Assembly: GCA_947567625.1 (NCBI GenBank)
Contig: CANONN010000025.1
Coordinates: 1 to 50,135, forward strand
From: an uncultured Roseburia sp.
GTDB taxonomy: Bacteria > Bacillota > Clostridia > Lachnospirales > Lachnospiraceae
Length of the DNA stretch: 50,135 bases
Direction: 5' to 3'
Made by a program: the position numbers and the translations under genes. The notes beneath the pieces were generated by a model, which searched no databases, was not told the origin of the DNA, and saw nothing but the letters and a program-made list of their open reading frames with translations. Positions 1 through 50,135 of this stretch are shown one piece after another (within the stretch, counting starts at the first letter, position 1; each line of letters starts with the position of its first letter).

Positions 1-26
1 ATCATCACATACCGTCACCGTTTCAC

Positions 27-55
27 TTGCTTTCCCGCTTTGTTTGATGTATATT
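27..55 (+). promoter_or_regulatory. Promoter of argG
   Basis: A -35 box TTGCTT (27-32) and a -10 box TATATT (50-55) are 17 nt apart, with a TG dinucleotide just before the -10 box. The start codon of argG follows about 50 nt downstream of the likely transcription start. A small hairpin (GGATG/CATCC, 65-78) sits in the leader. No clear ArgR box is visible. Confidence 0.55.
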
Positions 56-111
56 TAGAACAGTGGATGCAAACATCCGATCATTCTATACATACGGAAA
101 GGAATATAACC

Positions 112-1335
112 ATGAAAGAAAAAGTAATTTTGGCTTACTCTGGCGGGCTGGACACGACGGCCATCATCCCTTGGCTGAAAGAAAACTACGACTATGATGT
201 TGTCTGCTGCTGTATCGACTGCGGACAGGAGGAGGAGCTGGACGGGCTTGAGGAGAGAGCCATCTCCTGCGGCGCTTCCAAGTTATACATCGTTGACATC
301 ATCGACGAATTCTGTGAAGACTATATCATGCCCTGTGTCGAGGCCAACGCGGTCTATGAAAACAAATACCTGCTCGGCACCTCCATGGCGCGTCCGCTCA
401 TCGCCAAAAAGCTCGTCGAAGTGGCGAGAAAAGAGGGCGCAACGGCAATCTGCCACGGCGCTACCGGAAAGGGCAACGATCAGATTCGTTTCGAGCTTGG
501 CATCAAAGCCTTGGCGCCGGACCTTAAGATCATTGCTGCCTGGAGGGACAGCCACTGGACCATGGACTCGCGCGAATCCGAAATCGCATACTGCGAGGCG
601 CACGGCATCCATCTGCCGTTCTCCGCAGATTCCAGCTACAGCCGTGACCGCAATATCTGGCATATCAGCCACGAGGGCTTAGAGCTTGAGGACCCCGCCT
701 GCGAACCGAATTATGATCACCTGCTGGTACTCGGTGTCTCCCCCGAAAAAGCTCCTGAGGAGGGCGAATATGTCACCATGACATTTGAGCAGGGCGTTCC
801 CAAGACCGTCAACGGCAAAGAGATGAAAGTTTCCGATATCATCCGCGAATTAAACCGCCTGGGCGGCAAACACGGCATCGGTATCATTGATATCGTGGAG
901 AACCGCGTGGTCGGCATGAAATCGCGCGGCGTATATGAGACTCCCGGCGGCACGATTCTGATGGAAGCGCACCAGCAGCTCGAAGAGCTGGTGTTAGACC
1001 GCGCGACGATGGAAGTCAAGAAAGATATGGGCAACAAGCTGGCACAGATTGTCTATGAGGGCAAATGGTTTACACCGCTCTGTGATGCGGTGAAAGCGTT
1101 TGTGACCTCCACGCAGCAGTATGTGACCGGTGAGGTAAAGTTCAAGCTGTACAAGGGCAATATCATCAAGGCCGGCACGACCTCCCCCTACTCGCTCTAC
1201 AGCGAATCCTTGGCAAGCTTTACCACCGGCGATCTCTACGATCATCACGATGCCGAGGGCTTTATCACCCTGTTTGGTCTGCCGTTAAAGGTGCGCGCAA
1301 TGAAAATGCAGGAGATCGAGCAGAAGAAGCAATAA
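112..1335 (+). CDS. argG: Argininosuccinate synthase
   Basis: ArgG joins citrulline and aspartate with ATP to give argininosuccinate, the penultimate step of arginine synthesis in the cytosol. The 407-residue protein has the usual family length. The N-type ATP-pyrophosphatase loop SGGLDTT is at residues 10-16, and the family signature GATGKGNDQIRFE begins at residue 116. The start at 112 is chosen because GGAAAGGA lies just upstream and the product then begins MKEKVILAYSGGLD, as is normal for ArgG; the frame is open further upstream but without support. No argH is in view, so arginine genes are split. A bidirectional terminator follows. The arginine made could feed the speA operon at 26-34 kb (inference). 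Confidence 0.97.
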   Translation: MKEKVILAYSGGLDTTAIIPWLKENYDYDVVCCCIDCGQEEELDGLEERAISCGASKLYIVDIIDEFCEDYIMPCVEANAVYENKYLLGTSMARPLIAKKLVEVARKEGATAICHGATGKGNDQIRFELGIKALAPDLKIIAAWRDSHWTMDSRESEIAYCEAHGIHLPFSADSSYSRDRNIWHISHEGLELEDPACEPNYDHLLVLGVSPEKAPEEGEYVTMTFEQGVPKTVNGKEMKVSDIIRELNRLGGKHGIGIIDIVENRVVGMKSRGVYETPGGTILMEAHQQLEELVLDRATMEVKKDMGNKLAQIVYEGKWFTPLCDAVKAFVTSTQQYVTGEVKFKLYKGNIIKAGTTSPYSLYSESLASFTTGDLYDHHDAEGFITLFGLPLKVRAMKMQEIEQKKQ

Positions 1336-1373
1336 AAACATCAGGACAATGGTATTTTACTTCTTCTCACGCT

Positions 1374-1413
1374 AAAACCGAGCTTTCCGCCGCAGGCGAA
1401 AAGCTCGGTTTTT
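1374..1413. terminator. Bidirectional intrinsic terminator between argG and the PqqD-like gene
   Basis: The stem AAAACCGAGCTTT pairs with AAAGCTCGGTTTT around a short GC-rich inner hairpin (CGCC/GGCG). A T run follows on the plus strand and an A run precedes it, so the hairpin can end transcription from both convergent units. Confidence 0.9.
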
Positions 1414-1453
1414 AACTTTATAAGGTCATTCTGCAAATGGTATAATCAACTGC

Positions 1454-1807
1454 TTACGCAGAGCGCTTCATGCGGTATCCGATAAACTTATTCCGATACA
1501 AGGTTTCCATATATTGAACCAGACGGGGAATCACAGGCTCCGCCTCTTTGCCGAACTGTGCCCCAATCATCTTTGATATCTCATATACGCTCCGCTTCCC
1601 GTCCATCTGACGCCAGGCGTAGCTGCCAAACTCGTCCAGCAAAATATGACTGACGCGGGGCCTGTGAAAAAATTTCTGCGCAAGCCAATTGTAGAACCCA
1701 CGGTTTACGACATGGACGGTGACAATGCCGGACGCGTCAGCGTCCCAGGTGTAAGCCGGATTGCAGACCGGGATATAGTCCATATAGTTATCTTTTTTAT
1801 TTCGCAC
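1454..1807 (-). CDS. PqqD-family (RRE-like) small protein
   Basis: A 117-residue protein resembling the PqqD family, whose winged-helix fold (RiPP recognition element) binds leader peptides for modifying enzymes. The C-terminal two thirds carry the typical pattern: a LLDEFGSYAWRQMDGKRSVYEI-like segment (about 57-78) followed by helices ending in a short basic tail. The start is GTG at 1807, because AAAGGAG lies 6 nt upstream; the internal ATG eight codons later has no ribosome binding site. The gene begins 10 nt after the stop of the OPT transporter gene, so the two are surely co-transcribed. No radical SAM or other RiPP-modifying enzyme is nearby. Many stand-alone PqqD-like proteins in Clostridia have no known partner, so function is open. 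Confidence 0.7.
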   Translation of the reverse strand: MRNKKDNYMDYIPVCNPAYTWDADASGIVTVHVVNRGFYNWLAQKFFHRPRVSHILLDEFGSYAWRQMDGKRSVYEISKMIGAQFGKEAEPVIPRLVQYMETLYRNKFIGYRMKRSA

Positions 1808-1817
1808 GGCCTCTCCT

Positions 1818-3761
1818 TTACGCCACTCTCTTTTTTATTTTGCGGAAGCAAAAGCTCCAGAGCGAAAACGTCAACAATGCAAACGCGGCCAAACCGACGA
1901 TATTGCCGACTCTCACATCCGCCAGCGCCGGAATCAGATTTGGCAAAAACCCGCCTAAAATCTCGCCTACGTTTTTGTCACCGATTGGGATAATCGCAAA
2001 GACAGCCAGCAGGATACCGACAAGTCCCTCCCCGGCAATCAGGCCGGAGGAATACAAAATACCGTTGGCATGCGCGTCTTTCTTTTCCGATTCCCCAATG
2101 TTTCTTCTCTTTTCCACAAACAATTTGATCAATCCGCCCACCATCATCGGCGTACTAAGGTGAATCGGCAGATACAGACCGATCGCAAACGGCAGCACCG
2201 GAATTCCCAGAATTTCCACGACGATTGCAATAAAAGCGCCGATGCCGACTAACACCCAGGGCAGATTGCCGCCCATCACGCCCTCGACGATCATTTTCAT
2301 CAGCGTCGCCTGCGGCGCCGGAAGCTCCGTGGAGCCATAGCCCCATGCAAGGTCCAGCAGATATAATACGCCGCCGATGGCGATCGCGGAAGCCAGCACA
2401 CCGATCAGCTCGCCAATCTGCTGTTTTTTCGGCGTTGCGCCCAGAATATAGCCCGTCTTAAGGTCCTGTGACGTATCGCCCGCAATCGCCGCTATAATAC
2501 AGATGACGCCGCCGATGGCGATCGCCGCCATCATTCCCTGCTGTCCGCCCATGCCGGTCGCTTTCAATAACACGGATACCACCAAAAGCGTGGCGATCGT
2601 CATACCGGAAACCGGATTGTTGCTGCTGCCGACGAGCCCCACCATGCGGGAAGACACCGTGGCAAAAAAGAAGCCGAACAACACAATCAAAACCGCGCCC
2701 AAAAGATTGATCGGGATGACCGGAATAATCCAGATCGTGAGCGTCAGCAGAACAATACCGCCCAGGATAAAGCGGATATCCAAATCCTGGTTGGTGCGCT
2801 CTCCCGTCACCTCGCCCTTGCCGAATCGTCCAAAGGTCTCTTTAAAGGTGCGAATAATAAGCGGCAGCGACTTGATCAGGCTTAACACACCGCCGCAGGC
2901 AACCGCGCCCGCACCGATATATTTGATATAGTTTGTCCAGATTCCAAACGAGCCCTTTGTTGCATACAGCTCCCCGATCGGAATATCGGCCGGGAAAAGC
3001 ACGATATCCGCGCCGAAGAGCACGATAAGCGGCATAAGTACAAACCAGCCCAAGATACCGCCGCACAGCAGGTAGGACGAAATCTTCGGCCCACAGATAT
3101 AGCCGACGCCCAGCAGGGCCGGCAGCACGTCCATTCCGATGCCGGAACCTTTGTATACCGGAATCTCATAGTGCACTTCGCTCGGAAACGCCTTTAATCC
3201 GTCCGCAATAAACTTATATGCGGCGGATATCCCCAAGCCGGCAAACACGATGGATGCCTTGTCTCCTCCCTCTTCGCCCGCCATCAATACTTCGGCGCAT
3301 GCCTTCCCCTCCGGATACGGAAGCGTCCCGTGCTCCTGCACGATCAACGCCTTGCGCAGCGGTACCATAAACAAAATACCCAGCGCCCCGCCGATAAAAG
3401 CGATCAGCGCAATTTCAATCAGGGACGGCGAAGAAATCCCCCATTCCTTTGCCCACAAAAACAGCGCCGGCAATGTAAAGATCGTTCCCGCCGCCACGGA
3501 CTCCCCGGCAGAACCGATCGTCTGCACCATATTATTCTCAAGGATGGAGTCCTTTTTTAATATCTCGCGGATAATTCCCATCGAAATGACGGCCGCCGGA
3601 ATGGACGCCGACACGGTCATCCCCACGCGCAGTCCAAGATATGCGTTGGCTCCGCCGAACACGACCGCCAACAAAATTCCCAGCACAATCGACACCACCG
3701 TAAATTCCGGCATCGTCCTGCTCGCAGGAATAAATGGTTTAAATTCCTTGTTTTCATTCAT
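1818..3761 (-). CDS. OPT-family oligopeptide transporter
   Basis: A 647-residue polytopic membrane protein of the oligopeptide transporter (OPT) family, which imports small peptides or metal-chelate conjugates with protons. About 14-16 hydrophobic segments span the whole length. The family-typical N-terminal region FTVVSIVLGILLAVVFGGAN.AYLGLRVG (from about residue 20) and the internal SNNPVSGMTIATLL and DTSQDLKTGYILGATPKKQQ blocks are clear. AAGGAG stands 10 nt before the ATG. It is the first gene of a two-gene operon with the PqqD-like protein and is preceded by a leader of up to about 420 nt full of hairpins and short ORFs. The substrate cannot be told from sequence. Confidence 0.93.
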   Translation of the reverse strand: MNENKEFKPFIPASRTMPEFTVVSIVLGILLAVVFGGANAYLGLRVGMTVSASIPAAVISMGIIREILKKDSILENNMVQTIGSAGESVAAGTIFTLPALFLWAKEWGISSPSLIEIALIAFIGGALGILFMVPLRKALIVQEHGTLPYPEGKACAEVLMAGEEGGDKASIVFAGLGISAAYKFIADGLKAFPSEVHYEIPVYKGSGIGMDVLPALLGVGYICGPKISSYLLCGGILGWFVLMPLIVLFGADIVLFPADIPIGELYATKGSFGIWTNYIKYIGAGAVACGGVLSLIKSLPLIIRTFKETFGRFGKGEVTGERTNQDLDIRFILGGIVLLTLTIWIIPVIPINLLGAVLIVLFGFFFATVSSRMVGLVGSSNNPVSGMTIATLLVVSVLLKATGMGGQQGMMAAIAIGGVICIIAAIAGDTSQDLKTGYILGATPKKQQIGELIGVLASAIAIGGVLYLLDLAWGYGSTELPAPQATLMKMIVEGVMGGNLPWVLVGIGAFIAIVVEILGIPVLPFAIGLYLPIHLSTPMMVGGLIKLFVEKRRNIGESEKKDAHANGILYSSGLIAGEGLVGILLAVFAIIPIGDKNVGEILGGFLPNLIPALADVRVGNIVGLAAFALLTFSLWSFCFRKIKKRVA

Positions 3762-4195
3762 CTGGATTAATCTCCTTACTTTTATAACATTTAATTTTTA
3801 CAAAAAAGTATGAGTTTATCCACCTCAACAGATAAACATCGTTTTCATACTAACCTCCATTGTGGAGCGTTTGCGCGACAGGGCGACGCAAATCTCAAAT
3901 ATTGCGTATCACGAACAAGTTCGTGCGCCATCCGTGCTATTTGTAACGCTCCAGCACAAATAGCCGTGTGATAAAATCAGCTATCAAGCTGATTTTTCAC
4001 ACTAACCTCCATGTCACAGCTTCACTGTGACCAAAATCCGCACGGAAAACAAAACGCCGCGCATCGCGTTATGTCCGCCAGCCGGAACGGTCGCTTTCCG
4101 TTTCCCTCCTTTCCGAAGCGCCTGCATATAAAACCGCACATACCGTCGCCTCCCGATGGTTCCTCTGCCGCTTTCCGCTCATCTCACTGATTATA
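3762..4195 (-). promoter_or_regulatory. Long hairpin-rich leader of the OPT operon with candidate promoter
   Basis: A perfect -10 box TATAAT lies on the minus strand at 4190-4195; no good -35 box is visible 17 nt upstream. From there to the OPT start is about 420 nt without an established gene. On the minus strand it holds several hairpins: GTCACAG/CTGTGAC (4013-4031), AAAATCAGC/GCTGATTTT (3973-3996), GCTATTTGT/ACAAATAGC (3936-3964), CACGAAC/GTTCGTG (3911-3926) and TTTGCG/CGCAAA (3870-3892). A 19-bp direct repeat (3842-3860 and 3994-4012) reads GGAGG-TTAGT-RTG-AAAA on the minus strand, i.e. SD plus start codon, and opens two 7-codon ORFs (MKTMFIC, 3825-3848; MKNQLDS, 3977-4000). The layout suggests attenuation or decayed repeats; neither is proven. 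Confidence 0.45.
4022..4141 (-). CDS. Candidate 39-residue cysteine-rich small protein
   Basis: A short ORF begins with ATG at 4141 behind GGGAGG at 7 nt spacing and runs 39 codons to TGA at 4022. The product starts MCGFICRRFG and ends CAAFCFPCGFWSQ, with five cysteines clustered at both ends and a basic middle. It lies about 45 nt downstream of a candidate promoter and upstream of the OPT transporter and PqqD-like genes. Length and context would fit a leader ORF or a small secreted or modified peptide precursor, but there is no signal peptide or recognisable leader/core boundary, and part of it overlaps palindromic sequence. It may be chance. Confidence 0.22.
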   Translation of the reverse strand: MCGFICRRFGKEGNGKRPFRLADITRCAAFCFPCGFWSQ

Positions 4196-4247
4196 TCATT
4201 TTTCATAAAAAAAGTACAGTTGCAGGTGCGAAAACAGCGTCCTTTCG

Positions 4248-4393
4248 GTAACAGTTCAGCTCAGGACTTTGCACTCGCTGCAAAGTCCGTAAAAACGTGT
4301 ATATCTAGCCAAGCGGGAATTCGGCTCTTTGTCGAAGACAAACTTTAAATGAGCCGGATTCCGTAACTATGAAGCCGAGGGCTGAATAGTTAC
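4248..4393 (-). repeat. Modular palindromic repeat, copy 1 (fullest copy)
   Basis: Three hairpins in series: GGACTTTGC/GCAAAGTCC (4264-4288); a nested hairpin of GAATYCGGCTC with GAGCCGGATTC enclosing TTTGTC/GACAAA (4317-4361); and GTAACTAT/ATAGTTAC with inner AGCC/GGCT (4363-4393). The linker GGCTAGATAYACGCGTT is shared too. Parts recur at 24250-24299, 33915-34004 and 50081-50135. Read on the minus strand the order matches the copies at 33.9 and 50.1 kb. No ORF or transposase is associated, so it resembles a REP/BIME-like non-autonomous element. Confidence 0.85.
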
Positions 4394-4468
4394 TCCTTTC
4401 GCTTTTCACATCAAACTGGACTGGTTGATTTATTCCAAACTGGATGTTTTAAACAATCCACTTTATGC

Positions 4469-4474
4469 TATACT
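4469..4474 (+). promoter_or_regulatory. Extended -10 promoter for the ECF S-component gene
   Basis: TATACT preceded by TGC gives an extended -10 element about 100 nt upstream of the start codon; the -35 region is poor. The rest of 4394-4573 holds nothing else that I recognise. Confidence 0.4.
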
Positions 4475-4573
4475 AAAGTCCGACACAGAAAACCATGTAA
4501 TGACTTCCGGAAATATTACAGCGAACATCGGCGCCCGAAAAACCAAACGGTTTCGCGCAGAAACGAGGAAAAA

Positions 4574-5161
4574 ATGGAACAAATAAAAAAAATGGAAAAA
4601 ACAAATAGCAAACGGCTGGTGACAACGGCTCTCTTTGCCGCCATGACCTGCGTCGCCACTATGATCATCAAATTCCCGACACCTACTTTTGGGTATATCC
4701 ATATCGGCGACTGCTTTGTACTGCTGAGCGGCGTGATTTTAGGTCCATATACCGGCGCGCTCGCCGCCGGCATCGGCTCCATGCTTGCGGATATGTTTGC
4801 CGGCTATCTCTCCTTTGCCCCCGCCACGCTCATCGTCAAGGCCCTGACCGCCTTTGCGGCAGGTCTGCTGTTTCGCATCACAAAAAAAGCATTTCACACG
4901 AAGAGGAGCCGCTATGCTGCTGTCGCAATCGGCGGATTCATCGGCGAAACAATCATGGTGATTGGCTATTTTCTGTATGAAGCGGGCGTTGCGGCGTTCG
5001 GCGGAGGCGGTTTTACCGCCGCGGCTCTCGCCGCCGGCATCACGGCTTCCGCCGCCGGTATCCCGTTTAATATCGTGCAGGGCGTCTCGGGTATCCTGCT
5101 TAGCATCATCCTGCTGCCGCTGCTTGCAAAAATTCCCGACGTGCGGGAATGGATGGGCTAA
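4574..5161 (+). CDS. ECF transporter S component (substrate-binding membrane subunit)
   Basis: A 195-residue membrane protein with five to six hydrophobic segments, starting with a lysine-rich tail and LVTTALFAAMTCVATMIIKF. The block TPTFGYIHIGDCFVLLSGVILGP and the following GSMLADMFAGY are typical of energy-coupling-factor S components of the riboflavin/hydroxymethylpyrimidine-related group. S components bind a vitamin or precursor and use a shared EcfAA'T module, which is not in this window, so it is a group II (orphan) subunit. GAGG lies before the ATG at 4574; a second ATG six codons on is possible. It stands alone on the plus strand. The substrate is not deducible. Confidence 0.82.
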   Translation: MEQIKKMEKTNSKRLVTTALFAAMTCVATMIIKFPTPTFGYIHIGDCFVLLSGVILGPYTGALAAGIGSMLADMFAGYLSFAPATLIVKALTAFAAGLLFRITKKAFHTKRSRYAAVAIGGFIGETIMVIGYFLYEAGVAAFGGGGFTAAALAAGITASAAGIPFNIVQGVSGILLSIILLPLLAKIPDVREWMG

Positions 5162-5172
5162 ATCCAACCGCC

Positions 5173-5634
5173 CTACTCTTCCTCAATACTTAAAACACCC
5201 GCGGAAGCCGTCAAATTCACGCTTCCCGGGTCCTGGCGATACATTTCCAAAAGCATCACCCAGAGCTTATGCACCTGATCTGACAGGACGGCAGAATTGT
5301 CCACCGCGTAAGAGAGCAGCGTTTGCAGATGAAAACACCGCACATTTTCCGGCGGCAGAAAGATAAGATTGCTTGTCACAGTCTTATCTTCCCGCCTGTC
5401 GTATTTGATTAATTCGTAGGTGATCATGCAGAACTTTTTGCCCTGATGCTCGCAGTAATAGGAGACATAGCACTCGTCGAGCGTCCAGGAGACGCCGTCC
5501 TCCGTCTCCACCGGCTTTTGGGACAAATCGTTGTGCTCGGTCGTCTGCACCTCCACCTGCCAGTGAAACTTGCCGGCCCTGGTCTCTTTCATCAATTGGT
5601 CTAATTCGTGAAACAATTCTTCTGGTTTTTTCAT
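5173..5634 (-). CDS. Hypothetical protein, 153 aa
   Basis: I do not recognise this family. The product is soluble, acidic at the C-terminus (ends SIEEE), and has no signal peptide or membrane segment. It begins MKKPEELFHELDQLMKETR, looks alpha/beta mixed, and has scattered cysteines (DECYVSYYCEHQGKKFC) with no metal-site spacing that I trust. GGGAG is 9 nt upstream of the ATG. The gene ends 11 nt from the convergent ECF gene and has its own promoter, so it seems to be a single-gene unit. Confidence 0.8.
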   Translation of the reverse strand: MKKPEELFHELDQLMKETRAGKFHWQVEVQTTEHNDLSQKPVETEDGVSWTLDECYVSYYCEHQGKKFCMITYELIKYDRREDKTVTSNLIFLPPENVRCFHLQTLLSYAVDNSAVLSDQVHKLWVMLLEMYRQDPGSVNLTASAGVLSIEEE

Positions 5635-5736
5635 TTATCGCTGCTCCCTGTCTAATATATTGTGCCTCCCCCCAGAGCGTATCTGAAACATGCTCTAAGG
5701 GGAAAACATAAACGGCAAATGATTGGCGTCTGCTAT

Positions 5737-5765
5737 AGTTTAGCACAGAAACAGGAAGCGCGCAA
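5737..5765 (-). promoter_or_regulatory. Promoter of the 153-aa hypothetical gene
   Basis: On the minus strand, TTGCGC (5760-5765) and TAAACT (5737-5742) are 17 nt apart, with TGC before the -10 box. It lies directly after the metY stop codon, so the hypothetical gene can be transcribed on its own. Confidence 0.45.
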
Positions 5766-5775
5766 CCGTGCGCTC

Positions 5776-7080
5776 CTACGATACGGCCTCAAAAGCCAGC
5801 CTCAAATCCTCCAGAATATCGTCGATATTTTCTATCCCGATGGACAGACGCACCGTATTCGGCTTGATTCCCTGTTCCAAAAGCTCCGCCTCGGTGAGCT
5901 GGCTATGCGTCGTGGAAGCGGGATGGATGACGAGCGACTTGGCGTCCGCGACGTTCGCCAATAGGGAAAACAATTCCAGATGGTCGATAAAATCTTTTGC
6001 CTTCTTATCATCCCCCTTGATTTCAAAGGTAAAAATAGAACCGCCGCCGTTTGGAAAATACTTCTGGTAGAGCGCCCGCTGCGAAGCGTCCTTTGCAACA
6101 GACGGATGGTGCACCCGCTCCACCTGCGGATGATGGTTTAAAAATTCCACCACCTTTTGCGCATTTTCCACATGGCGCTCCACGCGCAAAGACAGGGTCT
6201 CTAACCCCTGGAGGAAGAAAAATGCGTGGAACGGCGAGAGCGTCGCCCCCGTATCGCGGAGCAAAATCGCGCGAATCTTGGTCACAAACGCCGCGGGACC
6301 GGCCGCCTCCGTAAAAATCACGCCGTGATAGCTGGGATTCGGCTCCGTAAGCCCCGGGAATTTACCGCTTGCCTTCCAGTCAAATTTGCCACCGTCGACA
6401 ATCACGCCGCCGATCGTCGTCCCGTGCCCGCCGATGAACTTCGTCGCCGAATGAACCACAAGATCGGCTCCGTAGGAGAGCGGCCGCACCAGATAGGGCG
6501 TCGCGAACGTATTGTCCACAACCAAGGGAATCCCATGCGCATGGGCAATTTTTGCCACCGCCTCGATGTCCACGACGTCGGAATTGGGATTGCCAAGCGT
6601 CTCGATAAAAATCGCCCGCGTGTTATCCCCGATGGCGGCCTCTGTCTCATGCTCATCAAATATATCCACAAATGTCGTATGGATGCCGTACTGCGGCAGC
6701 GTATGCGCCAGCAGGTTATAGGAGCCGCCGTAGATATTCTTTGCGGCAACGATATGTTCTCCCGCGGACGCAAGATTTTGAATCGTATAGGCGACGGCCG
6801 CCGCGCCGGATGCCACCGCGAGGGCGGCCACGCCGCCCTCTAACGCCGCTATCCGCCGCTCGAAAATATCCTGCGTGGGATTGGTCAGCCTGCCGTATAT
6901 ATTGCCCGCGTCGGCCAGCGCAAAGCGCGCCGCCGCGTGCTCGCTGTTCCGAAACACATACGAGGATGTCTGATAAATCGGGACCGCCCTCGCGTCGGTC
7001 ACCGGGTCGGGCTCCTCCTGTCCCACATGCAGCTGTAATGTCTCAAATTTTAAATTCCTCTCTTCCCATATCGTTCCCAT
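5776..7080 (-). CDS. metY: O-acetylhomoserine sulfhydrylase (aminocarboxypropyltransferase)
   Basis: A 434-residue PLP enzyme of the Cys/Met metabolism family, which turns O-acetylhomoserine and sulfide into homocysteine (direct sulfhydrylation for methionine). The N-terminus KFETLQLHVGQEEPDPVTDARAVPIYQTSSYVF, the PLP-lysine region VVHSATKFIGGHGTTIGGVIVDGGKFDW and the 430-residue length are those of the MetY branch; MetB/MetC-type members are near 380-400 residues. The start at 7080 follows AAGGAGG at 8 nt; the frame is open 16 codons further upstream without support. No SAM riboswitch or T-box is visible ahead of it. It is flanked by its own promoter and the terminator of the ABC operon. Confidence 0.93.
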   Translation of the reverse strand: MGTIWEERNLKFETLQLHVGQEEPDPVTDARAVPIYQTSSYVFRNSEHAAARFALADAGNIYGRLTNPTQDIFERRIAALEGGVAALAVASGAAAVAYTIQNLASAGEHIVAAKNIYGGSYNLLAHTLPQYGIHTTFVDIFDEHETEAAIGDNTRAIFIETLGNPNSDVVDIEAVAKIAHAHGIPLVVDNTFATPYLVRPLSYGADLVVHSATKFIGGHGTTIGGVIVDGGKFDWKASGKFPGLTEPNPSYHGVIFTEAAGPAAFVTKIRAILLRDTGATLSPFHAFFFLQGLETLSLRVERHVENAQKVVEFLNHHPQVERVHHPSVAKDASQRALYQKYFPNGGGSIFTFEIKGDDKKAKDFIDHLELFSLLANVADAKSLVIHPASTTHSQLTEAELLEQGIKPNTVRLSIGIENIDDILEDLRLAFEAVS

Positions 7081-7153
7081 TGTGTCAACCTCCTTATCTA
7101 TTGCACGCTCCGTGTAAATATAATTCACACATTTCCTATTTGTTTACAAGGAT

Positions 7154-7182
7154 ATGCTATCACAACTCCCACAATTTGTAAA
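7154..7182 (-). promoter_or_regulatory. Candidate promoter of metY
   Basis: TTTACA (7177-7182) and TAGCAT (7154-7159) are 17 nt apart on the minus strand, about 75 nt before the start codon. It begins right after the terminator hairpin of the upstream ABC operon. Confidence 0.4.
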
Positions 7183-7229
7183 GAAAAAGTTGTAACAGAT
7201 CAGATGACTTTCCCTCTCTGTTACAACTT
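7183..7229 (-). terminator. Intrinsic terminator of the ABC transporter operon
   Basis: A perfect 13-bp stem AAGTTGTAACAGA/TCTGTTACAACTT (7187-7199 and 7217-7229) is followed on the minus strand by TTTCTTT. It lies 7 nt after the stop codon of the FtsX-type permease. A T run also follows on the plus strand. Confidence 0.85.
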
Positions 7230-7236
7230 GTTTTTT

Positions 7237-9702
7237 TTACTCTGAAAAACGCACGCGTTCAATCAACGATTCTTTTTTCACCGAACGGCCCAAGAGCCAC
7301 GCCAGCAAAATCTGTATTGCAAGCAGCAAGAGTATTAGTATTGCCGCCGACGTAAACGGGTAATGATACCGGCTGATACTAAACATTCCGTTTTCGCGGG
7401 CCCACAGGAAAATCGGATATCCCAAAAGACTGCCGCCGCAGATGGACAATATCAATGCCCCGGCGATATAAAATACGCCTTCTCTCATCAGCAGCTGCGT
7501 CAGCTGCCGATCGGTCATGCCAATCGCCTGCATCATACCGATCTCTTTTTTGCGCAAATGCACATTGTTGATCATTGTATTGATCATGTTCATGATACAG
7601 ATCAGGCCGAGTACGGCGAAAAATGCATAACTGGCGCCGCTTGTAACCGCCATGGCCGACCGCCATCTTTCATATTCCGACTGCCAGCTGCGCACATCAA
7701 GTCTCTCGCCGTATTCCTGCTTGATCGCAGCGATCTCATCTTCTAGCGCCGGCTCCTGCTTATGGTCCGTATAAATGGTATAGGCTGCGGTGTGATTGCC
7801 GATATTGCTGATTTTCTCCAAGCCCTCTTTGGTCATCATAAACTCCCCAAAAATATACATCCCAAAAGCATAATCGCCAAAAGCAGCCACCTCCACTGTA
7901 ACCGTTTTTTCGCTTCCGTCAAACAACGACAGCTCCAATTTGTCTCCGATTGCGATATCTGGATACCAGCGCAGCATATTGCGGTGCACAATCACCTTTT
8001 CTCCCGTCTTAAGCTCCTCGTAGGTCACGCTTCCCTCCGTGATACCGTCCATCAGTTCCTCTTTCCACTCCCCCGGAAGTCCGCTGATTCCGATCTTGTC
8101 GCCCTCTAAGACATCCGCGGTCCCATAGCAGAGGGCAACCGGCAGCACTTTCTTAACGCCGTCGACCGCTTCCAAGCGCTGTTTCATCGCCTCGTCCAGC
8201 GCATTGTTTTGTACGATCTGATCCCAAGCATACTCAGGATGCTCCTTGTTGCTAAAAGAAACGTTATTGCTCAATTCATATTGTCCCTTAATATCGCTGT
8301 TCGCGCTCTCTACCGGATTGGCGCACGAGAGCACCGTCGCAATCACCATGAACAAAACGCCCGTGATGCCCATGGACACAACTGTGACTACCGTATTTTT
8401 CTTGTTGCCGGTCAGGTAAATGTGCGATACTTTCGCTACATTCAATTCCCCATAACTCCTGCGGGCCTTTTTGTTCTTTTTCCTGCCGGACTGGCCGCCC
8501 TGCTGGCGCATCGCATCGATTTCCGACACCTTCGCCGCCATTTTCATGGGTTTGCGCAACGAGAAGTATACGGTGACAAGGCTTACGACTGCCGCCAGCA
8601 GATAAATGGACACATGATAGAGTGGAATTTGCCCGTCTTTTATCAGCTGGCGCGTCGTCACCACCATAATGCTCTGGTCGCTGCTGTAAGAACTCAAAAA
8701 CAGCATGAGTACCGCCTTTACCAGCAGCGTCCCCATCAAAAGACCAGCCGGTATCGCGATCAGCGCCGTGCAAAAACCTTCTCGTAACACCATCTGCCGC
8801 AGCTGGCGGTTTGTCGCGCCGATCGCTTTCATTCTCCCGTATTCGCGCACGCGCTCCGCCATACCGACATAATAGATACTGTAGATCGTGATGATACCGG
8901 CAATCACGATAATCAACATGATAACGGCAATCACCGGAATCGTCGTCGGGTCTACATAGTTGGCCGCCAGGTATTCGTCGTTGACGCGCACCTGCTCTTC
9001 GTCGATGCCAAACTGCTCTGTAATGCCTTTGATGATATCTTCCACATCGTCCGTCGTGACATTTTCCTCAGCGCCAACCTGGAATAAAAACCGATATTTG
9101 ATTTGATCTGCCGGAATATGTTTCTCCGCAAATTCCCTGGAGACAAACGAGCTAAACGCAGTCGGCTCCTCCTGCTGCTCCTGATAAAAACCGCTGATGA
9201 TAAACTCGCCCTCTTTTACATACCCAAGACCATCCTCGCTCAATGGCTGGTAAGAGAATCGTATCGTATCCCCGATCTCTCCCGTAAGCCCCGCCGCCTG
9301 CAATAGCTTCCTTGACACCACAATCTCGTTCTCGCGGCGCGGTAAGCTGCCCTCCTCCAACTTTATTTGATAGAGATCGAGACCATTTTCATCCATATAC
9401 ATCATGGAAACATCCACATCTAACCCGGCCCAATATCCTACGTCAGAGCGCAATCCGCTCGTTAAAACGTCGTGGTGCGCCGCCAATTTGGTCGCCGTCT
9501 CCCGGTCTACATCCCGTATCAGGCAGTGCCAGCGCGGATAGACCTCATTGACCATCGCAAACTGTGCGCCCACCATATCGAGACCGATCGTCGGAACTAA
9601 ATATAACAGCAGCGTCGTCAAAAGAATCGCAATTCCGGTCAATATATTTCTGCTTTTATAGTGTTTCATATTCTTATAAGCTATCGTTGTAACCATTTTC
9701 AT
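7237..9702 (-). CDS. FtsX-type ABC transporter permease
   Basis: An 821-residue permease with two FtsX-like halves. There is a transmembrane helix at about 20-42, a large extracytoplasmic domain, three helices at about 255-380 with the cytoplasmic motif RVREYGRMKAIGATNRQL, then a second half with RKKEIGMMQAIGMTDRQLTQLL and three helices near 690-810. The ATG overlaps the stop region of the ATPase gene by 4 nt, so the two are translationally coupled. Such ATPase/permease pairs next to a two-component system commonly sense or resist cell-envelope-active peptides, or move lipoproteins or peptides; the substrate here is inferred only from context. Confidence 0.92.
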   Translation of the reverse strand: MKMVTTIAYKNMKHYKSRNILTGIAILLTTLLLYLVPTIGLDMVGAQFAMVNEVYPRWHCLIRDVDRETATKLAAHHDVLTSGLRSDVGYWAGLDVDVSMMYMDENGLDLYQIKLEEGSLPRRENEIVVSRKLLQAAGLTGEIGDTIRFSYQPLSEDGLGYVKEGEFIISGFYQEQQEEPTAFSSFVSREFAEKHIPADQIKYRFLFQVGAEENVTTDDVEDIIKGITEQFGIDEEQVRVNDEYLAANYVDPTTIPVIAVIMLIIVIAGIITIYSIYYVGMAERVREYGRMKAIGATNRQLRQMVLREGFCTALIAIPAGLLMGTLLVKAVLMLFLSSYSSDQSIMVVTTRQLIKDGQIPLYHVSIYLLAAVVSLVTVYFSLRKPMKMAAKVSEIDAMRQQGGQSGRKKNKKARRSYGELNVAKVSHIYLTGNKKNTVVTVVSMGITGVLFMVIATVLSCANPVESANSDIKGQYELSNNVSFSNKEHPEYAWDQIVQNNALDEAMKQRLEAVDGVKKVLPVALCYGTADVLEGDKIGISGLPGEWKEELMDGITEGSVTYEELKTGEKVIVHRNMLRWYPDIAIGDKLELSLFDGSEKTVTVEVAAFGDYAFGMYIFGEFMMTKEGLEKISNIGNHTAAYTIYTDHKQEPALEDEIAAIKQEYGERLDVRSWQSEYERWRSAMAVTSGASYAFFAVLGLICIMNMINTMINNVHLRKKEIGMMQAIGMTDRQLTQLLMREGVFYIAGALILSICGGSLLGYPIFLWARENGMFSISRYHYPFTSAAILILLLLAIQILLAWLLGRSVKKESLIERVRFSE

Positions 9703-10373
9703 GACTGACTCACCACCTTACCATCCTCCACGAAAATTACCGCGTCCGCCATCTGGGCGATCGTCTCATCGTGTGTGATCATCACCAGTGTCTGTCCGTA
9801 CTCTTCCACGCAATTTTTCAAAAGGCTCATGACCTCCGTCTCGGTGCGCGAGTCGAGATTTCCCGTCGGCTCGTCCGCTAAGATAATGGCCGGCGACGCG
9901 GCCAGCGCCCGCGCGATCGCCACCCTCTGCTTCTGCCCGCCGGACAATGTGCTTGGAAGCGCGTCTTTTTTCTGTGTCAGCCCGATCTTAGCCATGATTT
10001 CGGCCACCTCGTTTTCTTTGACTTTCCGGCCGTCTAAGCCCATGGGAAGCACGATATTCTCCCATACCGTCAGAGAGGGAATCAGATTGAAATCCTGAAA
10101 GATAAAGCCGATCTTCCTTCTGCGGAACTTTGCCAGATCGTCCTTCCCCAGCGCGTAGATATCCTGATTGTCGATGATCACTTTGCCGGAATCCGGCCGG
10201 TCAAGCCCGCCGATCAGATGCAGCAGCGTAGACTTTCCCGACCCGGAACGGCCCACGATAGCCGTAAACCTGCCGCGCTCCACGGCAAGGCTGGTGTGGT
10301 CCACGGCTTTGACAAGGTTCTCCCCCGCCCCATAATATTTGACTAAATCTTTTACCTGTAAAATATCGCTCAT
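9699..10373 (-). CDS. ABC transporter ATP-binding protein (MacB/BceA-like)
   Basis: A 224-residue ATPase with Walker A GRSGSGKST at 41-49, Q-loop FIFQDFNLIP, signature LSGGQKQ at 143-149, Walker B IILADEPTGNLD at 163-174 and the H-loop ITHD. The size and the DEPTGNLD signature place it in the MacB/LolD/BceA group that partners FtsX-type permeases, as the overlapping downstream gene confirms. A weak AGGA stands 4 nt before the ATG, and a better AAAGGAG lies about 25 nt upstream. It follows the histidine kinase gene after 148 nt that contain a probable operator. Confidence 0.94.
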   Translation of the reverse strand: MSDILQVKDLVKYYGAGENLVKAVDHTSLAVERGRFTAIVGRSGSGKSTLLHLIGGLDRPDSGKVIIDNQDIYALGKDDLAKFRRRKIGFIFQDFNLIPSLTVWENIVLPMGLDGRKVKENEVAEIMAKIGLTQKKDALPSTLSGGQKQRVAIARALAASPAIILADEPTGNLDSRTETEVMSLLKNCVEEYGQTLVMITHDETIAQMADAVIFVEDGKVVSQS

Positions 10374-10482
10374 AATGTCCTATACTGTATACCAGTAACT
10401 CCTTTCTGTTTTTGGAACGTTTGCCGGCGCTATTATTTTTGCGGCTTTCTTTCTGTTCTGAAAACAGAATACCAGATGAAAA

Positions 10483-10520
10483 TTACAAACGGCTTACAAT
10501 AAGGCTTACAGTTTTGTAAG
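10483..10520 (-). promoter_or_regulatory. Candidate response-regulator operator upstream of the ABC genes
   Basis: TTACA occurs at 10483, 10494 and 10506, i.e. 11 and 12 nt apart, on one face of the helix, as OmpR-type regulators prefer. The last copy also forms an inverted repeat CTTACA-4 nt-TGTAAG (10505-10520). It overlaps the stop codon region of the kinase gene and precedes the ATPase gene. A -10-like TATTCT follows. Binding by the neighbouring regulator is inference. Confidence 0.45.
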
Positions 10521-10521
10521 A

Positions 10522-11763
10522 TTAGTGTCCGCACGGCAGCGTGATCCGAAAACAGCTCCCCCGCCGTCTGCGTCGCGCCACGATATTCCCGCCCTGCTCC
10601 TCGAGCACCTTGCGCGCAAGATAGAGACCGACGCCGACGCCGTCCTTGGCCATCTTTTGCGCTCTCTCCCCGCGGTAAAATCGCTTGTAGATCGCGTTTA
10701 ACTCCTGCGGCTGTATGCCGATTCCCTCGTCCTCGATATCCACGTAGACATAATTTATTAATCTGCCCACCGTAATCGTAATCGTTGTATTCTCCCCGGA
10801 ATATTTGACGGCATTTTCGAGCACATTGGCAAACGCCTCCGCCGTCCACGCCGGGTCGCAAAAGATAGCGGCGTCAAACGCGCCCCCTTGCTCCCGATCG
10901 GCTCCCTGGCGGTCCGTATGGCCCTCATCCGTCAAGAGAATGGCGATCTGCTTTTCATTGGCCTTAAAAAACACTTTATTGACCGCCTCCGTCAAAACTT
11001 GCTTCAACTTTGTGTTCTCCGGTTTGATCTGAATCATGTTGTTCTCGAGGCGGGAGAGATTCACCAGCTCCTGCATCAGATTTTCAAAAGCCGTGATCTC
11101 CTGCCCCTCTTTTTCCAAAAACTCCTGATACTCCGCCTGGGTCAAGTCTCCCGCCACCAGCAGTTCATGACTAAGGCGCAGAGATGCCAGCGGCGTCTTT
11201 AACTGATGGGAAATATCGGTAATCAGACTCTTGGTATCATTCTCTTCCCGCCCCAGCCGCTGCCTCAAATCCGCGAAATAGTGACATGTCTGCCTGAATT
11301 TTCCCAGATATGCTTTCCACTCATCCGCAAAAGCTTCCTCTCCGTCAATCCGCCCGGGCAGATCGCCGCCCCGCAGCAACTGGTCTGACTGCTCCGCCAG
11401 TTCGTTCAAGAACTGCCGTGTTTCCTCCTCTTTGCGTTTCCTCTCATGCAGCAAAACGCCATACCCCACACCTGCTGCCGCAATGCCGCCAAAATACAGG
11501 CAGAGGGCAGCCATCCGTATTCCCTTCCTACTCCCGGCCTCATAATATGCACTATTTGCGTGCAATGGTTCTTTTAGCTGCGGATAAATGACCGAGAGCT
11601 CCTCCGTCTGCTGCCAGCGAAGCGCACCCTCGCGCTCTGTCAGAAATGCCGCCCCCAAGCAAACAAACAGGCCCCACAAAATGAGGCCCGCCATCACATA
11701 AAAATACATTTTCTTTTGCACGATTCCACCTACGAGCGTTTTCCCGTCACGCTTTCTGTCCAT
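10522..11763 (-). CDS. Sensor histidine kinase
   Basis: A 413-residue membrane kinase. Two transmembrane helices (about 19-41 and 83-104) enclose a short external loop of about 40 residues. The H-box DISHQLKTPL has the phosphorylated His at 186. The N-box ENAVKYS, G1 DEGIGI and G2 GVGVGLYLARK complete the catalytic domain. The short sensor loop recalls intramembrane-type kinases that work with ABC transporters, though this loop is longer than in classical BceS. The gene overlaps the response regulator gene by 34 nt, so the pair is translationally coupled. The ABC genes downstream are the probable targets. Confidence 0.95.
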   Translation of the reverse strand: MDRKRDGKTLVGGIVQKKMYFYVMAGLILWGLFVCLGAAFLTEREGALRWQQTEELSVIYPQLKEPLHANSAYYEAGSRKGIRMAALCLYFGGIAAAGVGYGVLLHERKRKEEETRQFLNELAEQSDQLLRGGDLPGRIDGEEAFADEWKAYLGKFRQTCHYFADLRQRLGREENDTKSLITDISHQLKTPLASLRLSHELLVAGDLTQAEYQEFLEKEGQEITAFENLMQELVNLSRLENNMIQIKPENTKLKQVLTEAVNKVFFKANEKQIAILLTDEGHTDRQGADREQGGAFDAAIFCDPAWTAEAFANVLENAVKYSGENTTITITVGRLINYVYVDIEDEGIGIQPQELNAIYKRFYRGERAQKMAKDGVGVGLYLARKVLEEQGGNIVARRRRRGSCFRITLPCGH

Positions 11764-12410
11764 ATATAGCCCAATCCTCTTATATTCGCAATACAGTCTG
11801 CCCCAAGCTTACTCTTGAGCCGGCTGATATTTACCGCAACCGTATTCTCCTCCACAAACTGCCCGTCAAATCCCCATACCTGCTCTAAGATCATCTCCTT
11901 GGAGACGATACGTCCGGCATTCTCCATCAGACAGCGCAGCAGCTGTATCTCTGTCTTGCTGAGCGCAAGCGGTTTCCCGTCACGCCGCACCTGCATCTCA
12001 CGGACGGAAAAATCAAGCGCGCCGCTGTGCAGGATATCCTTTTCCTGCCCGTCAATCCGCCTCATCCTCGCATGCACCTTCTGGGTCAGCACCTGGATGG
12101 AAAACGGCTTAGTGATATAATCATCGGCGCCGCTGTCATAGCCGTTGATCTCATCAAGCTCGGTATCCAAAGCCGTCAGATAGATCAGATAGACATCGCT
12201 CTTTTCGCGGACCATGCTGCCAAATGCAAGCCCGCTGCCATCCGGCAGATTGATATCCGTGATGACCATATCCACCTCTTCCTCGTCCCAGAGACGTCTG
12301 GCCTCCGCGACGGTGCGCGCCGTCAATACCTGATACCCCTCCTTGGTGAGCTTTAAGCTGATACCGCGGTTTAAATTCTCATCATCCTCTAAAAATAAAA
12401 TCTTTTTCAT
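11730..12410 (-). CDS. OmpR-family response regulator
   Basis: A 226-residue regulator with an N-terminal receiver domain (acidic pocket EDD at 8-10, phosphoacceptor Asp52 in VITDINLPDGSG, conserved Lys in YITKPF) and a C-terminal winged-helix DNA-binding domain (about 125-226; LSKTEIQLLRCLMENAGRIVSKEMI). Its ATG lies 2 nt after the stop of the diguanylate cyclase gene, without a strong ribosome binding site of its own, suggesting coupled translation. The cognate kinase overlaps its end. Likely targets are the ABC genes behind the TTACA repeats. Confidence 0.95.
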   Translation of the reverse strand: MKKILFLEDDENLNRGISLKLTKEGYQVLTARTVAEARRLWDEEEVDMVITDINLPDGSGLAFGSMVREKSDVYLIYLTALDTELDEINGYDSGADDYITKPFSIQVLTQKVHARMRRIDGQEKDILHSGALDFSVREMQVRRDGKPLALSKTEIQLLRCLMENAGRIVSKEMILEQVWGFDGQFVEENTVAVNISRLKSKLGADCIANIRGLGYIWTESVTGKRS

Positions 12411-12412
12411 GA

Positions 12413-13480
12413 CTACTTTGATACAACCTGATTCTTTCCGCTGCGTTTGCCCACATAGAGCCTGCGGTCGGCGGACGACACCACCTGATGGCAGCTCATC
12501 AACGCATGGTTTTCGGCCACGCCAAATGTCATCGTCACGCCAAACTTCGTGAGCCCGCTGGCAAACTCGAGCTTCTCAATCTGGCAGCGAATCTGCTCGA
12601 TCTGCCTGACCATCTCCTCTTTGGGAACCGGCAGAAGCACCAAAAACTCCTCGCCGCCCCAGCGGAATGTATTGCCCTCTCCCGGCACATTCTGCTTGAT
12701 CACACGAGCCACCTGCATCAGCACCTCATCGCCGATATTGTGCCCGTATGTGTCATTTACCATCTTAAAGTCGTCGATATCCCCGATGGCAATGCAATAT
12801 TGTTCCCTGGATTCCTCCATTTTGTGAAATATCTCCGCGCTGCTGGTGCGGTTGCGCAGCTTTGTGAGCTTGTCGTGATTGGCGACATAGATCAGCTCTT
12901 CGCGCTGCTCGCGCATCACCTCCCTGCTGTTCCTCACCCGCATGTAAAACAACAGGGTATACATGACAATCGCAATCATAGAGATCGTACAGTTGCCAAT
13001 AAAAATATATTTTATGACAGGAAGCGCAGAGACTATGCTCCCATTATCCATGCCGGTGTTGAGCAGAGACGTCATGACCAGCGCACAGTCAATCAGGGCA
13101 AGCAGTACGGCGGACCACAGCGGATAACCGCCCGCCCCCTCTTCATCCGAATAGGAATTATAGAACGTGATCGGCACTACCAGGATGCCGTACATACTAA
13201 ATCCAAATCCCCACCCCAGAATCAGATTACACATCATCACATGTACCACAAGCTCCGCGAACATGGAAAACAGCCAGACGCGCACGTCTTTTGTTTTGTG
13301 AAGGCAAAAACATCCCGTGATATAGAACACAACAGAACCTATATTAAAGACCGCCAGCAGCACAATATCAAAATAAGCGAAAACCACCAAAAGCAGCAGG
13401 TGTACCACGAAACAAAATGCAAACATGAGCCGATAGCTCATCATATCCGTAATCCATACATTCTTCAACTTCTGTGTCAA
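12413..13480 (-). CDS. Membrane diguanylate cyclase (GGDEF domain)
   Basis: Six or so hydrophobic segments fill the first 190 residues, followed by a GGDEF domain with the active-site variant GGEEF and the substrate-binding block GDIDDFKMVNDTYGHNIGDEVL. It should make c-di-GMP at the membrane. No RxxD inhibitory site is present five residues before GGEEF. The start is uncertain: TTG at 13480 has GGAG at a good distance, whereas the longest frame starts with GTG at 13519 without a ribosome binding site. The gene is followed after 2 nt by the response regulator, which makes it the first gene of the kinase operon. Confidence 0.9.
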   Translation of the reverse strand: MTQKLKNVWITDMMSYRLMFAFCFVVHLLLLVVFAYFDIVLLAVFNIGSVVFYITGCFCLHKTKDVRVWLFSMFAELVVHVMMCNLILGWGFGFSMYGILVVPITFYNSYSDEEGAGGYPLWSAVLLALIDCALVMTSLLNTGMDNGSIVSALPVIKYIFIGNCTISMIAIVMYTLLFYMRVRNSREVMREQREELIYVANHDKLTKLRNRTSSAEIFHKMEESREQYCIAIGDIDDFKMVNDTYGHNIGDEVLMQVARVIKQNVPGEGNTFRWGGEEFLVLLPVPKEEMVRQIEQIRCQIEKLEFASGLTKFGVTMTFGVAENHALMSCHQVVSSADRRLYVGKRSGKNQVVSK

Positions 13481-13560
13481 ATTTTTTCTCCATCCCTTTT
13501 GATTTATATCAACGACCACTTATGTAAGGCATGTTACATACAAATAATAATACTGCATTT

Positions 13561-13589
13561 ATTATACTACAAAAATTGCCAAACGCAAA
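13561..13589 (-). promoter_or_regulatory. Promoter of the cyclase-regulator-kinase operon
   Basis: A perfect -10 TATAAT (13561-13566) and a weak -35 TTTGCG (13584-13589) are 17 nt apart on the minus strand, just after the stop codon of the YitT-family gene. Confidence 0.5.
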
Positions 13590-13601
13590 TTTTTTATCAC
13601 T

Positions 13602-14483
13602 CTACCCGTTGGCTCCAAATACATCGGCCACCTCCGTGATCGAAATGTAAGCCTGCTTATCTATTTTATAAATAATCTCCCGCATTTTGCCGACCTGAAA
13701 ACGGTTGAGGACAAAATAGATCATGGTTTTTGGCGAATCGGAATAATATCCTTTCGCCTGCATCAGCGTGATGCCGTTTTCAAACTCCGCGGAGAGCGCC
13801 GCGCAGATCTCCTCCGGCATGGTCGTAATAATCGTAGCCGCCTTGGAGCGGTCGAAACCCTCAATAATAAAGTCGACGGTTTTGAGCGCCGCCGCATAGG
13901 TGACGATCGAGTACAGTGGCAGTATCCAGCTTCCGATGAGGATGCCGCATATGACATACAGCGCGAGATTGTAAATCATCACAAACGTGCCGACCGTGAT
14001 GCCGATACGCTTTGCAAAGATGATCGCCAAAACCTCAATGCCGTCCATGGCGCCGCCGTAGCGGATGGCGATACCGCTGCCGACGCCCGAGATCAGGCCG
14101 CCGAAGATCGCGCACAAAAACAGGTCGGAGCCGGCTAACGGCGACACAATCGAGACATCCACCGGCAGGATATCGGTAATCATCCACGCCGTAAAAGAAT
14201 AAATAAAAACCGTATAGATCGCATAAATCGTAAACAGCGGCCCCTGTTTTTTGAGTCCATACAAAAACAGCGGAATATTTAACAGCAGCAAAAACAGAGG
14301 CAGTGACAGAGAGTCCGGCGTGATCTGGGATAGAATCATAGAAGTCCCGGATATACCGCTGTCATATAGTTTTACCGGCGCCAAAAAAACGACGACGCCG
14401 AAGGCGTTGATCACGCCGGCGAGCGTAAGCGGCAGGAAATGCAGCCAATGCAGCCGTTTTGCAATTGTTTTCAGTTGTTCCAT
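13602..14483 (-). CDS. YitT-family membrane protein (DUF161/DUF2179)
   Basis: A 293-residue protein with five to six transmembrane segments in the first 200 residues (start INAFGVVVFLAPVKLYDSGISG) and a C-terminal soluble domain (about 215-290; KAATIITTMPEEICAALSAEF and MIYFVLNRFQVGKMREIIYKID) matching the YitT two-domain plan. The family is widespread in Firmicutes; its transport role is not settled. GGAAGGAAG lies before the ATG. It follows the hybrid kinase gene after 55 nt and may be the last gene of that operon. Confidence 0.9.
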   Translation of the reverse strand: MEQLKTIAKRLHWLHFLPLTLAGVINAFGVVVFLAPVKLYDSGISGTSMILSQITPDSLSLPLFLLLLNIPLFLYGLKKQGPLFTIYAIYTVFIYSFTAWMITDILPVDVSIVSPLAGSDLFLCAIFGGLISGVGSGIAIRYGGAMDGIEVLAIIFAKRIGITVGTFVMIYNLALYVICGILIGSWILPLYSIVTYAAALKTVDFIIEGFDRSKAATIITTMPEEICAALSAEFENGITLMQAKGYYSDSPKTMIYFVLNRFQVGKMREIIYKIDKQAYISITEVADVFGANG

Positions 14484-14538
14484 AATAAAGTGCTTCCTTC
14501 CATATTTGGTGAGCTGACGGCCGACGGCAAATGCATGA

Positions 14539-17500
14539 TTACTTTAATATCTCTCTTAACAGCTCCATGAGTTTGACCGTATCGATCGGCTTTGCGATAT
14601 GCCCGTTCATGCCCGCCTCAAGCGCCGCTTTTTTGTCCTCATCAAAGGCATTGGCTGTCATGGCAATGATGGGAAGATGCGCGGCGGCGGGATTATCCAA
14701 AGCCCTGATCTGTCGCGTGGCTTCATAGCCGTCCATGATCGGCATCTGGATATCCATCAAAACCAGATCATACCGGCCCGGCTGCGCCGTCTTTAACTTA
14801 TCCACCGCCACGACGCCGTCGTCAGCCACATCCATGACAAATCCCGCTTCCTGCAAGATCTCCACCGCGATCTCCTGGTTGAGCTCGTTGTCCTCCACCA
14901 GCAAAATTTTCTTTCCCTCAAAGGAAACGTCCGCCATCTCGTCCGTCTCCTCTGTATTCTGTACTATAAACGGCGACTCCAGAATCTCCCTTAACTCCGA
15001 GAGGAAGATCGGTTTGGAGCAAAAACCGGTGACGCCCGCTCTCCTCGCCTCCTCCTCAATGTCAGACCAGTCGTAGGCGGTCAGTATGATAATCGGTTTC
15101 CCCTCTCCGATGAGGCCGCGAATACGCCTTACCACTTCGATACCGTTCATATCCGGCATCAGCCAGTCGATGATATAAGCGGCATATTCATCATTCTGCT
15201 CCTCGGCGAGCTTGGTGCGCAGCACCGCCTCCTTGCCGGACGTCGTCCAGTCCGGCCTCATACCGATCACCGAGAGCATCTGCGTAACGCTCGAACAGGT
15301 ATTAAAGTCGTCGTCGGCCACTAGCGCCCGCAGTCCCTTTAACTCAGGAATGACCTCCATCCGCACCGCGCCGGAACAAGTCCGAAACCGCAGAGAAACC
15401 GTAAAGGTCGTTCCCTTGCCCTCCTCGCTGACGACAGATATCTTGCCGCCCATCATATCGACGATATTCTTGGTGATCGCCATGCCAAGTCCCGTTCCCT
15501 GTATACCGCTGATCGTACTCGTCTGCTCCCGCTCAAACGGCTCAAAGACATGCGCGACAAATTCCTTGCTCATGCCAACGCCGGTATCTTTCACCTGAAA
15601 CTCATAGGAGGCAAAGCCATCCGACGCACTGCCTTTTTGCATGATACGGACGCTGACAATCCCGCCCGGCTTCGTAAATTTCATCGCATTGCTCAAAAGA
15701 TTCAGCAATACCTGATTGAGCCTTAACTTGTCGCACAGGACATTTTCGTTGACAACATCCGCGGTATCTATGTAAAAATCGAGCTGTTTGGAGGTGATAT
15801 CCGCCTGCACGATCGTCTTTAAGTCATGCATGACCTCGGGCAGCGACGTTTCCTTTTCCTCAATCTTAACCTTACCGCTCTCGATGCGGCTCATATCCAA
15901 AACGTCGTTGATTAAACTCAGCAGATGATTGCTTGACGTCGTAATCTTGGACAAATAATCCTGCACCTGCTCCGTGTTGTCAATATGTGCCGCCGCCAGC
16001 GAGGTAAACCCGATGATCGCGTTCATCGGCGTCCTGATATCGTGGGACATATTGTTGAGGAATGTCGTCTTTGCCCGGTTGGCGTGCTGTGCTGCCGCCA
16101 GCGCGTCCTCGAGATCCATTTTCTGTCTCTCCAACCGCTCCTCCATCTTCTTCTCGTCGTCGATATCGACAAACAGCCCGACAAATGTGATCGGCGATCC
16201 GTCTTCGCGTCTGGACAATCTGCCGGCTGCATGGAACCATCGGCACCCGGCATGCCTGGTGTGAAGACGATACTCGACATTAAATGTTTTCTCACCGCTG
16301 TAATCTTTGACCGTATCCCAGTATTCTTTGAGAATCCGCTCCCTGTCCTCCTCGTAGAGCAGATCTGACCAGGATTCAAGCCTGTTCGGGAACTCCTGCT
16401 CGCTCTCATACCCCACCATCTGCCGGAAAACCTTTGACCAGTGACAGGAGGTAATCTGCGCGTCCTTGTCAAATTCCATGCTCCACAAACCCGAACCCAT
16501 AGCCGCATGAATATTGCCCATGGCCGCCTGCTCTTTCTCAATCTGTGCGAACGCCGCCCGAATCTTATTCGCATCTGCCTTCTCCTGCTCGAGCACAATT
16601 CGCGCGCTCTTTTTGGATTGACGGATCAGGGCTATAAACACCACGAGCATCACCGCCACGGTGATGATAATCTGGATGATGCTGCGGCGCATCATGCCGG
16701 AGCTAATAAAGCCGATTTGCTCAGTGATGACATTGTCGCGAATCAGGATGGTCAGCATCCAGTTTGTTCCCTCGACCGGAACGTAGCAGAGGTCTTCTTC
16801 GGAGCCGTGATAATCAAACGATATCTGTCCCCTCCTGCCGTTAGAGAAATCTTCCTGAAGCTCCTCAAACGTGTATCCCTCGTCTATCTTGGCGTCGGCT
16901 AACGTAGAGAAGATATTGCTCCCCGCTTTCAGATAGCCAAAATCATTATTGGTCAGGCTTTCTCCATTGCGGTGGAACAAACTGCAATAGGTCTCGTTGT
17001 CACCGGTCTGCAAGGTCAGGGAACTAAGCATTTCGTCGATGTTGATCTGGATAAAACATACACGGACCCGTGCTCCCAGAAACGTAAGATCGTCCACCGG
17101 AACCGCCAAAATCACCTGTTTTTTGGCTCCGTAAAGATTCGTGGTGCTGACTACGGGCCCGGTCAGTTCCTCGGAGAGAAAACTGAACATGCTAAGGCCC
17201 GTTGACGTGCTGTGCTCCGTATAGACAATATTGTTTTCGTCCACGAGCGCAAAGCTATCCACGCCGTACATCCGCCTGACCTTGCCAAGGAAGCGGCGCA
17301 GCGTCTCCTGCGACTGCAAATCCGACGGCTCCAATATGCCGAGCGCATTTTCTATGTAGGCAAAACTACGGTTTAACTCCTCGGAAACCACCTGTGCCCG
17401 TCGCCCCGCCAGCTCTTCTAAGTAAAACTCGCTGACCTTGCTGACTGCAAGTCTCGTACCGACCCTGGCGCTCGTGGACACCCAGATTGTTGTGATCAGA

Positions 17501-17595
17501 AGAATCGCCGCTATGAGCAGTCCTCCCACGACAGCGTAAACCACTGTCTTTTTTCGTTGTCTTTTATTGATCGCAATATGCTGTGTCTGTTCCAT
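14539..17595 (-). CDS. Hybrid sensor histidine kinase with two receiver domains
   Basis: A 1018-residue protein. A transmembrane helix at about 20-40, an extracytoplasmic Cache-like sensor (about 45-300) and a second helix (306-324) precede a PAS domain (about 360-480). The H-box [19 protein letters not shown] has the phosphorylated His at 518. The ATPase domain has the DTGVGMS and GTGLGMAI motifs. Two receiver domains follow (near 760-880 with [11 protein letters not shown], and 905-1018 with [13 protein letters not shown]). There is no DNA-binding or HPt domain, so the output protein is elsewhere. It starts 18 nt after the sugar-binding lipoprotein gene, which suggests that the lipoprotein presents a ligand to its outer domain. 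Confidence 0.94.
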
Positions 17596-17613
17596 TTGAT
17601 ATTCCCGCCATTT

Positions 17614-18774
17614 CTAATCGTTCACACCGTACAGTGTCTGAAGCAGCGCCGCAGCACTGTCTCTGTAAATAATTGTGGTAATTTCCTCCGTCTTTTCCGG
17701 GTATAGTTCTCCCGGGAGATATCCGTCCGCAATCTTAACGGCCACCTGCACGGTGTCAAAACCGATGGAATAACAGTCCTGGACGCCCAGGGCATAAATG
17801 GTGCCGTCCCGCAGATAACCGAGCGCCTCCTGGTCATGATCCATGCCGACGATGACGACCTCCTCGTTGCGTCCGGCCTCTATAACCGCTCTGGCTGCGC
17901 CGACCGGATTGCTCATATTGCAGCAGATGATGCCGGACAGATCGTCATATTTTTTCAAAAACTCCTGCGCAAGCGCATACGACTTTTCCACACTATCCTC
18001 ATCATATGCGATCTCGGCAATCTCCATGTCAGGATATCTGCCGATCACATCCTGTGCGCCGAGCGCACGCTCCTCATGGCACGGCGCCCCCATCGTCCCC
18101 ACAAGTATCGCCACTTTTCCGGTATATCCGAGCTTTTTGCACAGCGTTTCGGTCAGCTTGGCGCCGTCCTCATAATTATGGGTGTTGCCGACGTAGGCGA
18201 TACGGTTGCACCCGTCCTCTTTCGAGGCGTCCGAGCTTGAAAATGTCATCACCTTATGCCCGTTTGCCGCCAGTTCATTGATTACCGGCGTCACGACATC
18301 GACGTCGGCCACATCCACTCCGATCACATCAAACTCCCGCGCAGCGGCATCCGCCAATCGGCGGGTCTGGTCTTTGGCAGACGCCCCGTTTGGCGCGAGA
18401 TACTCATAATTAATAGCGACTCCCCTCTGTTCGTACTGCTTTACCGCGTCCTCCATGCCCAGCCAGACCGCGTCCCACCAGGGATGCACGGTTTTATAGG
18501 TAAAATAAAAATTATACTCTTTTTTCGCGGGCTCATACCCGTCAAGCACATGATCGAAATCAACGATACTCACCACACGCTCATTGCGCTTATTATTTTT
18601 CACGCTCCACATCACATCTTCGTTGGCCACAGGCAAAACCTGCTGTGAAACCCTGCCGCAACCGGCCAGCCCCAGACCAGCCAGCATAAAAATCACAGGC
18701 AAAACCCCAAAAACAAGATTGCTGTGATATGATTTTATCCTACCCGCACCGGCTTTTCTCATCTTCCCCAACAT
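17614..18774 (-). CDS. Sugar-binding lipoprotein (periplasmic-binding-protein type I)
   Basis: A 386-residue RbsB-like binding protein. The N-terminus has a hydrophobic signal ending in the lipobox LAGC (Cys39), so it is anchored outside the membrane. The domain then shows the fold's hallmarks: FYFTYKTVHPWWDAVWLGMEDAVKQY, a DVIGVDVADVDVV block, KVAILVGTMG and IICCNMSNPVGAARAV. No ABC permease or ATPase gene is beside it; the next gene, 18 nt on, is a hybrid sensor kinase, so it probably serves sensing rather than uptake. GAGGAG lies 11 nt before the ATG. Confidence 0.9.
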   Translation of the reverse strand: MLGKMRKAGAGRIKSYHSNLVFGVLPVIFMLAGLGLAGCGRVSQQVLPVANEDVMWSVKNNKRNERVVSIVDFDHVLDGYEPAKKEYNFYFTYKTVHPWWDAVWLGMEDAVKQYEQRGVAINYEYLAPNGASAKDQTRRLADAAAREFDVIGVDVADVDVVTPVINELAANGHKVMTFSSSDASKEDGCNRIAYVGNTHNYEDGAKLTETLCKKLGYTGKVAILVGTMGAPCHEERALGAQDVIGRYPDMEIAEIAYDEDSVEKSYALAQEFLKKYDDLSGIICCNMSNPVGAARAVIEAGRNEEVVIVGMDHDQEALGYLRDGTIYALGVQDCYSIGFDTVQVAVKIADGYLPGELYPEKTEEITTIIYRDSAAALLQTLYGVND

Positions 18775-18878
18775 GACCGCTGATTCTCCTCTCTCTCAAT
18801 ACTATCGCTGATCGCTTTGCCCCAAAAAGCTCCCGCCCCCGCACATCAATCATGGCGCCAACCGACAAGATATGATCT

Positions 18879-18907
18879 ATTATACATGATTTTCCACATA
18901 AAATAAA
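18879..18907 (-). promoter_or_regulatory. Promoter of the binding-protein/hybrid-kinase operon
   Basis: A perfect TATAAT with preceding TG (18879-18884, minus strand) has only a poor -35 box 17 nt upstream. A leader of about 95 nt follows to the ATG. Confidence 0.5.
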
Positions 18908-18917
18908 GTTATAATTC

Positions 18918-20392
18918 TTATGACTCACCCGGCGTCAAAAAATCCGTATAGACCCCTGTTACCCCGCGCGCCGTAAGTTCCTGCATCTCCTCGCGCGTGT
19001 TAAAGGTATGCATATACACCTGGATATCGCGCTCATAGAGCTGATCAAAAAACGACTGCTGCGATTTTGACTTACTCGTGGTAATCACCTGTATTCCCTG
19101 CCGGTATGCAAAATCAATGACCTCTTTCTCTGAAAATTCTTTGAGCGCATACATCGTGTAGACGATGGATTTCCAGTCATAAATACCCATAATCAAATCG
19201 AACGTTTTTTCGTTATAGAGCTGTGGAATAATCCGGTCGAGCACCTCCGGCGCCACACGGTTTGCCGTCTCGACAATCAGCGAAAACTGTTCCCGCAGCA
19301 GGTCTTTGCTTTTCTTTTGGTATCCGTGATCATATAGATATCCGGGTATTGTTTCATGAGCATAACCACATCCTCAAAGGAAAGCGGCGTATACTTTCCC
19401 TCAATCCTCATCGCTTTATACTCCGCAAGCGTCATCAGACTGCCGTCCTCGTGCTCGGGCACATCATGGACGGCGGCCAGTTGACCGTCGGCAGTCAGCC
19501 GCAGGTCCACTTCAAACACCCGAAACCCGGCCTTATAATTTGCCTCAAACGCCTCCAGGGAATTGGTATACGTCACACCGTCAATCCCTCCCAGCCCATG
19601 CGCTACATAAGGATATTTCGTCCACTCGTAATCAAAGCGATGCGGGTAATTGTCAATATAAATCACCTGCCTTATGCTCCCGTCACTTAAGGTGGCATCG
19701 TCTAAAACATGAAGGCCAAGCACATCCCGAAGCAGTGAAAAACTCAGATATAATTCACTGTCCTTCACGAAATAATCACCGCTGTTTTTTAATGTATTTG
19801 CAACAAACTCATGCTCACCCATCTGGAAGCTGGTCTCAAACAAACTCGATTGTTTCATCTCAAACGAATCCCCCAGCCCGACAGCCAGCGCACGTGCCTG
19901 TATAAAGTATTCCTCACTCTCATTGACATACAAAAGCGGTGCCGATGCGTCATAAAATTCATTGTTAATCTTTATTGGTTTGGAACTGACGTGGGCGGTC
20001 ACTTCCGGTACGGCGATACGCCAGAATACCATAACGGCTGACCCGGCGACCAGCGCCAGAACGAGGGCGGCCATAATAAACTTGCGGAAGCGCTTCAGTC
20101 CCAACCCCCGTATGTTTGCACACACAATGCCAAGGAATATGGCGAGCGCCATAGACAATACGATCGCCGTCGTGCCATAGATGACAGAAGGTTCCCCGTT
20201 CCCCTCCGTGATCAGTTTCACTCTGCCAAACGGAAGCAAAGTGAGCACCGTTACCTCTGTGATTAACACGGTATACGCCAAAACCTCCAGCAGCGACAAC
20301 AGCGCAGAAGGCTTTTCCTCATCCGCAGAAAACCATTTTTGCACAAGCCAGGTAACTGCCCCCGGCCCAAACAAATATAAAAAACGAAGCAT
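18918..20392 (-). pseudogene. Membrane glycerophosphodiester phosphodiesterase gene, interrupted by a frameshift
   Basis: The first part (from ATG at 20392, with AAGGAGG 6 nt upstream) encodes about three membrane helices, a roughly 170-residue outer region, then a GDPD domain: YVAHGLGG, NSLEAFEANYKAGFRVFEVDLRLTADGQLAAVHD and YPDIYMITDTK. Right after DTK, near 19310, the frame breaks and stops at 19277. The next frame continues KDLLREQFSLIVETANRVAPEVLDRIIPQLY and finishes the domain with VYMHTFNTREEMQELTARGVTGVYTDF, to the stop at 18918. The two parts make one normal GDPD protein if one base is restored in the A-rich stretch. GDPD enzymes split glycerophosphodiesters into glycerol-3-phosphate and an alcohol. 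Sequencing error, true inactivation and programmed frameshifting are all possible; no classical slippery heptamer is present. Confidence 0.85.
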
Positions 20393-20480
20393 TCTTTCCT
20401 CCTTACTAAGGTAAAAAGAGCTGTCCACACGATTTCATGCAGCAGCTCTGTCTATAGGCTCTTTCTTTGGGATGCCTGTC

Positions 20481-21194
20481 CTATCTTCTCTTCTTCTTTG
20501 ACTTCCTGTTCGGCCGCTTTTTACCCGCGGCTGCCCTGTCATTGGCGTCGCCGGTGGCCATAGCCGCAGGCACGCCCTCGTCCCCTGCCGCTGCATCCTC
20601 CTCTGTGAGCGCCTGCTCATCTATGTCCTCTTCTCCCCCCTGCTCCCGGGAATTCTCAACTGCCTCTGCCGTCTCCTGTTCCGCCATAATCCCGTCTGTC
20701 TCCTGCATTTCGCAAGCCTCGGCTTTCCCACATGCCTCCTGCATTTCGCAAGCCTCGGCTTTCCCACATGCCTCCTGCATCTTGTCAGTCTTTGCGCTCC
20801 CTGACGCCTCCTGCATCTTGTCAGTCTTTGCGGCTTCACTCACTTCCCCGCTTTCTGTCAGCCCGGATACACGCTTGGGCTTGATCTCTTTGAGCAGCAG
20901 CGCCTTGCCAAGGTTTCCCTCCGCGCGCAGCTTTCTCGTCGTGTATGCCCACATCGGGTCCAGTTCTCCCCTGCCGATCTTTAACAGCGTCTCTGCAGTT
21001 GTCGTAAACAATACATCCCTGTCATGATAATCGTAGGGCTCGACAATCACTTCGCCGTCCTTGATCTCCAGGTAAAAAATACCCTCCGCTTCTCCCGTCA
21101 CATTGAACTGAAACGCAACGTGCTCTTTGATATTGCCCGCATCGGCGCCCGCATAAGCAGCTCTCACTGCGTCCACCAATTCAAAATATGTCAT
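20481..21194 (-). CDS. SCP2 sterol-carrier-like protein with repetitive basic-ended tail
   Basis: The first about 105 residues match the SCP2 domain found in small clostridial proteins (MTYFELVDAVRAAYAGAD, HVAFQFNVTGEAEGIFYLEI, AETLLKIGRGELDPMWAYTTRKLRAEGNLGKAL); such domains bind lipids. Behind it is a low-complexity tail unusual for the family: four tandem 12-residue repeats around KMQEA/EMQEA, an acidic stretch, and a final KKRPNRKSKKKRR. AGGAGG stands 9 nt before the ATG at 21194 and 3 nt before an ATG at 21200; the former is preferred. The gene is divergent from the XRE regulator. Confidence 0.85.
   Translation of the reverse strand: MTYFELVDAVRAAYAGADAGNIKEHVAFQFNVTGEAEGIFYLEIKDGEVIVEPYDYHDRDVLFTTTAETLLKIGRGELDPMWAYTTRKLRAEGNLGKALLLKEIKPKRVSGLTESGEVSEAAKTDKMQEASGSAKTDKMQEACGKAEACEMQEACGKAEACEMQETDGIMAEQETAEAVENSREQGGEEDIDEQALTEEDAAAGDEGVPAAMATGDANDRAAAGKKRPNRKSKKKRR
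20701..20840 (-). repeat. Four tandem 36-bp repeats inside the SCP2-protein gene
   Basis: The motif TCCTGCATYTTG/TTTCG recurs at 20701, 20737, 20773 and 20809, exactly 36 bp apart. It encodes 12-residue units of the form (K/S)A(E/K)(A/T)(C/D)(E/K)MQEA(C/S)G. The two middle junctions are nearly identical at the DNA level, indicating recent duplication. Confidence 0.95.
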
Positions 21195-21227
21195 ATCCAT
21201 CTGCCTCCTATTGTCATAATTTCATTA

Positions 21228-21256
21228 ACTATATCACTATTTTTCTCATCCTGCAA
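21228..21256 (-). promoter_or_regulatory. Promoter of the SCP2-protein gene
   Basis: TTGCAG (21251-21256) and TATAGT (21228-21233) are 17 nt apart on the minus strand and sit 34 nt before the start codon. The XRE operator palindrome lies 30 nt upstream of this promoter. Confidence 0.6.
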
Positions 21257-21284
21257 CGTATCTTTGCAAAATTCTCTTGACCTT

Positions 21285-21304
21285 AGTTATCATATATGAT
21301 AACT
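21285..21304. promoter_or_regulatory. Perfect 20-bp palindrome, probable XRE operator
   Basis: AGTTATCATATATGATAACT is a perfect inverted repeat in the divergent region between the SCP2 gene and the XRE gene. A TTGACC -35-like box (21277-21282) directly precedes and touches it on the plus strand, so a bound repressor would block the regulator's own promoter. This is the usual arrangement for small autoregulated XRE proteins; binding is inferred. Confidence 0.6.
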
Positions 21305-21351
21305 TTAAGAGTGCAATTTGCATTATATTGACTTTTTGAGTGAGGAAAAAT

Positions 21352-21618
21352 ATGACACATGCAACAGGGCACAATCCGGCTGCCGCAGACAACGATACGC
21401 GTACCGCCGCCTCTGCCGCCGCCAGGAAGGACGTCGCAAAGCAGCTAAAAGCGGCGCGCCAGGACGCCAATGTGACGCAGGAAGTCCTTGCGACCCGCAT
21501 TGGCACAAAGAAGTCAAATATTTCACGTTTTGAACGCGGAAACTATAACCCCAGCCTCGATTTTCTTGTGAAGCTGGCGGAAGGGCTCGGGAAACAGCTC
21601 CATATCAGCATCCGCTAA
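21352..21618 (+). CDS. XRE-family helix-turn-helix regulator, 88 aa
   Basis: A short regulator with a Cro/C1-type HTH at about residues 28-85 (VAKQLKAARQDANVTQEVLATRIGTKKSNISRFERGNYNPSLDFLVKLAEGLG) and an alanine-rich N-terminal extension. It resembles HigA/HipB-like antitoxin-type regulators and ends KQLHISIR, like HigA relatives. The ATG at 21352 follows GAGG at 6 nt; an in-frame GTG at 21340 contains that ribosome binding site and is unlikely. No toxin gene is adjacent: the next gene downstream is unrecognised. Probably autoregulated through the palindrome upstream. Confidence 0.88.
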   Translation: MTHATGHNPAAADNDTRTAASAAARKDVAKQLKAARQDANVTQEVLATRIGTKKSNISRFERGNYNPSLDFLVKLAEGLGKQLHISIR

Positions 21619-21628
21619 AGCAAATCCG

Positions 21629-21657
21629 TTGCCGCTATACAGTTGAAAACGTATTTT
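21629..21657 (+). promoter_or_regulatory. Promoter of the 103-aa gene
   Basis: TTGCCG (21629-21634) and TATTTT (21652-21657) are 17 nt apart on the plus strand, about 100 nt before the start codon. A 10-bp hairpin lies between them and the gene. Confidence 0.4.
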
Positions 21658-21702
21658 AGGATGACAGTAGCTTTAGTATCTGTACCATAGAAAGGTTTCA
21701 TA

Positions 21703-21738
21703 CTGTGAAAAATCTTCCTGACCGCCGGTTTTTCACAG
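21703..21738 (+). promoter_or_regulatory. Leader hairpin before the 103-aa gene
   Basis: CTGTGAAAAA (21703-21712) pairs perfectly with TTTTTCACAG (21729-21738). The T run inside the 3' arm gives it a terminator-like look, but CACAG follows it. It ends 10 nt before the GGAG of the next gene. Confidence 0.5.
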
Positions 21739-21759
21739 ACAAATTTGTTGGAGAACACA

Positions 21760-22071
21760 ATGGCAACAGCAAAAATATTGGGTGATATCAAAAAAATAGA
21801 CAAAGACGTAGAAGTCTGCCGCACCACCAATCAGATGATCAGTAAGCGGGCGGCAGAATTATTAATAGAAAATCAGATTCCCTTTTCCAGGGACTGGGTA
21901 AAAATACCCTTTTTCCAGAGAGAAAAGTACCGGGGTGCGCGAAAATTTTATGTCATCCGCACCAACCGCAACCGCTACAGCCAGGCGAGACGCACCATTG
22001 ATACCATGGAGCCCGCCTGCAAGCGGAAGTTATATTTTGGCGGCTATTCTTACGATTCCCGAATCCGGTAG
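21760..22071 (+). CDS. Hypothetical protein, 103 aa
   Basis: I do not recognise this family. The product is strongly basic (for example RTNRNRYSQARRTIDTMEPACKRKL) and soluble, with no signal peptide, and could bind nucleic acid, which is only a guess from charge. GGAG lies 7 nt before ATG 21760; a TTG five codons upstream is ignored. It has a plausible promoter and a leader hairpin of its own. Its last 22 nt overlap the end of the convergent gene on the other strand. It may form a unit with the XRE gene 140 nt upstream. Confidence 0.65.
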   Translation: MATAKILGDIKKIDKDVEVCRTTNQMISKRAAELLIENQIPFSRDWVKIPFFQREKYRGARKFYVIRTNRNRYSQARRTIDTMEPACKRKLYFGGYSYDSRIR

Positions 22072-22796
22072 AGATACTGCCGCCCCAGCTTGCCGGGGCG
22101 GTCCACGATCTTTAGCTCATACAAAAGCAGCAGCACCGTCCGCGCCAAATCTGCCGTTATTTTGGCATATTTCGCGAACTCTTTGGCGGTAAACGGTTCC
22201 GGCAGGTCATAGGGTATAAACTGCATATAGTCCTCTCTGCGGTCGATGGCAACCTCCTCCACAAAGGAGAGCGGGATGCGGTCGTAGCGCTCGCTCCCCC
22301 TCTTTTTATCGCGGCTCCACCCGTTTAACAGGCGGTATTCTTCCATATCAATCAGCGCAAAACGGAACTTCATATTGGGATGATTCAAAAAAGGCCGTAT
22401 CTTATACAATTCTGCAAACGCGTGGTAGGGACTGCCCCGCTTCGGCGATTTGCGCTTTGCGGAAGCCTCGCCGGACGTCTCGTCAATCCAGCTAAGCCAC
22501 TTGATGTGCGGTATCGGATAGACCACCGTCACGGGGTACAGCGGCAAAAACACCTCCAGTTTTTTTCGCATCGCGTGAAAAGACCGGGTCTGAATCTCAA
22601 TAATTTCAGACCCGGTGTATATATCCGCCACATATCCCGCAATCGGAATCTCATGCATATCGGTATCAGGAGCGTAATAGTGCTTTAACACGGCGTGCAC
22701 CGTCTTCTCCGACAGCGTCCCGATGCCCTGCCTCTCACGGTTTTTTCCGATGATACGCGCTTTCGCCTGTTCAAATTTCACCTCGTCGACACTCAT
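22050..22796 (-). CDS. Unrecognised protein with nuclease-like core and C-terminal winged-helix
   Basis: A 248-residue soluble protein. Residues about 45-95 read HEIPIAGYVADIYTGSEIIEIQTRSFHAMRKKLEVFLPLYPVTVVYPI: a strand with Asp, then E-x-Q and a helix, resembling the PD-(D/E)XK nuclease-fold core with Gln in place of the catalytic Lys. The last 50 residues (PFTAKEFAKYAKITADLARTVLLLLYELKIVDRPGKLGRQYLYRI) look like a winged helix-turn-helix. The middle is basic (SAKRKSPKRGSPYHAF). Function is unknown; both fold calls are my reading of the pattern. The ribosome binding site is weak (GGACAGG). The gene is single, between the convergent 103-aa gene and lysA. Confidence 0.75.
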   Translation of the reverse strand: MSVDEVKFEQAKARIIGKNRERQGIGTLSEKTVHAVLKHYYAPDTDMHEIPIAGYVADIYTGSEIIEIQTRSFHAMRKKLEVFLPLYPVTVVYPIPHIKWLSWIDETSGEASAKRKSPKRGSPYHAFAELYKIRPFLNHPNMKFRFALIDMEEYRLLNGWSRDKKRGSERYDRIPLSFVEEVAIDRREDYMQFIPYDLPEPFTAKEFAKYAKITADLARTVLLLLYELKIVDRPGKLGRQYLYRIRES

Positions 22797-22850
22797 AACC
22801 TGTCCATTTCCGCCCCGAAGGCTACAAAATTATCATCTTAAAACATCCTT

Positions 22851-24131
22851 TCATTTGCCCGGATGCCTCATATCTTTTAAGATGTCAAAACAGTCGAACG
22901 TGCGAAAATAATCGTCCGGCGTCTCCGCACGGCGAATCAGGCGCGCACTGCCGTCCTCCTGTAACAAGATCTCCGCCGAGCGAAGCTTTCCATTATAATT
23001 GTAGCCCATGGAAAACCCATGTGCGCCGGTATCGTGGATAAATAAGAGATCACCCCTGTCAATCTCCGGCAGCATGCGGTCGACCGCAAATTTATCACAG
23101 TTTTCACACAGAGAACCAACCACGTCATAGGTGTGGTCGCAGGGCGCGTCCTCTTTGCCCATCACCGTAATGTGGTGGTAGGCGCCGTAAATCGCCGGGC
23201 GCATCAGATTGACCGCGCAGGCGTCGACGCCGATATATTCTTTATAGGTGTGCTTTTCGTGAATCGCCCTCGTCACCAGCGCACCGTAGGGAGCCATCAT
23301 AAACCGTCCCATTTCGGTGTAGATCGCCACATCGCCCAGCCCCGCCGGCACTAAAATCTCGTCAAACGCTTCCTTGACCCCGGCGCCGATGGCATAGATA
23401 TCATTCGGCGTCTGCTCCGGCGAATAGGCGACGCCCACGCCGCCCGAAAGATTGATAAAGCGAATGTCACACCCGGTCTTTTCCTTTAGCTCCACCACCA
23501 GTTCAAACAACTGTCTTGCCAGCTTGGGGTAATACTCATTGGTGACCGTATTGCTGGCCAGAAATGCGTGGATGCCAAAATATTTGGCGCCCTTTTCCTT
23601 TAGAATCCGAAATCCCTCCACCAGCTGATCGTGTGTGAAACCGTACTTGGCATCGCCGGGATTGTCCATGATGCCGTTGCTCATCTGAAAAACGCCGCCG
23701 GGATTGTAACGGCAGCTGATCGTCTCGGGAATCCCTCCGATGACCTGCTCCAAAAAATCAATGTGCGTAAAATCGTCCAGGTTGATGATCGCCCCCAGCT
23801 CGTTGGCAAACGCAAACTCCTCCGCCGGCGTATCGTTGGAGGAAAACATGATATGCGCACCGTCAAAGTGCAGCGCGTCCGCCAGCATAAGCTCGGTCAA
23901 AGACGAGCAGTCGCAGCCGCAGTCATACTCCTTTAAGATATCCAACAGAAACGGATTCGGCGTCGCCTTAACCGCAAAATACTCGCGGAATCCCTTGTTC
24001 CAGGCGAATGCCTCCCGCACAGCCTTCGCATTCTCGCGGATTCCCTTTTCATCATAGAGATGAAACGGCGTCGGATATGCGCTCACAATCTCTTCTAACT
24101 GTTCCTTTGTCACAAATGGTGTCTTTTTCAT
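22851..24131 (-). CDS. lysA: Diaminopimelate decarboxylase
   Basis: A 426-residue fold-III PLP enzyme that makes lysine from meso-diaminopimelate, the last lysine step. PLP-binding Lys55 lies in EYFAVKATPNP, the glycine-rich NLSGGVGVAYSP binds phosphate, and the C-terminal CDKFAVDRMLPEIDRGDLLFIHDTGAHGFSMGYNYNG carries the catalytic Cys and substrate-binding Tyr. The sequence is of the divergent clostridial LysA type. AGAAAGG lies 12 nt before the ATG; the same 16-nt leader precedes speA. The dapA-dapB genes are 15 kb away behind a lysine riboswitch, but no such riboswitch is seen here. Confidence 0.93.
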   Translation of the reverse strand: MKKTPFVTKEQLEEIVSAYPTPFHLYDEKGIRENAKAVREAFAWNKGFREYFAVKATPNPFLLDILKEYDCGCDCSSLTELMLADALHFDGAHIMFSSNDTPAEEFAFANELGAIINLDDFTHIDFLEQVIGGIPETISCRYNPGGVFQMSNGIMDNPGDAKYGFTHDQLVEGFRILKEKGAKYFGIHAFLASNTVTNEYYPKLARQLFELVVELKEKTGCDIRFINLSGGVGVAYSPEQTPNDIYAIGAGVKEAFDEILVPAGLGDVAIYTEMGRFMMAPYGALVTRAIHEKHTYKEYIGVDACAVNLMRPAIYGAYHHITVMGKEDAPCDHTYDVVGSLCENCDKFAVDRMLPEIDRGDLLFIHDTGAHGFSMGYNYNGKLRSAEILLQEDGSARLIRRAETPDDYFRTFDCFDILKDMRHPGK

Positions 24132-24249
24132 AGGATAACCATACCTTTCTCTGATTTTGTATCATTTATCATTGCCCGTCTGACCGATGAAAGAAAAATC
24201 GCATGCGCCCTCATCCGGCAATATCATAATCAAAAATGATGTAACCGTT

Positions 24250-24299
24250 ACGCGTTCTTACTTACTTTGCAGCGGGTGCAAAGTCCTGGGCTCAATTAC
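24250..24299 (+). repeat. Modular palindromic repeat, copy 2 (partial)
   Basis: The segment shares ACGCGTTCTTAC and the ACTTTGC/GCAAAGT hairpin with copy 1 (read on its minus strand) and continues with GTCCTGGGCTCAATTAC. It is preceded by a small palindrome GTAACCGTTAC (24241-24250). It lies between azlD and lysA, whose 192-nt gap holds nothing else recognisable. The GAATCCGGCTC module is missing here. Confidence 0.75.
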
Positions 24300-24323
24300 A
24301 ACATAATTCATTTCTATAACCCT

Positions 24324-24656
24324 TTAAAATACTGCCTGTATTAAAAACATATACAAAACGGTGCCCGCGCCGATGCTGAGCAGATTGTTCCGCTTCCAGA
24401 CATGCAATAGGACGACCACCGCAGCCGAGACGGCCTCCGGGATTCCAAACGGAAACTCCGTGAGCGCAACGGACCGGAAACAGTAGACAATCAACATGCC
24501 GATGACCGCCGGCGGCAGCATCCTGCCCAGATAAGAGATTAACGGCGGTATCTCCTTCCCTTTCGGGAAAAATACAAACGGAATGGCCCTGGTTAAAAAT
24601 ATCGTTCCCGCCACCGTTAAAATAATCACGATGGAGCGTAAGGCACTAACCGGCAT
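24324..24656 (-). CDS. azlD: AzlD-family branched-chain amino acid transport subunit
   Basis: A 110-residue membrane protein with four hydrophobic helices and the family start VIILTVAGTIFLTRAIPFVFFPK. AzlD is the small partner of AzlC in export of branched-chain amino acids or analogues. ATG 24656 is chosen since AGGAGGAGACAGAAA precedes it; a longer frame with a TTG start is unsupported. It overlaps the end of azlC by 11 nt. Confidence 0.9.
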   Translation of the reverse strand: MPVSALRSIVIILTVAGTIFLTRAIPFVFFPKGKEIPPLISYLGRMLPPAVIGMLIVYCFRSVALTEFPFGIPEAVSAAVVVLLHVWKRNNLLSIGAGTVLYMFLIQAVF

Positions 24657-25359
24657 TTTCTGTCTCCTCCTCTTTCTGATCAAGTATTTTTCTGCCCGGA
24701 ATCAATAATAACATAATCGCTATCATGGTGGGAAGTATAAAATTTTCAGGACCGAACAGCAGCAGGCATACAAGCCCGCAGGCCAGGCCGATAAAAAGGC
24801 TGGGACGGTTCTTTTTCTCAAAAAACTGTTCCACCATGATAACCAGGAACAAGGCCGTCATCGCGAAATCAATTCCCTTGGCGTCAAACGGAATCGCAGC
24901 CCCCAGAAACGCCCCGATGCCTGAGCCGATAATCCAATACGCCTGGTCGAGCAGGGCGATCGCAAAAAGAAACTGTTCTTCTTTCACGCCTTCGGGCACT
25001 TTTGTGATAAAAAATAAAGAATACGTCTCATCGGTCAGGGAAAAGATCATATAGAGCTTCTTCTTCCCCATGTCCGCAAAGCGCTCGAGCAGAGACAGGC
25101 CGTAAAAAATATGGCGTATATTGATCATAAATTCCAGAAAGATCACATGTAACAAACTGATGCCCGGCACAAAAAAATTGACCGCCAGATACTGGCCGCT
25201 CCCCGCATAACACAAAAGGCTCATGAGCATCGCCCACAAAAAATTGTATCCCTTTTCCTGAATCATCACCCCAAAGGCCATGCCGATAAACAGATATCCC
25301 GATAAAACCGGTATGGTATAGGGAAACGCCCTGGCAAAAACTTTTGCATAAGTTTTCAT
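24646..25359 (-). CDS. azlC: AzlC-family branched-chain amino acid permease
   Basis: A 237-residue membrane protein with about seven hydrophobic segments. The block FARAFPYTIPVLSGYLFIGMAFGVMIQEKGY at the N-terminus and LEFMINIRHIFYGLSLLERF near residue 80 are typical of AzlC. It forms the permease core with AzlD, encoded immediately downstream. The ribosome binding site is weak (AAAGAG). No regulator (azlB/lrp) is adjacent. Confidence 0.92.
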   Translation of the reverse strand: MKTYAKVFARAFPYTIPVLSGYLFIGMAFGVMIQEKGYNFLWAMLMSLLCYAGSGQYLAVNFFVPGISLLHVIFLEFMINIRHIFYGLSLLERFADMGKKKLYMIFSLTDETYSLFFITKVPEGVKEEQFLFAIALLDQAYWIIGSGIGAFLGAAIPFDAKGIDFAMTALFLVIMVEQFFEKKNRPSLFIGLACGLVCLLLFGPENFILPTMIAIMLLLIPGRKILDQKEEETENAG

Positions 25360-25389
25360 TTTTCTCTTTTCTAGTCCCTTTACATATGT

Positions 25390-25395
25390 TATAAT
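25390..25395 (+). promoter_or_regulatory. Extended -10 promoter for the lytic transglycosylase gene
   Basis: TATAAT preceded by TGT on the plus strand, about 110 nt before the start codon. The -35 region (TTTTCT) is weak. Confidence 0.4.
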
Positions 25396-25509
25396 TTATC
25401 TATATGTTGTGTTCTTTTTTGGACACGCTACTATTTTAACGCAAATGCATCGAGAATGCTACCCTGTTTTTTCACGAATTACAAATTAGTAGAACGGAAG
25501 GTGTCTTTG

Positions 25510-26466
25510 ATGGACGTTACGATTTTAAACTATCTGAATCAGGATTTTGTCGATCGTGTCAACCAGCATGCCGAAGCCAGGGCGGCCGCGCGCGCCGAAG
25601 CCGCACGCATCGCCGCCGAACAGGCAGCGAAGGAGGCGGCGGAGGCGCAGAGCAATGATTTTGCGTCCGTGCTGGAAAATGCCGCTTCCGAGACGGGCAG
25701 CACGTCGTCCCCCGTCGTCTGCCCCGAAAATCTGGCCGAGGTTTTCACGGAAGCATCAAACACATACGGCGTCTCCGAGAAATTACTGATCTGCATGGCC
25801 AAAGCAGAGTCCAATTTTAATCCGGCTGCGGTCAGCAGCGCGGGCGCTATGGGCATCATGCAGCTGATGCCGGCCACCGCCTCCGCCTTAGGCGTCGCCA
25901 ACGCTTTTGACGCGCGCGAAAACATCATGGGCGGCGCATGCTTAATGGCGCAGCATCTTCAAAAATACCAGGGTAACGTCTCTTTGGCTCTCGCAGCATA
26001 CAACGCGGGCAGCGGCGCAGTCGACCAGTACGGCGGCATCCCGCCCTACGCGGAGACGCAGTCCTATGTGCAAAAAATACTCGGCTATATGGACACGGAG
26101 ATCACCGTTCCCGCCTACACCGGCGGCGCTTATGACACGACCGCCTCTACCCCTTCCGGCAATGCCTCCGCCGGCACTTCGGCCAATCCGTACAGCGACG
26201 CTGCGGCAGATACAGCGAGCCTAGACGCGCTGTCCGCCCTGACCGGTGAGGACCGCGACCGGGCAAACGCCGCGATCGAAAGCTATTTCGCATCGCAGAA
26301 TATCAGTCTCGCCAAACTGCAGAAGCTGATTTTAGCAATCCGTGCAGAGGAAGACGGCGAGCCCCAGGATACGGCATCAGCCGAGGCCCTGACCCAGGAC
26401 ACCGCAGGCCAAAAGCAGTTTGAAGTCACGGTCTCGCAGGGAATCGACAACGATACTGCTTTGTAA
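25510..26466 (+). CDS. Lytic transglycosylase (SLT domain)
   Basis: A 318-residue protein that should cleave peptidoglycan. The SLT domain covers about residues 75-200: catalytic Glu100 in AKAESNFNP, then GAMGIMQLMPATA, NIMGGACLMAQHLQKYQGNVSLALAAYNAG and YAETQSYVQKI. Residues 15-50 are alanine/glutamate rich and probably coiled coil. There is no signal peptide or membrane segment, as also known in the Bacillus protein CwlQ (YjbJ), so export must differ or act through cell lysis or a flagellar-type route. The tail is disordered (Ala/Thr/Ser rich). AAGG stands 8 nt before ATG 25510; the longer frame lacks support. Single gene, convergent with aguB. Confidence 0.9.
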   Translation: MDVTILNYLNQDFVDRVNQHAEARAAARAEAARIAAEQAAKEAAEAQSNDFASVLENAASETGSTSSPVVCPENLAEVFTEASNTYGVSEKLLICMAKAESNFNPAAVSSAGAMGIMQLMPATASALGVANAFDARENIMGGACLMAQHLQKYQGNVSLALAAYNAGSGAVDQYGGIPPYAETQSYVQKILGYMDTEITVPAYTGGAYDTTASTPSGNASAGTSANPYSDAAADTASLDALSALTGEDRDRANAAIESYFASQNISLAKLQKLILAIRAEEDGEPQDTASAEALTQDTAGQKQFEVTVSQGIDNDTAL

Positions 26467-26496
26467 ATAGCATTGATAAAAATAGAAAAAACAGAA

Positions 26497-27390
26497 TTAT
26501 TTTAAATCGCACTCCATCCCGGCTAATAACCGATATGCTCCCGGCCGCCTGTCGCGAAACAGGCCCCATTCCAGCCGTTTTGCGTCCAGGTCGCACAGAT
26601 CATATTCGTGTATCAGAATTTCTTCCTGATCTCTGGAGGCGCTCTTTATCAGCTCCCCCGTCGCGTCGGTGAGAAACGAGGAGCCATAAAATACCAGCGA
26701 AGAGCTCTGCCCGCCGTTTTCTTCGGAAGGTTTTACGCACTCCTCTCCAATCCGGTTCGCCGCAGCAACCGGCATCAGATTGCAGGCGGCATGTCCCTGC
26801 ATACAGCGTCTCCAATGAGGCATACTGTCGCACGCTAAGATCGGCTCGGAACCGATCGCAGTCGGGTACAGTAAGAGCTCGGCTCCCTTAAGCGCCATCG
26901 CGCGCGCCGTCTCCGGGAACCACTGATCCCAGCAGATTCCAACGCCGATTCTGGCATATCTCGTCTCAAACACACGAAATCCCGTATCCCCGGGCGTAAA
27001 ATAAAATTTTTCCTGGTAATAATGATCGTCGGGAATGTGCGTCTTACGGTAGACGCCAAGCACGCTCCCGTCCGCGTCGATGCAGGCAACGGAATTATAA
27101 AGCTGGTTGGCCTCCCGCTCATAAAAACTGATCGGCAGCACAATCCCTAACTCTTTTGCCAGTCTCACTCCCATCTGCACCGCGTCGTTTTCACTCACCG
27201 GCTTAGCAAAATGATAATAGTCATAACAGCGCTCCTGGCAAAAATACTGCCGCTCAAACAGTTCGGGCAGCAAGACAATCTCTGCCCCCTCCGCCGCCGC
27301 GAGCCGAATCTTTTGTTCGGCGTTCTCCAGGTTTTCTCTGATCTTTGTACTGCAGCGCATCTGAACGACTGCCAGCTTCACATTTCTCAT
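26497..27390 (-). CDS. aguB: N-carbamoylputrescine amidase
   Basis: A 297-residue nitrilase-family enzyme that hydrolyses N-carbamoylputrescine to putrescine, CO2 and ammonia. The Glu-Lys-Cys triad is visible: Glu43 in LLPELFERQYF, Lys116 in YRKTHIPDDHYYQEKFYF, Cys153 in GICWDQWFPE. The length suits AguB. ATG 27390 has GAGAGGAG at 7 nt; the frame extends upstream without support. It follows aguA after 29 nt and is the last gene of the polyamine operon, which fixes its substrate with good confidence. Confidence 0.95.
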   Translation of the reverse strand: MRNVKLAVVQMRCSTKIRENLENAEQKIRLAAAEGAEIVLLPELFERQYFCQERCYDYYHFAKPVSENDAVQMGVRLAKELGIVLPISFYEREANQLYNSVACIDADGSVLGVYRKTHIPDDHYYQEKFYFTPGDTGFRVFETRYARIGVGICWDQWFPETARAMALKGAELLLYPTAIGSEPILACDSMPHWRRCMQGHAACNLMPVAAANRIGEECVKPSEENGGQSSSLVFYGSSFLTDATGELIKSASRDQEEILIHEYDLCDLDAKRLEWGLFRDRRPGAYRLLAGMECDLK

Positions 27391-27419
27391 CCTCTTGCTC
27401 CTCTCTGTCAAACAATCAC

Positions 27420-28760
27420 TCACACAGGTATCTGCTGTGTGATGCAATGAATATTTCCGCCGCCTACCAGAATATCTCTGGCAGAAACGGGCACGACCCT
27501 GCGGCCGGGATTTAAGCGCTCCATGATTGCGACCGCCAGCCGGTCGCTCTCTGTGTTTTCTCCTCCAAAAACGGGCATCACCACCGCATTATTGGAAAAA
27601 TAGAAATTGACATAGGAAGCCGCCAGCCGCTCCCCCGCTTCGCGCATATCCTCTCCCGGCGCAAACGAATATCCGCCCAGATCTTTTTCCTGTACACAGA
27701 CCGGGTGTCTGGGAATCGGCAGCTTATGAACCGTGATCTTTCTTCCTCTGGCATCCGTCTCACGCTCCAGATAGGACAGGTCGGCCGCCGACATCGGATA
27801 TTGCGGGTCATCCGCATCGTCCGTCCACGCGAGAACCACTTCCGCCGGCCGTATGAACGCACACACATTATCCACATGCTCGTTGGTCTCATCCCCGTAT
27901 ATGCCAAAAGGCAACCACAATACTTTCCGGGCCCCAGTATGCTTCTTTAATCTTGATTCTATTTCTGCTTTTGTCAGTCCCGGATTCCTGCCTTTGCTGA
28001 GCAGGCAACGCTCTGTCACTAAGAGCGTGCCCTCGCCGTCGCTGTGTATCGAGCCGCCCTCTAATACAAACGGCGACGCGTCATAGATGTGGTAGCCGTA
28101 ATTTTTTGCAAAAAAAGACGCGAAAGCGTTATCTTTTTCCCATGATGCATATAATCCGTCATAATCGCCGCCCCACGCGTTAAACTCCCAGTTGACCGCG
28201 CAGACCTGCCGCTCCTGCTTTTTCTGCTCATCGACCGCGCCCAGTGACGCAGCCGCCCCCGGATTGCCCACGCCTCCTTTTTTTCTCTTTATCGTGAAAT
28301 CCTCTGGCTCAGCCGCCTCCAGATTTCCTGCGGCTCCTTTTTTTCTCTTTACCACGAAAGTCGGCGCTACGTCCCTGGCCCAGGCGTCGTCCGTCTCCGC
28401 CAGAAAAATCTCCACGTTCGCGCGCCAACGCTCTTTGTCTGATTTTTGATATACGGCGCACATCCCGCGCGCCAGAACGTAGCGCTCTGTACCGTGCGGC
28501 AGCCTCTCGGCGTGATCGTTTAGCAGCATAGCGACCGCCGAAGCGATACACTCCTTTCCCGCCGCCACATATACGCGCTCGCTCCCCGCGATCGCGGCTA
28601 TTACATTGGCAAAAGCTTCCCGCGCGGCCCGGGCCCCATACGGCCACGACCCCGGGCGCGCCGGCCAGATCAAGATACACCCGCTGTGCCGCTCAAACTC
28701 CGCTGGCATATAGTACCCGTCTGCTGCCGGCGTACTGCCTTTTATCACTCTCTCATCCAT
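27420..28760 (-). CDS. aguA: Agmatine deiminase with an internal repeated insertion
   Basis: AguA converts agmatine to N-carbamoylputrescine and ammonia. The guanidine-modifying fold is clear: YYMPAEFERHSGCILIWPARPGSWPYGA at the start, WARDVAPTFV, NWEFNAWGGDYDGLY, FVLEGGSIHSDGEGTLLVTERCLL and, at the end, GGGNIHCITQQIPV with the catalytic Cys. At 446 residues it exceeds the usual length of about 365-380, because about 50 residues with two tandem 20-residue repeats lie between APTFV and the NWEFNAWGG block. ATG 28760 has GGGAGG at 5 nt. An upstream in-frame ATG at 28784 belongs to a set of SD-ATG repeats in the leader. Confidence 0.95.
   Translation of the reverse strand: MDERVIKGSTPAADGYYMPAEFERHSGCILIWPARPGSWPYGARAAREAFANVIAAIAGSERVYVAAGKECIASAVAMLLNDHAERLPHGTERYVLARGMCAVYQKSDKERWRANVEIFLAETDDAWARDVAPTFVVKRKKGAAGNLEAAEPEDFTIKRKKGGVGNPGAAASLGAVDEQKKQERQVCAVNWEFNAWGGDYDGLYASWEKDNAFASFFAKNYGYHIYDASPFVLEGGSIHSDGEGTLLVTERCLLSKGRNPGLTKAEIESRLKKHTGARKVLWLPFGIYGDETNEHVDNVCAFIRPAEVVLAWTDDADDPQYPMSAADLSYLERETDARGRKITVHKLPIPRHPVCVQEKDLGGYSFAPGEDMREAGERLAASYVNFYFSNNAVVMPVFGGENTESDRLAVAIMERLNPGRRVVPVSARDILVGGGNIHCITQQIPV
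28239..28358 (-). repeat. Tandem 60-bp duplication inside aguA
   Basis: Two adjacent 60-bp units encode FVVKRKKGAAGNLEAAEPED and FTIKRKKGGVGNPGAAASLG. The DNA AAGAGAAAAAAAGGAG is identical in both. The units fall in a surface loop position relative to standard AguA and are basic, Gly/Ala-rich. Confidence 0.9.
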
Positions 28761-28770
28761 CGACGCCTCC

Positions 28771-28860
28771 CAAAAAACTGGCATGTTCGCTTCCTAAATA
28801 GCTGATATGTTTGTCTCTCTAAAAAACTGCCATGTTTGCCTCCAAAATGGTGCCATATGC
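28771..28860 (-). repeat. Imperfect 25-bp tandem repeats with SD-ATG micro-ORFs in the aguA leader
   Basis: Three units of about 25 bp (28771-28794, 28795-28819, 28820-28843) share the pattern GGAGGCAAACATGGCAGTTTTTTAG on the minus strand with changes. Unit three encodes M-A-V-F-stop behind a perfect GGAGG; unit two has ATA in place of ATG; unit one gives M-P-V-F and runs on into aguA in frame. A degenerate fourth unit precedes them. They occupy most of the 135-nt gap between the carboxynorspermidine decarboxylase and aguA. Confidence 0.6.
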
Positions 28861-28895
28861 CATAATAGTGGCCATACAGCAGATTGCACAGCCGC

Positions 28896-30041
28896 TTACG
28901 ACAATCGCCCCTTGAAATCTTCGTATCCAAACTGCCGGATCATCTGCACCTCCCCGTTTTCATGCAGCAATGCGATCGAGGGCAGCGGTATCCCGTTAAA
29001 CGTGTTATTTTTCACCATAGAATAAATGGCCATATCCTCAAATACCAGCCGGTCCCCGACGTTAATTTTGCGCGCAAAGCTGTAGTCGCCGATCACATCC
29101 CCGGCCAGGCAGGTGAGTGAGGACAGGCGGTATGTGAAAGGCTTCTCCCCCGCCGGATAAGCGTCGCGCAGTGGAGGCCGATAGGGCATCTCAAGCACGT
29201 CCGGCATATGGCAGGCAGCCGAGGCGTCTAAAATTAAAATCTGCATTTCATTTTCTACAATATCCTCGACGGTCGTCACCAGATACCCGGCGCCAAGCGC
29301 GACGGCCTCGCCGGGCTCCAGATATACCTGCAAATCGTATGTCTGTTTGATATATCTTATCAGTTCTTTTAACTTTTCGATCTGGTAGCCATCACGGGTG
29401 ATATGATGTCCTCCGCCCATATTGAGCCATCTGACCTGACGCAAATAGGGAGCAAACTTTTCCTCCAGCGCATAAAATGTGGCCGCAAGATCACCCGCAT
29501 CCTGCTCACAGAGCGTGTGAAAGTGAATCCCCTCGATATCCTCCGGCAGCGTTTCGCCAAACTGACCGAAAAATTTTTCATATATCATGCCCAGGCGGGA
29601 ACCGGGCGCGCAGGGGTCATAAATCGCATGGCCCTCCTGTGTGGAGTATTCCGGGTTGACACGAATCCCGATGCTCACGTTTTCATGCCCCGTTACAAGC
29701 TCTCTGTGCTTTTGATACTGTGCGTAGGAGTTGAAAATGATGTGATCGCAGAGCTTCACCAGCTCTCTCATGTCCTCCTCTTTGTACGCGGGCGCAAACA
29801 CATGATTCTCTTTGCCCATCTCCTGTGCGCCGAGACGCGCTTCATAGAGGCCGCTGGCCGTCGTGCCGCTTAAGTATGCTCCGATCAACGGATACAGCGA
29901 ATACATAGAAAATGCCTTCTGCGCCAAAAGGATATGACAGCCGGCATCGCGCTCCAACTGTTGCAATATTTTTAAGTTGTCTTTTAATTTTTTCTCGTCC
30001 ACCACATAACACGGGGTGGGCAGTTCATTCCACTTTAACAT
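28896..30041 (-). CDS. nspC: Carboxynorspermidine/carboxyspermidine decarboxylase
   Basis: A fold-III PLP decarboxylase (about 381 residues) that removes CO2 from carboxynorspermidine or carboxyspermidine. LPTPCYVVDEKKLKDNLKIL opens the protein, the PLP lysine is in HILLAQKAFSMYSLYP, followed by GTTASGLYEARLG, HFHTLCEQD, WLNMGGGHHITRDGY, EPGEAVALGAGYLV and the C-terminal LTCLAGDVIGDYSF, all typical of this family. The start is taken at 30041 with AGAGG at 5 nt, since family members begin shortly before the LPTPCY block; ATG 30044 or 30077 are alternatives. A hairpin (30061-30098) would cover the upstream ATG. It lies between its dehydrogenase partner and aguA. Confidence 0.93.
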   Translation of the reverse strand: MLKWNELPTPCYVVDEKKLKDNLKILQQLERDAGCHILLAQKAFSMYSLYPLIGAYLSGTTASGLYEARLGAQEMGKENHVFAPAYKEEDMRELVKLCDHIIFNSYAQYQKHRELVTGHENVSIGIRVNPEYSTQEGHAIYDPCAPGSRLGMIYEKFFGQFGETLPEDIEGIHFHTLCEQDAGDLAATFYALEEKFAPYLRQVRWLNMGGGHHITRDGYQIEKLKELIRYIKQTYDLQVYLEPGEAVALGAGYLVTTVEDIVENEMQILILDASAACHMPDVLEMPYRPPLRDAYPAGEKPFTYRLSSLTCLAGDVIGDYSFARKINVGDRLVFEDMAIYSMVKNNTFNGIPLPSIALLHENGEVQMIRQFGYEDFKGRLS

Positions 30042-30060
30042 CATGCCCTCTTTTATAACA

Positions 30061-30098
30061 GGCGCAGGAATCTTCATCAAAGAGAAGTCTCCTGCGCC
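30061..30098 (-). promoter_or_regulatory. Hairpin at the nspC translation start region
   Basis: GGCGCAGGA and TCCTGCGCC form a perfect 9-bp stem around a 20-nt loop, with an inner CTTC/GAAG pairing. On the minus strand it holds AGGAG in the 5' arm and an in-frame ATG (30077) near the loop, so it would mask that upstream start. No U run follows, so it is not a normal terminator. Confidence 0.55.
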
Positions 30099-30140
30099 AA
30101 TCCAGACTCAAAAAATCTATAAAATATTATTGTGGTTTAA

Positions 30141-31400
30141 CTAATCTACCAGCTGTGGGTTCTCTTCGACAACCCACGGCAGTCCATACTGGTTTAACAT
30201 ATCCATAAACGGGTCTGGATCGAATTCTTCAATATTAAAGACCCCATCCTTATCCCACACCTTGTCGACAATCAGCGCCGCGCCGATCATGGCCGGCACC
30301 CCGGTCGTATAGGAAATGGCCTGTGAGCCGACCTCACGGTAACATTCCTGATGATCACAGACATTGTAGATATAGATGGTTTTCTCTTTTCCGTCCTTTT
30401 TACCGGTAAAAATACAGCCGATATTGGTCTTGCCGACCGTTCTAGGCCCCAGGGAAGCGGGGTCCGGCAGGAGCGCGCGCAAAAACTGAATCGGCACGAT
30501 CTCTCTTCCCTCATACGAAATCGGCGAAGTGGACAACATGCCCACGTTCTCCAAACACTTCATATGGGTCAGATAACTCTGTCCGAACGTCATAAAGAAA
30601 CGAATCCTCTTTACGCCGGGTATGTTTTTCGCCAGCGATTCGATCTCTTCATGGTGAAGCAGATACATGTCCTTCTCGCCGACTTCCGGGAAATCATAGA
30701 CTCTTTTTATCTCCATCGGCTCCGTTTCCACCCAATGGCCGTCCTCCCAGTAGGAGCCGTTGGCCGAAACCTCGCGAAGATTAATCTCCGGGTTAAAATT
30801 TGTCGCAAACGGGTAGCCGTGGTCGCCGCCGTTACAGTCTAAGATATCAATATACTCGATCTCATCAAAGTAATGTTTAAGCGCATATGCCGAGAATACG
30901 CTCGTGACGCCGGGGTCAAAGCCGCTGCCGCACAGAGCGGTAATCCCCGCCTGCCGAAAACGTTCCTGATAGGCCCACTGCCAGGAATAGTCGAAATACG
31001 CGGTAAATCCCGCCTCTTTGCAGCGTTTCTCGTAAATTTCCCTCCAGACAGGGTCATCGGTATTCTCCGGCTCATAATTTGCAGTGTCGATATAGTCCAC
31101 CTTGCACGCAAGACAGGCGTCCATGATCGTCAAATCCTGATAGGGGAGCGCGACATTGAGCACGGCATCCGGCTGATACGAATCGATCAGTTTGATCAGT
31201 TCGTCCACGTTGTCGGCATCGACCTGCGCCGTTGTGATCTGTGTGTCGGTCGTCCCCGCCAGTTTTTCCTTTAACGCGTCACATTTTGACTTTGTCCTGC
31301 TGGCAATGCAGATTTCCGAAAAAGTTTTGCTGTTCTGACAGCATTTGTGGATTGCCACGCCGGCAACCCCGCCGCAGCCGATGATTAGTAATCTTCCCAT
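30141..31400 (-). CDS. lys1-like: Carboxynorspermidine synthase (saccharopine dehydrogenase family)
   Basis: A 419-residue NAD(P)H enzyme that reductively condenses a diamine with L-aspartate semialdehyde to the carboxy-polyamine. The Rossmann motif IGCGGVAGVAIHKC (about 6-19), the SRTKSKCDALK block and the family sequences DYIDTANYEPENT, YFDYSWQWAYQERF and LCGSGFDPGVTSVFSAYA are those of the carboxynorspermidine dehydrogenase branch. Context (speA, decarboxylase, aguAB) supports use of putrescine. GAGAGGGGAAA precedes the ATG. It is separated from speE by 102 nt containing two short GC-rich hairpins. Saccharopine dehydrogenase proper is excluded by context. Confidence 0.92.
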   Translation of the reverse strand: MGRLLIIGCGGVAGVAIHKCCQNSKTFSEICIASRTKSKCDALKEKLAGTTDTQITTAQVDADNVDELIKLIDSYQPDAVLNVALPYQDLTIMDACLACKVDYIDTANYEPENTDDPVWREIYEKRCKEAGFTAYFDYSWQWAYQERFRQAGITALCGSGFDPGVTSVFSAYALKHYFDEIEYIDILDCNGGDHGYPFATNFNPEINLREVSANGSYWEDGHWVETEPMEIKRVYDFPEVGEKDMYLLHHEEIESLAKNIPGVKRIRFFMTFGQSYLTHMKCLENVGMLSTSPISYEGREIVPIQFLRALLPDPASLGPRTVGKTNIGCIFTGKKDGKEKTIYIYNVCDHQECYREVGSQAISYTTGVPAMIGAALIVDKVWDKDGVFNIEEFDPDPFMDMLNQYGLPWVVEENPQLVD

Positions 31401-31502
31401 TTTCCCCTCTCATTCTGCCGCTACCGCGGCTTAACATTTATTACTAGACAAAGGATTCCCTCTGCTATTGTGTCGGCGGCACGCGCCCCAACCGTCGGGC
31501 GT

Positions 31503-32375
31503 CTAATGTTTGCCGCTCTTTCTGCCCTCTTCCTCCTCGAGCATGTCCTCCACATATTTTGGCAGCATGAATGCCCCTTTATGCAGGTTGGTCGTATAAT
31601 ACCAGGTCAAAATCCCCCGCTGTTTCCAGCGGTCGACGTCCAAATCCGCCAGCGGATGATATTTTCTGGATGCAAACCCAAACAGCCAGTATCCCGAAGA
31701 GCAGGTGGGAATGTGGGCCTGATAGACGCGGCTGATCGGAAAGCTATGACTGGCTTTCCGATGCATAAACCTGCACGACTCCTCATCGCCGTCGTAAAAC
31801 GGGCTCCCGTGCTGGTATACCATAATGCCGTCCTCATTTAAGGCGCGGTAACAGTTTCCGTAAAATTCCTTGGTAAACAGCCCGGCCGTGTGCCCCAGCG
31901 GGTCGATGGCATCATTGATAATCAAATCGTACTGATCGTGCTTGTTCCGCAGATAGCGCAGGCCGTCCTCATAGAACACCCGCACCCGCTCATCCTCCAG
32001 GCCGCAGGCATTGTCGGGGAAAAACTCTTTGCAGACGTCCACAAACACATGGTCAGGCTCCACCACATCGATCTCCTCAATCTCTTCGTAATGGGCTAGC
32101 TCCCTGGCAACGCCGCCGTCGCCTCCTCCGATCACAAGCACTTTTTTTACATGTGGATGTACCGCCATCGGCACATGAACAATCATTTCATCATAGATAA
32201 ACTCGTCCGCCTCCGAAAATACGATACTGCCGTCAGAGCTTAAGAATCTGCCAAATTCCTTTGATTCAAATACGTCAATCCGCTGAAACTCCGTCTGCTC
32301 CCCGAACAGCTGCTTTTCCACTTTCACGGACACTTTCACATTTTCCGTGTGATAATCCGAAAACCATAATTCCAC
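31503..32375 (-). CDS. speE: Spermidine synthase-like aminopropyltransferase
   Basis: A 290-residue enzyme of the polyamine aminopropyltransferase family, which moves aminopropyl from decarboxylated S-adenosylmethionine to a diamine. The N-terminal beta domain WFSDYHTENVKVSVKVEKQLFGEQTEFQ, the nucleotide loop IGGGDGG (about 82-88) and catalytic Asp155 and Asp158 in NDAIDPLG are present. Two departures: the gate motif usually YHEM reads YDEM (61-64), and DSTDP reads DAIDP. No speD, the source of the co-substrate, is in the window. AGGAG lies 7 nt before the ATG, and the gene starts 29 nt after speA. Confidence 0.92.
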   Translation of the reverse strand: MELWFSDYHTENVKVSVKVEKQLFGEQTEFQRIDVFESKEFGRFLSSDGSIVFSEADEFIYDEMIVHVPMAVHPHVKKVLVIGGGDGGVARELAHYEEIEEIDVVEPDHVFVDVCKEFFPDNACGLEDERVRVFYEDGLRYLRNKHDQYDLIINDAIDPLGHTAGLFTKEFYGNCYRALNEDGIMVYQHGSPFYDGDEESCRFMHRKASHSFPISRVYQAHIPTCSSGYWLFGFASRKYHPLADLDVDRWKQRGILTWYYTTNLHKGAFMLPKYVEDMLEEEEGRKSGKH

Positions 32376-32404
32376 ATTTGCTCTCCTATTTTCCTCTGCC
32401 TGTT

Positions 32405-33874
32405 TTATTTCCAGACGCTCTTATCCTCGACGAGCACATTCAAGTACTCTACATTCAAATCCTCGGTGCCCTGCATCGAACACCCCTTTTCTTTTGCATA
32501 GTTAATATATTCGATGATTTCCTTTGTGATCATCTCACCCGGCGCCAAAATCGGGATACCCGGCGGATAGCACATCACAAATTCGCCGCAAACCCGCCCG
32601 GCCGTCTCCTGCAGCGGCAGCTTTTGCTTCTCAGAATAGAAGGCGGTCTGTGGAGAGACCAAAACGGTAGGATTGATATACTCGGTGTTCAACATTGCCG
32701 TCGGGTCCTTAGAATAGAGGCGCTTGATATCGGACAGCGCCCCCACCAGCCGTTCGATATCCTGTATCCGGTCGCCGATCGAGATGTATGCCAAAATATT
32801 GGCGATATCTCCAAGCTCGATCTGAATATCGTATTCATCCCGCAGCAGATCATACACCTCAATCCCTGCAAGACCGATATCCCTGGTATATACCGCAAGC
32901 TTTGTCACGTCAAAGTCGTAGACGCTGCCGCCGTTTATCATCTCTTTGCCGTAAGCGTAATAGCCGCCGATATCGTTGATTTCCTTTCTGGCGTATTCGG
33001 CCATCTGGCTCACACGCTTGAAAGATTCTTTTCCGCGCAGTACCAGATTGCGCCTGCTGATATCAAGGCTTGACATCAGCAGATAGGAGGCGCTCGTCGT
33101 CTGCGTCAGGTTGATGATCTGGCTCACATACTCCCAGTTGACATTTTTTCCGGTCAGCAGCAGAGAGCTCTGCGTCAGGCTCCCCCCCGACTTGTGCATG
33201 GAGACAGAGGCCATATCCGCCCCCGCATCCATCGCACACACCGGAAGCTGCTCTCCAAAATACAGATGTGTCCCGTGCGCCTCATCCACCAGCACCAGCA
33301 TATTGTGCTGATGTGCCAGTTTGACGATGGCGCGCAAATCCGAGCACACGCCATAGTAGGTTGGATTATTGACTAACACCGCCACCGCACCCGGATTCTC
33401 CACAATCGCCCGCTCGACCTCGGATATTTTCATGCCCAGCGATATGCCAAGCCTTGTATCGACTTCGGGGTTGACATACACCGGTACCGCGCCGCAGAGC
33501 ACCAGTGCGTTTATCACGCTTTTGTGCACATTGCGCGGCAAAATAATCTTAGAACCCACCCGGCAGACGGACAGCACCATGCTCTGAACGGCGGAGGTCG
33601 TTCCCCCGACCATAAAAAAGGCATGCTCCGCGCGAAATGCCTCTGCCGCCAAATCCTCCGCCTCCTTGATCACTGACACCGGATGGCAGAGATTGTCCAA
33701 AGGCTTCATAGAGTTGACATCTAAGCTGACGCACTTTTCCCCCAGCAGCTCCACAAGCTCCGGGTTTCCTCTCCCGCGCTTATGTCCCGGCACGTCAAAC
33801 GGTACCACACGCCGTCTTTTTAAATCTTCCAATGCCTCATACAGCGGGGCATGCATCTGTGGATTACGTTCCAT
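32405..33874 (-). CDS. speA: Arginine decarboxylase, aminotransferase-fold (Orn/Lys/Arg decarboxylase family)
   Basis: A 489-residue PLP enzyme resembling Bacillus SpeA. APLYEALEDLKRRRVVPFDVPGHKRG opens the protein, GGTTSAVQSM and VDEAHGTHLYFG follow, and the PLP lysine is Lys228 in SVSMHKSGGSLTQSS. The C-terminal PPGIPILAPGEMIT is also typical. The fold alone fits arginine, lysine or ornithine; arginine is favoured because aguA and aguB downstream consume agmatine. It is the first gene of the six-gene polyamine operon. AGAAAGG lies 16 nt before the ATG, inside a 16-nt element shared with lysA. Upstream on the same strand are a palindromic repeat and a structured RNA ending in a terminator. 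Confidence 0.94.
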   Translation of the reverse strand: MERNPQMHAPLYEALEDLKRRRVVPFDVPGHKRGRGNPELVELLGEKCVSLDVNSMKPLDNLCHPVSVIKEAEDLAAEAFRAEHAFFMVGGTTSAVQSMVLSVCRVGSKIILPRNVHKSVINALVLCGAVPVYVNPEVDTRLGISLGMKISEVERAIVENPGAVAVLVNNPTYYGVCSDLRAIVKLAHQHNMLVLVDEAHGTHLYFGEQLPVCAMDAGADMASVSMHKSGGSLTQSSLLLTGKNVNWEYVSQIINLTQTTSASYLLMSSLDISRRNLVLRGKESFKRVSQMAEYARKEINDIGGYYAYGKEMINGGSVYDFDVTKLAVYTRDIGLAGIEVYDLLRDEYDIQIELGDIANILAYISIGDRIQDIERLVGALSDIKRLYSKDPTAMLNTEYINPTVLVSPQTAFYSEKQKLPLQETAGRVCGEFVMCYPPGIPILAPGEMITKEIIEYINYAKEKGCSMQGTEDLNVEYLNVLVEDKSVWK

Positions 33875-33882
33875 CTATCTGA

Positions 33883-33898
33883 ATAACCATACCTTTCT
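33883..33898 (-). promoter_or_regulatory. 16-nt leader element shared by speA and lysA
   Basis: AGAAAGGTATGGTTAT occurs on the minus strand just before speA here and just before lysA at 24135-24150, in each case supplying the best ribosome binding site and close to a palindromic repeat copy. Meaning unknown. Confidence 0.5.
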
Positions 33899-33914
33899 TA
33901 GAAAACCGCAGTGC

Positions 33915-34004
33915 AAGCGGAATCCGGCTCATTTAAAGTTTGTCTTCGACAAAGAGCCGGATTCCCGCTTGGCTAGATACACGCGTTCTTACGGGAACTG
34001 TTAC
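33915..34004 (+). repeat. Modular palindromic repeat, copy 3
   Basis: The perfect 11-bp stem GAATCCGGCTC/GAGCCGGATTC (33920-33930 and 33954-33964), extended by AAGCG/CGCTT with one bulge, encloses TTTGTC/GACAAA. The linker GGCTAGATACACGCGTTCTTAC and the end GGAACTGTTAC match copy 1. The GTAACTAT hairpin and the GGACTTTGC hairpin are absent. It lies in the leader of speA and could fold in its transcript. Confidence 0.88.
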
Positions 34005-34034
34005 TGAAATATTATCTCTTACCGGCTTACAGCG

Positions 34035-34062
34035 AAAAAGGCAGGTGTCTGCAACACCTGCC
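34035..34062 (-). terminator. Intrinsic terminator ending the structured RNA
   Basis: GGCAGGTGT/ACACCTGCC (9 bp, 34040-34062) followed on the minus strand by TTTTT. It closes the transcript that starts near 34323 and lies 160 nt before the speA start codon. Confidence 0.9.
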
Positions 34063-34323
34063 CTATCTGTCAAATTATCATAGTCATACTTTATGTATCT
34101 TCCGTTACATGCTGCAAAAACTATTCTCAGCAAATATTTGCTATTACTACTCTTATTGACCGTTTCACAAGTGATCTTTATCAATACTTATAAAATTTGA
34201 GCTCTTAACTCCATCAATAACGCGGCGTATCACCGCAATCGGCAGCTGCCCCGCCTGTCCGTATGGGCTTAACCAATCGCTTGGTGGGCAAATATTTGCA
34301 TGAAAACAATTCCTATTCATGTA
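34035..34323 (-). ncRNA. Candidate structured RNA (about 290 nt) upstream of the polyamine operon
   Basis: A strong promoter and an intrinsic terminator bracket this segment, and no convincing gene lies inside. Two copies of GCAAATATTTGC (34288-34299 and 34130-34141) can pair as a 12-bp helix enclosing 146 nt. Inside are ACCAA-GCGA-UUGGU with a GNRA tetraloop (34272-34285), GCGGUG-AUA-CGCCGC (34222-34236), the palindrome GGCAGCUGCC (34241-34250) and CCAU/AUGG (34263-34266 with 34211-34214). A 51-codon frame (34165-34320) starts almost at the transcription start without a ribosome binding site and looks incidental. I cannot name the class; a raiA-like or 6S-like RNA or a cis-acting leader are possible. 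Confidence 0.65.
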
Positions 34324-34329
34324 ATTGGT

Positions 34330-34358
34330 AGTATAACATAGTGGAGACAGAATTGCAA
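34330..34358 (-). promoter_or_regulatory. Strong promoter of the structured RNA
   Basis: TTGCAA (34353-34358) and TATACT (34330-34335) are 17 nt apart on the minus strand, with TGT before the -10 box. Transcription should start near 34323, reading towards speA. Confidence 0.75.
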
Positions 34359-34433
34359 ACAATTTATTTTGTATGCCTGTCTTCCTGCATATGAAACATC
34401 CGGTGTAACGCAACACCCAATTTGTTCTTTCCC

Positions 34434-36497
34434 TTATCGCTCGAATTTTTCCAGCAATTCTTCTAACTGCTTGGCTAGCTCTCTGTTTTCGTCCGACTGC
34501 TCTTGTATCAGATTCGCAATATTAGAGATTACCTCTGTTTTTTGTACGATGGCGTCAATCGCCGTCCTGTTTTCATCGGTGATCACTTTCACATCTCCCA
34601 TGTTGTCGGAAATCTGCATCACAGACTGGTAAAGCTCTTTGACCTCGCGATCCGACACGTCGAGTTTTTCCTTGATAAAATCGACCTCCTGGCTGTATAG
34701 CGCAGCCTTCTTGACGAAATCCTCAAACTGTCTCACTACGTCCTTCTCGATAAACCCGATCACAGAATCGAAACAGGAATTTACCGTGACAATGCTTTCG
34801 TCGGCCTCTTTGCACAAGGTTTGAATAGCGGAGGCCGTATTTTTTGAGGTATCGGCAAGATTGGCGATCTCCCCGGCCACGACGGCAAATCCGCGTCCCG
34901 CCTCCCCGGCCCGCGCTGCCTCAATCGAAGCATTGAGCGACAAAAGATTGGTCTGCCCTGCAATATTTAATATTTCGGATGCCAGCTCATTGATTCTTGT
35001 CAGGCTCTTAAGGCTAAGCAGCGCTTCGCGCACAGAGCTTCTTGTGCGGTCTAACGTATCCTGGCCGTTCTTGTACGCATATTCCGCCTCCTGTCGCATG
35101 GACTGTGCGCTGACGATAATCTCCCCGCTCGCGTGAACCGAGGTGGAAATATTCTGCCGCACTTCCTCAACCGCTGAATTAATCTTGGAAATCTCCTCGT
35201 TTGCGTTCGAGACAATCGCGTTGGTATTCTCCATGGAGGCCGAAAACTCTTCGGTCGTCGCAATATTATCCGCCACACTGTCAGACAGCTCACGCGCAGA
35301 ATATAATAGCCCGTCCGCCTTTCCCTCCAGCTTGCCGCAGCAATCCTGCAATGTTCCCGTAATCCTGCGCAAAGACTGCACCAGACTGTTCGTAGCCTGT
35401 GTGATACTGCCAAGCTCATCCTTTCTGCCGGCAAACCGGTTGCTCTCCGCCTTTTCGGTGATATCCAGCCTCTCCAGTGCCACAATGCTGTCCTCGATAA
35501 TGCGCATCGGCTGCGTCATCTTGCGGATAATCAGGAATGATATCAAACTGAGCAGCAGCAAGGCGCCGATACAAAAAACAATCAGTACCACTTTTAAGCT
35601 GTTGGTCGAGGCAAAAATCTCCACTTCGTCGTTGTTGACGAAGAAAATCCAGCCAAAATCCGCCATATAATAGTAGGTCGCAATAAAGTCCTGGCTGCCC
35701 TCGCTGTACTGGATATATCCGGTCGTATCCTCCGTGCTGCCCGCGAGCCTTTCGCATACCGCCTGTATGTATTCTTCTTCCGCGACAGTCGCTACTTTCT
35801 CACTGTCCTCGGTAAAAATATATTGTCCGTCCCTGATATTTACCATACAGTAGGCGGCATGTTCCATTCCGTTGATCACAAGGCTGTCCAGAATCTGAAT
35901 CAAGCCGCTGGTAAAAACCCCGCCGCCCACCAGACCGATCGGGCTTCCCGTCTCGTCGTATACCGCCCGGTACAAAGACACAATCTGCTGTTTGCTCGCA
36001 GGCGATATGATAATCCCTGTATTATAGACGCCGTCAGCCGCCAGCATGGCATCCTGCAAGGCTTTGAGGGAATCCCCCTCCCGCGTGGTGATGCCGACCA
36101 CGGCGGCGTTGGTGTGAGCCAGCACATGCGTATTCCACTCACTGGTATACAGCCCCTCCAGATTGGACACATCAGCCGAAAACTTCTCCGTGTAGCTCTG
36201 CGCTTTCGCGGCAAGCTTTTCGTCCTCCGGGTTCTTTAACAGATCGGTAATCTCCCCCGCCCTGCTGTAGGCCGTCAGCGTATTCTCCGTCTCTTTTACA
36301 TAGTTTCTTACAATCTGGGCGCGCTCCTGCGTAATGGTCTCCATACTATTGATGGTGTTTTCCTTAGTGCCCTGTGTCGTCCTGCTGATTACAAAAGTGG
36401 ACAAAATGATCATAACAACAATCTGCATGACCAAAATGCATGCGATAATCTTCTGCCCCAGCGTGATCTGTACATTTCGTTTTGTCATTTTCCCCAC
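34434..36497 (-). CDS. Methyl-accepting chemotaxis protein
   Basis: A 687-residue chemoreceptor: transmembrane helix at about 17-39, an extracytoplasmic dCache-like sensor (about 45-300), second helix (about 303-325), HAMP region and a long cytoplasmic coiled coil with the signalling hairpin around [47 protein letters not shown], which contacts CheA/CheW. It should relay an outside ligand to the flagellar motor. GTG at 36497 has AGAGAGG at 6 nt; ATG three codons later is an alternative. It is a single-gene unit with its own promoter; no che or flagellar genes are in view. Confidence 0.95.
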
Positions 36498-36567
36498 CGT
36501 ATTCCTCTCTGTACTGATACAAAAGCCTACAAAATACGTTTCATAACCTCAGGCACCCCTTTCGGCA

Positions 36568-36596
36568 ATTCTAACATGCCCACATTTATTTTTCAA
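36568..36596 (-). promoter_or_regulatory. Promoter of the chemoreceptor gene
   Basis: TTGAAA (36591-36596) and TAGAAT (36568-36573) are 17 nt apart on the minus strand with TGT before the -10 box. It is not a sigma-D type site by eye. Confidence 0.6.
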
Positions 36597-36704
36597 CAAA
36601 AATGCGCTCTAAAAATAAAAAAATTTTGGTAAATTTTAAAACAGGGCCGAACCCCCCTGCCGGGAATCCAACCCTGATTATGTGATGCGCAAACAGTGAT
36701 ACCC

Positions 36705-37532
36705 TTACTCGGTCCACTCTCTCACCAGTGCAATCTCTCGCTGATATCCCGCGTCATCGTTGGGCGTCTCCAAGATAAACGGTCTGCCGGAGAGCAGCGG
36801 ATGTGTGGCAACCCTTCGCATCGCCTCTAAGCCAATACACCCTTCTCCGATCTTTGCATGGCGGTCTTTGTGCGAGCCGCGCTCATTCATACTGTCGTTA
36901 AAGTGCACGGCATAGAGAAGATCAAGGCCGATCACCCGGTCGAACTCCTCGAGCACTTCATCCAAATGCCCCACAATGTCATAGCCGCCGTCCCACACAT
37001 GACAGGTATCGAAGCAGACCCCGACTTTGTCTTTCTGTTCCACTTTATCGAGAATGGCGCGAAGCTCCTCAAAATTGCGCCCCACTTCGCTGCCTTTTCC
37101 CGCCATCGTCTCTAAAAGCACCGTCGTCGTCTGTTCCGGCCGCAGGATATCGTTTAATGTCCCTGCCACCAGATCAATACCGGCCTCTGCTCCCTGTCCC
37201 ACATGGGAACCGGGATGAAAATTGTAGTAATTGCCCGGCGTATACTCCATGCGCCTTAAATCGTCGGCGATCATTTCCCTGGAAAACGCGCGGATATCTT
37301 CCTTTGCGGCGCAAAGATTCATGGTGTAAGGCGCGTGCGCCACCAGCTTGCCAAACTGCCGCTCCTTCGCAAACGCCAGATATGCTTCTACATCTTTTTC
37401 ATCGATCTCTTTTGCCCTGCCGCCGCGCGGGTTGCGGGTAAAAAATGCAAATGTGTTGGCGTCGAGTGCGGCCGCGGCTTTTCCCATTGCGGCATACCCC
37501 TTTGAAGCCGATAAATGATTTCCAATAAACAT
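36705..37532 (-). CDS. nfo: Endonuclease IV (AP endonuclease)
   Basis: A 275-residue TIM-barrel enzyme with zinc-binding motifs, which nicks DNA at abasic sites in base excision repair. Visible family blocks are [89 protein letters not shown] and [15 protein letters not shown] stands 6 nt before the ATG. It lies 21 nt after fbp and is the last gene of the dapA-dapB-fbp-nfo unit, an odd partner for lysine and gluconeogenesis genes. Confidence 0.95.
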
Positions 37533-37553
37533 AATAAACCTCTTTTTGAATTT

Positions 37554-39530
37554 TTACATTAAATTATCTTCTCCGTGAATCCGCTCTACCAAAACGCCCT
37601 CCCGGTATGCATGCAAAAGCGCGGACAGGTCTTTGATATACTCTTTGATTCCCTTGCCGTTGTCCGTATTCTCCACCGTCTGCCGCTTGCCGACCTGTTC
37701 GACGAGCGTGGTGTGGGAGATGATATCGCTTCCGTCCTTTACGGCCTTTTCCACGGACTCAAACGGCTCGTGTGCCGCGAGCAGCAGCCCGTAGGAGTTA
37801 TAAATTAACGTGTACCCGGCGATACCGGTTTTCCCCTGGTATGCCTTGGAAAAACCGCCGTCAATGATCAGCAGCTTGCCGTTGCATTTGACCGGGGATT
37901 CCCCGCGTTTGACCTCGACCGGGATATGGCCGTTGATGATGTGGGCTGTGGCCTCGTCGAGACCGAACTCGCGCAAGATGCTGTTGACGATCTCCTCCTT
38001 TTCCATCAGGCGGTAATACGGATTCTTCGGTTCCTCGTGCGTCTTTTTGTCGGCCACAAAATAGCGCTCAAACGTCGTCATCTTGGCTTTGCCAAACACC
38101 GGGGAATTTTGATTTTCCCAGATAAACCAGAGAATGTCCTGTCCTTTCTTTTTCTCCTCCTGATCAATGGCGTAATATCCCTTGCGCGCATAATTTTCGA
38201 GCACGTCGTAGAGTTCTTTTCCGGCATAGTCTTTTCCATAAACGGTCACCTTCTTAAAACTGCCGTCTGGATTCATCGGCACACAGCCGTGGTAGAGCAG
38301 GTTTCCGTTATGTACTTTATAGAGGCTGCCCTGCGTAAACAGGAAACGCACATGCTTCTGCAATTTCTCACAGTTGATAAACGCCTGCGTCAGGCGGTCC
38401 ATCACTTCTTCCTCCTCTAAGGAGAGCGCGTAGGGGTCATTCCAGTCGATCGTCGGAAAATTGCTATCCCGCAGCGGGTACTCGCTGCCCTCAATCTTTA
38501 CGGTCCCCTTCTCCATATCGATCTTGTCTAACAGAAGGCGCGGCACCATATCAAACTCCGGGTGTCTGCGAATCAGCTGGCCTTCCATCTTAAACTGCAT
38601 GACTGTGATTGCCTTGTGCATCTTCTCGTCGAGCATGGCATCGCGGACATCATACTCATCCTCCCTGTAATCCAGCTTAAAACAGGTGCAGGGGTCTTTT
38701 TCATACCACTTCATGGCAAAGCGCGCCAGCGGCACCAGATTGATGCCATAGCTGTCCTCCAACAGGTTTAGATTTCCATATTTTGCGGAAATGCGTATCA
38801 CATTGCAGATACATGCCTGGCTGCCTGCCGCCGCCCCCATCCAGTACACGTCATGGTTGCCCCACTGAATATCAACTGAATGGTGATGCATCAGCGTGTC
38901 CATGACAAGATTCGGGTACGGTCCCCTGTCAAAAATATCGCCGACCACATGCAGATGATCGACAACCAGGCGGCGAATCAGGTCGCAGATCGCAATCACC
39001 AGCTCGGCCGCCCTTCTGGTCGCGATAACAGAATTGATGATCTCGTTATAGTACGCCTCCTGGTCTGACACATCCGGCCTTCCGGTCAAAAGCTCTTCGA
39101 TCACATAAGAAAAATCTTTCGGCAGCGCTTTGCGCACTTTGGAGCGCGTATATTTGGAGGAAGCGCATTTGCAGATGCGAATCAGCCGGTATAAGGTCAC
39201 TTTATACCAGTCCACCATATTTTCCTCGGTCTTCAGTATCTGCTCCATCTTCTGTTCGGGATAATAGATCAGCGTGGCAATCGCTTTTTTCTCACTCGCG
39301 CTGATCGTATTGCCAAACTCATCCTCGATCTTGCGCTTGATCGCGCCGGAACCGTTGCGCATCACATGCTGAAACTGGTCATATTCGCCGTGAATATCCG
39401 TGATAAAATGCTCGGTCCCCTTGGGCAGACTGAGTATCGCCTGCAAATTAATAATCTCCGTCGCTGCCGCCGCCACGGTGGGATACTGCTTTGACAGACT
39501 CTTTAAATACCGTAAATCCAATTCCTCCAT
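37554..39530 (-). CDS. fbp: Fructose-1,6-bisphosphatase, class III
   Basis: A 658-residue Firmicutes-type enzyme (class III) that dephosphorylates fructose-1,6-bisphosphate in gluconeogenesis. It carries metallophosphoesterase motifs: DIHGEYDQFQHV, GDIFDRGPYPNLVMD, GNHDVYWMGAAAG and, near the end, NGHIPVEVKRGESP with LLIIDGGFSKAYQ. Length suits the class. AGGGGGAAG stands before the ATG. The gene starts 19 nt after dapB, so it is probably co-transcribed with the lysine genes and may come under the lysine riboswitch. Confidence 0.97.
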   Translation of the reverse strand: MEELDLRYLKSLSKQYPTVAAAATEIINLQAILSLPKGTEHFITDIHGEYDQFQHVMRNGSGAIKRKIEDEFGNTISASEKKAIATLIYYPEQKMEQILKTEENMVDWYKVTLYRLIRICKCASSKYTRSKVRKALPKDFSYVIEELLTGRPDVSDQEAYYNEIINSVIATRRAAELVIAICDLIRRLVVDHLHVVGDIFDRGPYPNLVMDTLMHHHSVDIQWGNHDVYWMGAAAGSQACICNVIRISAKYGNLNLLEDSYGINLVPLARFAMKWYEKDPCTCFKLDYREDEYDVRDAMLDEKMHKAITVMQFKMEGQLIRRHPEFDMVPRLLLDKIDMEKGTVKIEGSEYPLRDSNFPTIDWNDPYALSLEEEEVMDRLTQAFINCEKLQKHVRFLFTQGSLYKVHNGNLLYHGCVPMNPDGSFKKVTVYGKDYAGKELYDVLENYARKGYYAIDQEEKKKGQDILWFIWENQNSPVFGKAKMTTFERYFVADKKTHEEPKNPYYRLMEKEEIVNSILREFGLDEATAHIINGHIPVEVKRGESPVKCNGKLLIIDGGFSKAYQGKTGIAGYTLIYNSYGLLLAAHEPFESVEKAVKDGSDIISHTTLVEQVGKRQTVENTDNGKGIKEYIKDLSALLHAYREGVLVERIHGEDNLM

Positions 39531-39549
39531 AGACTTCCCCCTGCTCTTT

Positions 39550-40320
39550 CTATGTCCCGATGGTCTCCTTGATCACATCCCGCATATCATACATGCCAGA
39601 CGGCTTGCCCGCCAGAAACTTTGCAGCCTCCACGGCGCCCTTGCCAAAGACGCTTCTCGAATATGCGGTGTGCTCAAATGTAATTACCTCATCCAGTCCG
39701 GCAAAAATCACCTCATGCTGCCCCACAATATTGCCGCCGCGCACCGCCGAGATACCAATCTGCGCCCGTTCACGCTTTTTGCGCTCGTTACTTCTGTCAT
39801 ATTTGTACGCGTAGGCGCCGCCTACCGCCTCATTGAGGGAATCCGCGAGCGCAAGCGCCGTACCGCTCGGCGCGTCCAACTTTTGATTGTGATGCTTCTC
39901 CACAATCTCCATGTCAAACCCGGCAGGGGCCAGTATCGCCGCCGCCTGCTTTAACAGTTCCAGCAGCATATTGATGCCGAGAGACATATTGGCAGATTTT
40001 AGTACTGCCACATCGGCGGAGGCATCCTGCACTTTTTTTAACTGTTCCTCCGACAGCCCGGTCGTACAAAGCACGACGGGCACCTGTTTTTCCACGCTGT
40101 ACACCAATATATCGTCCACTGCCCTGGCATTGGAAAAATCAATGATGACGTCCGCCGCCACATTGCAGAGCGAGATGTTGGAAAACACCGGATAGGTATT
40201 TTCAATCCCGTCATACAGGTCTATGCCCGCAACAATTTCTATCTCTTCATCCGCTGCACAGATTCCGGTAATGACCTGCCCCATCTTACCGTTGCAGCCG
40301 CTCATGATCGCTCTTATCAT
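39550..40320 (-). CDS. dapB: 4-hydroxy-tetrahydrodipicolinate reductase
   Basis: A 256-residue NAD(P)H enzyme, second step of the diaminopimelate/lysine branch. The nucleotide loop GCNGKMGQ (8-15) and the catalytic block VEKHHNQKLDAPSGTALALAD are clear, with FEHTAYSRSVFGKGAVEAAKFL at the end. It follows dapA by 34 nt in the riboswitch-led operon. Product serves both lysine (with lysA) and peptidoglycan. Confidence 0.97.
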   Translation of the reverse strand: MIRAIMSGCNGKMGQVITGICAADEEIEIVAGIDLYDGIENTYPVFSNISLCNVAADVIIDFSNARAVDDILVYSVEKQVPVVLCTTGLSEEQLKKVQDASADVAVLKSANMSLGINMLLELLKQAAAILAPAGFDMEIVEKHHNQKLDAPSGTALALADSLNEAVGGAYAYKYDRSNERKKRERAQIGISAVRGGNIVGQHEVIFAGLDEVITFEHTAYSRSVFGKGAVEAAKFLAGKPSGMYDMRDVIKETIGT

Positions 40321-40354
40321 GTTATCCTCCTGTGTAGAAGCACATCTTCTATCT

Positions 40355-41239
40355 CTATAAAATACCGTACTCTTTCATCGCCGCCTCAAGCTTTGCTGTG
40401 TTTGCCTCCGTCATCTCGGTGAGCGGCGAGCGAAGCGGCCCCGCCCCTTTGCCCATAAGGTTGAGCGCCTTCTTGACCGGAATCGGATTGACCTCGCTAA
40501 AGAGCGCGTCGATCAACGGCTGCGCTTTCAACTGCATCTTAGCGGCTTTCTCTGTGTCGCCGTTCCAGAAATCCACGCACATCTGATGCACATCCCGCGG
40601 CGCAACGTTGGACCAGACGGAAATCACACCGCGGCCTCCGAGCGCCAGAAGCGGAACTACGATCGCATCCTCACCGGAGTACAGGTCTATGCCGCCGTCC
40701 GTGAGCGAGAGCACCTTGGCCGCCTGTGCGACATTGCCGGTCGCCTCCTTGATGCCGGTGATATGCTTCACATTATGATATAAGTATGCCGCTGTCTCCG
40801 GCAAAATATTACAGCCGGTTCTGCCCGGTATGTTATACATGATGATCGGTATGTCCACCGCCTGCGCGATTCTGGTATAATAGTCGATTAAGCCTCCCTG
40901 CGTCGCCTTATTGTAGTACGGCGTCACAGCCAAAAGGCCATCCACTCCGGCCTCCTGCGCCTCCTTCGACAGATGCACGGCCTCTCTTGTGCAGTTCGAC
41001 CCGGTTCCCGCGATCACCGGCACGCGGTGCTTTGCAAACTCGACGGCGGCCCCGATCACTTTTGCATGCTCCTCGGTCGTGAGCGTGGAGCTCTCGCCTG
41101 TCGTACCGGCTATGATAATGCTGTCGGTCCCCTCGTCAATCTGCCAGTTGATCAGTTCCTCCAGCTTGTCATAGTTTACTTCCTCGTTGTCTTTCATCGG
41201 TGTCACGATGGCGACACCTGCTCCCTTAAAAATAGCCAT
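40355..41239 (-). CDS. dapA: 4-hydroxy-tetrahydrodipicolinate synthase
   Basis: A 294-residue class I aldolase-type enzyme that condenses pyruvate with aspartate semialdehyde, the first committed step to diaminopimelate and lysine. TTGES (46-50), Tyr135 in MYNIPGRTG and the Schiff-base Lys164 in GIKEATG are present. AAGGAGG is 5 nt before the ATG. A lysine riboswitch with terminator precedes the gene. The enzyme competes for aspartate semialdehyde with the carboxynorspermidine synthase encoded at 30-31 kb. Confidence 0.98.
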   Translation of the reverse strand: MAIFKGAGVAIVTPMKDNEEVNYDKLEELINWQIDEGTDSIIIAGTTGESSTLTTEEHAKVIGAAVEFAKHRVPVIAGTGSNCTREAVHLSKEAQEAGVDGLLAVTPYYNKATQGGLIDYYTRIAQAVDIPIIMYNIPGRTGCNILPETAAYLYHNVKHITGIKEATGNVAQAAKVLSLTDGGIDLYSGEDAIVVPLLALGGRGVISVWSNVAPRDVHQMCVDFWNGDTEKAAKMQLKAQPLIDALFSEVNPIPVKKALNLMGKGAGPLRSPLTEMTEANTAKLEAAMKEYGIL

Positions 41240-41267
41240 ATGAACCTCCTTATTTTTCGTTTCAAGC

Positions 41268-41296
41268 GAAAAAAACGGCTCACCTATGGTGAGCCG
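41268..41296 (-). terminator. Riboswitch-controlled terminator before dapA
   Basis: CGGCTCACC/GGTGAGCCG (9 bp, 41276-41296) with a 3-nt loop, followed by seven U on the minus strand, 28 nt before the dapA start. It is the expression platform of the lysine riboswitch. Confidence 0.93.
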
Positions 41297-41351
41297 ATCT
41301 CATCTCTTCTTCTCTGCTGCCGCAGTGCTGCCGCAGCTTCTGTAGAAATCC

Positions 41352-41546
41352 GATAGCGCCCCATCCAAAATCTCCAGCATATCTGCGCGCTGGCTGCAAT
41401 TGTGATGACAGTCATGAAGTTGTTCACCTCATGCCCAAGGAATATCCGCAACAGGCAGATATCCTTTCGGCACGCTTTCCTTTTCTCTCTCTTCCCCTGT
41501 GCCTGCCACATCCGAAAGTCTACTCATAAAGCGTGCAACCTCTATC
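41352..41546 (-). promoter_or_regulatory. Lysine riboswitch (L box) aptamer
   Basis: On the minus strand the conserved core is plain: GATAGAGGTTGC and ATGAGTA at the 5' side, GCGTGCCGAAAGGAT, the CTTGGGC...GACTGTCATC region, and TGGAG...GGGGCGCTATC at the 3' side, with GATAG/CTATC closing the basal helix. The order and spacing agree with the five-way-junction lysine aptamer known from Bacillus lysC. When lysine is bound the terminator downstream should form and switch off dapA and the genes behind it. Confidence 0.95.
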
Positions 41547-41575
41547 AAGCAATATGTATTATTTCTATATTTAAA

Positions 41576-41604
41576 ATCATAACACTATCGTTTTCTATTG
41601 TCAA
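41576..41604 (-). promoter_or_regulatory. Promoter of the dapA operon
   Basis: A perfect -35 TTGACA (41599-41604) and TATGAT (41576-41581) are 17 nt apart on the minus strand, immediately after the ssb stop codon and about 30 nt before the riboswitch aptamer. Confidence 0.85.
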
Positions 41605-41608
41605 CGTC

Positions 41609-42250
41609 TTACATGTTTTCTTTATCTTCCAAAAAATCAATCTTGCTGACCGAAACCTCATAGGCCACGCGTTTTTCCGTCTCCGTCTCAGAAAGCTTCT
41701 TGACATACTCCCTGCTCTGAATACGTCCCCAGATTTGTACATGCGTACCTACCTCAAAGCCGGAGACAAATCTGGCATTTCTTCCCCAGCAGATACAGGG
41801 TATATAGTCGGATTTGCCGTAGGAGCGGTTTACGGCGATCAGCAAATCTGCGATCTCACGCCCAAGCGGCGTTTTGCGGTAAATGGGCTCCTTGCAGATG
41901 TAGCCGTCGAGAAAAATCTGATTGCTCTTTACATCCTCTTCGATCTCCTCGATAAACTCCAGTTCCCTGACAAATACGGACAGCACCAGGCGGTTTTTCT
42001 TTTCCTCATGCCGGTTAAAAGAGCGGAATTGACCTGTCACATAGATAAATCTGCCCGTGTAATCCTCCTTCACATCAATCAGCCGCTCGGAAACCATAAG
42101 CGGTATGTAGTCCATATAGTTGCTGAGACGGTTTACGGCGACGTCCACCACATAAAATCCCTCTCCGTATACCTCGTGAGTAAAGCGGAATTCCGACACG
42201 ATTTCTCCCACAATTGATACCTGGTTGTTTTCAAACATTTTATCTGCCAT
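41609..42250 (-). CDS. Single-stranded-DNA-binding protein with two OB folds
   Basis: A 213-residue protein made of two SSB-like OB domains: residues about 5-105 (NQVSIVGEIVSEFRF, FYVVDVAVNRLS) and 110-205 (NQIFLDGYICKEPIYRKTPLGREIADLLIAVNRSYGKSDYIPCICWGRNARFVSGFEVGTHVQIWGRIQSREY). Ordinary SSB has one OB fold and an acidic tail with a final Phe; here there is no such tail, so this is probably an accessory or specialised SSB-like protein. AGAAGGGAG lies 7 nt before the ATG. Its own promoter is not obvious. Confidence 0.82.
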   Translation of the reverse strand: MADKMFENNQVSIVGEIVSEFRFTHEVYGEGFYVVDVAVNRLSNYMDYIPLMVSERLIDVKEDYTGRFIYVTGQFRSFNRHEEKKNRLVLSVFVRELEFIEEIEEDVKSNQIFLDGYICKEPIYRKTPLGREIADLLIAVNRSYGKSDYIPCICWGRNARFVSGFEVGTHVQIWGRIQSREYVKKLSETETEKRVAYEVSVSKIDFLEDKENM

Positions 42251-42618
42251 GAATTTTCTCCCTTCTTATAGCTGCACATGCTTGTTCTGTATTTTTGCAA
42301 TGCATTGATCCATGTAAATCACCCGCGCGGTTTTAAAGCTTTCAATCGTTACATCTGCTTCTCTTACTTTTGGTGCAGCCGTCTGACATAACTAGTTGTA
42401 ACATATTCGCTGTCTCAAATTTTCATGCTTCCTGTCGATAAAGAAAATCGCATTATAGAGCATTTTCATTCCTCTTGTCGAAATCTCCTTCTATTATTTG
42501 CCATATTATACCACTATTATTTTTAAATGTAATAGACTTAATGAAAGTTTAATAAAGAACAATACTATCTTTATAGTTTCTTCAACCGTAGCATGAATGG
42601 GGCACATCGATTTTTTTC
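42251..42618. other. Gene-poor region between ssb-like gene and typA
   Basis: About 370 nt without a convincing gene. On the minus strand a 23-codon ORF (42392-42463) has AAGAGG at 7 nt spacing, but its reading (MLYNAIFFIDRKHENLRQRICYN) gives no clue. The DNA is AT-rich at 42480-42600. No hairpin with a U run is seen. Confidence 0.4.
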
Positions 42619-42646
42619 TTGCACATTTTATAAAATATGATAAAAT
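42619..42646 (+). promoter_or_regulatory. Promoter of typA
   Basis: TTGCAC (42619-42624) and TAAAAT (42641-42646) are 16 nt apart on the plus strand. A further TATAAT at 42662-42667 has no -35 partner. A leader of about 135 nt follows. Confidence 0.5.
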
Positions 42647-42679
42647 AATGCAGGTATACTTTATAATAAGGTAATACTG

Positions 42680-42757
42680 TAATCCGACAAGAAAAACTTC
42701 CTTCGCAGGTTTCTCTTGCGGTTTCTCGAACGAAAACGTTCCCGGAATAACGGATTA
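42680..42757 (+). promoter_or_regulatory. Three-way-junction RNA fold in the typA leader
   Basis: TAATCCG (42680-42686) pairs with CGGATTA (42751-42757) and encloses two hairpins: CAAGA-AAAAC/GTTT-TCTTG with a 9-nt loop (42688-42718) and GAACG-AAAA-CGTTC (42728-42741). No U run follows, so it is not an intrinsic terminator. It ends about 15 nt before the ribosome binding site. I cannot match it to a known riboswitch. Confidence 0.5.
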
Positions 42758-42788
42758 TAGATATCATGGATAGATGGAGGATTCGGAA

Positions 42789-44627
42789 ATGAAAATGAAG
42801 CGAGAAGATATTCGCAACATCGCGATTATCGCCCATGTAGACCACGGCAAAACTACGCTTGTGGATGAATTATTAAAGCAAAGCGGTGTATTCCGCGAAA
42901 ATCAGGATGTTAAGGAGCGCGTGATGGACTCCAACGAGATCGAACGCGAGCGCGGTATCACGATTCTTTCCAAAAATACTGCGATCACTTATAAAGGGAC
43001 AAAAATCAACATCATCGACACCCCGGGCCACGCGGATTTCGGCGGTGAAGTGGAGCGCGTGCTCAAAATGGTAAACGGCGTGATCCTTGTCGTCGACGCG
43101 TTCGAGGGCGTTATGCCGCAGACAAAGTTCGTCCTGATGAAAGCTTTAGAGCTTGCGCTTCCTGTCATCGTCTGTGTCAATAAAATAGACCGCCCCGAGG
43201 CCCGGCCAAACGAAGTCGTAGACGAGGTGCTCGAACTCTTTATGGACCTCGACGCGTCGGACGAGCAGTTAGACTGCCCGTTCCTCTTCGCATCGGCGAG
43301 AGACGGCTACGCCGTCCGTGAAATTCATGAACTGATCAACAACCGTAAAGATATGGTTCCGCTGTTCGAGACAATCTTAGAGTATATCCCCGCTCCCGAG
43401 GGCGACCCGGAGGAAAATACCCAGGTACTCATCAGCACCATTGATTACAACGAATATGTCGGCCGCATCGGCATCGGAAAAGTGGACAACGGCACGTTAA
43501 AAGTCAACCAGGAGGCCGTCGTCGTCAACCATCATGAGCCTGACAAATGCCAGAAGGTGCGCATCAGCAAATTATATGAATTTGACGGCTTAAACAAAGT
43601 AGACGTCGCAGAGGCCGGCATCGGCTCCATCGTCGCGATCTCCGGCATCGGTGATATCCACATCGGCGACACGATCTGCGCGCCGGAAAACCCGGTGGCC
43701 ATCCCGTTCCAGAAGATTTCCGAGCCGACGCTCGCCATGAATTTTATCGTCAACGACAGCCCTCTGGCCGGGCTCGAGGGCAAATATGTCACCTCCCGCC
43801 ATCTGCGCGACCGGCTGTTTCGCGAGCTCAATACCGACGTCTCTCTGCGCGTGGAGGAAACTGACAGCCCGGACTCCTACAAGGTCTCCGGCCGCGGGGA
43901 ACTGCATCTGTCCGTGCTGATCGAAAACATGCGCCGCGAGGGCTACGAATTTGCGGTCAGCAAAGCCGAGGTCCTCTATCACACCGACGAAAACGGCCAA
44001 AAATTAGAGCCGATGGAGCTCGCCTATGTCGACGTGCCCGACGAGTACACCGGCGCAGTCATCGAAAAGCTCAGCCAGCGCAAAGGCGAGATGACAAACA
44101 TGAAACCGATCACCGGCGGATACACCCGTCTGGAATTTTCGATTCCGTCCCGCGGCTTAATCGGCTACCGCGGCGAATTTATGACGGACACCAGGGGAAA
44201 CGGCATTATCAACACGATTTTTAACGGTTACGAGCCTTACCGCGGCGAAATCGCCTACCGCAAGCTCGGTTCCCTGATTGCCTTTGAGTCCGGGGAATCC
44301 GTCACCTACGGCCTGTTTTCGGCTCAGGACCGCGGAACCTTGTTTATCGGTCCCGGCGAAAAAGTGTACGCCGGCATGGTGATCGGCTCCTGTTCAAGGG
44401 CCGAAGATATCGAGCTGAATGTGTGCAAGAAAAAGCACCTGACCAATACGCGCTCCTCCTCCGCGGATGAGGCTTTAACGCTGGTTCCGCCAAAGATACT
44501 CTCTTTAGAGCAGGCGCTCGACTTTATCGACGTGGACGAGCTGTTGGAGGTGACGCCGGAAAGCCTGCGCATCCGCAAGAGAATCCTCGACCCGACGCTG
44601 CGCAAGCGCGCCAATATGAAAAAATAA
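42789..44627 (+). CDS. typA: Translational GTPase TypA/BipA
   Basis: A 612-residue ribosome-binding GTPase involved in ribosome assembly and stress adaptation. G1 AHVDHGKTTL, the switch I block ERERGITILSKNTA, G3 DTPGHADFGGEVER, G4 NKIDR and G5 SARDG are present, followed by the EF-Tu-like domain II, EF-G-like domains and the TypA-specific C-terminus (GLFSAQDRGTLFIGPGEKVYAGMVIG, KKHLTNTRSSSADEALTL). The start at 42789 has GGAGG at 8 nt; an upstream ATG at 42774 would contain that site. It is alone on the plus strand with a structured leader. Confidence 0.97.
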   Translation: MKMKREDIRNIAIIAHVDHGKTTLVDELLKQSGVFRENQDVKERVMDSNEIERERGITILSKNTAITYKGTKINIIDTPGHADFGGEVERVLKMVNGVILVVDAFEGVMPQTKFVLMKALELALPVIVCVNKIDRPEARPNEVVDEVLELFMDLDASDEQLDCPFLFASARDGYAVREIHELINNRKDMVPLFETILEYIPAPEGDPEENTQVLISTIDYNEYVGRIGIGKVDNGTLKVNQEAVVVNHHEPDKCQKVRISKLYEFDGLNKVDVAEAGIGSIVAISGIGDIHIGDTICAPENPVAIPFQKISEPTLAMNFIVNDSPLAGLEGKYVTSRHLRDRLFRELNTDVSLRVEETDSPDSYKVSGRGELHLSVLIENMRREGYEFAVSKAEVLYHTDENGQKLEPMELAYVDVPDEYTGAVIEKLSQRKGEMTNMKPITGGYTRLEFSIPSRGLIGYRGEFMTDTRGNGIINTIFNGYEPYRGEIAYRKLGSLIAFESGESVTYGLFSAQDRGTLFIGPGEKVYAGMVIGSCSRAEDIELNVCKKKHLTNTRSSSADEALTLVPPKILSLEQALDFIDVDELLEVTPESLRIRKRILDPTLRKRANMKK

Positions 44628-44743
44628 GGCAATGGTTCAGCCTGCAGCTGCGCAGTTAGCAGCCGATCGTGCCAATAGCCGGGAATCCGAAATGATTCTC
44701 AGTCGCAAAAACAGGCGCGCGTCCAGAAAAAATATATCCGACC

Positions 44744-44780
44744 AAAAACAGGTATGGCAGAAAACGCCATACCTGTTTTT
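44744..44780. terminator. Bidirectional terminator between typA and the MATE gene
   Basis: A perfect 15-bp stem AAAAACAGGTATGGC/GCCATACCTGTTTTT with a 7-nt loop, with T runs in both directions. It serves the convergent typA and MATE units. The 116 nt between typA and it hold nothing recognisable. Confidence 0.93.
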
Positions 44781-44783
44781 ATT

Positions 44784-46163
44784 TCAGGAAAGAATAGAAG
44801 CCGACAGCTTACGCATTTCATGAAATTCGACGCCGGCCATCACAATCGTAGCCACCGCCGCAAGAAAATCGGCAATCGGGCCGGCATAAAGAATACCGTC
44901 AATGCCCCAAACAAACGGCAGGGCTACAATGAGCGGCAATAAAAACAATATCTGTCTCGTCAGCGACAGAAATACGCCTTTGATGGCTTTGCCGATCGAG
45001 GTAAAAAAGGTGGCGGTAATCGGCTGCAAAAAGTTCAGGCAGGTAAACATCAAAAATACCCGGAAATAACTGATGCCAAACTGATAGTAACTCTCGCTGC
45101 CGCTTCCAAACAGAGACATAATCTGCCTTGGAAACAGTTGAAACAGCAAAAAGGAAAACGCGGAGACACTTCCGCCCGCAAAAAGCGCCAGACGGTAAGC
45201 TTCCCGCACGCGCTCATACTTCTTCGCTCCGTAATTAAAGCTCTCGATGGGCTGGCTGCCCTGACCGATGCCGATTACGATCGAGAAAAATACCTGATTG
45301 ACTTTCATGACAATCCCCGCGCAGGCCAGGGGAATCGCTTCCCCATAGACCGACAGCGCGCCGTAGTGTTTCAGCGAGTTATTCAGCACAATCTGCACCA
45401 CCATCATGGCAATCTGATTAAAAAAGGATGCCATGCCGATGGCGGCCACCTCGCGGACATAGACAAACCGCACCCGAAAATGCTGACGCCGCAGAGATAC
45501 CGTCTTGTAGCGGTACAGATATCGTATCACAAGGACCCCTGAAAAAATCTGTCCGATCACCGTCGCGACGGCCGCGCCTCTCATCCCCATGTCAAGCACA
45601 ATGACAAACAAAGCGTCAAGCGCCGTATTGATCACTGCGCCGGACAGGTTGCAGATCATCGTCATCTTCGGGCTGCCGTCCGCGCGTATCAAATGCCCGC
45701 CGCCGGTCGTCAACAGCATAAACGGAAAACCGACCGCGGTAATTCTCACGTATTCTTCCGCGTAAGGCAGTACATCCTGCGGCGACCCGAACGCCAGCAG
45801 CAGCGGCCTCAAAAATAACTGTGTGACAATCATCAGCACCGTGCCCGAAAACACCAGCATAAACACCGCGTTTCCGACATAGTAAGCCGCCTTTTCCCGG
45901 TCTCCCCGTCCCATATGCAGATTAAAGCAGGACGCCCCGCCGATACCGAAGAGCAAAGCAAGGGACAGGCAGGAGGTTGACAGGGGAAACGCGATATTTG
46001 TCGCCGCATTCCCCAGCGTCCCTACAGCCTGTCCGATGAACAGCTGGTCTACAATATTGTAAAGCGCCCCCACCAGCATTGCCACAATACTGGGAACGGC
46101 AAATTTGACCATCAATTTGGAGACGGCCGCATTTCCCAGAGGATTCTCCTGTTTTTCTGTCAT
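44784..46163 (-). CDS. MATE-family efflux transporter
   Basis: A 459-residue membrane protein with twelve hydrophobic segments, of the MATE (multi-antimicrobial extrusion) family that exports drugs or metabolites with Na+ or H+. The N-terminal SKLMVKFAVPSIVAMLVGALYNIVDQLFIGQAVGTLGNAATNIAFP and the mid-protein SFNYGAKKYERVREAYRLAL are typical. ATG 46163 has AGGAG at 11 nt; a GTG at 46175 sits right on that site. The first gene-sized neighbour upstream is 106 nt away, so it is probably a separate unit. Substrate unknown. Confidence 0.93.
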   Translation of the reverse strand: MTEKQENPLGNAAVSKLMVKFAVPSIVAMLVGALYNIVDQLFIGQAVGTLGNAATNIAFPLSTSCLSLALLFGIGGASCFNLHMGRGDREKAAYYVGNAVFMLVFSGTVLMIVTQLFLRPLLLAFGSPQDVLPYAEEYVRITAVGFPFMLLTTGGGHLIRADGSPKMTMICNLSGAVINTALDALFVIVLDMGMRGAAVATVIGQIFSGVLVIRYLYRYKTVSLRRQHFRVRFVYVREVAAIGMASFFNQIAMMVVQIVLNNSLKHYGALSVYGEAIPLACAGIVMKVNQVFFSIVIGIGQGSQPIESFNYGAKKYERVREAYRLALFAGGSVSAFSFLLFQLFPRQIMSLFGSGSESYYQFGISYFRVFLMFTCLNFLQPITATFFTSIGKAIKGVFLSLTRQILFLLPLIVALPFVWGIDGILYAGPIADFLAAVATIVMAGVEFHEMRKLSASILS

Positions 46164-46269
46164 TCCGTCATTCACTCCTTTTTCGCTATTCTAACCGGAA
46201 TCACCCACTTTCATCCCGGTCGAATGGTTGCTCATTTTATAACGGCAGTTTCTAATCCAATTCCCTGCT

Positions 46270-47124
46270 TTAAAAGGCGATGCCGGCCAGCCGTATCAGA
46301 CATCCCCAGAACACGCCGAACGCATACAGCACGGCCAGGATTCCCAGGTTCTGTTTCCAGTCGCGGTTTAACCGAAAGAGTACTAACACGCCGACGCCCG
46401 CATTGACCAATAGCCCGGCCATCATGGCTCCCGCTCCGATCATCCCGCCCATATAAAGCTCGGTGATCACCACGGAGGAGGCACAGTTGGGGATCAGCCC
46501 CACAAGGGCGGCCACCGCCTCTCCCAGCACGGGCACGGTAAAGAAAAACGCGCTGATCGCATCCTCACCGATTTGCGCAATCAGGGCATTGAGCGCCAAT
46601 GAGATCAAGAAAAGATACAAAAAAATCTTTCCCGTGTGCTTGACGGCAGAGAGAAAAACCCCCTCCTCACAGCGGCAGTGCTCCTCCTCGCATACGGTAT
46701 GAATATCCATCTCTTTTTCTTTTCGTTTTAAACATCTGGTATAGACGATCTCCGCCAGAAAACCCGAGAAAACGGCAATCAGAACTTTCATCGCCAGAAT
46801 CTTTATGATCATGTCCGCCCCCGCCGATTGTGCAATCAAAACCGGCAGCATCTCATCGGAGGTGGAAAGGTATACCGCGAGCAGCGTGCCAACCGTAATC
46901 ACCCGGCCGGCATAGAGACTGGACGCCGCCGCAGAGAACCCACACTGGGGCAATACGCCGAGCAGCCCTCCCCACAGAGGGCCGAACGCGCCGGCTGATT
47001 TAATGCGCCTGCGCACCTGATCGCCCGTGTTATGTTCTAACAGCTCCATGACAAGATACGTCAGAAACAGAAACGGCAGCAGCTTTACGCTGTCGATCAG
47101 GCTATCTAAAAAAACATCAAACAT
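46270..47124 (-). CDS. ArsP_2-like permease (putative metal/arsenical efflux)
   Basis: A 284-residue membrane protein with about eight helices in two related halves: LGVLPQCGFSAAASSLYAGRVITVGTLLAVYLSTSDEMLP and LVGLIPNCASSVVITELYMGGMIGAGAMMAGLLVNAG, each with a Pro-x-Cys motif, as in putative manganese or organoarsenical permeases of the ArsP_2 group. The cytoplasmic loop between them carries HTVCEEEHCRCEEG, a likely metal-binding cluster. ATG 47124 has GGAG at 7 nt. It begins 14 nt after the GGDEF gene and is the third gene of the S1-GGDEF-permease operon. No ArsR/SmtB-type regulator is adjacent. Confidence 0.85.
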   Translation of the reverse strand: MFDVFLDSLIDSVKLLPFLFLTYLVMELLEHNTGDQVRRRIKSAGAFGPLWGGLLGVLPQCGFSAAASSLYAGRVITVGTLLAVYLSTSDEMLPVLIAQSAGADMIIKILAMKVLIAVFSGFLAEIVYTRCLKRKEKEMDIHTVCEEEHCRCEEGVFLSAVKHTGKIFLYLFLISLALNALIAQIGEDAISAFFFTVPVLGEAVAALVGLIPNCASSVVITELYMGGMIGAGAMMAGLLVNAGVGVLVLFRLNRDWKQNLGILAVLYAFGVFWGCLIRLAGIAF

Positions 47125-47138
47125 TATATTTCTCCATT

Positions 47139-49040
47139 TCACTGGCGCGTTACCCTGCGCAGACGCTTCTCTTCATACATCGCTCTGTCCGCAGTCTCCA
47201 GGCACACGTCGATGGCCAACGGCGCCTCCTTTGTGGAGACCGTGTAACCAATGCTTGCGCCCAGCTCATAGGGAAGCGACTCCATCACGGTATACATAGA
47301 CAGCGTATCCGCAATGTGCTTCTTGCGCTCCTCCCAGAACGCCAACTCATTTTCATGCGCCAAAATAATAAACTCATCACCGCCGTAGCGAATCACAATA
47401 TCATCCCTGCCGACCGCCTCTTTCAAGGTGTCGGCCACGATGCAGATCGCGTGATTGCCGGCCAGATGACCGTAATTGTCGTTGATCTTTTTGAGGCCGT
47501 CCATATCCACCATGGCGATCGAATACTCTCCTCCCGCAGAGAAATCCGCGGAAAAGCGCTCCAGCGCGAACCGGTTATATAACCCCGTCATCGCGTCCCG
47601 CATATGCAGCTCATCAAGCTGCACGATCGTGCTCTGCAATATCATCTGCCGATGCAAATTTTCGATGCTGCTGCATATACTCTCATGGCAGATGCGGTAA
47701 TTATACACGTCGATCGGCAGGCTCGCATTGATGATCACAATGTAGCCAAATACAAACTCTTTGTGGTGAATCGGATAAAAGATAAACATATCCCCGGCCA
47801 TAGGCTCCACCGGCACAAGCCGGCGCAGGGAAAACTTTTGATCGCGTATCGCGCCGCCGCGGTATGTATTGCCGCACAAGGCCACCATCGTTGTATCGTA
47901 GGCCCTGCCGTCATCCAAAACTTTATGTCTGTCACCCGCACCGATGATATAGTTCAAGTCGCTCTCATTCAGGCAGCATACAAACTCGTCACATCCTACC
48001 CCCTGCAAAAGTTCGCAGATATTTTCGCCCAGCTTATCTAAAGAGTCCACTTCCTCGAGCGTATCGTTGTAGTGCATCATGCGGCTGATCTGGCCGCCGG
48101 CCTCCACCTTGGCCAATATAATCTCCTGATAGCGCTCCTCGATCTGACGGCTCTGGCACTGCACGCAGCCGCAGCTCTCCCCGATATAAATCTTGGCCCG
48201 CACATAGTTTTCGTGCGGCACACGCTTGCCGTTTAACATATCGTGCAGCGCCTGCACCGCGCGCTCCGCCATCGTGCGGTCCCTGCGGTTCGCGCCGGTG
48301 ATATCCGGGCGAAACGCGATGCTGTTGACACTGCGGTTGAGCGAACAGAGCTTTATCCCTTTTGGCACCAGCACACCGCGCTCCTTGAGCTCCAGGTAGA
48401 GCCCGATCGCACTGATGTCATGCGTACAGAGCACTGCATCGGCGTCCATGGCGCCGCGCTCCGCAAACTTTTGATAGATTTTGCGGCCGTCGGGTATTGA
48501 AACGTTGACACTGATGTGCCGCTTTTCCTCGAGCGGGATATGATATTTTTTTAATGTGTCCTCGTAGCCCCGGACACTCTGCTCCCCGATCTCGTTGTTG
48601 CCGTCCGTTACCAGATTGATCTTCCTGCAATCGTGCTCCTCGATCAAATGCTCCAACAAAAGACATGCGGCCTCATAAGAATCTATGAGGAAAAAGGGCG
48701 CTTTCTCTGTATGATAGTTTAAACAGACCAGCGGGATATTTCGGTCTTCAATCTGCGCCACCAAAGCTTTGAGCATCTGCTGATTGGCGATGGTATTGCC
48801 CTCTAAGATGCAGCCGTCAAACGGTATCTCGTCTAAAAGCTGGTAGATCGACACCTCGCCCTCATCATAGGGGGACATGACATTGCACATCGCATAATTG
48901 GTAAATACATAGAGCGCATAGCTGCCCAATCTCGTCAACTCACTGTGAACGGCCTTAATCACATTCTTGTGGCGTTCAAAGTTAGCCGCATTGATAATCA
49001 GCGCAATTTTCTTATACTCGGCTTCATGCATATCTTTCAT
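47139..49040 (-). CDS. LacI-type-sensor GGDEF diguanylate cyclase
   Basis: A 633-residue soluble protein. Residues about 10-285 resemble the ligand-binding half of LacI-family regulators (IALIINAANFERHKNVIKAVHSEL, FDGCILEGNTI, KINLVTDGNNEIGEQSVRGYEDTLKKY, DAVLCTHDISAIGLYLELKERG) without the DNA-binding helix-turn-helix. A linker with CGCVQC, a GAF-like region, and a C-terminal GGDEF domain (RYGGDEFIILAHENE, near 585) follow. No RxxD inhibitory site stands at the proper place. It likely makes c-di-GMP in response to a small molecule in the cytosol. ATG 49040 has AAGAGGG at 5 nt. It follows the S1 gene by 10 nt. Confidence 0.9.
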   Translation of the reverse strand: MKDMHEAEYKKIALIINAANFERHKNVIKAVHSELTRLGSYALYVFTNYAMCNVMSPYDEGEVSIYQLLDEIPFDGCILEGNTIANQQMLKALVAQIEDRNIPLVCLNYHTEKAPFFLIDSYEAACLLLEHLIEEHDCRKINLVTDGNNEIGEQSVRGYEDTLKKYHIPLEEKRHISVNVSIPDGRKIYQKFAERGAMDADAVLCTHDISAIGLYLELKERGVLVPKGIKLCSLNRSVNSIAFRPDITGANRRDRTMAERAVQALHDMLNGKRVPHENYVRAKIYIGESCGCVQCQSRQIEERYQEIILAKVEAGGQISRMMHYNDTLEEVDSLDKLGENICELLQGVGCDEFVCCLNESDLNYIIGAGDRHKVLDDGRAYDTTMVALCGNTYRGGAIRDQKFSLRRLVPVEPMAGDMFIFYPIHHKEFVFGYIVIINASLPIDVYNYRICHESICSSIENLHRQMILQSTIVQLDELHMRDAMTGLYNRFALERFSADFSAGGEYSIAMVDMDGLKKINDNYGHLAGNHAICIVADTLKEAVGRDDIVIRYGGDEFIILAHENELAFWEERKKHIADTLSMYTVMESLPYELGASIGYTVSTKEAPLAIDVCLETADRAMYEEKRLRRVTRQ

Positions 49041-49050
49041 TGATACCCTC

Positions 49051-49953
49051 TTAATCGAACTTAAATCCTGCCAGCAGAGAACCGAGACTGGTGCCTGTCG
49101 TCTCGTCACTGGTATATGCCGACAAATCCTCCACCGTCTCCGTATCCACCATCTCTTCTTCCAACGCTTTCATACTCAGGCTGATCTTGTTATCATTGGT
49201 ATTTAGCACCTTTGCCTTTACCTTCTGTCCTTCTTTGAGGACTTCCGACGGCTTTTTGATTCTGCGCTCACTGATCTGCGAAATGTGTACCAGGCCGCTT
49301 AACCCGTCCCCAAGGCTTACGAATGCGCCGTATGGCATCAGAGACTCCACGGTACCCTCGAGCACGGTGCCCGGCACGATCATCGAAATCTTGTGGTTGC
49401 GCTCCGTCTCCGCTTCCTCCCTGGCCACGCTCTTAGCGGAAAGCACGAGCTTGTCATGCTCTGCGTCCACGGTGATGACACGCACGCGAAGCTCTTTTCC
49501 AATCCACTCGTCAAGGTTTTCCACATAGTCAAGCGAGATCTGGGACGCGGGGATAAATCCGCGTATTCCCTCAAGAAACGCGACAACACCGCCCTTAACG
49601 CTCTCTTTGACGCGGACGGGTACGATCGTCTCCTGCTCTTTTAGCTCTTTTAACTTATCCCAGGCCAGCACCTCATTGGCCTCTTTCTTGGATAACAGGA
49701 TATTGCCGGCGCCGTCGTCACATTTTATGACCGTGGCCTCTATGATATCGCCCACCGCGACATCGCGCACCGGTGAAAAATCCGGGTCGTTGCTGATATC
49801 CTCCGCCTTGATAATCCCGGGTGCATAATATTTTAAATCGAGCGTCACTTCCTCCTCGTCCACCGCTATCACGGTGCCGGAAATGATATCGCCCTCATGA
49901 ATCCGGCGAAATGACGCCTCCAGCTCTGCCTTGTAATCGTCCATTGTCTCCAT
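49051..49953 (-). CDS. S1-domain RNA-binding protein
   Basis: A 300-residue protein with three S1 OB-fold domains (about 18-90, 105-175 and 192-262). The last is the most canonical: VPGTVLEGTVESLMPYGAFVSLGDGLSGLVHISQISERRIKKPSEVLKEGQKVKAKVLNTNDNKISLSMKA. It resembles the shortened ribosomal-S1-like proteins of Firmicutes, which bind mRNA or ribosomes; classical S1 has four to six domains. GGAGG is 9 nt before the ATG. It is the first gene of an operon with a GGDEF protein and a permease. Confidence 0.92.
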   Translation of the reverse strand: METMDDYKAELEASFRRIHEGDIISGTVIAVDEEEVTLDLKYYAPGIIKAEDISNDPDFSPVRDVAVGDIIEATVIKCDDGAGNILLSKKEANEVLAWDKLKELKEQETIVPVRVKESVKGGVVAFLEGIRGFIPASQISLDYVENLDEWIGKELRVRVITVDAEHDKLVLSAKSVAREEAETERNHKISMIVPGTVLEGTVESLMPYGAFVSLGDGLSGLVHISQISERRIKKPSEVLKEGQKVKAKVLNTNDNKISLSMKALEEEMVDTETVEDLSAYTSDETTGTSLGSLLAGFKFD

Positions 49954-50022
49954 AGTCCAATTCCTCCGTTCTATACTTCCATACGATATAGTGCTTATTT
50001 CCCATAACCGTTATTTTCTATA

Positions 50023-50051
50023 ATTATAACTCTTTTTGTAACAACAAACAA
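50023..50051 (-). promoter_or_regulatory. Promoter of the S1-GGDEF-permease operon
   Basis: A perfect TATAAT (50023-50028) and TTGTTT (50046-50051) are 17 nt apart on the minus strand, about 70 nt before the S1 gene. Confidence 0.6.
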
Positions 50052-50080
50052 TAGGCAATTGCAAAACCATACCGCCGCAT

Positions 50081-50135
50081 GTAACTATTCCGCCTTCGGC
50101 TTCATAGTTACGGAATCCGGCTCATTTAAAGTTTG
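50081..50135 (+). repeat. Modular palindromic repeat, copy 4, cut by the window edge
   Basis: The GTAACTAT/ATAGTTAC hairpin (50081-50111) is followed by GGAATCCGGCTCATTTAAAGTTTG, the same order as in copy 1 read on its minus strand. The rest of the unit is outside the window. Confidence 0.88.

Follow-up and report, generated by a model that had tools for sequence, protein, structure and literature searches.

A large conserved RNA upstream of polyamine genes in Firmicutes is a candidate riboswitch with a transcription-terminator platform

Introduction

What kind of RNA precedes the polyamine operon of an uncultured Roseburia sp., and does it act on that operon? Within the 50,135-nt stretch of contig CANONN010000025.1 (assembly GCA_947567625.1) analyzed here, henceforth the window, an original prediction made from the sequence alone described an unassigned structured RNA upstream of speA. 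It was taken to be either a stand-alone noncoding RNA or a leader acting in cis by attenuation, with a polyamine, arginine or agmatine as the possible ligand. Polyamine sensing by RNA has long been claimed, and a 2023 report describes it for rare SAM-I variants, with 13 representatives in the model (PMC10853860). As given there, this SAM-I-variant spermidine riboswitch (Salvail et al. 2023) is a terminator/antiterminator off-switch linked to ldcC, speE and speB (PMC10853860). Another study lists candidate RNA motifs before polyamine-related genes, namely the potE motif from Veillonella and the odc1 motif from alpha-proteobacteria (PMC8632094).

Results

Organization of the locus

The features of the locus are listed in Table 1. 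As had been predicted, the strand of speA carries the promoter, an RNA of about 288 nt with a strong fold and the terminator; the two copies of GCAAATATTTGC were found there as well. The start of speA (33874) lies 162 nt past position 34036 on the same strand, and the six genes downstream of the RNA follow in the order speA-speE-CANSDH-nspC-aguA-aguB. The 5' end of the RNA (34323) was placed from the position of the -10 box. The 288-nt RNA folds with -94.4 kcal/mol compared to -65.2 ± 4.3 kcal/mol for 200 dinucleotide shuffles, none of which was as good. Among homologues, 58 of 73 had an upstream promoter-like score of at least 9 of 12, compared to 24% of mononucleotide shuffles.

Table 1. Positions of the leader RNA, its parts and the downstream operon in the window.
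Feature	Position	Strand	Evidence or remark
Sigma-70-type promoter TTGCAA-17-TATACT	34330..34358	-	Sequence; -35 box TTGCAA 34358-34353, 17-nt spacer, -10 box TATACT 34335-34330
Leader RNA, ~288 nt, predicted start to terminator	34036..34323	-	Fold z -6.85
P0 5' strand AGGAATTGTT	34305..34314	-	Own-versus-swapped test in 53 homologues, window absent
Whole conserved element (model R1, 213 positions)	34117..34302	-	142.2 bits, E 2.2e-42
P1 5' strand GCAAATATTTGC	34288..34299	-	Last two bases shared with P2
RF02440 SpF59_sRNA (ldcC RNA) part: P2, P3, P4, CATACGGACAG, CTGCCGA	34239..34290	-	Covariance model
P3 variable hairpin	34272..34285	-	5/5 pairs with changes on both sides (A1)
P4 (2 bp) enclosing conserved CATACGGACAG loop	34253..34268	-	2/2 pairs with changes on both sides, 98.5% of cells paired
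P5 hairpin	34222..34236	-	6/6 pairs with changes on both sides
P6 5' strand TTATTGA	34214..34220	-	99.1% of cells paired; 5/7 pairs invariant
P7 hairpin	34197..34213	-	97.5% of cells paired, 2/5 pairs with changes on both sides; one mismatch in window copy
Switching strand CACTTGT (its ACTT also in P9)	34167..34173	-	Complementarity peak, swap test
P6 3' strand TCAATAA	34153..34159	-	As P6 5' strand
GAGTAG, P10 5' strand	34147..34152	-	Sequence; usual 3' partner ACTCT absent in window copy
P1 3' strand GCAAATATTTGC	34130..34141	-	Own-versus-swapped test
P0 3' strand AATAGTTTTT	34116..34125	-	As P0 5' strand
GCAGGTG in terminator 5' arm, complementary to switching strand	34055..34061	-	7 bp, -8.5 kcal/mol
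Intrinsic terminator	34038..34064	-	12-bp stem, -18.8 kcal/mol, then U run
speA-type decarboxylase (arginine/lysine/ornithine), operon gene 1	32405..33874	-	NCBIfam LdcC-type matches, best E 4e-23, below curated cut-off
speE, spermidine synthase	31503..32375	-	TIGR00417, 280 bits, over cut-off
Carboxynorspermidine synthase/dehydrogenase (CANSDH)	30141..31400	-	NF043000, 411 bits, below its cut-off of 800
nspC, carboxynorspermidine decarboxylase	28896..30080	-	TIGR01047, 468 bits, over cut-off
aguA, agmatine deiminase	27420..28784	-	TIGR03380, 408 bits, over cut-off
aguB, N-carbamoylputrescine amidase	26497..27447	-	TIGR03381, 428 bits, over cut-off

The 5' part of the RNA belongs to a family filed as a streptococcal small RNA

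The region 33850-34450 was compared with Rfam at E values up to 5, and five matches were found. RF02440 matched 34290-34239, covering 52 nt with 61.2 bits against a gathering score of 37.2 (E 1.2e-8), and the four others were far below their gathering scores. The view that the RNA matches no class was thus not borne out, and "unassigned" no longer applies to this segment; it still applies to the remainder of the RNA, which lies outside the match. The predicted lack of a T-box, lysine riboswitch or SAM match held at this threshold. None of raiA, 6S, T-box and the lysine riboswitch was among the five matches; SAM families gave no match at E up to 5 in the same region and none at gathering in 16 loci, the comparison being against the Rfam SAM models. 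To our knowledge, Rfam holds no separate model for the spermidine-binding SAM-I variant. The raiA, 6S, T-box, lysine and SAM classes were rejected on these results.

RF02440 is a 54-nt model that Rfam types as an sRNA and files as streptococcal. It spans 54 of the 213 positions of our whole-element model, that is, the 5' part only, and lacks the switching strand and the 3' half described below. In an earlier catalogue, the pneumococcal F59 is an 82-nt RNA that lies between SP0915 and SP0916 and has the orientation of SP0916 (PMC3395615). A 2025 list gives srn235/F59/Spd_sr49, there named M7, as a 327-nt sRNA candidate at 869478-869804, and srn235 is not one of the two candidates dropped there as cis-regulators (PMC12323649). 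In one study, srn235 had a transposon-sequencing lung fitness of 0.05 (PMC3395615). A polar effect on the gene behind could explain this value. The Rfam name "ldcC RNA" suggests that the link to a gene was noticed by someone before. SP0916 is presumably a lysine/arginine decarboxylase. The open-access literature, searches for ldcC RNA, RF02440 and SpF59 included, gave no description of the RNA as a polyamine switch.

The conserved element extends well past the Rfam model

With the window's own genome included each time, RF02440 was found in 29 of 146 relatives, 18 of 398 genomes of the phylum and 41 of 391 genomes of the class, samples that overlap between the different searches. Among 14 named control genomes it occurred in one, Lactococcus lactis. 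An exact 20-nt core was found in 34 stretches of the genome collection, titled mostly as Lachnospiraceae and Roseburia, and an exact-pattern scan of viral contigs for the conserved core gave no match. In the homologue alignment, conservation reaches well beyond the Rfam model, through TTATTGATTGAG..CTCAAATTTTATAAGTTGGTTAC..TAACC, ACTTGTGAAACGGTCAATAAGAGTAGTAAAAG and CTATATAGACTCTG. By this alignment, the conserved RNA is about 200 nt long, and RF02440 covers only its 5' part.

Model R1 was made for the whole element, and the extension was searched without gene information. It gave a single match in the window's own genome and matches in 25 of the 398 phylum genomes, own included, of which 15 are places already found by RF02440. 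The nine other loci outside the window, new or weak, lie upstream of speA (four) or speD (five), and seven of the nine are in genomes with no RF02440 match in the 398-genome sample, as judged by genome handles. Elsewhere in the window, 10905-10943 (minus strand) shows a weak partial match to positions 19-58 of R1 (15.8 bits, E 0.0012), perhaps by chance.

An exact pattern for the 3' half was present in 17 of the 391 class genomes. Two of these were missed by RF02440, namely L153, before speA, and L159, before potA. L153 lacks the CATACGGACAG domain and retains P1 and P6 to P10; L138 and L140 are even shorter and also lack this domain. In some genomes, the 3' half of the RNA persists where the RF02440 part is absent. 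Because L153, L138 and L140 lack the CATACGGACAG domain, the 3' half looks like the essential part, and it is probably the functional core of the RNA. By eye, P6 of L138 and L140 seems to be swapped for another helix (ACCAA with TTGGT; ACCG with CGGT). Four Lachnospiraceae copies (L034, L040, L042 and L058) are strongly shortened, with the RF02440 part kept and most of the 3' half lost. One contig has two core copies (L031 and L061), one of them directly upstream of a speE-like ORF.

The element precedes polyamine genes

Core homologues were collected at 115 loci, which include the same places found by two routes and come to 76 after removal of near-identical and unusable ones. The first recognized gene on the same strand was a polyamine gene in all 109 loci with enough downstream sequence; the remaining six end early, with at most 348 nt downstream. 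Labels were assigned by tblastn to 96 of the 115, giving speA for 69, speD for 16, CANSDH for 10 and speE for one, where the label is the best-scoring match within 1200 nt and small unrecognized ORFs may intervene. Three speA-labelled loci have speD first, which makes the counts by first gene 66 for speA and 19 for speD. Of the 19 unlabelled loci, 13 precede an ATP-binding protein read as PotA. For the four of these 13 proteins that were tested, the NCBIfam names are those of spermidine/putrescine or polyamine transporter ATP-binding proteins; in L108, the gene next after the PotA-type gene looks like PotB.

Association with the genes of one pathway, a mark of riboswitches, was thus seen at every informative locus (109/109). 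With a polyamine gene first on the same strand throughout, the stand-alone noncoding RNA of the original prediction is not supported. Neither is its suggestion of raiA or 6S, given this context and the Rfam result: both are likewise large noncoding RNAs, and neither model matched here. One study describes raiA as frequently separated by hundreds of nucleotides from the following gene, which in some cases has the opposite orientation (PMC11477304).

Most of the fold is supported by covariation

Alignment A1 was made from 33 chosen full-length loci. For helices P2 to P10, 91.5% of cells were paired, compared to 85.1% in shuffles and 31-44% when the structure was slid, a control over which the structure is favored by having been read from the first sequence of the alignment. 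Changes on both sides were found at 23 pairs (12.8 in shuffles) and in 122 cells (39.6 ± 6.6 in shuffles), and none of 500 shuffles reached the observed value for any of the three measures. Covariation among the homologues supports most of the predicted helices and agrees with the conserved complex fold expected of a riboswitch; P10 and P8b are not settled by it. P9, which joins ACTT of the switching strand with AAGT (34189-34186 in the window), was paired in 97% of A1 cells. A1 aligns the P8b hairpin poorly, with pairing in 64% of cells for one of its parts and in 57% for the other. P10 (GAGT with ACTC) was paired in 98.5% of cells, with two of its four pairs invariant and none with changes on both sides. 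It was not accepted as a proven helix: 5-bp partners occur in 68 of 75 loci, yet also in 58% of shuffles. We propose that P10, which crosses P1, would form a pseudoknot. Two details of the original prediction did not survive the alignment. The GNRA loop is not conserved, as relatives carry UUCG and other loops at that hairpin, and what was taken for a GC hairpin probably consists of the P2 3' strand together with the conserved CTGCCGA.

The closing helices P1 and P0 were examined in 53 of the 76 loci. Those dropped have no anchors, too little upstream sequence or a P1 3' segment shorter than 14 nt; the window is one of them, as are many reduced copies and many short ones of the potA type. For P1, strands paired with -10.3 kcal/mol with their own partner and with -7.3 kcal/mol when swapped (permutation p < 0.0002), and the excess over dinucleotide shuffles was -5.1 kcal/mol. 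The proposed 12-bp closing helix is therefore supported across the family, its strands fitting their own partners better than swapped or shuffled ones. P0 is an outer helix that joins the 5' leader to the strand following ACTCTG, with -17.5 kcal/mol for own and -12.6 kcal/mol for swapped partners and a shuffle excess of -4.5 kcal/mol. In the window, P1 amounts to -14.0 kcal/mol and P0, between AGGAATTGTT and AATAGTTTTT, to -5.6 kcal/mol.

A strand of the element is complementary to the terminator

Complementarity between the element and the region from the element to the gene was scanned in 14-nt windows, with a dinucleotide-shuffle control. The 76 non-redundant loci used here all have a gene start, an ACTTGTG strand that could be recognized and a downstream region of 50 nt or more, and none exceeds 92% position-by-position identity to a locus already kept. 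Only windows around ACTTGTG were strongly complementary downstream, with an excess of -4.2 kcal/mol (t -14.7) at the best offset, followed by neighboring offsets. In other windows, complementarity was below the shuffle level, with values of up to +0.7 kcal/mol (t 4.2), and weak negatives occurred near the 3' end; we read both as composition effects. The peak coincides with the strand that closes the variable hairpin P8b (the P8b 3' strand) and runs on as CACTTGTG. P8b varies in sequence, and the downstream partner varies along with it. When strands and downstream regions were swapped between loci, own pairs gave -18.7 kcal/mol compared to -15.0 kcal/mol for swapped pairs, and the best of 5000 permutations gave -16.0 kcal/mol; this test, like the complementarity scan, treats related loci as independent. 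The own strand ranked first for 14 of the 76 downstream regions and among the top five for 29, and the own downstream region ranked first for six of the 76 strands and among the top five for 22.

A terminator was detected in 63 of the 76 loci. The best partner overlapped its 5' arm in 61 of the 63, compared to 22 for a control strand taken from the same RNA. No terminator was found by the program in the other 13 loci, some of which are cut by the gene-start estimate. Since ACTT pairs with AAGT (P9) in the conserved fold, the two pairings would be mutually exclusive. An expression platform that excludes the aptamer fold, another mark of riboswitches, is therefore seen for the family, and it is weak in the window copy. 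The predicted anatomy is that of a transcription attenuator, in which a stabilized aptamer would free the terminator. In L087, no terminator is obvious ahead of the gene. By eye, L087 and its relative L094 have a stretch near the start codon that is complementary to the neighboring GTAAAACGGTC, which hints at translational control there; for L087, the duplex program picked a different, weaker partner.

The window copy is atypical

The window copy retains the promoter, P0, P1, P3 to P6, P9, the switching strand and the terminator. It lacks the ACTCT stretch that most relatives have between P1 and P0. Its switch pairing, CACUUGU with GCAGGUG, has two G-U pairs among its 7 bp and is not the best duplex found for the locus, and the window and L044 are the two loci of 63 that fail the terminator-overlap test. 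The copy may be a reduced, weaker or decaying switch. A decayed riboswitch that terminates constitutively or without ligand control, which would be compatible with our main explanation, is a possibility to which we give a minor share for this copy alone. The missing ACTCT, the mismatch in P7, the short pairing with its two G-U pairs and the failed overlap test point to decay; the helices, promoter and terminator that are present and the unchanged conserved ACTTGTGAAACGGTCAATAAGAGTAGTAA point away from it.

Discussion

Gene context, covariation and the antiterminator test together give good support to the cis-acting, attenuated leader that was one of the two options at the outset. The comparison of loci supports most of the predicted fold and the link to polyamine genes, as well as the terminator and the two pairings that exclude each other. 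We consider it likely that the RNA is a cis-acting off-switch riboswitch with an aptamer of about 200 nt (P1 to P10) and a transcription-terminator platform, whose ligand is most likely spermidine. In the window, it would control the speA-speE-CANSDH-nspC-aguA-aguB operon. With ligand, the P8b-3'/CACTTGTG strand would be held inside the aptamer, in P9 with AAGT and in the variable P8b hairpin, the terminator would form and transcription would stop. Without ligand, the same strand would pair with the 5' arm of the terminator, whose formation would be blocked, and the operon would be transcribed. We infer the binding of a small molecule, the identity of spermidine and the off direction. Spermidine is proposed as the common product of the associated synthesis genes and a substrate of the Pot importer. 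What speA, speD, speE, CANSDH and potA have in common is the polyamine product alone, and an off-switch for spermidine would fit best, although gene context by itself cannot tell spermidine from other polyamines. Of the ligands originally suggested, a polyamine is favored by gene context, while arginine and agmatine fit poorly with speD, CANSDH and potA.

The terminator/antiterminator anatomy is silent on what triggers it, and the same attenuator might be bound by a protein, either a polyamine-responsive regulator or a ribosomal factor. We regard this as unlikely, since long stretches of the RNA are invariant and fall in part within loops and junctions, as in aptamers. A riboswitch might also respond to a substrate or precursor, such as arginine, lysine, ornithine, agmatine or SAM, instead of the polyamine product. 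SpeD uses SAM, and the window's speA and aguAB act on arginine and agmatine. Such a sensor would not be expected before all of the first genes, of which potA, CANSDH and speE share only the polyamine product or its import, and we hold it to be less likely still. The least probable reading, to which we give very little weight, is that of an independent small RNA which has a promoter and a terminator of its own and acts in trans, the way it is filed in Streptococcus. It is favored by the sRNA type in Rfam and by the pneumococcal listing of srn235/F59/Spd_sr49, which the 2025 list does not remove as a cis-regulator (PMC12323649). Against it stand the polyamine gene that follows on the same strand at all 109 informative loci and a complementarity that covaries with the terminator before the adjacent gene. 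We rejected a trans-acting role for the family on gene context, which also argues for a cis role of the RF02440 RNA rather than the sRNA type given in Rfam.

Sequence comparison thus points to a genuine cis-regulatory RNA of polyamine genes that is both large and conserved and that most likely forms a separate riboswitch class. With some reserve, we lean towards the view that Firmicutes have a second class of spermidine riboswitch, one that is widespread and unrelated to the first. Its aptamer would be pseudoknotted with the 3' half as its core (P1, the ACTTGTGAAACGG strand, GAGTAGTAAAAG and CTATATAGACTC), the Rfam part would be a dispensable accessory, and F59/srn235 would be this riboswitch before a polyamine operon. 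The off-switch logic proposed here is the same as that given for the SAM-I-variant spermidine riboswitch (PMC10853860). The window RNA differs from that variant in that no SAM family matched it at E up to 5. The spread is also wider, with 76 non-redundant loci here compared to the 13 representatives in the model of the variant (PMC10853860). The potE and odc1 motifs differ in host groups and downstream genes, being set apart here by their published description (PMC8632094). If our proposal is right, polyamines would be under feedback control in many Firmicutes, and an sRNA catalogued in streptococci would have an explanation. The case would also illustrate how a large functional RNA can escape notice when its Rfam family is built from a short segment. 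The element sits before both synthesis and import genes, and its putative antiterminator can be read from the sequence.

Two other elements were observed in the window. A lysine riboswitch (RF00168, 104.1 bits) at 41346-41552 on the minus strand, likewise a large aptamer whose model does not match the RNA described here, lies directly upstream of an ORF (41239-40355, minus strand) that looks like dapA, as named by eye. Between the terminator and speA, outside the leader RNA, a strong hairpin at 33915-33970 (minus strand) belongs to a dispersed palindromic repeat of about 62 nt that looks like a REP- or MITE-like element. This repeat occurs also at 4302-4363 (plus strand) and has 45 matches in the genome including itself, 42 of them at 95-100% identity; on contigs C66, C20 and C97, copies lie about 140-170 nt apart.
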